Source: Aurelia coerulea
Taxonomy: Eukaryota > Cnidaria > Scyphozoa > Semaeostomeae > Ulmaridae
Direction of reading: 5' to 3'
Assembly (NCBI GenBank): GCA_039566865.1
Contig: CM076949.1
Coordinates: 6,415,501 to 6,479,500, forward strand
Length of the DNA stretch: 64,000 bases
Below, one piece after another: positions 1 to 64,000 of this stretch. Each line of letters starts with the position of its first letter. Positions within the stretch are counted from its first letter, which is position 1. A program made the translations under genes and the position numbers. The notes under the pieces were generated by a model, which was not told where the DNA came from, did no database searches, and worked only from the letters and a program-made list of their open reading frames with translations.

Positions 1-2148
1 TGTTCATGTAACCCCCTTGCCATGACCTAGGATTAAAAAATTACGGCGATTTGAATGTTTGTCTTTGGTATTTTTTCAAACAGGTAGCGGCATCCTGCTC
101 AACCTCCCCCCAAAAATTAGTTTTTCAGCAAAATTATCAAAAATATACATATTTCCATGAATAATTCTTCCGAAATTTCCGAAATTTGCGCTTTACTTCG
201 CATTGAATTGCGAATTTGCGACACCTCCAAACTCTGTCCTTCTTCCCTGGATGACAACTTATGCCTCTCTCTGGTCTGGACCCAACATAACAGGAAAAGG
301 CGGGAAAAGAAATTACCATTACCATTGAAGTTGAAGCAAAGTATCGAAATAACTGCCAATATCTTTAATTCCCGCGCTTGGGGTGGAGTGTGAGTGAAAC
401 CAAACTGACAGCATTTCAAAAAATTCTCAAAGAAGACGACCGACGGCATTGCATTAGGAGCGATCAAGATCACGACGAAGTAAGTTTTCCTTCTACTTCG
501 TCTTGCAGTGAGGGCATTTCAAATTTTTACATTCTTATCAAAAGACGATTTTGACAACGATTTCCGCTCAATTTTTACAAGAAAGAAGCCGCCTGTGCTG
601 TGTGAAATTGTAAAATTCAATTTTGTAAAATATTAGTATCTAGGAGACAAATTCTAGGAGAAACTTTTACCCCGGGAAGAACTGGGGTCAAGTTTGTTGT
701 AAAAGTTAGTGCACGAGTTTCTAAGAAAATAAAAATTTGGGCCAGTTGTGAAAGTAATAAATGTTATCAGATTTTGAATAGCTACTCAAAGTTTACCTGT
801 GCCCCCGTGAACATTTCAAAACAAAGGTTTTTGAAGCCTTTCCAATGTTTAGACATATAACAATCTTCATGTTTACTACCTGTGCCCCGTGAACATTTCG
901 ACACAATGTTTTCTAATGTTTAGACTGTTCTCAAGTACCTCCCGAGCCCCTTCTGAGCAACATGATACAATAACCAAGTGAAAATAAAGTAAAAATATCC
1001 CAAGGACTTCCTCTATCAAAATAAAAAGTTTCTTCCCAGAACACGTATTATTTTATAAGAAAGGGTAAAAAACTCAACTCTCAGATCGCCAAAAAATTGC
1101 AAAACTCCTGCACTGGGAAAATATAACTTGAGAAACAATTTATTTTCATAAAGATTAAGGAAAACCTTGACATATCTTTATTTTATTTTCACTTGTTTCC
1201 TGTGATGCTTAGCATTGGAAAGGCTTCAAAAACCTTGTTTTGAAATGTTCACGAGGGCACAAGTATAAGGAACATGAAGATTGTTCTGGAACCTCTAACA
1301 AACTCAGAGTACTGAAATTCTTTTCAGGAGCTTTCAGCACTGACCCAATTCTTAGTGTTTCTTTTAAAAAAGTATGTGTACAGCAGTTTCTAATAATATT
1401 TGGCGATCTGAGGGTTTCGTTTCTTAAAAGCAGCTCCTTACAAAAAGAATTCATGTAATGCAATTGTTGACATTGTTGGTAATTGTTGTCTGTGAAATTA
1501 CTTTGTTTTTACAACTCCAACAAACCTTTTGAAGACTTTTGATTTTAGTTGGCAAAATTCTTGTATATTCTCTCTTGTCGAAACATATCATCAGGCAGTC
1601 AATGCAAAAAATTTGTTCATGGCGTGTTTCTTTCAATGATGTGAATGCTTTGAAGAAGATGCTGCCAAGTCCAAAACGCGCTTTCACATTTTAATAAAAC
1701 TGTTGTCAAGCTCCTCCAGTCAGCATGCATTGCATTTAAACGAGATTATTCTTTTCCTTTTCCCATTTTTAAAGAAACATTTGAGACGATAAATGATTTT
1801 ACCAACAAAACATGACGACACCGCCACCGTTAACGATTTCTTTTCCCGCCTTTTCCTGTTATGTTGGGTCCAGACCAGAGAGAGGCATAAGTTATCATCC
1901 AGGGAAGAAGGACAGAGTTTGGAGGTGTCGCAAATTCGCAATTCAATGCGAAGTAAAGCGCAAATTTCGGAAATTTCGGAAGAATTATTCATGGAAATAT
2001 GTATATTTTTGATAATTTTGCTGAAAAACTAATTTTTGGGGGGAGGTTGAGCAGGATGCCGCTACCTGTTTGAAAAAATACCAAAGACAAACATTCAAAT
2101 CGCCGTAATTTTTTAATCCTAGGTCATGGCAAGGGGGTTACATGAACA
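1..2148. mobile_element. Long-terminal-inverted-repeat DNA element, left end cut by window edge
   Basis: Positions 1-313 are an almost perfect inverted copy of 1836-2148 (position 1 pairs with 2148). The match stops abruptly at 313/1836, and the terminus may extend left of the window. The interior holds a second, smaller inverted pair (about 814-852 against 1211-1250). No transposase frame is visible. The short open frames in the two arms mirror each other and are by-products of the inverted repeat. It is a non-autonomous fold-back element of unknown superfamily. Confidence 0.8.
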
Positions 2149-2527
2149 CTTGTGGTCCTATGTATAAGCATCCTTTTCCCGTTGAAAGTTTCAAAAAATT
2201 CGATTTATTCGAGCGTGCAATATTTTTTTATTGGGGGGTACTCAAAATGGCCTAAATCTAGCTGCGAAACGCGGAAGTAATGAAATGACGGCACCTGATT
2301 GGTCAATTTTAGGAGAAAACGCAATCTGATCAGAGGATGAGTCAACGTCCCAGGGGAACTTCGGACAAAAGAAAAGATTTGGAGGCTATGCTCATTTCTC
2401 ATTTAGAGTTGAATAATCGCCTTCCTTTTCCAGTCGACATCTTGTGAAAACTCACAAGTGTAGCGATGGATTTGAAGTCGTCTGGGGAAATTTGTTGTTT
2501 GCAAAATGATTGACCTCTGTTCCCCAT
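2149..2527. other. No confident gene; short + strand open stretch
   Basis: After an AG at about 2313 a + strand frame stays open for about 45 codons and ends with TGA near 2442. It has no recognisable domain and no partner exon, so I do not call it a gene. Confidence 0.3.
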
Positions 2528-2884
2528 TCAAGTCTCGTGCTCCAAAGCAAAATTGGAATTCGTCCTTTTTATATGTTCCAAAAGAGAATAGTCCGAGAAA
2601 TTAATGAATTGCCATATTTTTGAATCTATCTTTTGGGACGGTAGGAATGACTGAAACTGACCAAGCAACATCTCAAAAAGATATTTGAGCCCTTCAGCTA
2701 CATGCTGATACCTCGTTTGTGTTGAATTCTTGCAATCAACATTAATACATAGAAAATATCTGGGAGTGTGCTCCAAGTGCATCTCATAATAAAAGTAATT
2801 GAGAATATGACATTCATTTATAAAATGTTGAAAACAACATTGGTTTGTAAGAACTTTAATCAAGTTAAATGGCCTGTGAATGGC
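2528..2884 (-). CDS. Candidate terminal exon, unknown protein
   Basis: On the - strand a frame open for 118 codons ends with a stop at 2528. It is preceded at 2885-2886 by a plausible acceptor (AAAACAG), which would start the exon in phase 0 with Ala-Ile-His. The peptide is mixed hydrophilic with several Cys and His, an aromatic-rich middle and a charged C-terminus. It does not look like a reverse transcriptase or a patatin. I do not recognise the family and found no upstream exon among the repeats to the right. It could be the last exon of a - strand gene or a remnant of a DNA transposon protein. Confidence 0.3.
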   Translation of the reverse strand, partial: AIHRPFNLIKVLTNQCCFQHFINECHILNYFYYEMHLEHTPRYFLCINVDCKNSTQTRYQHVAEGLKYLFEMLLGQFQSFLPSQKIDSKIWQFINFSDYSLLEHIKRTNSNFALEHET

Positions 2885-2966
2885 CTGTTTTGAGATCAAA
2901 ATTATTAAGGGAAACGCTGTTTTGATAGATCTGATGAGCAATTTATGAAATTCCAGCTCATTTTAT

Positions 2967-4086
2967 CATGGGTAGCTAGACACTGCTGGTTTTCTTCTGT
3001 GGAGGAGCACTGCAACTAATATATACCTGCGGAGGAATAATTTTTATAGTTCTGCGGAGCAGGTATTACGCTAGTTCCTCCATAGCAGTAAATGTTTTTC
3101 TCCGCAAAAGAACAAAGCTGTGGTAATCAAGCACAACTGCGGCGTCTAACTACCCATGATTTTATTTGATACCAATTGGAGGAAATAACGAAAAAATTCT
3201 GTGAAGGAGATAACGAAAGACCATGCTTCTATGGAGGAACGCTGCAACTAATATGTACCTGCGGAGGAATAATTTCTATAGTTCTGCGGAGCAGGTATTA
3301 CGCTAGTTCCTCCATAGCAGTAAATGTTTTTCTCCGCAAAAGAACAAAGCTGTGGTAATCAAGCACAACTGCGGCGTCTAACTACCCATGATTTTATTTG
3401 ACACCAATTGGAGGAAATAACGAAAAAATTCTGTGAAGGAGATAACGAAAGACCATGCTTCTATGGAGGAACGCTGCAACTAATATGTACCTGCGGAGGA
3501 ATAATTTCTATAGTTCTGCGGAGCAGGTATTAAGCCAGTTGCTCCATAGCAGTAAATGTTTTTCTCCGCAAAAGAACAAAGCTGTGGTAATCAAGCACAA
3601 CTGCGGCGTCTAACTACCCATGATTTTATTTGATACCAATTGGAGGAAATAACGAAAAAATTCTGTGAAGGAGATAACGAAAGACCATGCTTCTATGGAG
3701 GAACGCTGCAACTAATATGTACCTGCGGAGGAATAATTTCTATAGTTCTGCGGAGCAGGTATTAAGCCAGTTGCTCCATAGCAGTAAATGTTTTTCTCCG
3801 CAAAAGAACAAAGCTGTGGTAATCAAGCACAACTGCGGCGTCTAACTACCCATGATTTTATTTGATACCAATTGGAGGAAATAACGAAAAAATTCTGTGA
3901 AGGAGATAACGAAAGACCATGCTTCTATGGAGGAACGCTGCAACTAATATGTACCTGCGGAGGAATAATTTCTATAGTTCTGCGGAGCAGGTATTAAGCC
4001 AGTTGCTCCATAGCAGTAAATGTTTTTCTCCGCAAAAGAACAAAGCTGTGGTAATCAAGCACAACTGCGGCGTCTAACTACCCATG
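2967..4086. repeat. 232-bp satellite array derived from a CATGGGTAG MITE
   Basis: About 4.8 tandem units with a constant 232-bp period: the landmark CTATGG/CTGTGG recurs at 2997, 3229, 3461, 3693 and 3925. Units are nearly identical. The array begins with CATGGGTAGCTAGAC and ends with GTCTAACTACCCATG, the inverted termini of a MITE family also present at 37246-38896 and 49817-50001. The array therefore looks like a MITE whose interior was amplified in tandem. An 84-bp-scale GGAGGA/TCCTCC-rich core gives each unit internal hairpins. Confidence 0.9.
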
Positions 4087-4211
4087 ATTTTATTTGATAC
4101 CAATCGGAGGAATGACTGCTTCCTTACATCTACTCGAATTTGAGCAAGCGACATTTTCTGTAATTTGTAGAAATTGACCTCAAAACACATAATAGTGACA
4201 GGAGCCTACTG

Positions 4212-4253
<42 letters not shown>
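4212..4253. repeat. (ATC)14 microsatellite
   Basis: Fourteen uninterrupted ATC triplets. Confidence 0.98.
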
Positions 4254-4254
<1 letters not shown>

Positions 4255-5169
4255 GTATTACTTTATTTTTACAGAAGGCGAGAAGTAGACTGATGATATG
4301 GTCGTAGTTATCGCTATTGAAATACTGCCGGACGCTCCTAACTACGACTCATAATCAAACGCCATTATTTTGAAATGACTATGACTGCCTCGTTTCGATA
4401 AGGGCCTAGGCAGAAAAGCATAAACATTTGTAGTTTTCAAATGAAACACTTTGATTTGAAAACTTCACAATAAATCAGTTAATGCTTGGCGAAAGCAGCA
4501 AAATAGTACCTACATACAAAATTTGATATTGTCGCCAACTGTTTTCATGGTATTCTTCATCGTAAGACTTTATTCTGTCCGGTCAAGCTCCTTGAAACTC
4601 TGCTTTGAGCTTCGAGTTTCCGTTGTTCAACATCAATCAATCGAATTTGCAGAGATTCTAATGGCGTTGCAGTTGGTTGTGTACTTAGTACAAGACTGTG
4701 TATAGCAGCCTCGTTCCCAAGGGCGTTCAAAAGTGAAAAAAGTCAGTCCAAAAATATTGCCGTAATATTATGAGTCCCAGTAAGAGCGGTCTCGGTCTGG
4801 CGTAATAGTCTCGTTTTGGATAGCGATTACTGGGACTCATCGTAATCAGTCTAGGCGAGAAGTAATCACAGCTCTAAATTACAGCCAATTCAAGCCTACT
4901 GTACACTGTATAATATACAGAATTACAAAATAGATATCAATACTACTTTATCACATGAAGATAGAAACATAAGGTCTATCCTGTTAGGAACCCAACCTGT
5001 GGTACTTATAAAATGTTCCTTGTTCAATGTAACTTGTTCGAATAAAATGCAAGCTCCCAATCCTAAGTAGCTAAATTTTTCGAAAATGGTGGGACAGATG
5101 CCTCATTTTATGAACTGTGGCCCACTTGCTTTTTAATAAAAGTTGTTTAAGATGGGACATAGTACTCTC
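4254..5169. other. No gene; TAGACTGAT-type inverted fragments
   Basis: A TAGACTGAT...CGTAGTTATCGC motif near 4270-4300 and CGTAATCAGTCTA near 4843-4857 face each other. Related segments occur at 39165-39290 and 41945-42050, so this is probably a decayed short element. No exon for the neighbouring receptor gene could be supported here. Confidence 0.4.
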
Positions 5170-5404
5170 CTTCGCCGGTTTCTGGTTCTGTAGTTCCGTA
5201 GTCCATGGTTTCGTTGTCCGTAATTTTGCGAAAGGAGAAAAGGAAGAAAGATCACATAGATCCCCTCCACCGGTTTTTAGTTCCGTAGTTCCGTAGTCTA
5301 TGGGTCCGTGATCCGTAATTTTGCGAAAGGAGAAAAGGAAGAAAGATCACATAGATCCCCTCCACCGGTTTTTAGTTCCGTAGTTCCGTAGTCCATGGTT
5401 CTGT
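5170..5404. repeat. 94-bp tandem repeat, about 2.5 copies
   Basis: The segment containing TTGCGAAAGGAGAAAAGGAA recurs 94 bp apart (about 5226 and 5320), with flanking TTCCGTAGTTCCGTAGTC motifs. Non-coding. Confidence 0.8.
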
Positions 5405-5472
5405 CCGGCGGAGGAGAATAGCACATAGCACGAATACAGTACATGATCAATAAATATTTTATTTCTTACCAG

Positions 5473-5509
5473 GTGTATCATTTTGTTGGATGCGCCAAAG
5501 CCCACATCG
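5473..5509 (+). CDS. Receptor exon (end of TM4 / extracellular loop 2)
   Basis: A 37-bp exon between a good acceptor (TTTCTTACCAG) and donor (GTGAGTACC). Read with one leading base it gives CIILLDAPKPTS and ends in phase 0, matching the next exon. Its small size makes it the least certain of the set. Confidence 0.5.
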
Positions 5510-8500
5510 GTGAGTACCACTAACAAAGTACCAGGTGACAATTCGTAATATCAGTGTTCTTTCGTGTGTTTTACGTATGTAGTTAGCTCCTCCTTAGCAA
5601 TGTAGATTGTTGCAATCTTTAGGCAAACGGGGCACAAATTTTTTGGGACACCCTGTATTATAACAAATAATTGCGCTAAAGGTGGTGTCAGAAATTGTTT
5701 TATTGAGCCTTTGCATCTGAAAGAATCTCACTTGAATCTGTCGACTTATCAATAAAGGGGCTCCGTCTCCAAATTTCGGTCGAAACGGTGATTTTGAAAT
5801 TCTTTGATGGGCAATATCACACAGACATCTACCTGTTTTTTCGAAAATGAAAGCATTATTTGAAGATAAATCTTTGCATTTTATAGAGGAAAAATCCAAA
5901 CATTCATATCTCTTACGATTGCTTGGATATAAGTTGATATTTAATGGGCACTTTTTTGTGGCTTGGCTGAAGCCACCAAACAAACTGCAGAAAGCAGTGG
6001 AGAACAATGGACACGTGCGGTGTTTACAGATTTGTTTACAGTTTGGCGGTGGGGCCCCTTTAAATGCAAAGGATAATGGTTGCTCTGTGTTTTGCAAATG
6101 TTTTGGGATTGTACCGGGTGTCCCAAAAACTATATACAAGTTTGAAAAATTCTAATGCCAAGAGTTTTGGTCAAATCACCCAGAAACTATTTTTATGTTA
6201 ACCCTCAATGTCTAAATTATATTTTGGTATTTTTCTTGTCATTTTCGGTAACTTGGGTGCAGAGCAATAAATCAGCAAGTGTAAAATTTCCTCTAAGGCC
6301 CAAACCAGAGCTCCCAGTAGAGAAGAGCTAACCTAAGGATGACAGAAGCTTGTTGACCCTCGAAATCCAACGCTGCTATGTTTCGGGATTCTTATTGTTA
6401 GAAACCGATAAGATATCATTCTCTAAAGACAATAATATTACGTTATCATCAATCAAGGGATTTAGTTTACTTTACTTTACATCAAAATTGTAACCGGTTC
6501 ATTTTACTAAGGTCCCTTGACCAATAAGATACATTGATATAATTTCTCCAGGAAAGTCTTTGATTTAGTTTTGTGAATTAGTTCAATTCAACTGAGCAGG
6601 AAGTTGTTTCCTGAGAATATCACGGGGGTCTATTCGTAGGGATTCTTGACTACATGGTCTAAAAATGGCGGCTCTGGTTTGTGCTGAAGAATACATTTTG
6701 TGTTTGCCGATTGATAGGTCTGCAACCAAGTTTTCCACAGTGGTCAGAAAAATATCGAAATTTTATTTAGCCAATGAAGATTAACAAAAACTATGCTTTG
6801 GGTAATTAGGCTTAAACTCTCGGCGGCAGAATTTTTCACACTTATATACAGTTTTTTGGGACACCCGGTATTTTGTTTAACTGTAGACGTGAAATCTGAC
6901 CTCTTGACATGAAACTATCTTTCGACGATTTACAAGAATTTGATATTTTCTCATTAACTTGAACAAATTTCTTGTCTCAATTTAGGAAATGGGAAAAGTT
7001 GCAAATTACAATGGCTGCGTCTTGATGATAATCACTCTTTTGTTCTCTATTGTTACTATTATAGTAAGTTCTTTTGTTCTCCATTATTACTATTGTAGTA
7101 AGTTCTTTTGTTCTCCATTATTACTATTATAGTAAGTTCTTTTGTTCTCCATTATTACTATTGTAGTAAGTTCTTTTGTTCTCCATTATTACTATTATAG
7201 TAAGTTCTTTTGTTCTCCATTATTACTATTGTAGTAAGCTCTTTTGTTCTCTATTATTACTATATAGTAAGTTCAATTTCCATACATTTTATCAATTGAT
7301 TTCGCTATTTCTTACGCTGTGGTAATTGCGCAGATTTGTCTGACAAGTATTCATAGATTTTGATTGAATTGTCAGTAGAGTCCCTTGTTTTCATGTGCTC
7401 TTTGACTTGATGATGACGCTACCTAAGATTACAAACGAGCTACCATACAATACTACAGAAACGATACCAAGGGGAGCAAAAGATCATGACTACTCCAGGG
7501 CCATCACATGAAGAAGATAAACTAAAATACAACTAAATATATAAGAAGCCCCCTAGCTATTCAGAAAAGAATTAGAATTGAACGGTATTTTGCAAATGGA
7601 ATTTTTGAATGTACGCAATAGTGATAGAAGCTTTATCGCCACTCAATCGAAAGTCGCGTATGAAATGTATAAGAAGGACGCTCAATGCAGGCTCCAGAAT
7701 TAAAACCTGTTGAGCAGGGTTTTACCCCAGGGATACAAGAGACGCATGGTAACCAGTCTATGTTTGCCTCAGAGGTACAAAAATAGAGTTAAAGAGACGG
7801 GTTTCGTTCCTTTTGATTTTATTTCAAAACATGTCTTTAATTATTTTCGTGTTTTCTCTTAGCTTCTATATTTGTTCACACTCAAGATGTACCGAAAAAC
7901 ATTCTTAGGTAAGTGTAGCATAGGGCTCAAATCTTTCAAATTTTAAAAAGGTCGGTGTAAAATTCTATTGCAATTTTCTTTGAATTGGATGGCTTGAAAG
8001 GAACTTATGGTACTTTGCTGTAAATCTGCCGTGGAAATTTTTCGATAGTTTGATTTTTTTCAAAATGGCGGCAATTTAATTATTTTTGAAAAAATTCATG
8101 GAAAATTTTGAAACATTTAAATCATCGTAAATCCTAAACTATTAGAGGAAATATTATGAAACCTTCGAGAAAACCATAATTTATGAAGGTTTACAAGATG
8201 GTGGCAAGCAGAAATCTGTAGCTTTTCTTGTTTAGGATTTAGAAATTTGATGACGTCATAGCCTCAAATTTATTAAATGCCGCCATATTGAAACTAATCA
8301 AGATATCAATAAATTGCCACGGCAGATTTACAGCAAAAACCCCAAGTTCATTCCAAGGCATTTATTTCAAAGAAAACTGCAATGGAATTTTACACCGACC
8401 TTTTTAAAGATTTGAGCCCTATGCTGGTAAGTGTTCATACAACTACGGTTACTGCTAGAATTAGATACATATGTTAATCAATTTATTTTAAGAAATCCTT

Positions 8501-11500
8501 TACTCGTTCTAACATATGTACCGGGTGTCCCAAAAAAATTATACAGATTTGGTTGACTCCAGCGATGTGAATTTAGCTTTAATCAATGGCTAATCACTCT
8601 CAAAATGTTCCTCGATAGTTAACTTGAATATAAATACCTCGTTTGTTGGTATTGGTGCTGTGAGAGCAGAAATATCAACCTTGAAAGTTCAAATTTTCGT
8701 CCACCTGCAAACCAGTGCTTTGGCATTTTGGCCTAAGAAAATTTCTGAAGCACATCGAAATTGATAACTGAAATTAATGAAAATTAGGAAACTGGAAATT
8801 AGGAAATTTTATCAAGGCTATCGTTGATTTATATACAATGCATCAAGAATTTGCTTAGGCCAAAGGCTAAAGCTCTAGTTTGCAGGAGGAGGCAAATTTG
8901 AGCTTTCAAGATTAATATGTCTGCTCTCAAAGCACCAATATCAAAAAACGAGGTACCTATGTCCAAGTTAACTATCGAGGAACATTTTTAGAGTGATTAG
9001 ACATTGATTGGAGCTAAATGCAAATCGCTGGAGTCAATCAAACCCGTAACACATTGTTTTGGGACACCCGATATTTAAATGTATCAGCTTTATTGATAGC
9101 TTATTCTTTAACGTTGCAGGTTTCCGGACAAACAGACAAAGAGTGGTAATTCAGGCAATGGCAAGAAGAGCTGCTGCTTATGTCATCGTGTTCATATACT
9201 GCTGGACCCCCGGTAAGTTCGTTTGATGGACTTCTTGATAGTGATACCATGTTAAACATAGGGATGTGTGTTGTACGATGTATGTTAGCCCGTTCTATTG
9301 GGCTTGATAACGGGCTATGCTCGAAACGTCGTGCTTATTTCAATTCGCATCAAAGTGCTTATATTTTACTTTGTTTACTTGTTTATCGATATATGTTAAA
9401 GCCAACAAACATTATTGTTAGAAATTTATGAAATCAATCGGCCATCTAATTCATGACAGCAAGGCTGTTCAGTGAGCAGGGGTGGAACAAATCTAGCGGA
9501 CCAGAGCACCAATGGTCCCATACATTTTTGAAAAATGGCAGAAAGAAAAATGAAAGGGTATTGTGTGAAAAGGAAACTGAAGGACAAGATGAAATTTGAT
9601 TCAATCATTTTGTAATTCAGTTTTATTGACAAAAAAGCGTTTATCTTATTTCCTTGATCAGTTATAATAAATGTGCAATCAGTTTCTGTCATATATTCAA
9701 ATGACTGCTTTGAAAGACTTTTACCGTAAATAGTAACCTAAACTTTATTTCATCACTTTCTTTAAATCAAAATTTTGGGAAAAAGAATTTGGTGAGCTTA
9801 TTTACTTCAAAAGGATAAAAGTATTTGTTTCATGTAAGTGCAGCAAAAAGAGGAGCAGTCGGTGATAAAATACAAAGCGGTTGCGAAGAACAAAGTTCGT
9901 TGATTTTCACTTGCTCATTTATGGTCCAAGAAAGGAATATATTTTTCCAGAGCCCTGTCAGTGAGGTCTGAGAAACAAATTACTGTCCACGAGGATGTTC
10001 AGACTTAAGTAGCGCAGCAGCCAAGTCGTTCCAATTCAATTCCAATTCTTATGTTATAAGTTTCCAGGTTTTTTAGTTATTTTGAAAAGTATTATGATGG
10101 TGAACATGAAAAAAGTTTACAACACTGCACTAAAATGTTGTTGGTTCTTCATCGACACTTAAACATAAACCAGGAGATCTGATAACATTTTAGGACGCAG
10201 GCTCACCACTGCGCCCAAACACCTTAGAGGGGCTCCGTCGCCAAATTGTAAACAAATCTGTAAACACCATTGTTTTAGGCACGTGTCCATTGTAGTCTGC
10301 AGTTTGTTTGATGGCTTCACCCGATCCACCAACAAGGACAGATTTTATAACACAATAGCAAGAGATGCTCTTGTTGACACCTGAATTCAAAGCGATTAGC
10401 GATTGCAGACAAAGGAAATTCCCTCAACCGGCAATTCAAAACAAACAAACAAAGCCGCAAAACTTTCCCTGAAACTCAAGTAGCTAGCGCGCTCATTGTG
10501 CATTCCAGAAATGGTTTTTAAGAGCAAACATGACCATATATCGAAAGAAGAAGGATAGATCTACACATCTACCCCTGGTATTTTATTTCTTTGGTTCAGA
10601 AGCCGAGCAGTAAGTGTTTTCATTACACCCAAAAAGGAAGAGAATTGAATCGCCTCCCAATCGGCTTTTGAACCCAACAAATTAAATGCGCGAGGCAGAT
10701 GTGTAGATATATTCTTCTTCCTTCGATCTATGTTCGTGTTTGCTCTTAAAAACAATTTCTGGAATGCACAACGAGCGCGCTAGCTACCTGGGTTTTTGAG
10801 AAACTTTTGCGGCTTCGCTTGTTTTGAATTACTGGTTGAGAGAATTTTCTTTATCTGCAATCGCTAATCGCTTTGAATTGCGGTGTCAATCAAAACCAAT
10901 TCGTGCTATTCTCTTACCAAATCTGTCCTCGTTCGATCCACCAGAAATTGACGGTCAAAAATCCATTGCATCCGAGCAGTCGTAAAAGATATGAATGTTT
11001 GATTTGTTCCTCTGTGAAGTGCAAAAATTTATCTTCAAAACAACGCTTTCAGTTTTGAAAATAGAGAAAGAGTCTGTGTGATATTACGTTTCAGAAAACT
11101 GCAAAATCATCGTTTCGACAGCAAGTTGGAGAACCATAACTGGCATAATTTACGACATGAGGGGGGATCAGACAAAATCTCCGTGAGAATAGGATCGATT
11201 TTGAAAGGGTTTTGTTGTAAAGGAATTCCTTGTTGGTTTTTTCCTGCTGCTGACATTCTTTATTTTTCTCCTACCAGCACTTGTCTTGGCTTCCATGCGT
11301 CTGCGGAAAAATTTCGGATCATGTGACGCAGATCCCAAGAAATACGAGCCACCACTTGTAAAATATTTTGTGGTGTACGCCATCCAGGTACGTAGCAGTT
11401 TTCCATGTTTTTTATTTGCCATTTAAGAAAAGGGCCTTTGCGATATTAGTGTTTTGTGGGCTCAGTGCTTCGTGAAAGAAATAAACAAAGCACACAAGCC

Positions 11501-12943
11501 GCGCGAAAGCATGTTGGGAAACACGTGTATCGTACGTACACATCACAATCATTACCGTTTTCTTTGATGCTATAAGTTTTGTTGTTATTCAGTGTTTTCA
11601 CTTTTCTCTGAATTTCTCTTAATCTGTAAAGCATGTCTGAAAACTCTGCAACAACCACAGCACAGAGCAAACTCATTGTTTGAAAATGACCTCATGCTAC
11701 TACTGTCTTAAACTTCTGGCTTCAGTCTTGTCCAGAATTCATACCTAAACTTGCTACGTATATGACATGTCACGACTTTGTCTTCCAACTTTTTTCTTTG
11801 CCATATGTTCTGGAGAGGAAAAGCTTCGATCTCGCAAAATGTTCCTGCCTCGAGGTAGCCGTCTTAATTTCTGATTATCAGAAATTATCGATCAAAGGGA
11901 ACCAAGGTATATTTGTGGTCGCAAAGCAATGACGTTGCACAGGGCCCTTTAACTTAACTCACTGTTGTTTCTTTTTAAGATTTAGTTTCCAATTCTCATA
12001 TCCATCGAGAATCACCACCGGATCTAAGAATTTCAAAGCAATTGGTTTCATGCTATTTTCTTAAACCGGGTTGCCAAAAGATATTGCATGTTACCCAGCC
12101 CATAGGCAAAAGTCTACTCAACAACAAGGACAGATTTGTAATACAATAGCATCCGTTACTTTTGACTGACACCTCTATTCAAAGCGATTAGCGACTGCAG
12201 ACAAAGGAAATTCTCTCAACCAGTAATTCAAAACAAGGCCGCAAAAGTTGCCATGAAACCAGTAGGGGAAACTCTCACCTTGTGCACGCGAAAGGTGGTT
12301 TTTAAGAGAAGTTATGTGCTTATATCGAAGGAAGAAGGGTAAATCTAAAGATCTGCCTGGCAGATTTTGTTTATTTGATTCAGGAGCTGAGTAGTGATTG
12401 TTTCTAATAGAGACCTGAATATGCGAGAATTGTAATGCCTTCTGCTCGGTTTCTAAATCAAATAGACAAAATCCGCCAGCCAGAACTTTAGATTTACCCT
12501 TGTTCTTTCGATATAAGCACATATCTTCTCTTAAAAACCACCTTTCGCGTGCACAAGGCAAGGGTTTGCCCCACTGGTTTCGGCGGTACTTTTGCGGTTT
12601 TATTTGTTTGTTTGACTTACTGGTTGAGAGAATTTCCTTTGCCTGCAGTCGCTAATCGCTTTCAATCGAGGTGTCAATCAATAGCAACTAATGCTATTAT
12701 ATCACAAAGTCTGTCCTTGTTACAGTGAATACATTATTTTTTCTTCCCTTTTAACAGACACTATCAGCACCACTCCAAGGTTTCCTGAACACCCTCGTTT
12801 ACGGATGGAGCCGAAAATCATTTCGTGATGCAGTTACGCGGGAATCGAGACAGCTAATATCTGCTGCAAATACAACACAGTATGGAACTTGGGAATCCCC
12901 TTCGTCGTCATTTGCCAGTTCTGGTGAAGGTTGGAGATCGTAG
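5473..12943 (+). CDS. Seven-transmembrane receptor, 3' part of gene (six exons, 5' end not found)
   Basis: Joining 5473-5509, 6986-7063, 7863-7908, 9120-9212, 11278-11387 and 12758-12943 gives one open frame with consistent phases (starts with 1 nt, then 0, 0, 1, 1, 0) ending at TAG 12941-12943. The product shows TM5 (GCVLMIITLLFSIVTII continuing into LLYLF), a basic third intracellular loop, TM6 containing FIYCWTPALVL, and TM7 with PLQGFLNTLVYGW. About 46 Ser/Thr-rich C-terminal residues follow. The QGFLN-x-LVYGW end to TM7 replaces the rhodopsin NPxxY. It resembles the cAMP-receptor-like/TMEM116-like group from memory, so family assignment is tentative. TM1-TM3 and the start codon are missing: they lie upstream of the window or were not recognised among repeats. 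Its introns are packed with MITEs. Confidence 0.75.
5752..6064. mobile_element. TTAAAGG-type MITE (Kolobok/T2-like)
   Basis: Begins AAAGGGGCTCCGTC and ends GGGGCCCCTTTAAA. The interior is shared with copies at 10224, 18137 and 30623. The TTAAAGGRR terminus matches the T2 MITE class assigned to Kolobok, whose target duplication is TTAA. Confidence 0.75.
6112..6870. mobile_element. TA-flanked MITE with TACCGGGTGTCCC termini
   Basis: Left terminus TACCGGGTGTCCCAAAAAC and right terminus GTTTTTTGGGACACCCGGTA are inverted copies with TA at each edge. TA duplication suggests a Tc1/mariner-type mobiliser. There is no transposase frame. A solitary right terminus of the same kind sits at about 5637-5658. 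It lies in a receptor intron. Confidence 0.85.
6986..7063 (+). CDS. Receptor exon (TM5)
   Basis: Acceptor CTTGTCTCAATTTAG, then 26 codons including NYNGCVLMIITLL, then donor GTAAGTTC at 7064. Phase 0 at both ends. The last about 30 bp are also the first unit of the 34-bp minisatellite. Confidence 0.75.
7034..7276 (+). repeat. 34-bp minisatellite repeating an exon end and its 5' splice site
   Basis: About seven units of 34 bp. Each ends in ...ACTATTRTA followed by GTAAGTTC (GTAAGCTC in one). GTAAG starts at 7064, 7098, 7132, 7166, 7200, 7234 and 7267 (the last after 33 bp). The first unit is the 3' end of the TM5 exon plus its donor. Reading past the first donor hits TAG at 7130-7132, so only the first donor or (with a frame change) the second could be used before that stop. 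Confidence 0.9.
7549..7722. mobile_element. Diverged copy of TAGACCTTTTAGCTATTCT MITE
   Basis: Colinear with the reverse complement of 13970-14152 across the shared CAATAGTGATAGAAGCT core, but the termini are decayed (CCCCCTAGCTATTC at the left). Confidence 0.6.
7863..7908 (+). CDS. Receptor exon (TM5 end / start of intracellular loop 3)
   Basis: A strong pyrimidine tract and acceptor (GTTTTCTCTTAG), 46 bp encoding LLYLFTLKMYRKTFL plus one base, then donor GTAAGTG. Phases match both neighbours. Confidence 0.7.
7916..8412. mobile_element. Fold-back MITE (AGCATAGGGCTCAAATCTTT termini)
   Basis: The left arm from 7916 and the right arm to 8412 are inverted copies for well over 100 bp. Related but more decayed copies are at about 13650-14410 and 32480-32960. 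It begins eight bases after the donor of the preceding receptor exon. Confidence 0.85.
8519..9073. mobile_element. TA-flanked fold-back MITE
   Basis: Starts TACCGGGTGTCCCAAAAAAA and ends TTTTGGGACACCCGATA. Its arms are inverted over about 150 bp (for example GACTCCAGCGATGTG against the right arm at about 9027). A relative is part of the composite at 48578-49570. It lies 46 bp before a receptor exon. Confidence 0.88.
9120..9212 (+). CDS. Receptor exon (intracellular loop 3 and start of TM6)
   Basis: Acceptor TTTAACGTTGCAG, donor GTAAGTTC. With the incoming G it encodes a basic loop and then AAAYVIVFIYCWTP, typical of a receptor TM6 start, leaving one base that joins CA of the next exon to make Ala. 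Confidence 0.8.
9213..10223. other. Receptor intron; nothing recognised
   Basis: AT-rich sequence without long open frames, inverted repeats or splice-flanked exons that I can support. Confidence 0.6.
10224..11133. mobile_element. TTAAAGG-type MITE split by a later insertion
   Basis: The left part (TTAGAGGGGCTCCGTCGCC from 10224) and the right part (10934-11133) match the two halves of the element at 5752 and 18137. They are separated by the AACAAGG element at 10331-10933 and its 9-bp target duplication. The right terminus is lost. Confidence 0.7.
10331..10933. mobile_element. AACAAGG fold-back MITE (Mutator-like), with 9-bp TSD
   Basis: Begins AACAAGGACAGATTTT and ends with the inverted CTGTCCTCGTT. 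The long arms pair with each other. CGATCCACC flanks both sides (10322-10330 and 10934-10942). A 9-bp duplication with long inverted arms points to Mutator-like mobilisation. Confidence 0.9.
11278..11387 (+). CDS. Receptor exon (TM6 end to TM7 start)
   Basis: An excellent acceptor (TTTTTCTCCTACCAG) and donor (GTACGTAG). Together with the incoming G it reads ALVLASMRLRKNFG, a Cys/Asp/Lys-rich extracellular loop, and KYFVVYAIQ, the start of TM7. An alternative upstream acceptor at 11222 would add TM-like residues but breaks the phase with the previous exon. Confidence 0.8.
12123..12721. mobile_element. AACAAGG fold-back MITE (Mutator-like)
   Basis: AACAAGGACAGATTTGT at the left and ACAAAGTCTGTCCTTGTT at the right, with long inverted arms. 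No intact 9-bp duplication is visible. It ends 36 bp before the last receptor exon. Confidence 0.85.
12758..12943 (+). CDS. Receptor last exon (TM7 end and cytoplasmic tail)
   Basis: Acceptor TTCTTCCCTTTTAACAG. It opens with TLSAPLQGFLNTLVYGW, then SRKSFRDAV and a Ser-rich tail, ending at TAG 12941-12943. The QGFLN...YGW signature anchors the receptor call. The 3' UTR runs into a fold-back element within 60 bp. Confidence 0.85.
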   Translation, partial: TLSAPLQGFLNTLVYGWSRKSFRDAVTRESRQLISAANTTQYGTWESPSSSFASSGEGWRS

Positions 12944-13002
12944 TAGGACCACGTGACTTTTTTCTATTATTCTTGAGTGTGTGGGTGTGTGGTACAAAAA
13001 TT

Positions 13003-13493
13003 GGCATGTTGTAAAAACCGGACCCTAAGACCCTGGGACCACTGAAACCCCTAGGACCTTTAAGTACTAGAAGTGAAAGGACCCTTAACACCAGAGGGTT
13101 ATGATCAGGAAGTTGTGTATCATTAACTCCCCTTCTTTCGTCCCATGAACTTCCATTCTTTCAAACCAATGCCAGGAATCATCCAGAGAATTTATATCAT
13201 GCAGAAGTACTATTTTGAGTATCTCCTAGATTGAGCTAGTTTAGAGACTTTCTGCATGAATAAAGGCATCCTGGCGTTGGTTTGAAGGGACGGAAGTTCG
13301 TAGGATGAAAGAGGGGAAGCTCATACAACACGCAGCCTCTTGTTTGACAGCTTGATGAAAGTTATCTATTGTTTGTCTGTGGTGATGACCCTCTGGTGTT
13401 AAGGGTCCTTTTCATTTTTAGTACTTAAAGGTCCTCGGGGTCTCAGGGATCCTAGGGTCCTAGGGTCTTAGGGTCCGGTTTTTACAACATGCC
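13003..13493. mobile_element. Fold-back element (GGCATGTTGTAAAAACCGG termini)
   Basis: The arms pair through GGACCCTAAGACCC / GGGTCTTAGGGTCC and an inner pair around 13120-13330. The right arm carries short TCCTAGGG repeats. It lies just after the receptor stop codon, probably in its 3' UTR. Confidence 0.8.
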
Positions 13494-13589
13494 ACAAAAA
13501 TTGCGTAGCAAAACTCTTGGTTTAACTCCAAATCAACACAGGTGTCAAATCGATCAAAGAGATTGCATAGATGGCTATTGCTTCTTGGA

Positions 13590-14410
13590 TAATCCCCGAC
13601 ACGTGTGAGTTTACGGATTTGTTTACTGTTTGACGACTTAGCCCCTTTAATGATTTAATGACTTAAAAGGAACTTCAGGTACTTTGCCATTATTGGTTTT
13701 TGGAAAGTTTTGATATCTTGATTATTTTCATAATTATAGCGTTTTTGTGTTTCAACCAGTTTTAGGTTGTGACGTCATCAAGTTGCTAAATAGTAAAATA
13801 GAAAAGCTACACATTTCTGCTTTTCGCCATAGTATAGACTTTCATACACCATGGTGTCCTTGAAAATTGTGCCACTCTCCTCTGTTAATATGAGGATTCG
13901 TGATGATTTACAGTTTTTTAACACCTTTCCTGAATGATCTTTTCATCTAAAAAGAAAACGGCCATGGAAATAGACCTTTTAGCTATTCTTCAAAAAGAGC
14001 CTGGATCGAGCGTCATTTTATACATTTTTAAACGCGTCGTTCGATCGAGTGGTGTTAGAGCTTCTATCACTATTGTGCACGTTCGAAAATTCTACAAAAT
14101 GTAGCAAAATGACGTTCGATTCTGATTCTTCTCAGAATAGCTAAAAGGTCTATTACCCATCCAAAACACTTAAGTCGATTTGGTTGCAGATATTTATCGT
14201 TGCATGTAATTTGAGATGACTATGGTAGTTTTTAGCTCTGTCTAAATGGCCTCGGGGTAGTTGCAGCCTGTTGCTCCTCGGGGTATCGTTCTAGCAGTAT
14301 TCTATATAATCTTGTAAGTAGTGTACGTAATATATATTGTAATCAAGATATCAAAAATCTCCAATAAACTATTATAGAGAAGTGCCCGATGTTCCTTTCA
14401 AGCCATTGAA
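13590..14410. mobile_element. Decayed mosaic: TTAAAGG-type right end plus relative of the 7916 element
   Basis: 13590-13649 matches the right end of the TTAAAGG family (ends GCCCCTTTAATG). From about 13665 the sequence follows the 7916-8412 family (AAAAGGAACTTCAGGTACTT), with the inverted counterpart near 14390. It is interrupted by the hairpin at 13970-14152. Confidence 0.55.
13970..14152. mobile_element. TAGACCTTTTAGCTATTCT MITE
   Basis: Terminal inverted repeats TAGACCTTTTAGCTATTCT and AGAATAGCTAAAAGGTCTA enclose 183 bp. A diverged relative is at 7549. Confidence 0.85.
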
Positions 14411-14459
14411 TCGATAGATACTAGAAGATTTTTGTACTGAAAATTTGTACTTAACAATA

Positions 14460-15000
14460 GATATTAGAAGGGTCAGATGCAAAAACGGAAACTTTTCTTA
14501 GCACACTAAGGCCTTTCAATCTTTTGTTATCGTCAGAGTATGACTGATTAAAACGATAAAGAAACTACATAGAAGCATATAGAAAACATATAGTTTTACC
14601 AATAGAATCAAAAGAAAAATGTAATAGTCATTGGTGCAATCTGTTTCAATGATTTGATGCCTTCACGTATTTTTCATAAGAAACTGCTTAAAGAAACTCA
14701 GACTCTCATATCGCCAAAAATTTAGAAACTAAAACATGTTTTTCTTTCTTCTCACTCATTTCCCTTGTCATTTTACTCGGAAAGTACTTTAGTAAATGTC
14801 TAAACATTGGAAAGGCTTAAAAAACGCCTTGTTTTGAAGTGTGCAGGGGGCACAGATCAGATAATTTCTAGATACTTTCAGTACTGGCCCAAATTCTTAC
14901 TTTCTTATGAAAAAATACGTGTATGCTGTTTGTGGTAGAAAATTTGTATAGATTAACTCCTAGTTACTTCAAGTCGGTGCCCAGAGTTGGGTGTGCTTTT
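14460..15000. mobile_element. Diverged copy of the interior of the 1-2148 element
   Basis: Shares ACATTGGAAAGGCTT, the TTGTTTTGAA...GGGGCACA block and the CCCAAATTCTTA...ACGTGTATGCTG block with 840-1390. Confidence 0.5.
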
Positions 15001-16785
15001 CAGCTTTATTTGGGTAACATTAGGCCACACAAGAGCAGATTTTATAACAACAGCATCCTTTGCCTTTGATTGACAGACCATTGAACGTCATGAGCAATTA
15101 GGGGCGTCGACATTCGATTTTCTTATTTTCTAGCGGCATTGGCCGCCGACTAGAGACCCCTTCCATCCCCCATCCATTAGCGGCTATGGCCTAAATCTTA
15201 GCAGATTGCAAAGCCTAGAACAGTTAGGCCTAGGCCTAACCGCTTAATCTCGCCAGGTCGTCTAAATATTCATTGAAAGTTAGGATGATGCTTTCTTAAT
15301 CGGGAGAATGAAAGAGGTATGACCTTCACAAACCTCAATATTATGATCAACAAAAGTCACTATAAATTCTGAAATATAAATTTGATTACGGAGAATTGTC
15401 TCCTCAGTGACCCAACGCCTAGCCCCTTCCCCCCGTGAACGGTCTAATGCCACTGCAAAATACGACAATTTTACGACAAATACGGCTTTTTATATGATAC
15501 AAACAACGTATTATTTTGTGTATAATGCAAAAGTACTCATGGAGACCCTTTGAACTATTATTATTCGCAGGCAATTCCACGTGACATCTAATTGGGGATA
15601 GGCTATACATGTCTCTGTACTTCCTTAACTTCCTTAACTTCCTGACATTTTTCTCAAGTAATCCAACTTTCAATGATATCTGAAGAAAACTTCATAAATA
15701 TATGGCTTAAGGCTTCGAACAGAAGAGTTTTCGTATCCAGGCGTCTATTGTTGTTTAATGCTCAGTCCTGGGGGCACTTATGAATATGTAGACAGGGATG
15801 CTCTTGTTATTTCTTGGGTTTGACAGTCAGCCTTATGGTATCTTTTTAATTTTGAAAATTTATTTTGGTTTTGATGAACCGTCTATTATTTTGTTGCTGG
15901 GTTTGAGGTAATCCATGTTGTTTTTTTATGGTTTTGTGGAAATCCCTGTTATTTTTGCGGGGTTTTGAGAACAATACCCGTTATCTTTGGGTTTGTCAGA
16001 AATCGTTGTTTTTATTTTGAGGTCAGCAAAACTGACGTGATATAATTTTGGGCCTGTGAATCTTCATATTATCTTTGGGTAGCAGAAACATTAGGTCAAA
16101 TGTACAACCCTGTCGGAAAATGTTCCGAGCACCCCTCCCTTTTGGCTGATCTTCACTCGGTCGAATTTTCCGGGGGGACTGGAAATCTATTGTTTATGAG
16201 AGAAAGTATTGCTTTGAATTTGAATAGAAAGTTACGCGTTACAAACCCTTTATTGTGCAAAATTTCGTCCGCTCGGAAAATTCTAGAAATCAGCCGTATG
16301 GGTGCTCTGTATTGTTAAATTGCTAAGACGCGTGAAAATAGTTGGTATCTAGATTTAATATAAGATGTAATGTTCTAATAACTGTAGGGTTCTAAAATCA
16401 GCATTTGAATTTATTTTTGTTTAGTTAGTGCTTTGTTGATTATAGCTTGGTTCGCATTATAGTAAAATCGCGTTAGAAATGTGTTTAATATGCAACGGGA
16501 AAACGTGTCGAAAACAGTTTAACTCAATTTTGAAATTTAATTGGCGCTTTCGAAATTCTTTGGGTATAACTGAAGACATTCTAAAATTGCTTCGAAAACA
16601 AGTTTAGAGAATGCGTTAACCCAATTCTAACATGTTTTATTTTTATGTTAACCAAGTGTAACAGATTATATTGTAAATTTGATTTGCTTCATATTTGAGC
16701 TTTAAGTTTAAAATGTAAATATCATTCTTCGATTAAGGAAAGCCCATAAAAATCCGTCGTCTTTTCTTTGTTAGTAGGCTTCCTT
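15001..16785. other. No gene recognised
   Basis: No splice-flanked open frame or matched repeat can be supported. TTTGGG/TTGAGG-rich unique-looking sequence occupies 15830-16090. Confidence 0.5.
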
Positions 16786-17376
16786 AACAAGGATAGATTG
16801 TTTTAACACAATAGCATACGTTTCTTTTGTTGACACCTGAATTCAAAGCGATTAGCGATTGCTGACAAAGGAAATCCCCTCAACCAGTAATTCAAAGCAA
16901 ACAAAGCCGCAAAAGTTTCTCTGAAACCCAGGTAGCTAGCGCGCTCGTTGTGCATCCCAGAAATTGTTTTTAGAGCAAACATGAGCATATATCGAGAGAA
17001 GAAGGATATATCTACCTCTGGCATTTATTTCTTTGGTTCAGAAGCTGAGCAGTAAGTATTTTAATCACACCCAGAACAATGAGAGAAATGGATCGCCTCC
17101 CAATCGACTTTTGAACCAAACAAATTAATTGCCCGAGGCAGATGTGTAGATATATCCTTCTTCTTTCGATATATGCTCATGTTTGCTCTTGAAGACAATT
17201 TCTTGACTGCACAACGAGCGAGCTAGCTACCTGGGTTTCAGAGAAACTTTTGCAGCTTTGTTTGTTTTGAATTACTGGTTGAGAGAATTTCCTTTGTCTG
17301 CGATCGCTAATCGCTTTGAACTGCGGTGTCAATCAAAAGCAACTCATGCTATTGTCTTACAAAATCTGTCCTCGTT
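16786..17376. mobile_element. AACAAGG fold-back MITE (Mutator-like), with 9-bp TSD
   Basis: Starts AACAAGGATAGATT and ends AAATCTGTCCTCGTT. GGCTTCCTT is duplicated exactly at 16777-16785 and 17377-17385. The arms pair over most of the element. Confidence 0.92.
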
Positions 17377-18136
17377 GGCTTCCTTCCGCTAGCAGAACTC
17401 TTTTTGTTTACACGAATTTGCATCACAAAGTAGAATCAACTTAAAAAATATGTTTTTGAGTCTCCAGCGACCTTTCAGCAGCCGTCTTTTACAGCCAAAT
17501 ACGACTTTGGGAAAGTAGAGAAATTATTTGCAATTTCTGCTAACGTATATTTTAGAAAAGGGGAATTCAAAGAATCTGACGCACTTTGGTTACTTAGAAT
17601 CTGCACTTTCTGTTGACATAAATCAGATTTTGTTACGTTAAACGCGAATGGGTGCATAATTGCTTTTGAATGTGGCACACTGTTTTAAGAAATAAATTTG
17701 CCTGGAAAATATCAGTTTACAATATTTGCCAATTATTTTGATATAGCTAGAATCCCTTCATTCTGACGCATCGAACGATTTGTGGTTTACCTTGTGGAAA
17801 GTGAGGAAATTCAAAATTTTTGCAAAACTGATCATCTACCGTTATTCTCAAACAAAGTAGTTTTGCAGAAATATTTCGCCTCCTATCACCATGAAAGAAT
17901 AAAACGACGAATTTTGCAATTTATCTGCCAATCTTTTATCCTATAAAACTGCTTGTGAGAGATGATGAAATTTGTAAGAGAAAATACCATATCCCGTTTG
18001 TCTGTATTATGCTAAAAAGATCCAAACCCAAAATGATTAGTAGATCATACCATTTGAATATTTCTTACTCTCATACCTAGTGAGTTGGAAGAATGTATCC
18101 GCTCTATGAAATATCTTACCACAAAACAATAATACC
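17377..18136. other. No gene recognised
   Basis: AT-rich sequence with scattered stops in all frames; no inverted repeat seen. Confidence 0.5.
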
Positions 18137-18412
18137 TAAAAGGTCTCCGTCGGCAAACTGTACATTTTTTTCTGCAGTTTGTTTTCTGGCTTCACCCAAG
18201 CCACCAAAAAGTGCTCATTAAAAGCCCACTTATATCCAAGCAATCGTAGAAGATATGAATGTTTGGTTTTTTCGTATTTGAAGATCAAAGATTTATCTTC
18301 AAAATGAAGCTTTCATTTGCGAAAAAACTGGTAAACGTCTGTGAGATAGCGCCCATCAAAAAACTTCAAAATCATCGTTTCGACGGAAATTTGGAGACGG
18401 AGCCCCTTTAAT
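18137..18412. mobile_element. TTAAAGG-type MITE
   Basis: Left TAAAAGGTCTCCGTCGGCAAA, right TTGGAGACGGAGCCCCTTTAA. The interior is the inverted counterpart of 5752-6064. Confidence 0.75.
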
Positions 18413-18699
18413 ATCAAGTGAAGAATTACAGAAAATTAACTTCTGTGGGCGTTGTCAAGAGCTGTAAGGTGAGCGTCTAAATTTGATTCCTTTCTCGGCA
18501 ATTCAAATAGTAAAATGATGGTTTTCTTAGCCCACCTATCATTTTCTTATGATAAATAAACCGTTGAAATGTTATGATTCCCCATCAATGCTTGGCATCA
18601 AAAGTCAAAATCTTCATGATAGTGAATAGGCCACTTTTTTCTGTTTTTGGGTATATGAAGAAATAAAAATTCTTTTTAATTCCTGATTTCAGAAGGAAA

Positions 18700-19324
18700 T
18701 ACCGGGTGAGTCAAAAAAAGAATCTCCCTTTGGAAGGCCACTGCTCCCTGAATATCAAAGCGATAATATTGAAGACTGTCTAGTTTTATTGCCAATATGT
18801 TCAATTAGGTTCAGTAATTTACGCTGCTTTCAACTGCCATTCCTTTCCGTGGAAATAGGAGATTTTCTGCAGAAAGCCCCTTCTAAAAACCTGCAAAAAC
18901 GAGTGAAAACAATAAGGAAATTTTTCTTGGTTTTCCTTCCTAAAAATGATGACACTCACATGTTTTCGTGTATTTTGTCCTTTTGGGAGAATGGAATCCC
19001 CCTAAATAGGCTATTGATACAAGGGAACCAGGGAGAAAACTTGTTCATCCTTCGAAGAGGATAGCAAGTGCTAAAAAGTCAGGCCCATGTAATGCAGAAA
19101 TGTTAGGGAAATTTGTTCGTGATGTTGGGTACCTCTTGAAGGTTTCTTGAAGAGGCTTTCTCGACGAAATCCCTCATAATTTCAGAACGGAATGGCCGAT
19201 TTTAGTCTGGTGAATTTTAAAATGGATTTGAACATGTCTACCATTAAACTACATATGCCGACATCGTCGTCTTGATATCCAGGAACCTTTCAAATGGGGA
19301 TTATTTTCATTGACTCACCCGGTA
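18700..19324. mobile_element. TA-flanked MITE with TACCGGGTGAGTC termini
   Basis: Left TACCGGGTGAGTCAAAAAAA, right TTTTCATTGACTCACCCGGTA, TA at both edges. The interior from about 18740 recurs at 48760-49150 inside another element. Confidence 0.85.
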
Positions 19325-20432
19325 GTGCTCCAAAATCAACGAGCAAAACTGTTAAAAATTAAGTTGAAACAGCAGTATGATGGTGGACGTAAAATTTTAT
19401 ACACGGATTGCATTCCTTTTCCTGTATCATTTGTCAAGCAATGGATACATTTTCTTTGCTCACTCAGTAAGGTAATCGAATATAGATACGTTTATTCATT
19501 TATTTATCTAAAAATACTGAACAGTTTAGAACTACCGAAAACACTACCTTATTTTCTATATTACATTTCTAAACTTTGTTTTATTTCTGATGAAGCGACA
19601 GCGAAAAGCCATTTGAGTACTACATTTTCGAATTTGTTTTACATTTCTAAACTATATTTTCTGATTGCAAAGTGATATAATTTATAGCCATTGTAATCCA
19701 GAAACTTGAAGGTAAGTGTGGGTATCACCGAGCCATGACATCACTGGCGAAGGGGAAGTTCGCTGCGCGGAGAAATATCAATATTAGGCCAAACGCCAAA
19801 ATTTTATCTGAAACTTCAAGCGGAATATGCGTGTAGCCTTCAGCAATTACCCTTTTGCGAGCTCATAGACCAATTTGAGGATGGCCAAAAGTTTTCTGCA
19901 TTTCTGCAATCTAAATATGTTATTCACTGTTTACATAATCCTCAACAAGGAAACCTTCGTCTCTCATTCGTGTATATTTTGGCCAGAAGAAACCACCACT
20001 TTGCCTCATGAACAAGGGCCACAGGCAATTTAGTCAACCCCGAAGAGCTCAGTTAAATTGTAACCAATCAAATGCATTGGAGTTGTTGGATGGCCCAATT
20101 AGAAGGCCCCATTCGATGACCTGGTTTCATTTAACCTGGTTTAACCTGCAATATGGATGGGGTATTAGAAGCAGTAAATCACTTTTCAAGTCCAAAAACA
20201 TTTCTCCCCTCAAAGAAAGTCTTCTTTGCTCAAATGCTAGTACCTTATTTAAGCACCACAGACCACCTATACTATACGGTATTTCGACTTCAACAGTAAC
20301 TGAATCTAAAATGATATACCCCCTTCCTACACAAGCTACAACTACGCGTAAAAAACAGCAAATCCGGGGGGTTGGCATGAGTTATGACAAAATGAAAGAC
20401 CATATTGTGTATTAAAAGTGCAACAGTAAAAT
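19325..20432. other. No gene recognised
   Basis: A 121-codon + strand frame at 19310-19675 starts inside the MITE terminus, is low in complexity and contains a repeated ACATTTCTAAACT segment; judged non-coding. Confidence 0.5.
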
Positions 20433-20761
20433 CCGGGGGGGGGGGGTACTTCACATATTTTGGGTACGGGGACGTGCCATCGGGAAGGGTATCGATTTTC
20501 GCGATTTTGGTACAAGGAACGTTATCGATTTTCACGATTTTGGTATAAGGAACGATATCAATTTTCACGATTTTGGTTAAAGTATAAGATCGGATATATA
20601 TTTTCGGAAAATTGGTATAAGGTCGGGTGCACTTTTTCGGAAAATTGGTATAAAGTCGGGTATGCTTTTTCGGAAAATTGGTATAAGGAACGGGTATGTT
20701 TTTGAAGCTTCGAAGGCACGTCCCCGACCAAAACCTGGTCAAGTAATCCCCCCCCCCCGGG
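20433..20761. mobile_element. G-run element (CCGGGGG...CCCCCGG) with 8-bp TSD
   Basis: A CCGGGGG terminus at the left and its C-run counterpart at the right. AGTAAAAT flanks both sides (20425-20432 and 20762-20769). ACGGGGACGTGCC and GGCACGTCCCCG form the inner inverted pair. Relatives are at 32975 and 62199. An 8-bp duplication fits hAT or P superfamilies. Confidence 0.85.
20493..20700. repeat. Minisatellite inside the G-run element, about 31-33 bp period
   Basis: Degenerate units of the form CGATTTTGGTATAAGGAACG / TCGGAAAATTGGTATAAGG repeat about seven times and drift in sequence from left to right. Confidence 0.85.
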
Positions 20762-21102
20762 AGTAAAATATGGCGCCATGAACAACGCTTGTTTGGTCTA
20801 AGTCATCAAAAATTGGATGATAACCGCAATTTAGAAAAGGCAAAAAGACTTTGAAATCTTATTTAAGCAGAAGGTAGGCCTTGTTTTATGGCATCAATTC
20901 AAACAACCCCGGATTTATCCTGTAATAATATATTGGCTACGATTGGCTACTTCATTGATTGAATATCCCTAATATTTGTTTAATGTTATTCTATTTTTTT
21001 TTTATATAATCCAATAGAATATTACAATACATATTGCAACCTTCACCCTTTACAAGAATTACTCTACAACACTACTGGGACGAATACCCCATAATATTAA
21101 TG

Positions 21103-21856
21103 TTATTTATCTTTGATGAACTCTTCAATCGAAGCATCCATCGCTGCCCTAAATCCTTCTCGATGATACGCACTGAAGACTGCAGGAGTGAAGAACTGGT
21201 TAGCAGTCACGTGCTGTGGAAAAATACCACAGATTGGTTCAGAGCAACTCTGACAACAATGGCAGTGACAACATTCAGAACATGAGCATGTCAATCTATT
21301 CACTTCTTCCTCTGCTAATATAGGGCCATCTCCCCATCGCCTCCTTTTCATCTTGATGCCTGTATCAGCCTCGTATTCAGCCCAGCTGTTATCCTCCTCC
21401 CTTATGGTGCCTACACATGGGTGTCGTGGCAGCAGTAGCATGACCTCACCTTCACCGACTTTCCTTGAAAAGTTCGTTTCCTCGTCTTTCTCGTAGTAAT
21501 GAACTTTAAATTGATAATGACGCATATATTTTTGATAAAGTGGCTCGACTAATTTGTCCCGGATATCTTCCTCAATATCGCGACCATCCATGCCACTGAA
21601 TGAGCATCGAAGTTTTGATCGTGCCATTTGCAACGAATGCAACAAATCCAGGCCAATATCATCAAGAGACGGAACAAATCCCCCGTCTGTTACGATGATT
21701 TTGCGCATCCTTCGCTTCAGTAGTGCAAGCAGCCCAAGGTTTTCAACATGGCCTCCATCACTGAGGTACAAAATCGCCGGGGGGACTTCTCCAACGTTGT
21801 TTATCGTTAGGACTTCTCGAAGATATCGAACTTGGTAGATATTGACAATGCACCAC
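21103..21856 (-). CDS. Patatin gene exon 4 (Asp motif and C-terminus)
   Basis: Acceptor GATTATTTAG; the first G completes an Arg codon, then WCIVNIYQVRYL. It carries SDGGHVENLGL (catalytic Asp605), KIIVTDGG, the Cys-rich stretch CSCSECCHCHCC (763-773 region) and FPQHVTANQFF...AYHREG, then TAA at 21103-21105. Confidence 0.9.
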
Positions 21857-24800
21857 CTAAATAATCGATAGATGTGGAATTCAAAGGTTTGTGCAACTTT
21901 AGACTTAAAAATTGCATTAGCTGATCCGTTCGCTTTGAATTACATAAGAATTTACGTAGGACTTTTTTCCGCGAAATTAATGCTTAGCGAAAACTAGTGA
22001 GCTGGAATTATTCCAGTGTGCAGCTGCTTGAAGAATAGTGCAAACCATATGCATATAAAGCTAAAGAGTGTTATCCTTTTATCTCAACCAAAATGACTGT
22101 GACACTAACTGGAGAGATGATTTGTGTTCTACTGTCTTGAGTCTAAGTCACTGTCTTGAGTCTAAATCACAACTTGAGTCTAAGTTTTTCGAAATTTCCA
22201 TTCGACTTTGAACTCATATCGCAAGGCTGTGTTCCACCGGTGGGTGCAATTCAATGTAAAAGGTACACCACGCTTGTCCATACCATTTCATAGAATACCC
22301 GTTTCCCTAACTTTCTGGTTGGCAAATGGAAAATTTCACTTTATTGGAAAACAGTAGAATCTCATAAAACTCGGGGTATCAAATGGTTGCTAATCACAAA
22401 ATATATACCTTTCAAGCAGTAATCTTCCTCTGTAGAAACAAAATAGATCCATCGCAGCTACGAGAACTCTAGGCCGTACCGTATCAACCGTCTTTTGTAT
22501 GCAACAACAACAACTGTCTAACTAGCGCCTCCTTATCGGTTGAAAACTAAATTCTAGCAATTTGATTGGTGAATACGGAACCACTCTACGCGGGCCTAAA
22601 TTTAGCCACTTTTTAAGAGTAATGTTATGAGCCCCTATTGACCAAGTAATATCAGCGAATCAAAGAACACGGGGAAACAAGGGACTAAAAGTCATAAGTC
22701 TAGACGTATGCCAGGTGGAAAATATAAATGACCTCTCACCTTACAAATCTTTCTGCTCTGCTCGTTCTGCTCTTACCAGTAGGCATCAATGCCACCCAGA
22801 TAATGACCACAAGAAAACCAATGAAAATACCCAATAACACGTGACCATGGAGTCCTGGCTCGGTCCACTGAAGTTCGAATATCGGCAGTAGAAGTAATGG
22901 CATTGCAAGAATACCTTGTATGATAAATGGCACAAGCTAAAGAATAGTAGAACAGGTATCATTTAAGGGCTTTGTTATAATTGCTCAATAATGGGCTGGA
23001 AAATAAGGGCAGATTTTGTATGACAATACACCACTTCAATATACAGCCTCGTTTTGGAAAATATTCAAAATTCTTTGATACGAAATTTTAGAAGCCGAAT
23101 TCGGATTTACCACTCAAACTTTAGTCTAACTGCAAGTTTTTATGTTGCTATCGGTAGTAATTTTGATTTTGTGGCGATGCAAAGTTTGAAAACCCGCAAG
23201 GGATTTGACCGTGAAAATGACTCTGGGTGTAAAGTTTCACCCTCAATGATTTTTCACGGTCAAATCCCTTACAAGTTTTTAAACTTTATATCGTCATAAA
23301 ATCAACATCACAATCGCCAGCAGTGCAAAAACATGAAACTAGACTAAAGTTTGGGTGCTAAATCCGAATCTGAGCTTGAAATTTTCATATGAACAATAGA
23401 AAGAAATGTTGATACATTTCCAAAACGAGGCTGCTATATTGAAGAGGTGTATTGTATCAGTTGCTTTTGATTGACACCGGAATTCAAAGCGATTAGCGAT
23501 TGCAGACAAAGGAAATCTCTCAACCAGTAATTCAAACATACAAAGCTGTAAACGTTTCCCTGAAACCAGTAGAGCAAACTGTCGCCTTGTACATGCGGAA
23601 GGTAGTTTTTAAGAGAAGTCATAACGTTTTAATGAACGAAGAATTATAAATCTAAAGATCTACTTGGCGGATTTTATTTATTTGATTCAGAAGCCAAGTA
23701 TGTGGTAATTTTTCATCGAAGCCGTAAATATATGAGAATTGCAATGCCCCCTGCTCAACTTCTGAATCTAATACACAAAATGGGGTCTTGAAAGATAAAG
23801 TTTTGAAAAAGTATATGCAAAGCCAGCGTTGATGAAAACATTGCCATTCATATAGTATCTTTCGATCATGAAGACTATGCACAACAACATCCTTTTTACA
23901 GCTTTCAACAGGCCAAATGGCATTCGAGAAGCTGATTTCTGAGGGGAGTGGCTTTGAAAAACGGCAACACGCTGCTCACCAGTGCGGAAAGCGGGGGAGG
24001 TCTTTGATCACTATGCACAACAACATCCTTTTTACAGCTTTTCAACAGGCCAAATGGCATTCGAGAAACTGATTTCTGAGGGGAGTGGCTTTGAAAAACG
24101 GCAACACGCTGCTCACCAGTGCGGAAAGCAGGGGAGGTCTTTGATCACTATTCACTGGGTTTCTTTGGAATCTGCACATTATGTCGATTTAATAGATAGC
24201 CTTGAAACAGAAATTATAGTTCTTACCACTTGCCAAAACGAAGTCTTCAACAAGGTCTTATCTGCAATCCACGATTTTCCCATCGTCAATCCCAGCATAA
24301 CTTGCAGGCTTAGCACAACCTCGTTACGATATCCTCCCATGTGATAAGAAACAACAGCCCCCGACGTTGCCATGGCATCCGAGAGTCTAATGTCGTTAGG
24401 GGTAATGGAATGTTCATCAAAATCTTTGACATCATCATCATCGATTCTCTCAATAAGTGTCGGACTTAGAGTGAGTAGTGTGAACGAATCAGCTGGCTTG
24501 TTTGAGACCGTATACACCCAGTTGTCTACTAACACATTGCAAATGTATTGGGGTTGTATTTTCTCAAGATCCTTCAATGTCAATGTTTCTTTTTCAAAGT
24601 TATCATCCGCAGGGATTTCTTCGTACAATCCTGGCCGTGCTCCTTGAACGTAAAGGCCACTCAAAGGTAAAAAATCGGCCAATGAAATACCCCTGCAGCC
24701 TAGGCATCCAGAACTTATTGGCGTGTAGAATGATTTCTGAAGTCTGCACCTGTTGATGTGAGATACTCAGTGAATGTTTTCAAGAAAAAACTATTATCAC

Positions 24801-27800
24801 TAATCCGTCCACCTTCAAAACTGATCTGCAACATTCACAACCCAAAAGGTTTATCAATTTTAACACAGCTTCGTGTAGGACTTAGCAAGCTGAATTTTCA
24901 CAAATTCAAACATAACTTCAGCGATACTTTCAATCCTTTGTGCCCTGTAAATGATGGTATTGAGGATACGGAGCATTTTTTGCTGCTCTGCCATGCTTAT
25001 GATGAAGATAGACGCAATCTTCTCAACAGTGTGAATGCGATATTGCAACCCCATGGATTAACAAACCTTTCAAATAAAAATTTACTCCAAATCATCCTGT
25101 ATGGCCACGAAAAGTTATCTTTAGATTCAAATAAAAAAATTCTCGAGGCAACGTTAAAATATATTCAGGCCTCAGAACGGTTTCAGTAAGTTCCTAAGTT
25201 TGTTGTTAAAAACCTCCTCTCTCTTGTAATCTGTTTTTTTCTCACATTTGTTTTTTGTTGTTTTAATTTCTTTTGATGGAATTATGTCATTGTTATTAGC
25301 CATTTGCTATTTTGTAATGTGTAATTGCTGCTAAAGCGCATGCGCGTAGCAGACATTTAGACGGGTTGATTGAAATTCCTGTGTCGATCTCCACGTATGG
25401 ATGCAAAAACAAACAACAACAACAACAACAACAGAATTTCTGGCATCGTGCTTGCTATGATGACTGCCCACCACTTTGATTTTGGATGCAAGAAGTTGGC
25501 TCACGTTCATTGCGAGAAAAAGAAGGGGATTTTCACTGACTCTGGTACGTATCAAACATTTTTAAAATCTCATTTTATAGTAAATATGGGAGGATTTCTT
25601 TTTATCCTCTCTGCTGTGTCGTGCAGCGGATAGGTTCCAGAAGTGGTAGGAAGATTTCACCAACGAAGGCCTAAGCGTTTCTTACACTTTCACAAGTAAA
25701 CAGCAATGACCTGCCCTTTGTGGCAACAAATAAAACGTTTAGACCCATTGTGGTATTGGCAGTTGTAGCAACAAAAGCAAATATATAAGGTAACTTTCCC
25801 ATTGTGGAAAGAAAAAGTGAATTACCCATTGTGATTAAAAACAGTGAATTGCATATATTGTGGCAACAAAAGCTACTACTTCAAAACCATTCAAAACGAA
25901 CTGAAACAAACAGCAAATTAAGCGAATCTGGTCATTCAGTATGCTCAATTACTTTTGGAAACATTTGTCAAGTCTCTTTCTTTAGTAACACACAAGATGA
26001 TACAGCACTTGAACATTTTTCACAGATAACAATCATGCAGTTTTCTTATCAGATGGGTACTTGGTATCTATTATTCACAATCCTAACTCAGGGTTTATGC
26101 ATTTGATTAGAAAAGGTAAGAATTCATCTTTTAGTCGAGTATTGTTGCACTTTATAGAACAGTAGTTTTCTTTTTGCTTTGAAAACTGCAAATATTTGGT
26201 GCATAAATGTGCCATGGAGGATTGTTTCAGAACAGAGGAGATAATTTCCCATTTCATAAAAAATCACAAGGGAGGATTGCAAAAAAAGATAATTGAAAGG
26301 ATCTTTCAACCATGATTCTTTGCACCTGAAAAAATTTTGATTGGCTTCTTGATTAATTTTTCCCCTCCTTTAGCCCAAATTCTTTTGTCAGTATATTTCT
26401 GTTATCTACTCAGGTACTTAAATCAGCCTTTTCAACCACCATACCACCATGTGCCATCTTTTTATTGGTGGTCATATTTGTGGACTGTAAAATGGTGACA
26501 ATGAAAAGACCACAAGTGGTGTATTCACAAACCATGCTCATTGCAAAGGCCCCTTTAATGTTGCCATATGACCATGCACATATATATCTCATACACAAAA
26601 GCTTAATATCTCATTTACATTTTGTTGCAGAAATGAAAGGTAACTTATTAATTTGAGACAGCACATGTAAAGATTAACACAGCATTGGATCACTTTCTGC
26701 GTATTAACTGTTCATATTCCTGTAACTGTTTGCACAGCATTGGATCAGTATTTGCTTCTTTAACCATTGACATTCGAAGACCAAGGCAGCATAAGACAAC
26801 TGCTGGATGCACATTCTTACACAGACCAAAAAGCATTGGATCAGCATTGCTTGTGACCATTCTTCACACCTTGTGACTTTTTAACTTGGATACAAACTGT
26901 TACCAGATGAACTTTTGAAGAATTGTTATGGCCAACTGTTGTGTATCATATACCCACAAGACTTGTTTTCATTTGAGGCATAATATAAAACCTGTTATTT
27001 GACACAGAATTGAAAAGGGAACACTTTGTGTATTGCCATCATGTATCAAGTTGTTTGAATATTATTGAAGAGGCTGATTAATGCAGATGGAAGCAGATAA
27101 TTGACATTCTGAGCTAATTACAAAGAAATGATGAAAGCTACTGTATTACTTCTAAAACATCAAAACTATTTTTGCTTCAAAATACCAGTGTTGATCTATG
27201 GCCAAATGAGAAAATCATATACTATTTGAGGTACCACCTGGGGAAAAGAAAGCCTTGCAGTCCAAGAAAGTACAAAATGAACTGACAATGATTAACTGAG
27301 TCTTAAAATTGCAATTGAAGACATGAATTGAGATTAATATCACATTGAGTTTTAATGTGTATTGTAGTCGTGTAATGCAGTCTTGAAATTTACAAACAGC
27401 TCTCGTAGTTCTTTAATTGTTTTACCTCAAAAAGCTGCAATTTAACTTGGTTTCAAGCACATGCTCCGAAATATCCACTGTGACATTTATTTTTTTGACA
27501 ATCTGCGGAATGTTATTATGAGTAATACTATGAGCAGCACTTACTTAACTACGTTAACAGCTAGTTTGTAATATTTAAATGTAACATTAATTTGAATCTC
27601 TATGTTAAATGTTATGGTCGAAGGGTTGCTATGTACTTCCATGCTCCTTGTGGCATCGTCTTGTAACCTTTGTCTGTTGATTGTAAATTTTATGGGAATA
27701 TAAAAAAAAATGTGAGATACGATTGTTGCTGAAGAGTGAATAATACTTGGTGTCCCAAAAAAGTACTCCTGTTTGGAAAATCATCAAAATGTGATCAATT

Positions 27801-30800
27801 AAAAACCAAATTACGTTCCCAGCTGCAGCTGATCCAAGTTAGCCTACGCGTAGACCCATTATCCCAAAGGAGAAAAGGGTCTACGAAACAAAGAGCAAAG
27901 GCTTGCTATGGCCGTCCAATTAATCATTCTAATCCCCTTTTCAAATGATGTGTGAAACGCGTTGAAACCATAGAAAAGAAATATTTCTATGGTTGAAGCA
28001 AAAGCTGCATAAATTAAGTTTCCAGAAATCTAGAAACCTCAGTAGCAAGCCTTTGCTCTTTGTTTCGTAGACCCTTTCCTCCTTTGGGATAATGGGTCTA
28101 CGCGTAGGCTGATCCATGGGCAATAATGCACCGTTGATATGGCCTATATTATGATCAAAATTGTATTCTTACTCACTGTGTTATTTCTCTTTCACGGGAA
28201 ACCTCAGTAGCAAGCCTTTGCTCTTTGTTTCGTAGACCCTTTCCTCCTTTGGGATAATGGGTCTTGCTGCGGAAAGTTTTGATATTATGATCAAAATTGT
28301 ATTCTTACTCACTGTGTTATTTCTCTTTCACGGGATTGCGCGGAAAGTTTGATAATGTTGCTATTCTTTCGTTCTTTTTTTGTCACAGCAAGGAATCGAA
28401 TGCTGCCATCATTCAAATAGAGTTGAAACGGTTGGAGCTCCTACGCAGCGATACGTCTCATTTCAAACTTCCCTTTAAATTTTGAAATGAGACGTATTGC
28501 TGCGTAGGAGCTCCAACCGTTTCAACTCTATTTGAATAATGGTACCCTGTGTACCAGCTAGGGTAGAATAATGTCAGCATTCAATTCCTTGTTGTGACGA
28601 GAGAAGAACGAAGTAATAGCAACATTATCAACCTTTACTCGCAATCCCGTGGAAGAGAAACAACACAGTGAGTAAAAATAATTGTAGATTTAAAGGACAA
28701 TGAAAAATCTCAAAATAATGGCCTTTAGGCAAGATTAACCAAGGGCAATAAGAAATGCGCAGTTCCGTTTCAATATTGATTTCGGCCCCATCGGACAGCA
28801 TGTGTAGATTCTTAGGCCCAATTTGCTCACATGATCGGTGTTTGTTTCCTCAAGCTTGGTTTCCTATGAGAAATTGTTCATACCTCTTACTGTAAGTACT
28901 TTTAAACTTCCCATGGCATTTATTGATTGTCTTTACAGCTCTGTAAAGATCATCTTTTTCCGCTTTTAATTGCCTAAAGTTTGCCCCTGCAGAATGTTTC
29001 TCTCACAGCATTTCTCAAAATAAGCCAATTTCCCGCTCTCCTCCACAGCAGGTTTTCCCTCGCAGCGATTTTTTCCTTCGCAGATTTATTTTCAACGGAA
29101 CTACGCATTTCATATCGCCCTTGAATTTACAATGTGGCTTGTAGAATATTGCTCAGAATAAGGGTTTTCAACCCGTAAGTTAGTACCCGTTATGTAATGA
29201 AAACAAACATTTCTTTTCTTCATAATAATTGGATCATTGACAAAAGAGATTAAAAAGAAAATTTTACGACAGGTTTTATGATCGATGTTTGTGATTTTTT
29301 GAAGGGAATTTTAGAAGAATGATGTCGCTCGTTCCTTCCAGGTCCTAGATCTAGTAATTCGCTAAATGGACTGCAATTAATTTCTAAACCATCGTCTTCT
29401 CTCAAACAAGGACAGATTTGGTAAGACAATAGCACGAGTTGGTCTTGATTGACACCGCAATTCAAAGCGATTATCAATCGCAGACAAAGGAAATTCTCTC
29501 AACCAGTAATTCAAAACAAGCAAAGCCGCAATAGTTTCTCTGAAACCCAGGTAGCTAGCGCGCTCGTTATGCATTCCAGAAACTGTTTTTAAGAGCAAAA
29601 AAGAACATATATCGAAAGAAGAAGGATATATCTACACATCTACCTCGGGCATTTTATTTCTTTGGTTAAGAAGCTGAGCAGTAAGTGCTTTGATAACACC
29701 CACAAAAATAAGAGAATTGAATCGCCTCCCAAACGGCTTCTGAGCCAAAGAGATAAAATGTCCGAGACAGATGTGTAGATGTACCGGGTGCGCCAAAATA
29801 AACTATGCACGTTTGGCAGGCCACAATATATCGTACACTGGACCGATTTTGAAGATTTATGACTCATTCGTTAGCAGAAAGCCAGAATTGGATACCGGGT
29901 TTTTTGCAATTTTTTTCTTTTTCAGCTTTTAGAGCTAGAAGCGAGTTTCCTAAGATTTTGTTTTCGAAAACACTGAAGACGATCAAAAAGCATCGATCAA
30001 TTTTCTAAAGAATCGACTTGAATGGACAAAGAGAGAACTTTTTCGTGGTGATTTGCGATCTAAAAATCGACCAATTGTAATCTGCTGTACGAGAGTTCAT
30101 ACTGAACCCCCAAATCCCCCTGAAAACGTTTTCTCTTTGTTTATTCATGTTGGATCTTTTAAGATTTGATCGACGTTCTTTCATCGTTTTCAATATTTTC
30201 GAAAACGAACATTTAAGAAACTCGCTTCTCGCTCTAAAAACTGAAAACGGAAAAATTTGCAAAAAGTCCTAGAATCTAATTCAGGCTCTCTGCTAAATAT
30301 TAAGTCATAAATCTTCAAAATCGGTCCAGTGCTCAAAATATTGTGGCCTGCCAAACGTGCATAGTTTATTTTGGCGCACCCGGTATCCTTCTTCTTTCGA
30401 ACAAGCTCATGTTTGCTTTTAAGAACAATTTGTAGAATGTGCAACGAGCGCACTAGCTACTTGGGTCTCAGAAAAATTTTTGCGGCTTTGTTTGTTTTGA
30501 ATTTATGTATGAGAGAATTTCCTTTGTCTGCAGTCGCTAATTGCTTTGAATTGAGGTGTCAATCAAACGCAACTGTTGCTATTGTATTAAAAAATCTGCC
30601 GTTGTTATAAAATATTTTAAGATTAAAGGGGCTCCGCCGTCAAAATTTAAACAAAACGATAATTATTGCAGTTTTTTGAAAGGTGATATCACACAGGATT
30701 TTCGTATTTTTTTCAAAATGAAAGTTGCTGTTTGGGCATTAATCATTGTATTTCACTAAGGAACAAACCAAACATTCATATCTTCTACGATTGCTCGGAT

Positions 30801-32023
30801 ATAAGTTGATTTTTAACGGTCGCTTTTTGGTGGCTTGGGTGAAGCCACCAAACAAACTGCAGAGAACAATGGATGAACAATGGATAATCGGCGACACGTG
30901 CGAGTTTACGGATTTGTTTACTGTTTGACAACGGAACCCCTTTAAAGTGTGATAATTTTGAAAAACCCTACCTGTAGAAACTATGAATACAGCTTTGCTG
31001 AACAAAACTCATGAACGGCGTGAGCAGAAACAATATAGATGCGATCCATAACACTATGATAAAATGAGTTTCGTTGTAGCGTAATCCAAGAATTGGATTT
31101 CTGAACACTTTAAACTTGATGACATACGAGTAGAAGTACACCAACATAGTCCATGATGCTTTGTTTCGCAAAGGTGGAATCCCCATCCATAGAATAACGC
31201 CCAAAGTGAGGATGACAGCTTTCATCCAGACGGGAATTACCGAGACGTACATTTCCAAGAACCAGGGAAGGAACAAGAAAGCGAGAACAACAGCGAGGAT
31301 TGAGGTCATGATTGAGAAATAGTGTTCCAGATGGATGCTAACGATTCTGTAAAGGCAGTAAGAAAGTACGGTTGCAAGGAGGAGAATACAGAAAATGATA
31401 GTGAGAGTCTCTGTATCTTTGTCCCGATCGGGAAAGCATTCTCTTTGATCATTTGGCAACACTCGGAAAAGTCCCGTCGTTATGTTCATTCGTGTAGCAT
31501 TATACGCAGCCTCGCCCTTACAAGTGAATCCCATTCTCAACATAGAACCAAAGAAATAATCGATCAAATACGCAGCTGGAAATGCAATTGGTACCCATAT
31601 CAGGACCGGAATGATGATACCAACAAACAACAGCAAGATTATGACGACAAGAGAGTCACAGAATCCTTTAAACGGGTTCCTCCAGTTGCATTGCGAGCTA
31701 GCATTCCTCCTCATATGGTTGAAATACTTCTCATGCCACTGAGGATCGTCTTCTCCATGGTATCTGTACTTCCATTCTAAATAGGATGTTCCGGTGTACC
31801 CTCCTCCCGAAACACAGCTCATATAATCAATAGGGATCTTCTTCTGAAGAAGCCTTCGTAGTACTCCCGATGAAAAGGCAGCTGATCGGATCCCGCCACC
31901 AGAGAAAGCGACTCCAATCCCCGATCCATTCGGGGCTTCGTTGTCATCTTCTGTCGGCTTTGTGCTCGATTCTTCCGTTGCTGATTCGTTTTCGACATTT
32001 GAATCTTCCACAGATGCAGACAT
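21103..32023 (-). CDS. Membrane patatin-like phospholipase, complete four-exon gene
   Basis: Exons 32023-30972, 24692-24227, 22936-22740 and 21856-21103 join in phase to 823 codons (822 residues plus stop). Seen: oxyanion motif SGGGIRS (41-47), nucleophile elbow VSGGGYTG with Ser72, about six membrane helices between 124 and 340, HSFYR-GISLADF across the first junction, LSDAMATSGAVVS in exon 2, two more helices in exon 3, and YLSDGGHVENLGL with Asp605. Ser72 and Asp605 would form the patatin Ser-Asp dyad, which hydrolyses acyl esters of membrane lipids. The same order (VSGGGY, membrane block, HxFYR, SDGGHxENLGL) is known to me from bacterial multi-pass patatin-like proteins. The true lipid substrate is unknown. 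A Cys cluster at 762-781 is unusual. The acceptor at 32061 implies an upstream non-coding exon. Confidence 0.9.
22740..22936 (-). CDS. Patatin gene exon 3 (two membrane helices)
   Basis: Acceptor CTATTCTTTAG, donor GTGAGAGG. 197 bp encoding LVPFIIQGILAMPLLLLPIF, a short loop with Trp and Pro, HVLLGIFIGFLVVIIWVAL and a basic cytosolic-looking end. Confidence 0.88.
23002..23880. mobile_element. AACAAGG-family fold-back MITE, interrupted and truncated
   Basis: Starts ATAAGGGCAGATTTTGTA, is interrupted by a hairpin element, then resumes with TGATTGACACCGGAATTC and the usual arm. The right terminus is missing. It lies in patatin intron 2. Confidence 0.7.
23044..23433. mobile_element. CAGCCTCGTTTTGG hairpin element
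   Basis: CAGCCTCGTTTTGGAAA at the left and its inverted copy at the right, with arms pairing through GGGATTTGACCGTGAAAA near the centre. The flanks are themselves inverted (TTCAATATA / CTATATTGAA), so the true ends may lie slightly further out. Confidence 0.8.
23876..24147. repeat. 136-bp tandem duplication
   Basis: Two nearly identical copies in direct orientation (landmark CATCCTTTTT at 23888 and 24024) differ at only a few bases, so the duplication is recent. It lies in patatin intron 2, about 80 bp from the exon 2 donor. Confidence 0.9.
24227..24692 (-). CDS. Patatin gene exon 2
   Basis: Acceptor GCCTAGGCTGCAG, donor GTAAGAAC. 466 bp; the first base completes Arg, then GISLADFLPLSGLY. 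It includes the conserved SDAMATSGAVVSYHMGG region. No ATG is needed because it is internal. Confidence 0.88.
24750..25435 (+). mobile_element. LINE 3' end with C-terminal RT-ORF fragment
   Basis: The frame 24758-25189 encodes the C-terminal part of a non-LTR retrotransposon polyprotein (FNIHNPKG-like NIHNPKGLSILTQLRVGLS, then NPLCPVNDGIEDTEHFLLLC, a zinc-binding-like Cys/His pattern). It ends in TAA, a short 3' UTR and an (AAC)n tail near 25411-25432. The RT domain itself is lost. It is inserted in patatin intron 1 about 60 bp upstream of exon 2. Confidence 0.8.
25436..27575. other. Patatin intron 1; nothing firm
   Basis: GCATTGGATCA occurs three times between 26690 and 26850. A + strand stretch at 25434-25541 is open and followed by GTACG, but its start lies in LINE tail sequence, so no exon is called. 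Confidence 0.4.
27576..27711 (+). mobile_element. LINE 3' UTR end
   Basis: Ends GGAATATAAAAAAAAA and shares a TGTTA...CTCCYTGTGG...CGTC.TTGTA pattern with the LINE end at 43160-43331. Confidence 0.5.
27840..28110. mobile_element. AGCCTACGCGTAGACCC fold-back MITE
   Basis: Inverted arms of about 75 bp (27841-27915 and 28040-28110). Flanks GATCCAAGT and GATCCATGG may be a worn 9-bp target duplication. Part of the right arm plus its 3' flank is duplicated at 28196-28270. Confidence 0.8.
28281..28690. mobile_element. Asymmetric fold-back element
   Basis: The two arms form a near-perfect palindrome centred at about 28470. The right arm has about 30 extra bases (around 28541-28570), or the left lost them. 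The outer left segment is also repeated just upstream at about 28140-28205. Confidence 0.8.
28691..29404. other. Intron sequence, no feature seen
   Basis: No open frame or inverted repeat that I can support. Confidence 0.5.
29405..30606. mobile_element. AACAAGG fold-back MITE split by a TA MITE
   Basis: Left half 29405-29781 and right half 30386-30606 match the intact copies at 10331 and 16786. The gap is exactly the element at 29782-30385. Confidence 0.88.
29782..30385. mobile_element. TA-flanked fold-back MITE with TACCGGGTGCGCC termini, nested
   Basis: TACCGGGTGCGCCAAAATAA and its inverted copy at the right, arms of about 110 bp, TA at both edges. Excision in silico restores a continuous host MITE with a single TA, so this insertion is younger than its host. 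Confidence 0.92.
30623..30945. mobile_element. TTAAAGG-type MITE with TTAA at both ends
   Basis: TTAAAGGGGCTCCGCCGTCAA to GACAACGGAACCCCTTTAA; the interior is shared with 5752-6064. It lies 26 bp downstream of patatin exon 1. Confidence 0.85.
30972..32023 (-). CDS. Patatin gene exon 1 (start, Ser motif and membrane block)
   Basis: ATG at 32021-32023 follows an in-frame-free 37-base leader. The N-terminus is acidic and Glu/Ser/Thr-rich (1-33), then GVAFSGGGIRSAAF and CVSGGGYTG, then about six hydrophobic segments. Donor TACAG/GTAGGG at 30971. Reading past the donor gives TAG at once, supporting the junction. Confidence 0.92.
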
Positions 32024-32060
32024 TTCATATCAAACCAAACCTTGTTGTAGGTTAGCTGAC
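32024..32060 (-). other. 5' UTR part of patatin exon 1, with upstream splice acceptor
   Basis: On the - strand TTCCTTCTTCTGCAG ends at 32061, an excellent acceptor 37 bp before the ATG, so a non-coding first exon probably lies further upstream (higher coordinates) or a leader is trans-spliced. Confidence 0.55.
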
Positions 32061-32139
32061 CTGCAGAAGAAGGAATTTGTTCTTTGTGAGAAGTTGTTGT
32101 TGTTGCACTGTTGAATAAGCGCTAGGATCACAGAAATAA

Positions 32140-32262
32140 AGGAGATCTAATCGAGTCCACGACCCCTTGTCATGACGCTCAAGTGGTAGGGCTCTACCTT
32201 GGATCGAACCCTGTCCGCCTGACTGTTCTTGCTTCAAAGTCGGAGGATTACACCACTCTGTA
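32140..32262 (-). mobile_element. tRNA-derived SINE copy
   Basis: On the - strand there is a box-A-like TAGTACAGAGTGG and, about 50 bp on, a good Pol III box B (GGGTTCGATCC). The region is followed by ACTTGAGCGTCATGACAAGG. The second copy at 55515-55640 shares the whole block. The tRNA fold is degenerate in the anticodon arm, so it is not called a functional tRNA gene. Confidence 0.65.
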
Positions 32263-32479
32263 CTAAGTATATTATGGCAAATACATCGGTTAAACCCTTA
32301 TTATGGCAAATACATCGTTGAACCCTTATTCTTGAGTAATACCAAACTAGCTCGTTATATTTTGAACGTAATAATGCACTGTTTATTCCCATCCGACATT
32401 TTAAATGCCAAGGACCATATCTCCAGAAGTATTAGAGACTATATGACAATTCATGCATTTAAAAGAAACTTTTAGAAAG

Positions 32480-32960
32480 AAGTAGCTTCCAAATCTTCAA
32501 AAAGGTTATGGGCGTAATATTCTATGACCTATTTATTTCAACTGAATGGCTTGAGAGAAGCTTCGACTACTTTGCTATAATTCTACGGTTGGACTTTTCA
32601 GAAATCTTCAATATATTTTCGAAATTACAGCTCATTTCATATTTTTCAATTCATTTGAGAATGTGACGTCATTAATTTTGTAAATCACGAACCAAAAGAT
32701 AGAAGGACTTCTGCTTGATACCATGCTGTAAGCATTTTTCACATTACGGTTTCCCACAAAATATTGAGTCCTCTCTAACGTAGGCTAGTTTTCTTATGTT
32801 TTCTCAAATAGGGAGGTGCGTACAGTTTCACTGAGATTTGGAGAGATTTGGAGACAATAAAGGTTTAGTGGTTTTGCTTGGATATGGATTTCATTGATGA
32901 AATCTATGGTTTCTAAACCTTAAAAGCTTGACTTTAGCCTAGAGGCTGAGAAAGTTTCAA
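32480..32960. mobile_element. Partial copy of the 7916 fold-back family
   Basis: AAAAAGGTT...ATTCTATG...GAATGGCTTGAGAGAAGCTT follows the left arm at 7945-8060. The right arm is not recognisable. Confidence 0.5.
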
Positions 32961-32974
32961 TTTCATTACCAAAA

Positions 32975-33573
32975 CCCGGGGGGGAGTCATTCTATAGTAA
33001 ATGTACCTGGGGATGTGCCGCTGGGAAGTATATTTTTTCGGACTTCTTCTATTCTAGCCAAGGGGGTATACTTTTTTGCAATTTTGGTCAAGCCACGGTG
33101 TAGCCAAGGGTATCATATTTCACAATATTGGTCGGTCATGATATCATTATATTTATATTTTGATATTTGCTTCCATTAAGAAGGGTTGCCCTTCAGCCGG
33201 AGCTGTTTTACAAGGTGCCCTCCACTTAAAAACATTACTTACAATATAAAATTACCAAGGGATAGATTAAATAACAATACAAAAACCATAAATTTAAAAA
33301 CCTAACAACAATTTATAAAGTTTAAGATAAAAGAAAAGAAACACTAACTTTTAAATAGACTGTTTAAAACTATTTAGGGAAGATGCCTGTTTGCTGTCGG
33401 CAGTCATATTTGGTACCAAGGGTATCATATTTGACAATATTGGTCTAGGGAACGACCAAAATTGATTTAACCAAGGGTACCATTTTAGTACAAATTAGTC
33501 TAGCCAACCGTACCACTTTTAATACGCTCGCGGCAGACTCCTGTCCAAAATTTAGCCAAGAGCCCCACCCCCG
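32975..33573. mobile_element. G-run element, degenerate, with LINE insertion
   Basis: Starts CCCGGGGGGGAGTC and carries GGGGATGTGCCGCTGGGAAG like 20433. CCAAGGGTA(C/T)CA(T/A) units (GTCTAGCCAAGGG...) repeat through 33060-33520. The right end (AGAGCCCCACCCCCGTG) is approximate. Confidence 0.6.
33150..33420 (-). mobile_element. LINE 3' end fragment
   Basis: On the - strand the frame ends ADSKQASSLNSFKQSI-stop, a typical LINE polyprotein C-terminus, followed by a 3' UTR with GGGCACC...GAAGGGCAACCC and an AT-rich tail. Confidence 0.6.
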
Positions 33574-33587
33574 TGCTAAAACCATTA

Positions 33588-33680
33588 ACCTGCGTGCAGA
33601 CTCGGTTGATTTGTTTTCAGACAGGTTTCTAGGGAAGAAATCTCTCCGAAAGGTAACCAGCCGAGTTTGCACGTTAAATA
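33588..33680. mobile_element. Short hairpin element (CTGCGTGCAGACTCGG)
   Basis: TTAACCTGCGTGCAGACTCGG and CCGAGTTTGCACGTTAA are imperfect inverted ends of a 93-bp hairpin related to the one at 52104. Confidence 0.55.
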
Positions 33681-35499
33681 CAAAACTATAAACTTTCACA
33701 GCGCCAAATAAAGGTAATTTTAGTTTTTCAAAATAAGATGAAATATCCATCCCCTCTAGCATAATGGACAAATATACCAACATGTGGTAAGGGAAATTGC
33801 CCTTCAAATGCTGTACAAACGTTTGTTCGTTTTACATTCAGCTAAAAATTTACAATACATATTTACTTACTAACTATACTTATAAGCTACTCTACTCTGC
33901 AACTAGGACAAGACCACGGGGAGCAATAACTATGTCTACCCACGTAGTTTGTTCAATTTTTGGTCATCGTAAAGTTCCGGTAGAGTGCGCGATAAAATCA
34001 CTCATAACTGGGGGAAAATAAAACCGATTTAACCCAACTAAATTTTTCTATCTAAGTTAACAAGTCACTTACACAACGACAACCAGTTTGAGGCGATCCG
34101 ATGAATAGCATGCTACAGGCTTTGAAACATTTGAACTTTTTTGCTCACCCAAGTATGCCGTAAAATTTAATTTCACGAGTCACATTATCAATAATTCATT
34201 GACTACTACTACCGCTAATGCAGCTTTTCTGGCCCAAAATATTGCAAGAAAGAGTGAAATCATAAATAAAAGTGGTTATTTTCGGCACTACTCTGATTGG
34301 CAATACTCTTTGTTTGAAAACATTTTGCAACCCAATCCAACAGTTTTAAAAGTTCCTTGCTCTCGAATTAACCTCTGGTCACTCCTAGAAGAGTTATCCT
34401 AATACTGTCCGTTCTTATAAGCGGTTTCTAATGCCAGAAAATAATTTCTGGATATCGTGGACGGTTGGAAATTAATGTCAATAAAAAACACCAATGTTCC
34501 TTGCCACGATTTAAAATGTCTCATAAAAACTATGAATCAAAGGCAAGCTGTGCTGGCGCTGATTGGGTAAATAAGACAATCCAAAAGAAAAGAACAATGA
34601 AAAGGAGAATCTTTCCAAAGTCTACCAAACATTCTACGTTTTGGAGCAGAAGGTTCAGAAGGCCTTTGAACCTACGAAACATGTCGTTTTGAGAATTTCA
34701 GCGTCAATCAAAACACAAAAGATCCTTGCCTACCAAGTCTACCGTTTTCAGAATTGATATGGTACCAATCAAACAAACCCTAAATCCATATTGGTTTCCT
34801 GCTGATCTAAGAAATGCAGATACTGTACTGTATCATGAAATTACAAGGGAAAATTTTCAAAAATTTGCATAATTTACAAATTGATGAAAATATCAAATTT
34901 ATCTTATCAACACAAATATTCTTTGTTTCCTTTATGGTTTCGGTGACATTTTCATTTCTAAATTTTGATTGAGTTTATTGCAAAGATTTGAACAAACTTC
35001 GAAGATCAGTAGCAAAAACAAATGTTACAGATTTTCCAAACATCTAAATATTCTTTATTCACCCAATGTAAAACTACAGACATCAGCAAAGGAACAAACA
35101 TACCTAATTCTTTAGTGTTCTTCGTCTTTCAGAGATCCGGTAGACAGAGTTTGACCGAGCCAAACTCTTCCTGTCGAGCAGAGACCAGAGACCCCAACAG
35201 CGGTCAGTGAAGGATACCAAAGAAATGACTAGCTTAGTTGGTTCTGCCTTGGTTACAATGTGCAAATTTTAACTGTTCTTGTCAAATGAAACGTGACACG
35301 TGGTTTCATGATACAATACAGTAGAAACCCGCATAAAAGAAGCTGTTTGTTTTCATAGCTCTGAAGAAGCCTCATTTCAAAATATTTTACTGGTTTGAGA
35401 AGAACTTCATTATCCACTCCGCTAATCTAAAGACTTTAATCAAACTTTTTACCACTTACAGGGCTTACACTATATTTTCACGGACACACGTACCAAATT
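33681..35499. other. No gene recognised
   Basis: Frames up to 75 codons occur but lack splice support or recognisable residues. Confidence 0.5.
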
Positions 35500-36200
35500 T
35501 AAAGTCAAAAGCTTGGCCAGTTTTCCCGCAATAAATTCCTAAAGTTTGGTAGCCTACTCAAGGGCGGGCCTGTCACACTAGGAATAATGGTCCTACCTTT
35601 GTTTGAAAACCGGTAGTTCACGAAAAAATCTGCAACACCTTTGTCCCAAAAACTGGTCGTTTTGATGATAAATTTCCGCAGTTCTTTTTCTTCAATATGG
35701 CGGACAAATTCAACATGATGTAAAGCTAACAATGTTTGTCCAAAGAAAACCGGTAGTTTCGACCAAATACTGTTTTGGAAAGCAAGTAGTAATTGTAGCC
35801 ATGAAAGTACAAGTGTCACAAAACCGGTTGCCAGACAAAGGTAGAAGTGCTTTGGTGAAAAACTTGAAATCCTGGTCTATTTTTCGGAAATTTACCGGAC
35901 AAAGGTAGTAGAACCGCTTTGGTGAAAAGTTAGATTTTCTGATCTTTTGTGTCTAAATTTGGCAGACAAAGGTAGAACCAACTTTCAGGTACACTTTAGG
36001 ATTATGATTTGATAGGAGGTTAGAATACTTATATTTTTGCAACAAATTGATGCAATAGGTTGACTGGTTTTAAAATTTCACCTTTGTCCCAAAAACTGGT
36101 TTGGGCAGGAAAGTCATATTGTGTGACGAAGGAACCGGTTATTTTTTCCAATTTATTTGGACAAACATGGGGTCAAATATTTTACGGTGTTTGCCGCCCC
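35500..36200. other. Interspersed ACCTTTGTC/GACAAAGGT repeats
   Basis: Repeated blocks such as ACAAAGGTAGAA, CACCTTTGTCCCAAAAACTGGT and AACCGGT occur in both orientations; probably a decayed fold-back element. Confidence 0.45.
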
Positions 36201-36615
36201 TCTGCCTACTCGACAACAAACACTAGAAACACAGTTCAGTTGATTATCGATTGGAAAATACGAAAGAATATAAGACACAGTAAAGCGTTTGCAAGCGTCA
36301 AGAGTTTGTGAAACAAGTCAGCATTCTCTCGAGACTGACAGTGATGAAAATCTATCTTTTTTACAAATCTGTTTCGCTTGCACCGAGCTATGGAATATCG
36401 TGCTTGAGCCTCAAGGCGAAGAAAAGGAAAGAGGTTTGCAAAACAGTGTGTGCCTGAAAATGATCGAGAAAGTTCCATACATTGTAATCAAATGCATCAT
36501 GATGCAATCATAAAAGTAGAACGGGGTTGATTGCATCATGTTGCATTTCACTGGAATCCGTGAGTTGCCTTTAAAGGCTTTCTTTCATTAAAGATTTGAA
36601 TGCTATGCTATCTAA
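36201..36615. other. No gene recognised
   Basis: A 79-codon + strand frame ends at 36513 without clear splice sites; left uncalled. Confidence 0.4.
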
Positions 36616-36912
36616 AACACCCCCCAGTAACAACCACGCTGGACATTAAAAATGCAGCGGGGAAACCTTTGAAATTATACATTTTCGACGGGCATTACAG
36701 TTATATGACGGAGCAAGGAAAAATTTAGGCAATCACCTATGATGGATCTTGCATAATTTTCGATGAGGAAACAAAAGTTTTGACGAGGTAATAACAGAAA
36801 CAAGGCGGGGAAAGCTTTTAAACTCAAACTTAGCGGGGAAACAAATCGTTTTGGGGGTCATCTTTACTTTGGCGGGGCATTGTTTCAGCGGGGTCGTTAC
36901 TGGGGGGTGTTC
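36616..36912. mobile_element. AACACCCCCCAGTAAC MITE with GGCGGGGAAA repeats
   Basis: AACACCCCCCAGTAAC at the left and GTTACTGGGGGGTGTT at the right. The interior repeats GCGGGGAAA at least three times. Confidence 0.85.
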
Positions 36913-37245
36913 TACAGCACCGACCAATCAAACTAAAATATCGACCAGCATATCCATGTTTAGTCTGTTCTTTCAGCTCACACAAAAATCAGTCAACACA
37001 ATAGAATCACAGGTTTTGATTTACAGCCAATCGACAACACAGTCATGTTTTTGACTCATCCTTCTTAAAAGTACTTTTTACTATAAACCAATGTAGTTCT
37101 TTTTGTTTCATAATGTCATACTTAACATGAAAAGCAAAGTCGACTGTGTGAATCAAAATGTTTGAGTAAAGTTGAAGCGTTACCTGGTAACTGATGCAAG
37201 GTTTTGAATGAATGAATTAGTGTAGTACATGTTACATTGCTAAAC
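36913..37245. other. No feature seen
   Basis: AT-rich; no supported frame. Confidence 0.5.
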
Positions 37246-37382
37246 CATGGGTAGTTAGACACTGCTGGTGTGCTTCTATGGAGGAGCGCTGGATAATATG
37301 TATCTGCGGGGGAAATTTTGGTAGTACTGCGGAGGAGATATCGAAAGAACGAAAATATTAAAATCTCCTCCGCAGTAATATA

Positions 37383-38672
37383 ACTTGCAAAGCCAGGGTC
37401 TTTGAAAAGCTTATTTATAACCAACTGTACGATTATTTGAACAAAAACAAACATCTATTTTCTAACCAATCCGGCTTCAGAGCTTTACACTCTGTTGTCA
37501 CTTGCCTTCTTAACAACACAGATGACTGGTATGTGAACATGGACAATGGCAGATACACTGCAAATATTCTCATTGATCTCAAAAAAGCATTTGACACCGT
37601 AGATCATGACATTTTACTTGCTAAATTGAGGAAGTATGGTATTGATAATCTTGAACTTACTTGGTTTACGTCTTATCTAACCAATAGAAAGCAATTCTGC
37701 AAAGTAAATGGGGTAGGTTCCAAAACAGAAGATATTCGCTGTGGTGTGCCGCAGGGTTCTTGTCTTGGCCCTCTTTTGTTTCTGATTTATATCAATGATC
37801 TTCCGTTTTCTCTGAAGAAAGGTAAAGTGACCATGTACGCAGACGATACCAGTATTTCTTACTCTTCTTCGAGCTTAGTAGATATAAACCAAACTCTGAA
37901 TAGTGAACTGAATGATTTGAAGCGATGGTTGCAGGGTAATAAACTTTCTTTGAATGTTTTAAAAACTCAAGCTTTGATTGTAGGTTCTCAGCCCAAAATT
38001 AAGAAAATTACCGACAAGGCTGTTGATCATCCACTATTTTTTATTGGTGACTCTCAGGTTGAAAATGTAGACCGAACAACGTATCTGGGTGTGATAATCG
38101 ATAGAAATTTGGATTGGGAAGAACACGTTTACAATCTCCGTACTAAGGTTTCTCGTGCAATTGGATTTTTGAAATATTCCAGGAAATTTTTACCTCAAAA
38201 CACGTTGAGTGCAATGTATAGGGGTATCGTCGAGCCTCATTTTCGGTTCTGTTGTTCGGTGTGGGGGTGCTGTGGGGTGACTAAACTGCAAACCCTGCAG
38301 AAGCTGCAAAATCGAGCAGCTAGGATTGTAACTAAAAGTCGATTTGATACGCCTGCTATGGCATTAATTCGCAGTTTAAATTGGCCTACTGTAAATGACA
38401 TTATCAGAAGCGAAACAGCTACCACAATGTACAAATCGCTAAATGGTCTGGTCCCGGAGTACCTTTCAGACTTGTTCGAAAAAAATTCTACTCGAAATGT
38501 CAGAAAACTGAGAAACACCGATACTGATCTCTCGTTACCATTACGAAAAACTAACAATGGGCAGAGGGCTATATCTTTTCGTGGACCTAAGCTTTGGAAT
38601 CAACTTGAACCTGATGCTAAACAGGCACCCTCCCTTGCCACTTTTAAGAGAAGAATCAAAAGCTTGCCTTAA
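37383..38672 (+). CDS. LINE reverse transcriptase, 5'-truncated
   Basis: The frame is open from the insertion edge to TAA at 38672. RT motifs are in order: ARVFEKLIYNQL, LIDLKKAFDTVDHDIL (first catalytic Asp), GVPQGSCLGPLLFLIYINDL and MYADDTSISY (catalytic Asp pair), then the thumb and SLNWPTVNDIIR...FRGPKLWNQL C-terminal region. The endonuclease and start codon are missing, so this is a dead 5'-truncated copy, although the remaining frame has no stop. It would copy LINE RNA at a nicked target. CR1/L2/Jockey group by motif; exact clade uncertain. Confidence 0.9.
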   Translation, partial: TCKARVFEKLIYNQLYDYLNKNKHLFSNQSGFRALHSVVTCLLNNTDDWYVNMDNGRYTANILIDLKKAFDTVDHDILLAKLRKYGIDNLELTWFTSYLTNRKQFCKVNGVGSKTEDIRCGVPQGSCLGPLLFLIYINDLPFSLKKGKVTMYADDTSISYSSSSLVDINQTLNSELNDLKRWLQGNKLSLNVLKTQALIVGSQPKIKKITDKAVDHPLFFIGDSQVENVDRTTYLGVIIDRNLDWEEHVYNLRTKVSRAIGFLKYSRKFLPQNTLSAMYRGIVEPHFRFCCSVWGCCGVTKLQTLQKLQNRAARIVTKSRFDTPAMALIRSLNWPTVNDIIRSETATTMYKSLNGLVPEYLSDLFEKNSTRNVRKLRNTDTDLSLPLRKTNNGQRAISFRGPKLWNQLEPDAKQAPSLATFKRRIKSLP

Positions 38673-38822
38673 CGAGAATTCTTTTATTTTTTTTGTTAAC
38701 TATTATATAGTGATCTTTTGAATTAGTAATGTTTTGCCACGGCCCCCTGAAAAGCAGTTCATATGGATTGACGGGGCTACCGTGCCTAAATAAATAAAAA
38801 TGAATGAATGAATGAATGAATA
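38673..38822 (+). mobile_element. LINE 3' UTR with (AATG)n tail
   Basis: GCCACGGCC...GGGCTACCGTG inverted motif, then TAAATAAATAAA and an AATG-repeat tail to 38822, where MITE sequence resumes. Confidence 0.85.
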
Positions 38823-38903
38823 AAAATTTCCCTCGCAGATACATATTATCCAGCGCTCCTCCATAGAAGCACACCAGCAGTGTCTAACTACCCATGGCTA
38901 AAC

Positions 38904-40499
38904 ACCTGGCGAAGGTGAAGTTCATGCAGACAGCATGACGTCACAGAAGTTTTGAAACACGACACCGTCTTATTTTGGGGTAAATCTTCAGAAAATTTCT
39001 AATCTTCAGTGGCCTACCTAGATCTGAAATGCAGAACCATAAAAATGCAGAAATGAAAGGTTGAGCAATTGAAAAAGACAACTTCACAGTATCTCAAGGG
39101 AAGCACATTTGCAAGAAGAGTAACTGAGACAGAAGCAATATTGCGTGGCAGTTGCATAAACTCATGGCACGAGATAGTCCCAGTTACCACAACAACAACA
39201 ACAACAATGACAACAACAACAACAACAACAACATTTTTTGTCCATCAGTCTATCAATGGCGATAACTACGAAATTGTAATCAGTCTAGTAGATGCAGCTG
39301 ATGTCACGGTTTCTTTAGATCTTTAGTTCTCCAAGTCTATTTCGTCAACTACAATAAGGGAAGGGAAAGCAAACTTACTTTACTTTCCGATAGATTAATT
39401 ACAGTTGACAAAATATGCTTGGGGCAAGTCTATGGTCTCTTTAACTCCCAAGGCTCCCTAGTTTCTCTTGATAGAAGCGCCGAGGGGAGACCGGGGGCAA
39501 ATTAGGAGAGCGATCTCTAAACGTCATGATAGAAGACTCAAAGACGTGAGAGTTCCTGGATGAACACCGAAGAATGGATTCTGGATAATGGAGTGGAATA
39601 TGTATAAGCTTTACTCGTTGTAGGGCAGTCTGCTTAATATTTCCTAGGCCTTTTGTAATCATTCTTGACTGATATAAAATTGACAAAGATTCATGCTTCC
39701 TTGCACAGAAAAACATGGACACGTATAAGGTTTGCTTTTATGCTTTGATGGTTGACGTCTGTTTGAAAGAATCCGCTCATAGTCATAGAGACCTGATGCA
39801 AAGCTGAAAAATCAATTCTTCAAAAGATGAGAAAACGTGCTACCCGGATTAAAAGAAGCTAACCCTCCCAATCGTTGATAACTTGCTCAATGGTTATCAA
39901 ACATACTGTCGTTTTATAGACTGATTACATGAGTCTCAGTTTTCTGCACTGACTTGGATGATGTTTATGGCTTTTCAAACTGAGAGGCATGACAATACAG
40001 CTTCAAAACGCAGACTAATTTAGGCCATTTCGGCCGCGTTCACGGCGGGACCAATCAGATCGCTACTTTCTTGATATGGTCAACCCACGTGCCTATTCTT
40101 GGCGTTTGAGTGGCTGACTAGTTCAAAGTTCGACTTTTTGAAGCGAAACGACGTTTGAAATGATGTTCGAAGCGACGTTCAACTTTTCTTTCCACGATTG
40201 AAGGATGGAAGAAGTTCGATTTTCTTCAGATTTCTCGTAGGATTTTAGTCCCTGTTTTGAATCTGTTTGGTTGTGAGTCCTTGCATGAGTGAAAATATAA
40301 ACATCAGATTGAAAATGTTGTACTAATACAAGGAATCACGTCTTGATTGAGTCTAGTCGTAGATTTTACACATATCAGGTCATCCGTGACACGTTGCAAT
40401 CAGTTCTGTATCAGATTTATTGAGATAATCAAAAACGTGCAGACGACCAAATGTATATGTTTGGCTGATACTTTGACAAATTTAATTGATATCGTCTCA
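38904..40499. other. No gene; contains a short repeat with (CAA)n
   Basis: Only the element at 39165-39290 is recognised. Frames of about 90 codons on either strand lack support. Confidence 0.45.
39165..39290. mobile_element. Short (CAA)n-containing repeat
   Basis: GAGATAGTCCCAGTTACC, a (CAA)n core, then GGCGATAACTACGAAATTG and AATCAGTCTA. The same order recurs at 41945-42050. Confidence 0.65.
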
Positions 40500-41178
40500 C
40501 AGAAGTTGGCCAGAGCCAGATAAAGCAAGTTGAACCAACCTTTCCGAAAATGGTCTCTCATATCTAGGACCTAAAATATGGAACAGTCTTTCCTCAGACC
40601 GAATATTGCAGATTAAATATTGCAAATTCTTTATTATGGCAAAACTACACATACATATATTGCACCTAAGGTTTACTATCACCTTCGTAAATATTTATTT
40701 GGTACGCTTGAAGAAATTTGCTTGTAATACAATGGCTTTAATTCAGGCCATTTCGGTACATAACAGTAAAAACCCTCATAAAGAACCTTTGACGTTCATG
40801 GTTCCTATACATTTACATAATGGTTGTTATCTTTAAGGTGCTAAGGTGCTCACTATAATTTGAATGACTATAAAAGGACAGTAAATATCAATTTAATTCA
40901 ATGTAGCAAAACTTAGACGAATGTCCTCAGTCTAGGAGCCGCTCTGCTCTATATGGTTTCTCATTGTACCTAGAGTTTCTTCTCTTTGTATATTGTAGTG
41001 TCTTTTGGTGTGGAGTGGTGTGGTGTGGTATTGGGTTCTTTTGTTAGTTGAATCAGATTATTGTTTATATTTATTGTAAGAGTCATTCATAGTGGGGACT
41101 AGATGACCATGTGTCTTTTCCCGCTATGATTGGCTTAGATTCTTGTATTGTAGTTTTTTCTTAGAGATTGATAAAAAA
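40500..41178 (+). mobile_element. LINE 3' fragment
   Basis: The frame at about 40534-40612 reads SENGLSYLGPKIWNSLSSD, the conserved LINE C-terminal block. It is followed by 3' UTR-like sequence ending in an A run near 41170. Confidence 0.6.
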
Positions 41179-41754
41179 AAAGTTGCTCAGTTTGCCAAAA
41201 ATCAGCCTGTGGGCTCTCAGCCGCAGTTTAGATGTAATAAAGCAAAGTCTTGCCTTTAGAAACCTCACCTAACCTCAGTCAATTGTTCCCCTTTAATAAC
41301 CTTATTATTCTCCTATCGTTTTTCAAAAATTCAATGTCTGATTTTCTTACAAAGTGTTTTCTTAAAAGCACAATGTCATGGATGTGATTGGCTAGATCTT
41401 CAGATAAAATCAATAACAAATTAACTTGTGGGTTTGTATTCGTCAATCCTTTATGCTTATCCTTTATGTTTTGCTAACCTACCATAGAAATTCCTTTTTT
41501 TTCTATTGTCAATGTGCACAGTTTTTCTGTTAGTTGCCCTATTTCCCATGCAGCTTGCTTGACTGAGTTGGCCACATTGGTTTTAGGCTATCTTTTGCAG
41601 TTTTGCTTTATCTACTTTTACATTTGTCAATAATTTTCTATCTCTGCTTCTAGAGTATAGCCTATTTCTGTCTCTAACTCAGGCAAAGCAGCGTACTTTC
41701 CTGGTTGTAGCATCGTAACAGCAAAGGTAATCAGAGGAAGCTTCAAGGTTGTAA
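41179..41754. other. No feature seen
   Basis: No open frame or repeat partner recognised. Confidence 0.4.
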
Positions 41755-42655
41755 CAAAAGCAACAGATAATTTTGATTGACACACCAATTCAAAGTGATT
41801 AACATCACAGACAAAGAGAATTCTCTCAAGCAGCAAACCTAAACAAACGAAGCCGCAGGAGATGCCTTGAAACCTGCGTAGCTAATTGTCTCATTGCGCA
41901 CACGAAAAGGCATTGTTAAGCAAAGTCTTAGGTTTATATTAGACTCACGAAATAGTCCCAGTTATCGCAACAACAACAACAACAGCAATGACAACAACAA
42001 CAACTATCAATAGCAATAACTACGAACTTGCAATCAGTCTAGGTTTATATCAAAAGAATAAGGCAAAAGTCGTGAGTATACTGTATGTCAAATAAGGACA
42101 GATCTAAACATGAACCGCTGCGATTTCATTCGCCTGGTTTTATTCGCGAAATTGAGCATTAAGCTTTTGAATTACGCTCAAAATATACTAGAATTGTAAT
42201 TCCTACTGTTCAACTTCTGAATTAAAATCTTTCTTAAATTAGATGTCGCGTGAGATTTGAGATAACGCAAAACTACTGATGCAAAGCTCTTCAATTGCTT
42301 TATTCACGGGCATTTTCGCATGGCATAGAAGCCCCCAATAGAAGATTGAAGGCACGGCATTGTTTCTTTGCTTATTCATTGTTCATGGAGCGTTTGCAAA
42401 CTTTGATTTGAATTGGGTGTTTTCAGATTCTTTGATCTTTGCAAATGCAAGCTTTAGCCTTGCATCACAAACCCATTGACAACTCCTATTCTCGTGCACA
42501 ACAAGGCAATTGGCCATACAGATCTCAGAGCATCTTTGTGGCTTTGCTTGTTCTAATTCGTTACTTGAGACAATTGCCATTTTTGCAAATAGCCAATCGC
42601 GTTTAAAAGGCGTCTCAGTCAAAAGCAACTGATGCTATTACTATAGAATCTGCTC
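41755..42655. mobile_element. Diverged AACAAGG-family fold-back MITE, with insertion
   Basis: Arm landmarks TTTTGATTGACAC, CAATTCAAAG, CTCTCAAGCAG and AAGCCGCA at the left, with their inverse near 42540-42650 (GTCAAAAGCAACTGATGCTATT). A (CAA)n repeat (41945-42050) is inserted. It is the oldest-looking copy of the family here. Confidence 0.6.
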
Positions 42656-42819
42656 AACAGTCTTTCGAACAGCGTTTCGAACGAACTTTTATTGTATGGT
42701 GATAAAGATTTTTGTGATGACGTCAATAAAGTTATACTCCAACTGACTATAGATTTAATTTACAAAACTGGTCGGTTTGGTTAAGACAACTTCAAATTCT
42801 TGTTTGTGCCACAAAGTCA

Positions 42820-43331
42820 CTAAGTCCTTTTGCCTTTTTTTTCGTATGTTAATGCGTCTGTTTCACATTTGATGATTGAAATATGGCAATTCATCCATAC
42901 TAAATCTTCTTCCTTTATATATTCAAATCTATATATTGTCATGGAGGCACCCTTGATCCTAGAGCATGGGCGTAGGGCGTTGTCGCGGTGGGGATCTTGG
43001 ATGGGGGAGCAGTGGTGGCAGCAACCGTTGTCGTTGTTGTTCCCCCGGCCGGGGTCACCATTGCTCGGCGTCATGCGCTTTTGCTAGCCTGGCATCCGAC
43101 GTGAAACACACCTCAGTATTTTTAATCATTTATGTGTAGCTTCTTGTAATTGTATATTTAGTGGTAATTAAGTTGGATGTTTCTCTATGTTACGACCATG
43201 GGGTAGTCATTGTCTGTTGCTCCCTGTGGTTACCGTCCTTGTAGTGTTGTATAGTTGTATAATAATTAGAAAGTATAGTAGGTTGTATCATGTATTGTAA
43301 CATTCTAGAGGAATATAAAAAGAAAAAAAAA
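42820..43331 (+). mobile_element. LINE 3' end
   Basis: 3' UTR resembling 27576-27711 (CTCTATGTTACGACCATGGGG, CTCCCTGTGG, CCTTGTAG) ending GAGGAATATAAAAAGAAAAA. The preceding 85-codon frame is of uncertain coding value. Confidence 0.5.
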
Positions 43332-43388
43332 TCTGCTCATTTATGTTTCAATGGAAGCGCCAATTCATGAACCAGTACATTTCATTAA

Positions 43389-45404
43389 AACCTCATTTCC
43401 ACTGTTTTGGTACACAACAGTGTAAACACGAGGCTAATCCGGTACAATGATTTTACGGATCCAAAGTTGTGCCGGTACAGTGTTAAGTTATTTCGGAAGG
43501 AAAGAAGAAATTATTACAATAACCTAGACATCTCACTTGTCACTGATGTTAAGAAATTCTGGAAAACTGTGAAACCTTTTTTCTCGGACAAATCACAATC
43601 TAAGAATAAAATAGTGTTGATTGAAGATGAAACCATTATTTCCAACGATGTTGAGGTAGCAGAAACTATGAACGAATTTTTCGTCACTGTGACGGATTCC
43701 CTTGGCATAAATGAAAACTCTAATTACGAAAATGCAACAGAAGGAATCACAGATCCTATTGATGAGGCCGTACATAAGTTTTCCAATCATCCTAGCATTC
43801 TGAAAATTAAAGGTCGCTTTCAAGATGCTGGTTCCTTTACTTTTCAGAAAGTTACCCCTGATACTGTTGACAAAGAGGTTAGGAATCTAAATCCTAAAAA
43901 AGCTACAACGCACAAAAATATTCCTCCTAAAATTCTTAAATCCAATTCTGATGTATGTGTAGAACCTCTGACGAAAATATTTAATGATTGCATAGAAAAT
44001 TCGTCCTTTCCTGATGAACTAAAGTGTGCGGATGTCACATCTCTTCCCAAGAATGGACCAACCAACTCTAGGACCAACTTTAGGCCAATTAGCGTTCTAC
44101 CTACGGTCTCAAAGATGTTTGAAAGAATAATGGATAAACAGATAGTTGCTTATATTACACCCTTTTTATCATCACTTCTCTGTGGTTTTCGAAAAGGTTA
44201 CAGTGCCCAGCATGCTCTCGTACGGCTCTTAGAAAAATTCAAAATTAGCCTTGATGAAGGTGGTAAAGCAGGGGCTGTATTGATGGATCTGTCCAAGGCA
44301 TTTGATTGCATCAGACACGATCTTTTGATTGCAAAATTGCACGCCTACGGTTTCTCTCGCGAAGCATTGGCACTAATTAATGATTACCTCACAAATAGAC
44401 AACAAAGAGTCAAAGTAAATGGGTCATTTAGTTCTTGGAAAAGCGTCACACGCGGTGTTCCTCAGGGGTCAGTCTTAGGGCCTCTGTTATTCAACATATA
44501 CATTAATGATCTTCTACTCTTCATTCAAAACTCGGATATATGTAATTATGCAGATGATACTACAATCTATGCCTGCGATAAGAACCTGGGCAATATAGCT
44601 CATAGGCTTGAAAATGACTGTAGTGTAGCTTTAGAATGGTTTACCGACAACTTTATGAAATTAAATGCAGATAAATGCCATCTTTTGGTTCTTGGGCAGA
44701 GGTGTGATGATCCTGTTACTGTTAGGATTGGAAATGCTGATGTTGTAAATAGCTCCGAAGAGAAGCTACTCGGAGTTCAAATTGATAGCAAACTTTCCTT
44801 CGGTAATCATGTTTCCAAATTGTGTCAAAAGGCTAGCAATAAACTTTATGCACTTGCTCGCATATCCCCTTACATGGATCAGAGCAAACTAAGAACACTC
44901 ATGAGGGCATTTATTACCAGTCAGTTTCAATACTGTCCTTTAATCTGGATGTTTCACAGCAGGCAGCTCAGCCAAAAAATTAACAAAATACAGGAAAGGG
45001 CTCTGAGAATTACTTATAAGGATACTGAATCTACTTATAGTGAGCTATTAGAGAAGGACTGTGCCGTTACGATTCATGCAAAGAACTTGCAGTTACTTAT
45101 GACTGAGATGTACAAAACAAAAAATAACCTGAGCCCTTCATTCATGCACGAAATTTTCAGCGAAAATGAAAGTCATTACAATTTGCGTAACAATAACGAA
45201 TTCTTCCAACCTAGGGTGAGATCTGTCAACAACGGAACAGAAAGCATCCGATTTAAAGGTCCACAGCTGTGGCAAACGTTACCACCAACTATACGAAATT
45301 CAGAATCTCTTTGTCAGTTTAAAACAAAAATAAAAAATTGGAACGGAGAAAATTGCCCATGTAAATTATGCCGCGTTTTTATTCCGAACTTGGGCTTTTT
45401 ATGA
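43389..45404 (+). CDS. LINE reverse transcriptase ORF, uninterrupted but lacking endonuclease
   Basis: About 671 codons are open from the stop at 43386 to TGA at 45402. There is no ATG at the start, indicating 5' truncation near 43390. Order: KKFWKTVKPFF linker, FRPISVLPTVSKMFERI, LMDLSKAFDCIRHDLL (catalytic Asp), GVPQGSVLGPLLFNIYINDL, NYADDTTIYA (catalytic pair), a thumb with KLLGVQIDSKLSF, FQYCPLIWMFHSR, and a C-terminal FKGPQLWQTLPP block. The key RT residues are intact. The missing endonuclease makes autonomous movement unlikely. The closing Cys motif (CPCKLC) is as in related LINEs. It differs from the 37-kb LINE in sequence and tail, so it is another family. Confidence 0.93.
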   Translation, partial: NLISTVLVHNSVNTRLIRYNDFTDPKLCRYSVKLFRKERRNYYNNLDISLVTDVKKFWKTVKPFFSDKSQSKNKIVLIEDETIISNDVEVAETMNEFFVTVTDSLGINENSNYENATEGITDPIDEAVHKFSNHPSILKIKGRFQDAGSFTFQKVTPDTVDKEVRNLNPKKATTHKNIPPKILKSNSDVCVEPLTKIFNDCIENSSFPDELKCADVTSLPKNGPTNSRTNFRPISVLPTVSKMFERIMDKQIVAYITPFLSSLLCGFRKGYSAQHALVRLLEKFKISLDEGGKAGAVLMDLSKAFDCIRHDLLIAKLHAYGFSREALALINDYLTNRQQRVKVNGSFSSWKSVTRGVPQGSVLGPLLFNIYINDLLLFIQNSDICNYADDTTIYACDKNLGNIAHRLENDCSVALEWFTDNFMKLNADKCHLLVLGQRCDDPVTVRIGNADVVNSSEEKLLGVQIDSKLSFGNHVSKLCQKASNKLYALARISPYMDQSKLRTLMRAFITSQFQYCPLIWMFHSRQLSQKINKIQERALRITYKDTESTYSELLEKDCAVTIHAKNLQLLMTEMYKTKNNLSPSFMHEIFSENESHYNLRNNNEFFQPRVRSVNNGTESIRFKGPQLWQTLPPTIRNSESLCQFKTKIKNWNGENCPCKLCRVFIPNLGFL

Positions 45405-45593
45405 TGATAATATTTGAATATCTGCTTTTATACACTTTTATGCCTTTATACTGTATACTTTCGATGAATTGTAAATATTTTATCCCCTTTTTTCTGATGT
45501 AACATTTGTATTTTAAAATTTTAACTAACGTTGGAATTAATTAGCTGACTACTTTTAGCTATATTTTTTATGTATCCAACGGTAAAGAAATTG

Positions 45594-45636
<43 letters not shown>
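45405..45636 (+). mobile_element. LINE 3' UTR with (TAA)n tail
   Basis: AT-rich UTR ending in about 15 TAA/ATA triplets (45591-45636), the type of tail seen in I and related LINEs. Confidence 0.85.
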
Positions 45637-45638
<2 letters not shown>

Positions 45639-45758
45639 GTACCTTTAGTATAATGAGAAAAGTGCCCTTGCAGTTTCGTGTCCCCCAAGTGTAAAATTAT
45701 TCCTGCGGCCCTGCTTAGAGGTCCCTAAAATCCTGTATAAATCGTTCTGTTCTTTTAG

Positions 45759-45924
45759 AAGTCGTGCACTTCTTTGTGAGGAAGTGGTACACCAGAGTCA
45801 GTTGAATCACAGCCTTCCAATGGGCCTACCGAATTCAAAAACAGTTTCCAAGTGTCAAAAGCAGGCAGAGAAAGGAATACAAGACGTACAACGGCCATGG
45901 TTTGAGGAAAGGCTTTCACAATAA
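45759..45924 (+). CDS. Candidate terminal exon, unknown protein
   Basis: Acceptor TTCTGTTCTTTTAG; with one leading base the frame reads SRALLCEEVVHQSQL...QRPWFEERLSQ and ends at TAA 45922-45924 (55 codons). The composition is protein-like, but no domain or partner exon is seen. A chance open frame remains possible. Confidence 0.25.
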
Positions 45925-46583
45925 TGAGATATACAAGAACACAATTAATCTTACTGGCAAGGCCCTCTTTGATTTTACATTAATTAATTTTACTGGTAAG
46001 GCAATTAATTTTACTGGCAAGACCCTCTTTGTCCACTCGAATGAAGAAGATATGAACTCCCTGATCCGAGGAAAGCCTACAACTTGGAACCAGGACTCTG
46101 AATCGACGATATACGAAAGGAAAGACAACTTACCATCATGTAGATCACTCCGTTGAATCAAAGATGCTTTCTCGTTGTCCACGACATTTCAATCAAAGTA
46201 ATTGCAACTGTAAGTATTTAAGAAAACTGCAAGTACATTCAAGACAACCATAAGATCAGATATTGGCAAAATTTCTAATTTTGTTTACAATAAACACAGA
46301 GAAAACAAAATTGATAATGTATAATCTGCTTATCGAAACAAATGAAATCATTTGCTCCACTGACTTATAACCTGCCCATTGAGTCTCGTTCCTTGTCTCC
46401 AGCAGGTTCGGACTTCATCAAACTTCACACAAAGAGGTTACATGATCTCGTTAATTAAAGTATGGTACCGGACTTACTGCATGATCGAAATTTCACCTCT
46501 CCACCTAAACTGATAAATCGCCCAAACTACGACTTATGATCTTACTGTTCGTAGTGATAGCCAGTAACGACAACGTATTGTCG
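45925..46583. other. No gene; small repeats of TTAATTTTACTGGCAAG
   Basis: TTTACTGGYAAGG occurs three times at 45948-46025. A - strand donor-like site (46128) lacks an open frame to its acceptor. Confidence 0.4.
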
Positions 46584-46955
46584 CGGTTACACTATGCCGG
46601 TACGAAACGAAGACGGCATAAAACTGTGCCGTATTGGTTTTTCTGTTGAAGCGGAATCACCGTTTAGGCTATACCGGCACAAAATGAATACGATAGGTTT
46701 TGACCATGCGTAGAACGAGGATTAGTCAAGGCGCATGTTCTCAGTTGCCAGATTGTCGCCTCGATGTGAATCCGACATGAAATGATGCCGTATTCGCCGT
46801 TTACACTATGCCGGTAGAGCGACGAAGCCAGTTAGCATGCCGTATTCATTTCGTGCCGTATTCAAGTAAAAACTATGCCGGCATAGTGTAAACGAAAGGC
46901 CAATACGGCACAGTTTCATGCCGTATTCTTTTCGTACCGGCATTGTGTAAACGGG
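46584..46955. mobile_element. GTTTACACTATGCCGG fold-back MITE
   Basis: GGTTACACTATGCCGGTACG at the left and CGTACCGGCATTGTGTAAAC at the right. The interior again holds inverted ATGCCGTATTC and ACTATGCCGG units (at 46812 and 46871). Confidence 0.85.
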
Positions 46956-47169
46956 GTCTAAATAAAAAAAAACATTTTTCTCACGCATCTTTTATATGCG
47001 TGTACCGAGAGCTCTCCAGAATTTCATTACGAAAACTGTTGATCAAACAGCTGTTTTCGCCTTCAAGAATAGGAAAACAAGACAAGAAAAATGAAGCAGA
47101 AGAGTTTATAGACGGAATACTTGCCAAGTATGCATAGAAAAATGAAGTTCTTGCCATATTCTGCATTGT

Positions 47170-47233
47170 GAACCCACTGTCCGAAAACAACCGCCACTGT
47201 CCGAAAACAACCGCCACTGTCCGAAAAAGACCG
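47170..47233. repeat. 20-bp tandem repeat, three copies
   Basis: CACTGTCCGAAAACAACCGC repeated three times; the last unit is changed (AAAAAGACCGCC). Confidence 0.9.
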
Positions 47234-47861
47234 CCCATAGTCAGTCTCAAAAACGTCGCTACCAAAGAAAAGTAGGCAAAGTAAAAAACCAAAACACTTT
47301 GGGAGGATATGAACAAATACCTGTCCATTGACCTGGTAATTTTAGTTTTTGTCAGTGATTAATTTTTCTTGTGAAAAATATCTAGTTTTTCTTAAGTGTC
47401 TGATTATCACCGCCGGCACCCTACAGGGTGAGTCAGAAATATGTATCTACTGTTTGAAACACCGTACAGGAAAATCTATGCATGCAATTTGTACAGTTGT
47501 AATTTTGCCACCTTACTGAGGCATCAACGTAATTTTTGAGATTGTTCTCATAATTTTAGGAGCATTATTTCCTTCAGAAATCAGGCATTTAGCCTGAAGT
47601 TTTATTTCTCAATATACCAAAAATCAGCCAAAAATATGTTGCTCACCATCATTTAAAGTTTGAAGTATTGATGCTCAATCTTGATGAAAGAACATCCTCT
47701 ATGATAGCTAAAAAGTGAGTGGAATAAATGCACGCAATTACTGTTATAGCCAAAGTCCATAGAGGCTCTTTTGGGGAATTTTATCAAAGACCGAAGTAGT
47801 GCAATTTTGTGACTTGTCCCCAGTATTTTGGCCAAGATTGTAGTTTTAATCGTTTGTAGTG

Positions 47862-48425
47862 TACCAGGTGCGCCAAAATGAACTATGCACGATGTTCGTC
47901 TTCGAAAACAATGAAAACGATCAAAAAACGTCAATCAAGTTTTAAAAGATTCAACATGACACAGGGCACATTGTAAATCAGTTAATTTATATTTACTGAA
48001 TGTATTTAACCCTGTTAAAATAAATCAAAATGAAAATGAAAATCAAATGAAATGAAATGAATGAACAAAGAGAAAACGTTTTCAGGGGGATTTGGGGGTT
48101 TGTTACGAACTCTCCTAAAGCAGATTGCTATTGCTCGATTTCTAAATCGCAAATCACCACGAACAAGTTATCTGCTTGTCCATTCATGTGGATTCTTTAG
48201 AAAACTTGATCGATGTTTTTTTATCGTTTTCAGCGTTTTCGAAAACTAAAATTTTAGGAAACTCGCTCCTAGCTCTAAAAACTGAAAATGAAAACATTTG
48301 CAAAAATTCCAGTATCTAATTTAGGCTTTCTGCGAACGATTAAGTCATAAATCTTCAAAATCGATCCAGTGTACGATTTATTGTGACTTGCCAAACATGC
48401 ATAGTTTATTTTGGTGAACCCGGTA
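47862..48425. mobile_element. TA-flanked MITE, relative of 29782-30385
   Basis: TACCAGGTGCGCCAAAATGAA to TTTATTTTGGTGAACCCGGTA. The arms match 29782-30385 but are more diverged, and a LINE tail is inserted within. A lone related left terminus (TACAGGGTGAGTCAG) is at 47423. Confidence 0.8.
47957..48062 (+). mobile_element. LINE 3' tail inside the MITE
   Basis: ACCCTGTTAAAATAAATC followed by AAATGAAAATG- and AAATG-type repeats to 48062, between sequence that is continuous in the 29782 copy. Confidence 0.6.
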
Positions 48426-48428
48426 CAA

Positions 48429-48577
48429 GCTGGCCCAGTTTTATTAGTCTCTTAAGTGTTTGAATGTTTTCGGCTAATTTGATATTTTTAGGCAAAGCAT
48501 GCCAAATTTGTGGTCCAAACAATAAGAGACTGTTTGAACCGAAAGTAACTAGGTTAGGTCTGTTGTTGCCAGCGATG
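48429..48577 (-). mobile_element. LINE C-terminal fragment
   Basis: On the - strand the frame reads LVTFGSNSLLLFGPQIWHAL then KNIKLAENIQTLKRLIKLG, the conserved end of a LINE polyprotein. Confidence 0.75.
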
Positions 48578-49570
48578 AAAATTAGCTAATCATGGCTAAT
48601 AAATGACTAATCACTTTTAAACGTTCCTCGATTGTTAACTTGGGCTTGATTATGGATACCTTCATTTGTATATTAGAGGTTTTAATGCTGAAATATTAAT
48701 TTTGAAGGTACAAAATTGCTGTAACCTCCAAATCAGAGCTTTGACATAAGAAGGCCCAGTGTTTGCAAAAATGCTGCTCCCTCAATATCAAAGCAATAAT
48801 ATTGAAAATTGTCTTGTTTTATTCTCGATATGTCGAATTAGGTTTAGTAATTTACCCGGCTTTAATCGGCCATTTCTTCCCGTCAATATGAGAGATTTCT
48901 ACAGAAAGCCCCTTTCGAAAACCTGCAGAAACGAAGGAAAACGGCAAGAAAATTTCCTTTCGTTTTCCTTTTTCCGTTTCCGTGAAAAAGTTATTCATAC
49001 CAGGGGGAGACTTTTTCATTCCCCCAAGAGGATAGCACGTGCTAAAGCGTTCTCAAGTCATTGCTGTAAGGTAAACATATTAGGGAAACTTGCTGATGAT
49101 TTTAGCACGTTTTTCAAGGTTTCTCGAAAGGACATTTTTCAAAACATCCCTTGTAAAGTCTTAACGGAGCAACTCATTTCAGCTAGGAAAAGTCCTAAAA
49201 GTTGTTTAACATGTTAGCTATTCAACTAGACATTGCAAAATATCATTGCTTATATATTCAAAGAGCAGTAGCATTTCAAACGCCGGGCCCTTTTTTACTC
49301 ATCCAGTTTAATTTTTACATAAGCCAGGTTTTTTATTTTAATGCCCTACAGGATTTTGCTTTGGCCAAAAGGCCAAGTCCTTGCCTGGAGATGGAGGCAA
49401 ATTTAAACTTTCAAGATAAATATTTCAGCTTCAAAGACACCATCATTAACAAAGGAGTTATCATCTATGCACAAGTTAACTATCGAGTCAAGGAAAATTT
49501 GGAAAATGATTAGCTATTGATTAAAGCTCAATCCTCATGGCTTGGCCCAATAAAATCTGTTTACCTTTTA
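48578..49570. mobile_element. Composite: 8519-type fold-back carrying an 18700-type insert
   Basis: The outer parts (TAATCACTTTTAAACGTTCC... and CAAGTTAACTATCGAG...) match the arms of 8519-9073. The interior 48770-49200 matches 18750-19180 (CTCAATATCAAAGCAATAAT). Terminal TACCGGGTG sequences are lost. Confidence 0.6.
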
Positions 49571-49816
49571 TGGAACACCATAAGTACTCCTGGAGCAGCT
49601 CGAACAGCTCTTTCTGAACAAAGTTGCAATGTAACAGGTGTGACCAGGCTTGACTTCACACTTGGCCAACTCGATCATGAAAGCTCTTTGTTTTCGATCA
49701 CAAATTGCTTTGTTCAAGCATGTTAGCCTAAATCAGCAGTTGTTGCAAAATCTATATCTTATCTAATGCTCCATTCATATCGAACAATTAAAACCAGTCT
49801 TGTTTCAACCATGAAC

Positions 49817-50001
49817 CATGTGTAGTTAGACGCCACCGTTGTGCTTGATTCCCATAGCTTCGTTCTTTGGCGGAGGAAAACATTATTTACTCCATTATAA
49901 AACATTTTTATGGAGGAGCTAGCGAAATTATTCCTCCGCAGGTACATATTAGTTGGAGCGCTCCTCCATAGAACAACACAAGCATTGTCTAGCTAACCAT
50001 T
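49817..50001. mobile_element. CATGGGTAG-family MITE, short copy
   Basis: CATGTGTAGTTAGACGCC at the left and GTCTAGCTAACCATTG at the right. The interior shares the GGAGGAGC/GCTCCTCC stems of the 3-kb satellite unit. Confidence 0.75.
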
Positions 50002-50043
50002 GAATATCGTTAAACAAGGCTACCAGAAATACTTAGATGTCAG

Positions 50044-51510
50044 ATACTGCATGCGAGAATCACAATTTCCTGATAAACCAAGATAAGATGATCACAGATA
50101 AACCTAGTTTATCAAGCTGCAATTCCAACTATCACGTGATAATCAAGGTTACGCTCCACCAGGCTATGATAAACCCAGTTTATCTCGCAGCTAAACTTAG
50201 ATTTAGATTATCACACTAACTCCATTATCACGTGATAATTGAGTTCGTCCTGTTTGCTCATGCTATTGCGTCAATCTAATTGAGCGCCATTCCGTTTCAA
50301 CATGCCGTTGCCACAAAGTTGATGCCGTTGCGCGCTGGTTTGGCATCAACTGATATTGCTCTACATGAATTCAAGAATAGATCTTGATTAGTATTAGGGA
50401 ACGCTTGAAGTCTTCAAGTCAATATTTGCTTCCAGCAAGGAATGATTTGAGAGACCTACTCAAAAATCTCGACCGACTGATCACTTGTTGGGGCCATCCA
50501 ATTCCTCGGCGGGCATTACATGACCGGTAGCCATTTTGGACAAAAGCAAGGTTGGCCGGGGGCGAACGTCCACGACAAACTTGGTTTAACACGTGATAAT
50601 GAAGGTTATTTGCATAAACTACAGGGTGTCTCAAAAACATGTACGCTGTTTGAATGGCTACTGTGGAGGAGTCATGAATACAACTTGACCCATTTTTCAA
50701 ATTTTGAATAGACTAGATTTCAACTTAGAGTTTGGCACCAGGCTTGAGCAAATCTGACAAGTGGTTGCTGATTTATTAAGAAAGAAAGTCAAAATCAGTG
50801 GTTGTTTCAAAACCAGACGATGTTATTTCCGTACTTAACCTTATAACTTGAATTTTAGCATCAAATGCAGTTATGTCAGGAAAAACATTTGGGAGTAATT
50901 AACGACCACAGAACTCAAGTATATTGACAAGACAGCCTGGTGAATGCAATAGTTTTGGTTTAAAACGACTTAATCGCTTTTGAGAAGCAAAATAACTGAT
51001 GGACGCATGTCATGGCCTGCAGCACTTGTGTTCCACATCACCAACTCTAGCAACACTAGCTATGTTCAATATTCTTGGTTATCATAAGATGCAATTTAGT
51101 ACTATCTGTTTCACTTGTGAACGTCAGAAAACCAGGCTAGGTTCGTTTTTTCAATCGATTTCTTTGATTTTAACATTATGGAGAACAATTAATCCTCTGG
51201 TTTTGAGGCAGCTAATGATTTTGACTTTCTTGCTCCATAAATCAGCAGCTACTTATCAGATTTATTCAAACTTGGTGTCAAACTTTAAGTTGAAGTCTCT
51301 TCTATTAAGATCGAAAGGACATAAAATATGGATTTATGGCTGCTCCGTAGCTGCCATTCAAACAGCGCACATGTTTTTTGGGACACCGTGTAAGTTTATC
51401 AGCATAACTTTGATTATCATGTGATAATTGGAGTTGCAGCTTGATAAACTATGTTTATCTGTGATCATCTTGGCTTATCAGGAAATTGTGACTCTCGCGT
51501 GCAGTAAAAA
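50044..51510. mobile_element. Fold-back element rich in GATAA/TTATC palindromes, with nested MITE
   Basis: The arm 50044-50157 pairs with 51407-51507 (GCGAGAATCACAATTTCCTG against its inverse). TTATCACGTGATAA-type sites recur at about 50131, 50230, 50597 and 51417. A further 51510-51640 tract continues the AAACTAGGTTTATC units. It contains the element at 50620-51392. Confidence 0.8.
50620..51392. mobile_element. TA-flanked MITE with TACAGGGTGTCTC termini, nested
   Basis: TACAGGGTGTCTCAAAAACA and its inverse (TGTTTTTTGGGACACCGTGTA), with the inner arms GCTGTTTGAATGGC paired. TA at both edges. Confidence 0.85.
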
Positions 51511-51640
51511 GTGATAAACTAAGATTATCAGCAGATAATTGCAATTCAGTTTGATAAACCTAGTTTATCAGCAGATAAACTAGGTTTATCTGTGATAATC
51601 CTAGTTTATCAGAAATTTTTGATTCTCGCGTGCCATAGGA

Positions 51641-52103
51641 TTGGGACCGGTAGGGATCGATCGGGGCCTGGATTCGATTTGAACTTTTTCTCCTCTATAT
51701 TGGTCGTTTTTGCCTTGTCAAAAGAAAAGAAAAAAGGTAACAACGAACAACAGCAAGCAAAAAAGTGCATTTAAAACAATGGAAATCAGTCAGCCGTAAA
51801 ACAAGAACGGGCGAAGAAGATGACCAAATAAAACTAAAATTAGCAACAAAGAGCAGGAAAAGTTTAAATGGAAACCAGGCTTTAGTCATGGTATTGCTTC
51901 CACAATGAAGTATGTTATGCACGCACAGAGTTGCTACACTGCATGCCTGGATTCCATGGTTCTGGTTTCTATTTTTGGTTGTTTTTGGATCATTTGACTC
52001 GTTTCAGTCGTTCAGCCTGGTTTCTATTTGGCAGTTGAGTCTTTTGGATCACAATGTTTGCTGGAAAACGTGTTTCCACTTGGTAGGCCATTGAGTCGTT
52101 ATC
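51641..52103. other. No gene recognised
   Basis: Duplicated CCATGGTTCTGGTTTC / GCCTGGTTTCTATT phrases; no supported exon. Confidence 0.4.
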
Positions 52104-52209
52104 CAGCCTGCGTGCAGACGCTACCGATTCCCTGAAGAGAAATGAGGTTCCTCCTCCAGTAGGAACCTCACTTCTCTTCCGAGAATCAGTAGAGTCTGCA
52201 CGCAGGCTA
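52104..52209. mobile_element. 106-bp hairpin MITE with perfect 9-bp TSD
   Basis: CAGCCTGCGTGCAGAC at the left, GTCTGCACGCAGGCTA at the right, and arms that pair through GAGGTTCC/GGAACCTC to the centre. GTCGTTATC is duplicated exactly at 52095-52103 and 52210-52218. A 9-bp duplication suggests Mutator-like mobilisation. Single ends of the same type occur at 33590 and 58283. Confidence 0.93.
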
Positions 52210-52368
52210 GTCGTTATCAGGTTTTTCGATAAAGTTCCTTTCTTTTCAAGAGGGTCTGCAACACAGGCTATCTTGAGCAGCTGGAGTACCGAAGAGTACA
52301 TCGCTGTGCGCGATTGGCTGGTTCTCCGATCACACCTTCAGATCCTCCAGTAGTGTTTACGAGTGTTC

Positions 52369-53009
52369 AACAAGGACAGATTTGCTAAGACAATAGCATA
52401 AGTTGCTTTTATTGACACCTGAAGTCAAAGCGATTTGCGATCGCAGACAAAGGAAATTCCCTCAACCAGTGTAATTCAAAACAAACAAAGCCGCAAAAGT
52501 TTTCCAGGTAGCTAGCTCGCCTGTTGTGCATTCCAGAAATTGTTTTCAGGAGCAAACATGAGCATAGATCAAAAGAAGAAGGATATATCTACACATCTAC
52601 CTTGGGCATTTGCATTTTGTTTATTTGTTTCAAAAGCCGATTGGGAGGCGATTCAATTCTCTTATTTTTTTGGGTGTTATTAAAATACTTACTGCTCAGC
52701 TTCTGAACCAAATAAATAAAATGGCCGAGCTAGATGTGTGCATATATTCTTCTTCTTTCCATATATGATCATAATCATGAAACAATCTCTGGAATGCACA
52801 ACAATCTCGCTAGCTACCTGGGTTTCAGTTCAGCGAAACTTTCGCGGCTTTGTTTGTTTAGAATTACTGGTTGAGGGAATTTCCTTTGTCTGCGATCGCA
52901 AATCGCTTTGAATTGAGGTGTCAACAAAAGCAACTCAAGCTATTGTATAACAAAATCTGCCCTTGTTCTTTGAATTCAGGTGTCAACACTTACAAAATCT
53001 GTCCTTATT
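52369..53009. mobile_element. AACAAGG fold-back MITE with a repeated right end
   Basis: AACAAGGACAGATTTGC at the left. A right terminus is at 52967 and a second one at 53009 after a repeated TTTGAATTCAGGTGTCAA segment. Flanks CGAGTGTTC and GCAGTGTTT could be a worn 9-bp duplication around the outer end. Confidence 0.85.
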
Positions 53010-53746
53010 GCAGTGTTTCAAATTTTACAATAGCTTCGCTATTGAAAATTCCCCAGATATTCCCTGCTTTTTGTTTCAATTCCAAATATGTTTTGTCATG
53101 ACCCTGAAGTAGTTGGTGTCGACGAAAGAGCTTCTCAGCATAGTTAATAGAAATTCTCAGCGACCTCAAATATTTTGAGGATTTGAGAATGTGGTAGATT
53201 GGAGTTTAGAGAAGGCATATTTATAACATTGCTTTTTTGCTTGTAATAATCTAACAACAATGCAACCAATTTTTGCAAAACTAAACTTCCTGTCTTAGGT
53301 AGTTGGCAGCTCAGCTACACAAGAATTATCAGTTTATTTATTTCTGAAAAACAAATGGAGAGCTACAGGATTACCAGGATTTAAAGCGTCTAAAATATTT
53401 TTGCCTCCCAGTATAACTCAAGAATGAGAGGATTTCAATCGACAAGGGAAGGGACTGAAGGACGAACTGCGAAAATTGCTGTAAACAACCATTAATGTGA
53501 TCTCAGAGATTCAGCTCTCCGAGATGAGAAGACGAAGCGATTTACGGCTCTGGAGAATAGATTTCACACCTTTGCGTGCACTCTATCAAATCAAATTAAA
53601 CAGAGACAGCAAAACAGCATGGTGGGCTGCGTTAAAGGTGCATATCAAATTCCAGACCTGAAAACGATATCGAGGCAAGCTGCTATCATGCAGTGGAGGT
53701 GAAAATCACACCAAGTGCCGAAAAGCCCGGGAAACCCATTTTGGAG
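53010..53746. other. No gene recognised
   Basis: No supported exon or repeat partner. Confidence 0.45.
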
Positions 53747-54477
53747 TACAGGGTGTCTCAAAAATTGTTCGATGTTCGATTAAATATTAAAAAATTATGA
53801 TATAATGAAAGGGCTCCATAACAAGATATCTAATTAATTTTAGACACCAGAATCTTCAAAATCCGTTGATTTTTCATGGGGATACACGGGATTACACGCT
53901 TTGAAGAACAAGGTTGTGCGAAAGCTGAAACCAGAGGCCCCTAAATGGCATTTGTGGTAGAAATAGATGGGCTATCGTTTCTTTTCTTCTCTTTTATTTC
54001 AGAGGAAGCCAAATGGAATTTGAAAATAATTTTGATAACCTAACTTTCAAGCATATGGATGTTTTGAGGAATTCTGTTGAGCAAAGTTGAAAATGATTCA
54101 GTCTCTCGTCAATGACGTTTTTCGATACATGCATTCTTAAGCAAATTTTCACGATGATTATAAGGGTTGAATTACTTTCGAAGTCTTATTTGGTTTGCTC
54201 TGATAATAACGAGAGGTATGACTTTGGATAACCTTCTTTTACCTCGATCTTGGAGCTTTCATGCGTTACAAGTCATCCAGTGGTCTTTGGTAGCTGTCGC
54301 AGTCGCATATTTTTGATCTTTGAAACTTTCAACGAATTCGCAACGATTCTAGAATTCTAGTCTCCAAAATCATTTCAGAATCTTGGGGACAGGCTTACCT
54401 TCTCATGAGCCTGCTCATGTTATCGTTATTTTTCAATATTTAATCAAATGTCGAACATTTTTTTGGGACACTCTGTA
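53747..54477. mobile_element. TA-flanked MITE with TACAGGGTGTCTC termini
   Basis: TACAGGGTGTCTCAAAAATTG at the left and TTTTTTTGGGACACTCTGTA at the right, with GATTAAATATT/AATATTTAATC next to the ends. Confidence 0.85.
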
Positions 54478-55514
54478 GTTGGGTATGTAGGGAAGGGTAA
54501 GAATCTTTCTGGGAAATACTGGATGTTGATTGGGAGAGCTATTTTAAGCCAAAGTAAAGCTAAAGCTTGGTGTTATAAAAGATTTTCCCAGGCAAACTAT
54601 CATAATTATGGATACTTCCATTATTGGAACAGGCAATTGGATTGTGAGAATCTTTCTAAGACAAGGTAAAAATGCGTTTGCACAAAGATTTTTCCTGAAG
54701 GTTGTAATTCATAGAAAACTGCTACAAATTGGCATTCTAAGCCAAAAAAATTGAGTTTTTCAAAAAGTTTTCTGGGGATGCCATAATTTGTATGATCACC
54801 CGTTAGAAAATGATCAAATTCAATTTTAACACCACAGACATTGGATCGCTAGAAGCGGATCGCCAGAAATTGCCCTCAAACCCATTTCTTCCACATAATA
54901 CGCTCCCACTTAATTTACCCTGGCCACGAGGCTGCTCATTTCGGCATGAAAATATGCATTTGATCACACATTGAAGTCTCTCATCATGAACTGCTCTTGA
55001 AGGGATGCAAGAGACTTTGCCAATGATATTAAAGAAAGATAAAAAGGAAACCCAAAGTTCTGTATGATATCTTGGTTCAGTTCAACTGAATTGAATGATA
55101 GTTTTAGTCAAAAGCAGAGGGCATGCCTCTAGGCACCATCAAACGTTGTGAAAATCATGAAGTTTTGGTGTACTTTAGCTTTAGGAAGGGAAGCGGGAAT
55201 TCGTTGAAAAATTATGACCAGAATCTGGAATCTGGAATTTGGAATTTGACTGAAAACGTAGCGGAATTCAGGAATAGGGGTGGGGCCTATTGAGTGCCCT
55301 CGACACTGTGTGATATCTTTGAGGTATCGAGTATGATAAAAATCGTCCAAATCTTTATTTCCTTGGGAAAATATCTGGCGGATGAGTGAAGCAATCGTGA
55401 GTTTAAATGACAAATATTTGCTTTGCTCGGTGGACTTGCTTTATGGATCGTACGTCCCTGAAATGCACAGTTGAATGCCGTTGAGTGTGTGCCACTGCGT
55501 CTGAATGAAAGTGA
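54478..55514. other. No gene recognised
   Basis: No splice-supported frame; no inverted termini found. Confidence 0.45.
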
Positions 55515-55640
55515 TGTTGCGCATTAGTATAATCCACTGACTTTGCAGCCAGAACAGTCAGGTGGACAGGGTGCGATACCCGATAGAGCCCCATCACTTG
55601 AGCGTCATGACAAGGGTTCACGGACTCGATTAACCCAAGA
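55515..55640 (+). mobile_element. tRNA-derived SINE copy
   Basis: Colinear with 32140-32262 (reverse strand): GACTTTG.AGC.AGAACAGTCAGG, then a worn box B (GGGTGCGATACC), then CACTTGAGCGTCATGACAAGG and GGACTCGATTA. Confidence 0.65.
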
Positions 55641-55965
55641 AATAATCTTGAATATGTCTAGAAAGGCTTTCACTATTCGGCTCTGAAAGCTTGGAACAAT
55701 ATACCCGTCAATATCAGAGAGCTCCCTACACTTAGTAGATTCAAAAAACAATTGAAAAGTTATTATATGAGCTGAACACAAACTAAAACACGACGCCCTG
55801 GAAGAGCAGCTGCTACTAGATAGATTACTGCACATAATTTTGCTTTAACTGTATATAGACTATATTAATGTAGTTAGGATATTTATTTTCTTATTTAAGT
55901 ATTGCGTTTGTTAGCTGAAGGGTTTTTGTGTATAAATAATTTAAAATGAAAAAAATGAAAAATAT
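55641..55965 (+). mobile_element. LINE 3' fragment
   Basis: The frame from about 55669 reads KAWNNIPVNIRELPTLSRF, then KKQLKSYYMS-stop, the LINE C-terminal block. The 3' UTR ends in AAAATG-type repeats at 55940-55963. Confidence 0.8.
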
Positions 55966-56335
55966 TCTACTTTTGCGATCCCAGCGCTTGGCGCTAAAAA
56001 CTGCAACTTCACCTTCACCTTCACCTTCACCTGAATAACATAGCTTCTTATGAATTTCTTATCATTACGGTTTCAGTAGGAATAATAGGGCGGTTTTTCG
56101 GTTTTGCTATAAAATTTTAGCGGTTTTACGGTTTTCGCAAAATATTTTGGCGGTTTCACGGTTTTCGGAACCCCCCTACGACCCCCACTTAAAGGTGTGA
56201 AATTTATTCTTTAGGTGCCGAAATCACTTTGCTTTCATCAGGCCTGCCTGTATCCCTTGTTTTACGACATTCGAGGGGTCATTTACATAGACGAAATCGG
56301 CTATAGGTTTGTTTACACCCGCTTCAAGTCATGTG

Positions 56336-56830
56336 ATCAATCTCTTCATTTCATTTCATTTTCATTTTAAAATTGTTTACCCAGGGTACAAATTCAGTAT
56401 AAATACTGTTTTAAAATTGGCCCTGCAAAAAATTACTTACAAAATTAAAGAATTATATACTACAAAATTTACAATAAAAAGAGCGGAATACGTCAAAATT
56501 AAAGATATATAAATTTACAGCGATACACCTCCATATATAAAAGGTTTATCTTTCATTGATTTTGGAATTGAAGGCATTGATTGAGGGAGCCATCTTTGTA
56601 TCCAAATCAAGACTGTTCCAGAGACTGGCCCCGCGATAAGCAAAGGATTTGTGGCCATTGCCAGTTCTCCACATGGGTATTGCAAGGTTTGTTTTAGAGT
56701 TTCTTAACTCTCTTGGATGTACCTCGGACAATCTCACGAAGATATCGCTAAGATATTGAGGTGCAAGAGAGTTAAGAGATTTGTAAACCATAGAACCTGT
56801 TTCTTTATTTATCTTGACAAAACATTCTTT
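56336..56830 (-). mobile_element. LINE C-terminal fragment with tail
   Basis: On the - strand the frame reads MVYKSLNSLAPQYLSDIF, later TGNGHKSFAYRGASLWNSL, ending at the stop near 56546. The UTR continues to an AAATG-repeat tail at 56340-56370. It is related to the C-terminus of the 37-kb LINE (TTMYKSLNGLVPEYLSDLF). Confidence 0.88.
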
Positions 56831-57547
56831 GAAATATTTAGGACCATGAAAACTTGTGACATGAATGCAAAGCGTAGTAAACATAACACTGAAACATCCC
56901 AAGAGAGTGGTCACATGACTTGAAATGGGTAAAATAAACCTTAGCTGATTTTTCTATTGTTCGCGTGCACATCGAGTGAGTAAGCCATCCAAGTTTCAGG
57001 AATTCTGATGCACTTGCAGTTGGCTCTGGTTGCATTACATTTGCATCTTGATATCTCAAGCAGACTTCTGTTTCGTTTCTTATCACTTCTGTCGTTGTTT
57101 TTCTCTATCTCTTTGAATTCTGAAAGTATAGACTTGGAATTCTCAAAACGATAGGTTTGGTAGGTTTTTGAAAGGATAACCCTCTTCCAAGGCCGTACGA
57201 AAGAAGCATCCTAAGCTTAGGAGGGGGACACATCACCCTCCAATGTATTTTCATCTCTTCAAAGTCTATTTGTTCAGGATTTGGTAGGTTTGGAATTACC
57301 AATTAAACACACCCTTTTTGTGAATGAAAATATATTTATTTTGTTTCGAAATTCATTCCGAAACAGATGTCGAAACTGTTTCTGCATGGTCGAGACAGAA
57401 ACTGACGTATTCCTACTCGAGACGCATGACACCAATACATAGCAGTGCAAAGTGGGCAGATGCTTCGGAGAAAAAATGGCCGTCGCATTTCGTACCTGGT
57501 GCTGGAGACAAGCAGATGTCTTTCGAGCTTAAATGCAACGTTAATCA
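56831..57547. other. No gene body; possible 5' UTR or promoter of the next feature
   Basis: The last 150 bp before 57548 are more GC-rich than the surroundings, as expected for a first exon, but no promoter motif is clear. Confidence 0.35.
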
Positions 57548-57640
57548 ATGGATTTCATCCGCAGAACTGATAGCAGTCTAGCACTGCAAGAAAAGATTGC
57601 AAAAGAGAAAGAAGAATTGCTTGAAAATGTCAAACGAGAG
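57548..57640 (+). CDS. Candidate first coding exon, coiled-coil-like N-terminus
   Basis: ATG at 57548 opens 31 codons (MDFIRRTDSSLALQEKIAKE, then a Lys/Glu-rich helix ending VKRE), ended by a good donor GAG/GTAATTATT at 57641 in phase 0. The charged, heptad-like pattern suggests a coiled-coil start. Downstream exons were not found before the window end. I cannot name the family. Confidence 0.4.
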
Positions 57641-59346
57641 GTAATTATTGTTATTGTGTGCTGCTGAATTTTTTTGCAGATATTTTTTGGACAAAATTAT
57701 GCGTGGAATTTACACGATTTTAGGCCTGTTTTTATTTGCGATAAACATGATACTCTTTGTGCAGGTGATGTTAATGAAGTAAGCTATCAGATTTTGGATT
57801 TGCAATTTGGGAATGTACGGGAGAAGCTTTATATTGCGGCAATTAATTTCGTATTTATTTTTTATTATTAATTTAGCCCTCGCTAGGTTTAGGCCCAATC
57901 AAATCACCAAAATATGTGTGTGTCTGTGTGTTTGTGTCATCTTCTTTCATTCCGAAAATTTTAATACAAATAGCTTTTAAATATTTAATACAAGAGAAGC
58001 TAATCAATTTCGAAAATATTTACGTGCAATAGTATTTATTAGGCCTATAATTAACATTTTTCCTGCAAGAATCATAACAACTAGTAGCCTATACACGTAT
58101 TTTTTCTTATAAGAAACTAAGAAGGTCCGGGGCAGGTAGGCAGTTTCTTAAATTTTTGGGCCATTTTGCTACCAAAAGTCTCAAGTATTTTAATCCTGGA
58201 AATGTAGAGTTAATTTCGTTTTGTCTAATGGGTTCCCAAATGACTTAGACTAGAAAGATCTGAGGACAAGTAAATAACTAGCCTGCATGCAGACTTATAC
58301 TACTGTGGAAACACTTTTTTAATTCAGGTGGGGTTGTTTCTTAGCTTTCGAAAAATTGAGTCTACCTTTTCGTATAGGCGGTTTCTTATAAAGAAATATG
58401 TGTATAGTTTGTTGTTGGTAAAAATTGTAAAAATCTCTTAGTACCACATTTGAAAATTACTAAGGAGCCCCAATCTACATGCAGAAATTTGCTATGTATG
58501 TATGTATGCATGTATCATTTGCCACATTACTTGAAAATATTTACAAGGTTTATAATATAAAAATAGATACAATACAATATATGAGGTTAAAAACATAAAG
58601 AAAAAAACACCCCTAATTACAGTGGCAGGGATAGCATTAGAAGCTCAAGATGACCTTAATTCCATAATGGTCCCCTCAGAGGTGCTGGTACAACGAAAAG
58701 TGTGAGAAAAAAACTGTAGTTGTTTTCCGTGAAAACTATGAAAGAATTTGAGCTTACCATTACCTTGGAGTGTTATTCCCGGTAATTTTACCGGACTGAA
58801 AAATTGGTGCATGCACAGGAATTTATGCAGTTTTCAAGCTGAGCCACAAAGTTACCAATAGATGTTAAGCTATTTTTTCTCAACCGCAGAAACTATGAAA
58901 ATTTCCATGCAAGTCATACTTAAGGTCATCTCGATTCTTGCATGACAATATAACTTTTGCTGTGTCTTTCCTTATGTTTGTCCACATGTCAAGAAATATA
59001 TCTGAAGTCAATGATTGTCAAAAATAAAATCATAGTATGATTTATCCATCCATACTTCTTTTCTTTTTCTAATGAATAAAATATTTATCCCCCAAAGGAC
59101 CATCTTTTTCAGATACATGCATTTGTTCTACAGTGCAAGCCTTGCACACATTAACGTACGTTTTCCCTGCCTACAAATTTTTGTTTAGAAGAAATCACGG
59201 TCTTTTATATGGGTCAAAGATTCTTATCCTAACTATGTAAAAAATTCTTGTCATGTCAATGTGTGTTAGGCCTGTACTGCATAAGGCCTTGAACTTTTGC
59301 ATGAAACTTGTTTGCAATGTAGTGTTATAAGTTTCAGCAAATCATC
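57641..59346. other. No exon recognised; possible intron of the 57548 gene
   Basis: A single CTAGCCTGCATGCAGAC end is at 58281 and a short (TATG)n run is near 58496. No frame continues 57548-57640 in phase. Confidence 0.4.
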
Positions 59347-59688
59347 TTAAAGGGGCATTCCTCGAAAATTAAATGCATGCAGAGATTCATATTGTCATTC
59401 CGATCGAGAAAGAGATTATGTCAGCCCTCGGAAATCGTTTTCCTTTCATGGATCACGCTTCTCAAATGCCAGATATGGAAGAAAAGATATGGACCAATTT
59501 TAATTTCAATACCCTACCATTTTTATGCATCGTTCTTGGCAAACAAAGGTAGCATACTTTTGTTATTGTCCGTCGGTCGGTCATTGGCGAGTCTTGATAG
59601 GCTCAATGCGCGTTGCTCGTTAAATTTAGTTTGGATGTCCTGTTGTATTTGTTGACATTAGGTTTTTTTCTGCGAAATGCCCCTTTAA
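59347..59688. mobile_element. TTAAAGG-type MITE with TTAA at both ends
   Basis: TTAAAGGGGCATTCCTCG at the left, CGAAATGCCCCTTTAA at the right. The interior differs from the CTCCG family. Confidence 0.7.
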
Positions 59689-60212
59689 ACTCATCTCATT
59701 TTGTTGATATCAGAAGCTCCTTCATTTGTATCCATTGCAAAATTCATACTGGTTTGTGGAAAAGTCTGTTACAACAACACTCACAACAAAAATTTAACAA
59801 CTTTATCATTCACTTTCTGCATGTTACACGATGCAAAGTGTGCTGAAACTTGTCTCACATAATGTCATTGTAAGCCAGTTTCAAATGAAAAATAATTAAC
59901 AGGACCTATAGAATCCACACTAAGGGTTAGATTCATTCTTAGTTCATTAGCAAACACAAAAGTTGTTTGTTTGCAGTGGAACCACCTGTTAGGTCAGCTG
60001 AATGCATATCTAATGATATTTCTGTTCAATCTGTTATGAGAGAATTATGTTTTGTAGACTGATATTTATTGGAGCCATGCTGGTAGAATGATGTTTGTTG
60101 GAACGGGTCAATTATTTTTCTTTGATCAGCGTAATGCAGTTTGTGGGCACTGTGAGTGGCTAATGTCAAAATAGGCAATCCTCTGTAATGTTTGTAGTTT
60201 AATGTTAGCAAA
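59689..60212. other. No feature seen
   Basis: No supported frame or repeat. Confidence 0.45.
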
Positions 60213-60483
60213 CCATAATATTTTTATTCTCACTTCTTTTTATCTAATCTGATAATTTGCTGGTTCAAGTGAAAATATTTAGCAAATAATTACTAGCAAG
60301 TAGAGCATTGTTGGCATATTTTTGCTTTCTGCAAACCTGTCAAACAATGCAAACCATACTATTTTTATTCTCACTGCTTTTTTATCTAATCTGACAATTT
60401 GCTGGTTCAAGTGAAAATATTTAGAAAATAGTTACTAGCAAGCAGAGCATTGCTGGCATATTTTTGCTTTCTGCAAACCTGTC
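60213..60483. repeat. Tandem duplication, about 140-bp unit
   Basis: Two diverged direct copies (TATCTAATCTGATAATTTGC at about 60242 and its counterpart at about 60383) with matching GTGAAAATATTTAG and TTTTTGCTTTCTGCAAACC blocks. Confidence 0.88.
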
Positions 60484-60794
60484 ATTATGTTGTTGTTCTA
60501 ATATGACAATGTAGGGTGGCTAATGCTGGATGAAAATATTTAACAAAGTTGTTGATGGACTTCCATTCACGCTTGAGGTGATCCTGTGGTGTGATGTGAT
60601 GTTATTGATGCAATGCAGGTGATTGAATTCGGTTGATCCAACTTTGTCACATTTGGCATTGTCCTTCATTGATGTACAAAATGTGTCCATAACGTTTCAA
60701 GAATGATGCCTCAAGTGTGAAGTCAGTGTGAAGTGAACAACAGCATGTTTTCTTCAATTATGCTGTTATTCTTTGGGTGTAGGGTGTACATGTC
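60484..60794. other. No feature seen
   Basis: TGTGATGTGATGTTATTGATGCAATG low-complexity near 60590; otherwise plain. Confidence 0.4.
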
Positions 60795-60993
60795 TTAAAG
60801 GCAGTCTGCAACCCCCCCCCCCCCCCCCCCCCAATGAATGTAAGTCCGATAAAGATCTCTAATGGTATATTCCAGAAGTATAATATGCTTGTTTGCTTTA
60901 TCCAAAGGGAGCAAAGTCATAGAGCCTCAGTGATGCATGAATTTTATGGGCATCAGAGAAAGCTGTGAATGATAGGAGGCAGACTGCCTTTGA
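60795..60993. mobile_element. Possible TTAAAGG-type element (TTAAAGGCAGTCTGC)
   Basis: TTAAAGGCAGTCTGC faces GCAGACTGCCTTTGA. It includes a 21-base C run (60812-60832). Confidence 0.5.
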
Positions 60994-62031
60994 GTCCAAG
61001 GAGAATGAGAAGCTGGTATTTTAGGGGCTCTGCTTTTCGTAATGTTTTGTAGCTTGTGGTGGATGCACGCCAGCGGCGTGGGAGATGGGTTTTTTCTCTG
61101 TTTTGATTGCAAATTGAGATGTGGACAAAAACCCTGAGAAACAGGGAAAGGTACAGCAGTATATACACCCTTGTTGAGAGTGCAAGAATAAGAACCTGCT
61201 TAGGTTGCAAGCTCATCAACGATGAGGATATTCTTCCAGAAATCATTGCATGTAAATCGTAACACAAAAGCTACAGGTGATGTTTCTGATCATGAAACCA
61301 TCTGCTTGTGGAAAGATGAAAATTAAAAGATTACAGAGCTCATCAAAATTTGGCATATTAATGCTGGAATTAATTGTGTGATGGGATTTTGTCTAAAGTG
61401 ATTTATCATTTCTTCGATTATGGCTTTTATTGTTTTCACTCCAGATTATGTTGAAACTAAATATAGTTCTTTTGAAGCTTTATGTTTTTTGTTTTGCTGA
61501 CAAAAATTTAACGTCTTGTTATCTAATTCTTCATGCTGTGGAATTACTGTTAATAGGGCTGTCTTTTGTATTGTCCATACTGTATGTTGCTATGTGGAGA
61601 CAGTCTTTCTTCAACGTTCCTAACAAAGCGTTTCATTACCACCTCTTATAACTACATCTGGAAGATTTAGAATAGAATGAATCTAATGGAATTACTATAT
61701 CTGAATGTTTCAAAATAATTAGTTTGAAGGCATCCATTTGAAGTGTGAAACTGGCATTTTAATAAATATATATTGTGAATTTCGCATTTGTTGTCTGATA
61801 GGCAAGCAGATAACAGTATTTCTGTCCTTTTTCATGTTCAGTTTTTTCTAATTGTTTTGCTTTATGAACCACTTCCCTTAAATTTCCTTCATTTGCAACA
61901 TTTTCAAGTGACCCAACATGCAAACAGAGACCACTGCAAAATGTTTTCTGTTGAGATCTGAGATGAAGCAAAATTGACATCAGGATTTAGATACACTTTA
62001 ATTTATGATTTTTATTTTTTGATCTTAGTAT
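60994..62031. other. No gene recognised
   Basis: Frames up to 104 codons on the - strand are low in support. Confidence 0.4.
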
Positions 62032-62184
62032 TTAAAGGGTCTGTTTCATCCAGTATTCCTTGCACGTGCCGTCTCTTGGTTTTCCTTTGTTGTCGCCATT
62101 TTCATGGGCCATGAAAATGGCGGCAACAAAGGCCAGCCAAGAGATGACATGTGCAAGGCATGCTGGATGAAACAGACCCTTTAA
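62032..62184. mobile_element. TTAAAGG hairpin MITE, about 150 bp
   Basis: TTAAAGGGTCTGTTTCATCC and its inverse form an almost complete palindrome centred on ATTTTCATGGGCCATGAAAAT, with TTAA at both edges. Confidence 0.88.
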
Positions 62185-62198
62185 CAGCATGTATTTTG

Positions 62199-62490
62199 CC
62201 CGGGAGGGGGGGGGTTACATGACTTGTGGATGGACGGGGGTCTGCCATCCAGATTTCAGAATGGTACCCTCTTCTAATTACCGAAACTTGCCTTGGTACC
62301 CACTTTTATGATGAATTTTGGTGGAAAACTGCTTATTTTTTAACTTTTTTTGCGAATTTCAGCAAAATCCCACTATGTTTACGGAAAATCGGACGAAAAA
62401 GGACCTTTTATTTAGAGAATTTTGGGCCCAAAAACCCACCCATATGGACGGCACATAGTCGTACCCTGAATATGTTATGTACTTAAAAGT
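62199..62490. mobile_element. G-run element, partial
   Basis: CCCGGGAGGGGGGGGGTTACATGACTT start with GGACGGGGGTCTGCC as in 20433. No C-run right end is seen, so the end is approximate. Confidence 0.55.
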
Positions 62491-62683
62491 GCAAGATTTC
62501 CAACGAACGGATTTGTGGTCCAATATAGGTACTGTTTAAAAACTTGTAGTTTTTGCTTGCAAGCATTACGTATGGGCAAGAAATGTATTGAGAGAGTTAC
62601 ATTTAACAAAAATATGATTATCTTTCATCCTTTTATTTTAGATTATGTTTTGTAAAGTTATGATATTTGTAGTATATATGAAT

Positions 62684-63284
62684 AACAAGGGCAGATTTTG
62701 TAATACAATAGCAACAGTTACATTTGATTGACACCTCAATTCAAAGCGATTAGCTACTGCAGACAAAGGAAATTCTCTCAACCAGTAATTCAAAACAAAC
62801 AAAGCCGCAACAGTTTCCCCGAAACTAGCAGGGCAAGCTCTCGCCTTGTGCAAGCGAAAGGTGGTTTTTAAAGGAAGTTACGTGCTTATAACGAAAGAAG
62901 AAGGGTAAATCTAAAGTTGTGTCTGGCGGATTTTATTTATTTGATTCAGGAGCAGTTTTGTAATCGTTTCATTTAAGCCCCATATGCGCGAGAATTACAA
63001 AGGCCTTCTGCTCGGCTTCTGAACCAAATAAACAAAATCCGCCAGACAGAACTTTAGATGTACCCTTCTTCTTTCGTTATAGACACGTAACTTCTCTTAA
63101 AAACCACCTTTCACTTGCACAAGGCGAGAGTTTGCCCTACTAGTTTCAGGGAAACTATTGCAGCTTTGTTTGTTTTGAATTACTGGTTGAGAGAATTTCC
63201 TTTGTCTGCAGTCGCTAATCGCTTTGAATTGTGGTGTCAATCAAACGCAACTGTTGCTATTGTCTTACAAAATCTGCCCTTGTT
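62684..63284. mobile_element. AACAAGG fold-back MITE (Mutator-like), with 9-bp TSD
   Basis: AACAAGGGCAGATTTTGT and its exact inverse at the right, long paired arms, and TATATGAAT duplicated at 62675-62683 and 63285-63293. The cleanest copy in the window. Confidence 0.95.
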
Positions 63285-63293
63285 TATATGAAT

Positions 63294-63740
63294 ACAGTAC
63301 AAGGTTAGCTGTAAATAGATTGTCTTTTATAGTCATCCAAAAGTTCTTGAAAAGATCTGAAATTTATTCTGCTGAAATTTATTGCACATCTATTCTTGGA
63401 AGCAAATAGAACTTTTTTATTTCTTTCCATCACGAAGAATTATTGATATCTTGCTGCTTTGTTTCATGAATTTCTTTTAATCTCTTTGGAAGCAAAAGGC
63501 AGGTTCCAATTCAAATACACAGTCAGAGACCTTTATGATTTAGTGTTCTTCAGCTCAGTGTGGTGGACTTTGAATTTGCTTGTAGAATATATATTTGTAG
63601 AACGAATCTTCATTGAAAATGATATATTTAATATTTATTTACTTCAGAAATCAACAAATATAGGCACAAATATATTTTCAGACTTCTTTAATTTCTAGCC
63701 TGTGGTTATTAATGTTCTTTGAGTGCTGTTCACCTTCCTG
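63294..63740. other. No feature seen
   Basis: A 79-codon + strand frame (63459-63698) is hydrophobic and AT-rich without splice support. Confidence 0.4.
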
Positions 63741-64000
63741 TACGAAAATACAAGGCCATGTAATAGCCATGTACAAGCCTTGTAATTATGGCCTTGTAAC
63801 CTTGTAATAGCCTAGAATAGCCTTGCTGTAACCTTGTAAATGGCTTGAAAAATGCTAATTAGCCTTGTGGAAGCCTTTTGGAAACCTTGTGTTAGACTGG
63901 TTGCAACTTGGAATCTTACTGATAGCCTTGTAATTTTCTTCAAAGAATGTACAAGGTCATAACATGGTTATAATCCTTGCTACAAGGCTAAAACTTGGCC
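63741..64000. repeat. Degenerate CCTTGTAA array running off the window
   Basis: CCTTGTAA/GCCTTGTRR words recur about every 10-30 bp, with ACAAGG in the inverse orientation at the end. Confidence 0.75.

Follow-up and report, generated by a model that had tools for sequence, protein, structure and literature searches.

A 34-bp minisatellite repeating the donor end of a TM5 exon in a TMEM116-like receptor gene of the jellyfish Aurelia coerulea

The window, the whole 64-kb stretch of Aurelia coerulea DNA analysed here, contains the 3' part of a receptor gene. The gene model is intact, with 13 exons encoding 380 amino acids, and extends from L006:1116 to window position 12943. Exons 1–7 are located upstream of the window, and the upstream 10 kb (L006) completes the gene. 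Exon ends were picked as GT-AG sites fitting the homologs, which was feasible for 12 of 12 introns. Within the window, all exons are on the forward strand. Exon 8 (5473–5509), supported by the match of CIILLDAPKPTS to proteins P0001 and P0002 and by the spliced model, corresponds to extracellular loop 2. Exon 9 of the 13 (6986–7063) consists of 26 codons in the frame EMGKVANYNGCVLMIITLLFSIVTII and ends in phase 0; it is 78 nt long, its flanking introns measure 1476 and 799 nt, and it rests on tblastn matches to P0001 and P0002 and on the model. Exon 10 (7863–7908; LLYLFTLKMYRKTFL) covers the end of TM5 and the following loop, and its acceptor closes the intron that bears the tandem array described below. 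The remaining exons, likewise placed by tblastn and the spliced model, encode TM6 (exon 11, 9120–9212), the third extracellular loop and the start of TM7 (exon 12, 11278–11387), and the end of TM7, the C-terminus and the stop codon (exon 13, 12758–12943). The tblastn searches with P0001 and P0002 found exons on either side of the array and farther on.

A search with the spliced piece from TM5 to the end of the protein returned two relatives, P0001 and the Rhopilema esculentum transmembrane protein 116-like protein. The full protein returned 14 relatives, the nearest named one being this same jellyfish TMEM116-like protein (E 3.9e-134). Over 99% of the query, the two best relatives, the Rhopilema protein and P0001, showed 58% and 52% identity respectively. 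The Pfam family 7tm_1 was matched by the full protein at 36.4 bits, above the cut-off of 30.5; the partial protein by itself matched the rhodopsin family at 19.3 bits, below that cut-off. By these homologies, the host gene is a TMEM116-like receptor of the rhodopsin family. Exon 6986–7063 is assigned to TM5 by its position along the full protein and by the rhodopsin-family match over that part. A first idea by eye, TM3 of a Cys-loop channel, was ruled out by the full gene model and the TMEM116 homologs. Searching the genome with the Rhopilema protein gave 13 matches with E values of 10 or less, five of them in the array-bearing gene on C7. The other eight were weak (best E 0.0026), and therefore no close second copy of the receptor gene was seen in this search. 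At the exact counterpart of the exon 12/13 junction, P0001 carries an extra stretch (residues about 311–376), which probably represents an intron treated as coding sequence by that gene prediction.

At the 3' end of the TM5 exon, Tandem Repeats Finder (TRF) reported an array at 7036–7274 (forward strand) with a period of 34, 7.1 copies, 94% matches and a score of 422. Placed in register, the unit comprises 28 exonic nucleotides (7036–7063) and six intronic ones (7064–7069), such that copy 1 is the exon end with its donor and copies 2–7 are intronic. GTAAGT starts at 7064, 7098, 7132, 7166, 7200 and 7267, and GTAAGC at 7234; the last donor-to-donor interval is 33, copy 7 being short of one T. 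On the forward strand of the whole 64-kb window, GTAAG[TC] occurs 27 times, the seven of the array included, and seven in-register donors within 239 bp are far beyond chance. The sequence-only reading of this DNA had proposed a real TM5 exon at 6986–7063, a 34-bp array of about seven copies, and seven donors from 7064 to 7267. The exon is borne out by the homologs and the intact 13-exon model, the array by TRF, and the donor coordinates agree exactly with the motif positions.

The copies differ in a regular manner. Copy 3 is identical to copy 5 and copy 2 to copy 4, and one position is A in copies 1, 3 and 5 but G in copies 2, 4 and 6, a pattern suggesting that the latest growth of the array was probably in 68-bp double units. 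A 68-base probe from the array gave four overlapping matches in the genome (574 Mb, 294 contigs), all within the array itself, in a search that scores best candidates only and could miss distant copies. It is hardly credible that the array arose in assembly or is confined to the one animal sequenced. It is known from one assembly only, but 239 bp with distinct copy variants, in a contig of 26.5 Mb, is well within the reach of a single read.

The frequency of such arrays was estimated from 20 segments of 10 kb, spaced at fixed steps along four contigs (200,000 bases). Eighteen arrays with a period of 10–100 and at least three copies covered 3064 of these bases (1.5%); only one array had a period of 20–60 and at least five copies. 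One long minisatellite other than the TM5-donor array occurs in this sample, at L037 2045–2668, with a 42-bp unit in 14.7 copies. In the 200-kb sample, the window and L005–L006 together, three arrays had units that contain GTRAGT on one of the strands: the TM5-donor array and those in L038 (3.6 copies) and L020 (1.9 copies). Introns number tens of thousands per genome. With 1.5% of bases in arrays, some donors should therefore sit inside such arrays without any function.

Which of the seven donors makes the receptor can be judged from protein homology. Nine of the 14 relatives found with the full protein were aligned. The place where 7063 meets 7863 is gapless in the eight that cover TM5, as in FSIVTII|LLYLFTLKMYRK of the Aurelia coerulea gene and FSIVAII|VLYLLTLRMYRK of P0001; P0014, the remaining one, aligns with just 9% of the query, away from the junction. 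By homology, the donor of the full receptor is therefore the one at 7064 (7064–7069), the putative working 5' splice site and the sole one of the seven giving a gapless full-length product.

Products of the other donors were computed with the remaining gene model unchanged. Splicing from donor 2 (7098–7103; +34 nt, frame +1) gives a frameshifted product of 309 amino acids, and from donor 3 (7132–7137; +68 nt, frame +2) one of 273. Donor 4 (7166–7171; +102 nt) is in frame but lies beyond the in-frame TAG TAA at 7130–7135, and gives 258 amino acids, as do donor 5 (7200–7205), donor 6 (7234–7239), weaker with its GTAAGC, and donor 7 (7267–7272). The TAG at 7130 terminates all four of these 258-residue products. 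Translation from 6986 meets no stop up to 7129, and the TAG is read only when splicing occurs from 7166 or later, because the donor at 7132 splits it. All six later-donor products lose TM6 and TM7 as such. The sequence-only reading had placed a TAG at 7130 and held that moving to a downstream donor would shorten the receptor or shift its frame; the stop was found there, in frame, and all six computed products behave as it expected. If mRNAs were made from the later donors, they would likely decay.

Further roles for the repeated unit were considered and rejected. A recursive splicing (ratchet) site joins an acceptor AG directly to a donor GT (AG|GT). The units read TAGTAAGT, where the G is common to both motifs, so that no AG|GT exists. 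Microexons within the array, from a repeat AG to a repeat donor (28–67 nt), were enumerated and offered no useful isoform: those starting at the TAG meet a TAA stop straight after the TM5 residues II, and those starting 4 nt after the TAG give a frameshift or stops. Every array unit contains TTACTAT/ATAGTAA. A special RNA fold of the array was rejected as well, repeated shuffled units being at least as stable in 19 of 200 trials. Folding of 6986–7300 gave a z of -1.94, a stability equalled or exceeded by 5 of 100 shuffles, and an Rfam search of 5000–13500 returned no match at the gathering score.

The locus is best explained as an ordinary boundary minisatellite in which 7064 works, the other six donors are intronic decoys and copy number matters little to the protein (probability about 0.82). 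Its units span an exon end and a 5' splice site, as in the minisatellite of the human CBS gene, and the host gene is intact by model. The exon-intron boundary would have been tandemly duplicated into a minisatellite, growing by slippage or unequal exchange, with the double units as the probable last step. Copy 1 would then retain the TM5 exon end and the working donor, and copies 2–7 would lie in the intron with their donors as decoys. The 78-nt exon between introns of such length would be recognised by exon definition, so that the donor closest to the upstream acceptor would win and copy number would be largely neutral. Beyond the first donor, the array most likely has no function.

The expected choice between neighbouring donors depends on how the exon is recognised. 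In classical work on intron definition, the downstream donor was favoured. In the study by Carranza and colleagues, equal donors favoured the downstream site when introns were short and the upstream site when the flanking introns were long (PMC9225289). In human minigenes that carried two identical strong donors separated by 52 nt, with introns of 365 nt, splicing went exclusively to the upstream donor; weakening both donors led to skipping of larger exons, while exons of small and medium size continued to use the upstream donor (PMC9225289). The same study reports an upstream preference of 60% overall among human events filtered for equal strength; without that filter, the downstream donor was favoured in most events of every intron class, including the long one (PMC9225289). 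Read with these exon-definition results, the exon and intron lengths found here predict use of 7064, on the basis of human data.

Donor strength was modelled as pairing to the 5' end of U1. Donors 1–5 and 7 gave -5.6 kcal/mol and donor 6 gave -4.5; five of the six decoys thus pair as well as the donor at 7064, which is third weakest among the 12 of the gene (range -4.7 to -13.1 kcal/mol). A weak 7064, decoys that pair equally well with U1 and the mixed data on human donors, the comparison data all being human, are points against the boundary-minisatellite reading. In an unlikely alternative, copy number would be a splicing variable. Some pre-mRNA would be spliced from later donors, longer alleles would give less receptor, and the products would be truncated receptors or decayed mRNA. 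Six near-identical donors stand in competition with the first, and none of them yields an intact receptor. The intronic 38-bp VNTR in intron 6 of human TERT, a minisatellite of similar unit length, shows that splicing can be controlled by the number of repeats (PMC3948165). Against this stand the upstream preference of the exon-definition minigenes (PMC9225289) and the need of the full receptor for 7064 by protein homology. Alleles of 1 to 10 copies were also modelled from copies 1–6, lengthened with copies 3 and 4 and leaving out the irregular copy 7. On average, donor 1 was unpaired with a probability of 0.24 with one copy and 0.30–0.32 with 2 to 10, and 0.31 in the natural allele, so that its modelled accessibility is nearly flat across copy numbers. 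No polymorphism is known here, the array having been found at one genomic place in one assembly. No finding here shows a later donor in use. Tunable splicing, which the sequence-only reading had put forward as one option, is possible but unsupported. A heritable dial, by which repeat number would set the share of later-donor transcripts and alleles would differ in the dose of full versus TM5-truncated receptor, is very unlikely.

The weakness of 7064 speaks for another reading, in which the extra donors and U-rich stretches would raise local occupancy by U1 or TIA-type proteins and so aid a weak exon, cleavage still occurring at 7064. Each of donors 1–5 is followed by TTCTTTTGTTCTCC; a near copy follows donor 6, and donor 7 runs into unique sequence. 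TIA proteins are described as binding U-rich stretches beside 5' splice sites and recruiting U1 (PMC2964331). However, the U-rich stretch is part of the repeated exon end, which is T-rich through its codons for hydrophobic residues, and such help to the exon appears quite unlikely.

For the boundary minisatellite, the closest counterpart is the 31-bp VNTR of human CBS. This VNTR, c.1444_1467+7(16_21), comprises by its name 24 exonic and 7 intronic bases, and has five allele sizes of 16 to 21 repeats with single-base differences among units (PMC2630376). A table sites it at exon 13-intron 13 and lists it with raised homocysteine and, apparently, lowered activity, which would favour an effect of copy number (PMC1395315). 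In both arrays, the unit joins the last exonic and the first intronic bases, including the donor (24+7 in CBS, 28+6 here), its length is 1 modulo 3, and single-base variants occur among units. The CBS array has 16–21 copies, is polymorphic and has been studied for enzyme activity; the present one has seven copies and is known from sequence in one assembly. A 2001 report by Lievers reportedly concerns reduced CBS activity. Another CBS variant, 844ins68, is likewise a duplication across a splice junction, and is harmless because one splice-site copy is strongly preferred. In the potato RdRp gene, tandem duplication across an exon-intron boundary also passed on splice signals, but there a new intron formed, and none is implied here. 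Neither a jellyfish case nor a repeated donor in a receptor gene is named in the titles among the matches listed from the open-access literature. The boundary-donor architecture is already known from human CBS, a counterpart that the sequence-only reading did not mention, and the Aurelia array adds an example from another phylum and an unrelated gene.

As a genome feature, the array is ordinary, with a closely similar arrangement in human CBS. It nevertheless offers a clean natural test of how the spliceosome chooses among seven near-identical, in-register donors: exon definition predicts the first and intron definition the last, and the receptor is made from the first only.

Other repeats are found in the gene and the window. 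An element of about 760 bp (6112–6870) ends 115 bp upstream of the TM5 exon and is bounded by perfect terminal inverted repeats of 18 bp (TACCGGGTGTCCCAAAAA), with additional inverted arms inside. The 9-base core, GGGTGTCCC/GGGACACCC, recurs at 5645, 8523 and 9061, and the element looks like a mariner-type MITE. Intron 7 of the receptor gene holds a tandem array at 2994–4112, with a 232-bp unit in 4.8 copies and 98% matches. The ends of 12–2137 encode the same peptides on opposite strands (12–164 forward and 1985–2137 reverse, and in part also 121–393 forward and 1720–2028 reverse), so that they form the long inverted repeats of an element of roughly 2.1 kb. Sequences duplicated in tandem, in about two copies each, lie at 60208–60484 (unit 142 bp) and 23874–24155 (unit 137 bp).
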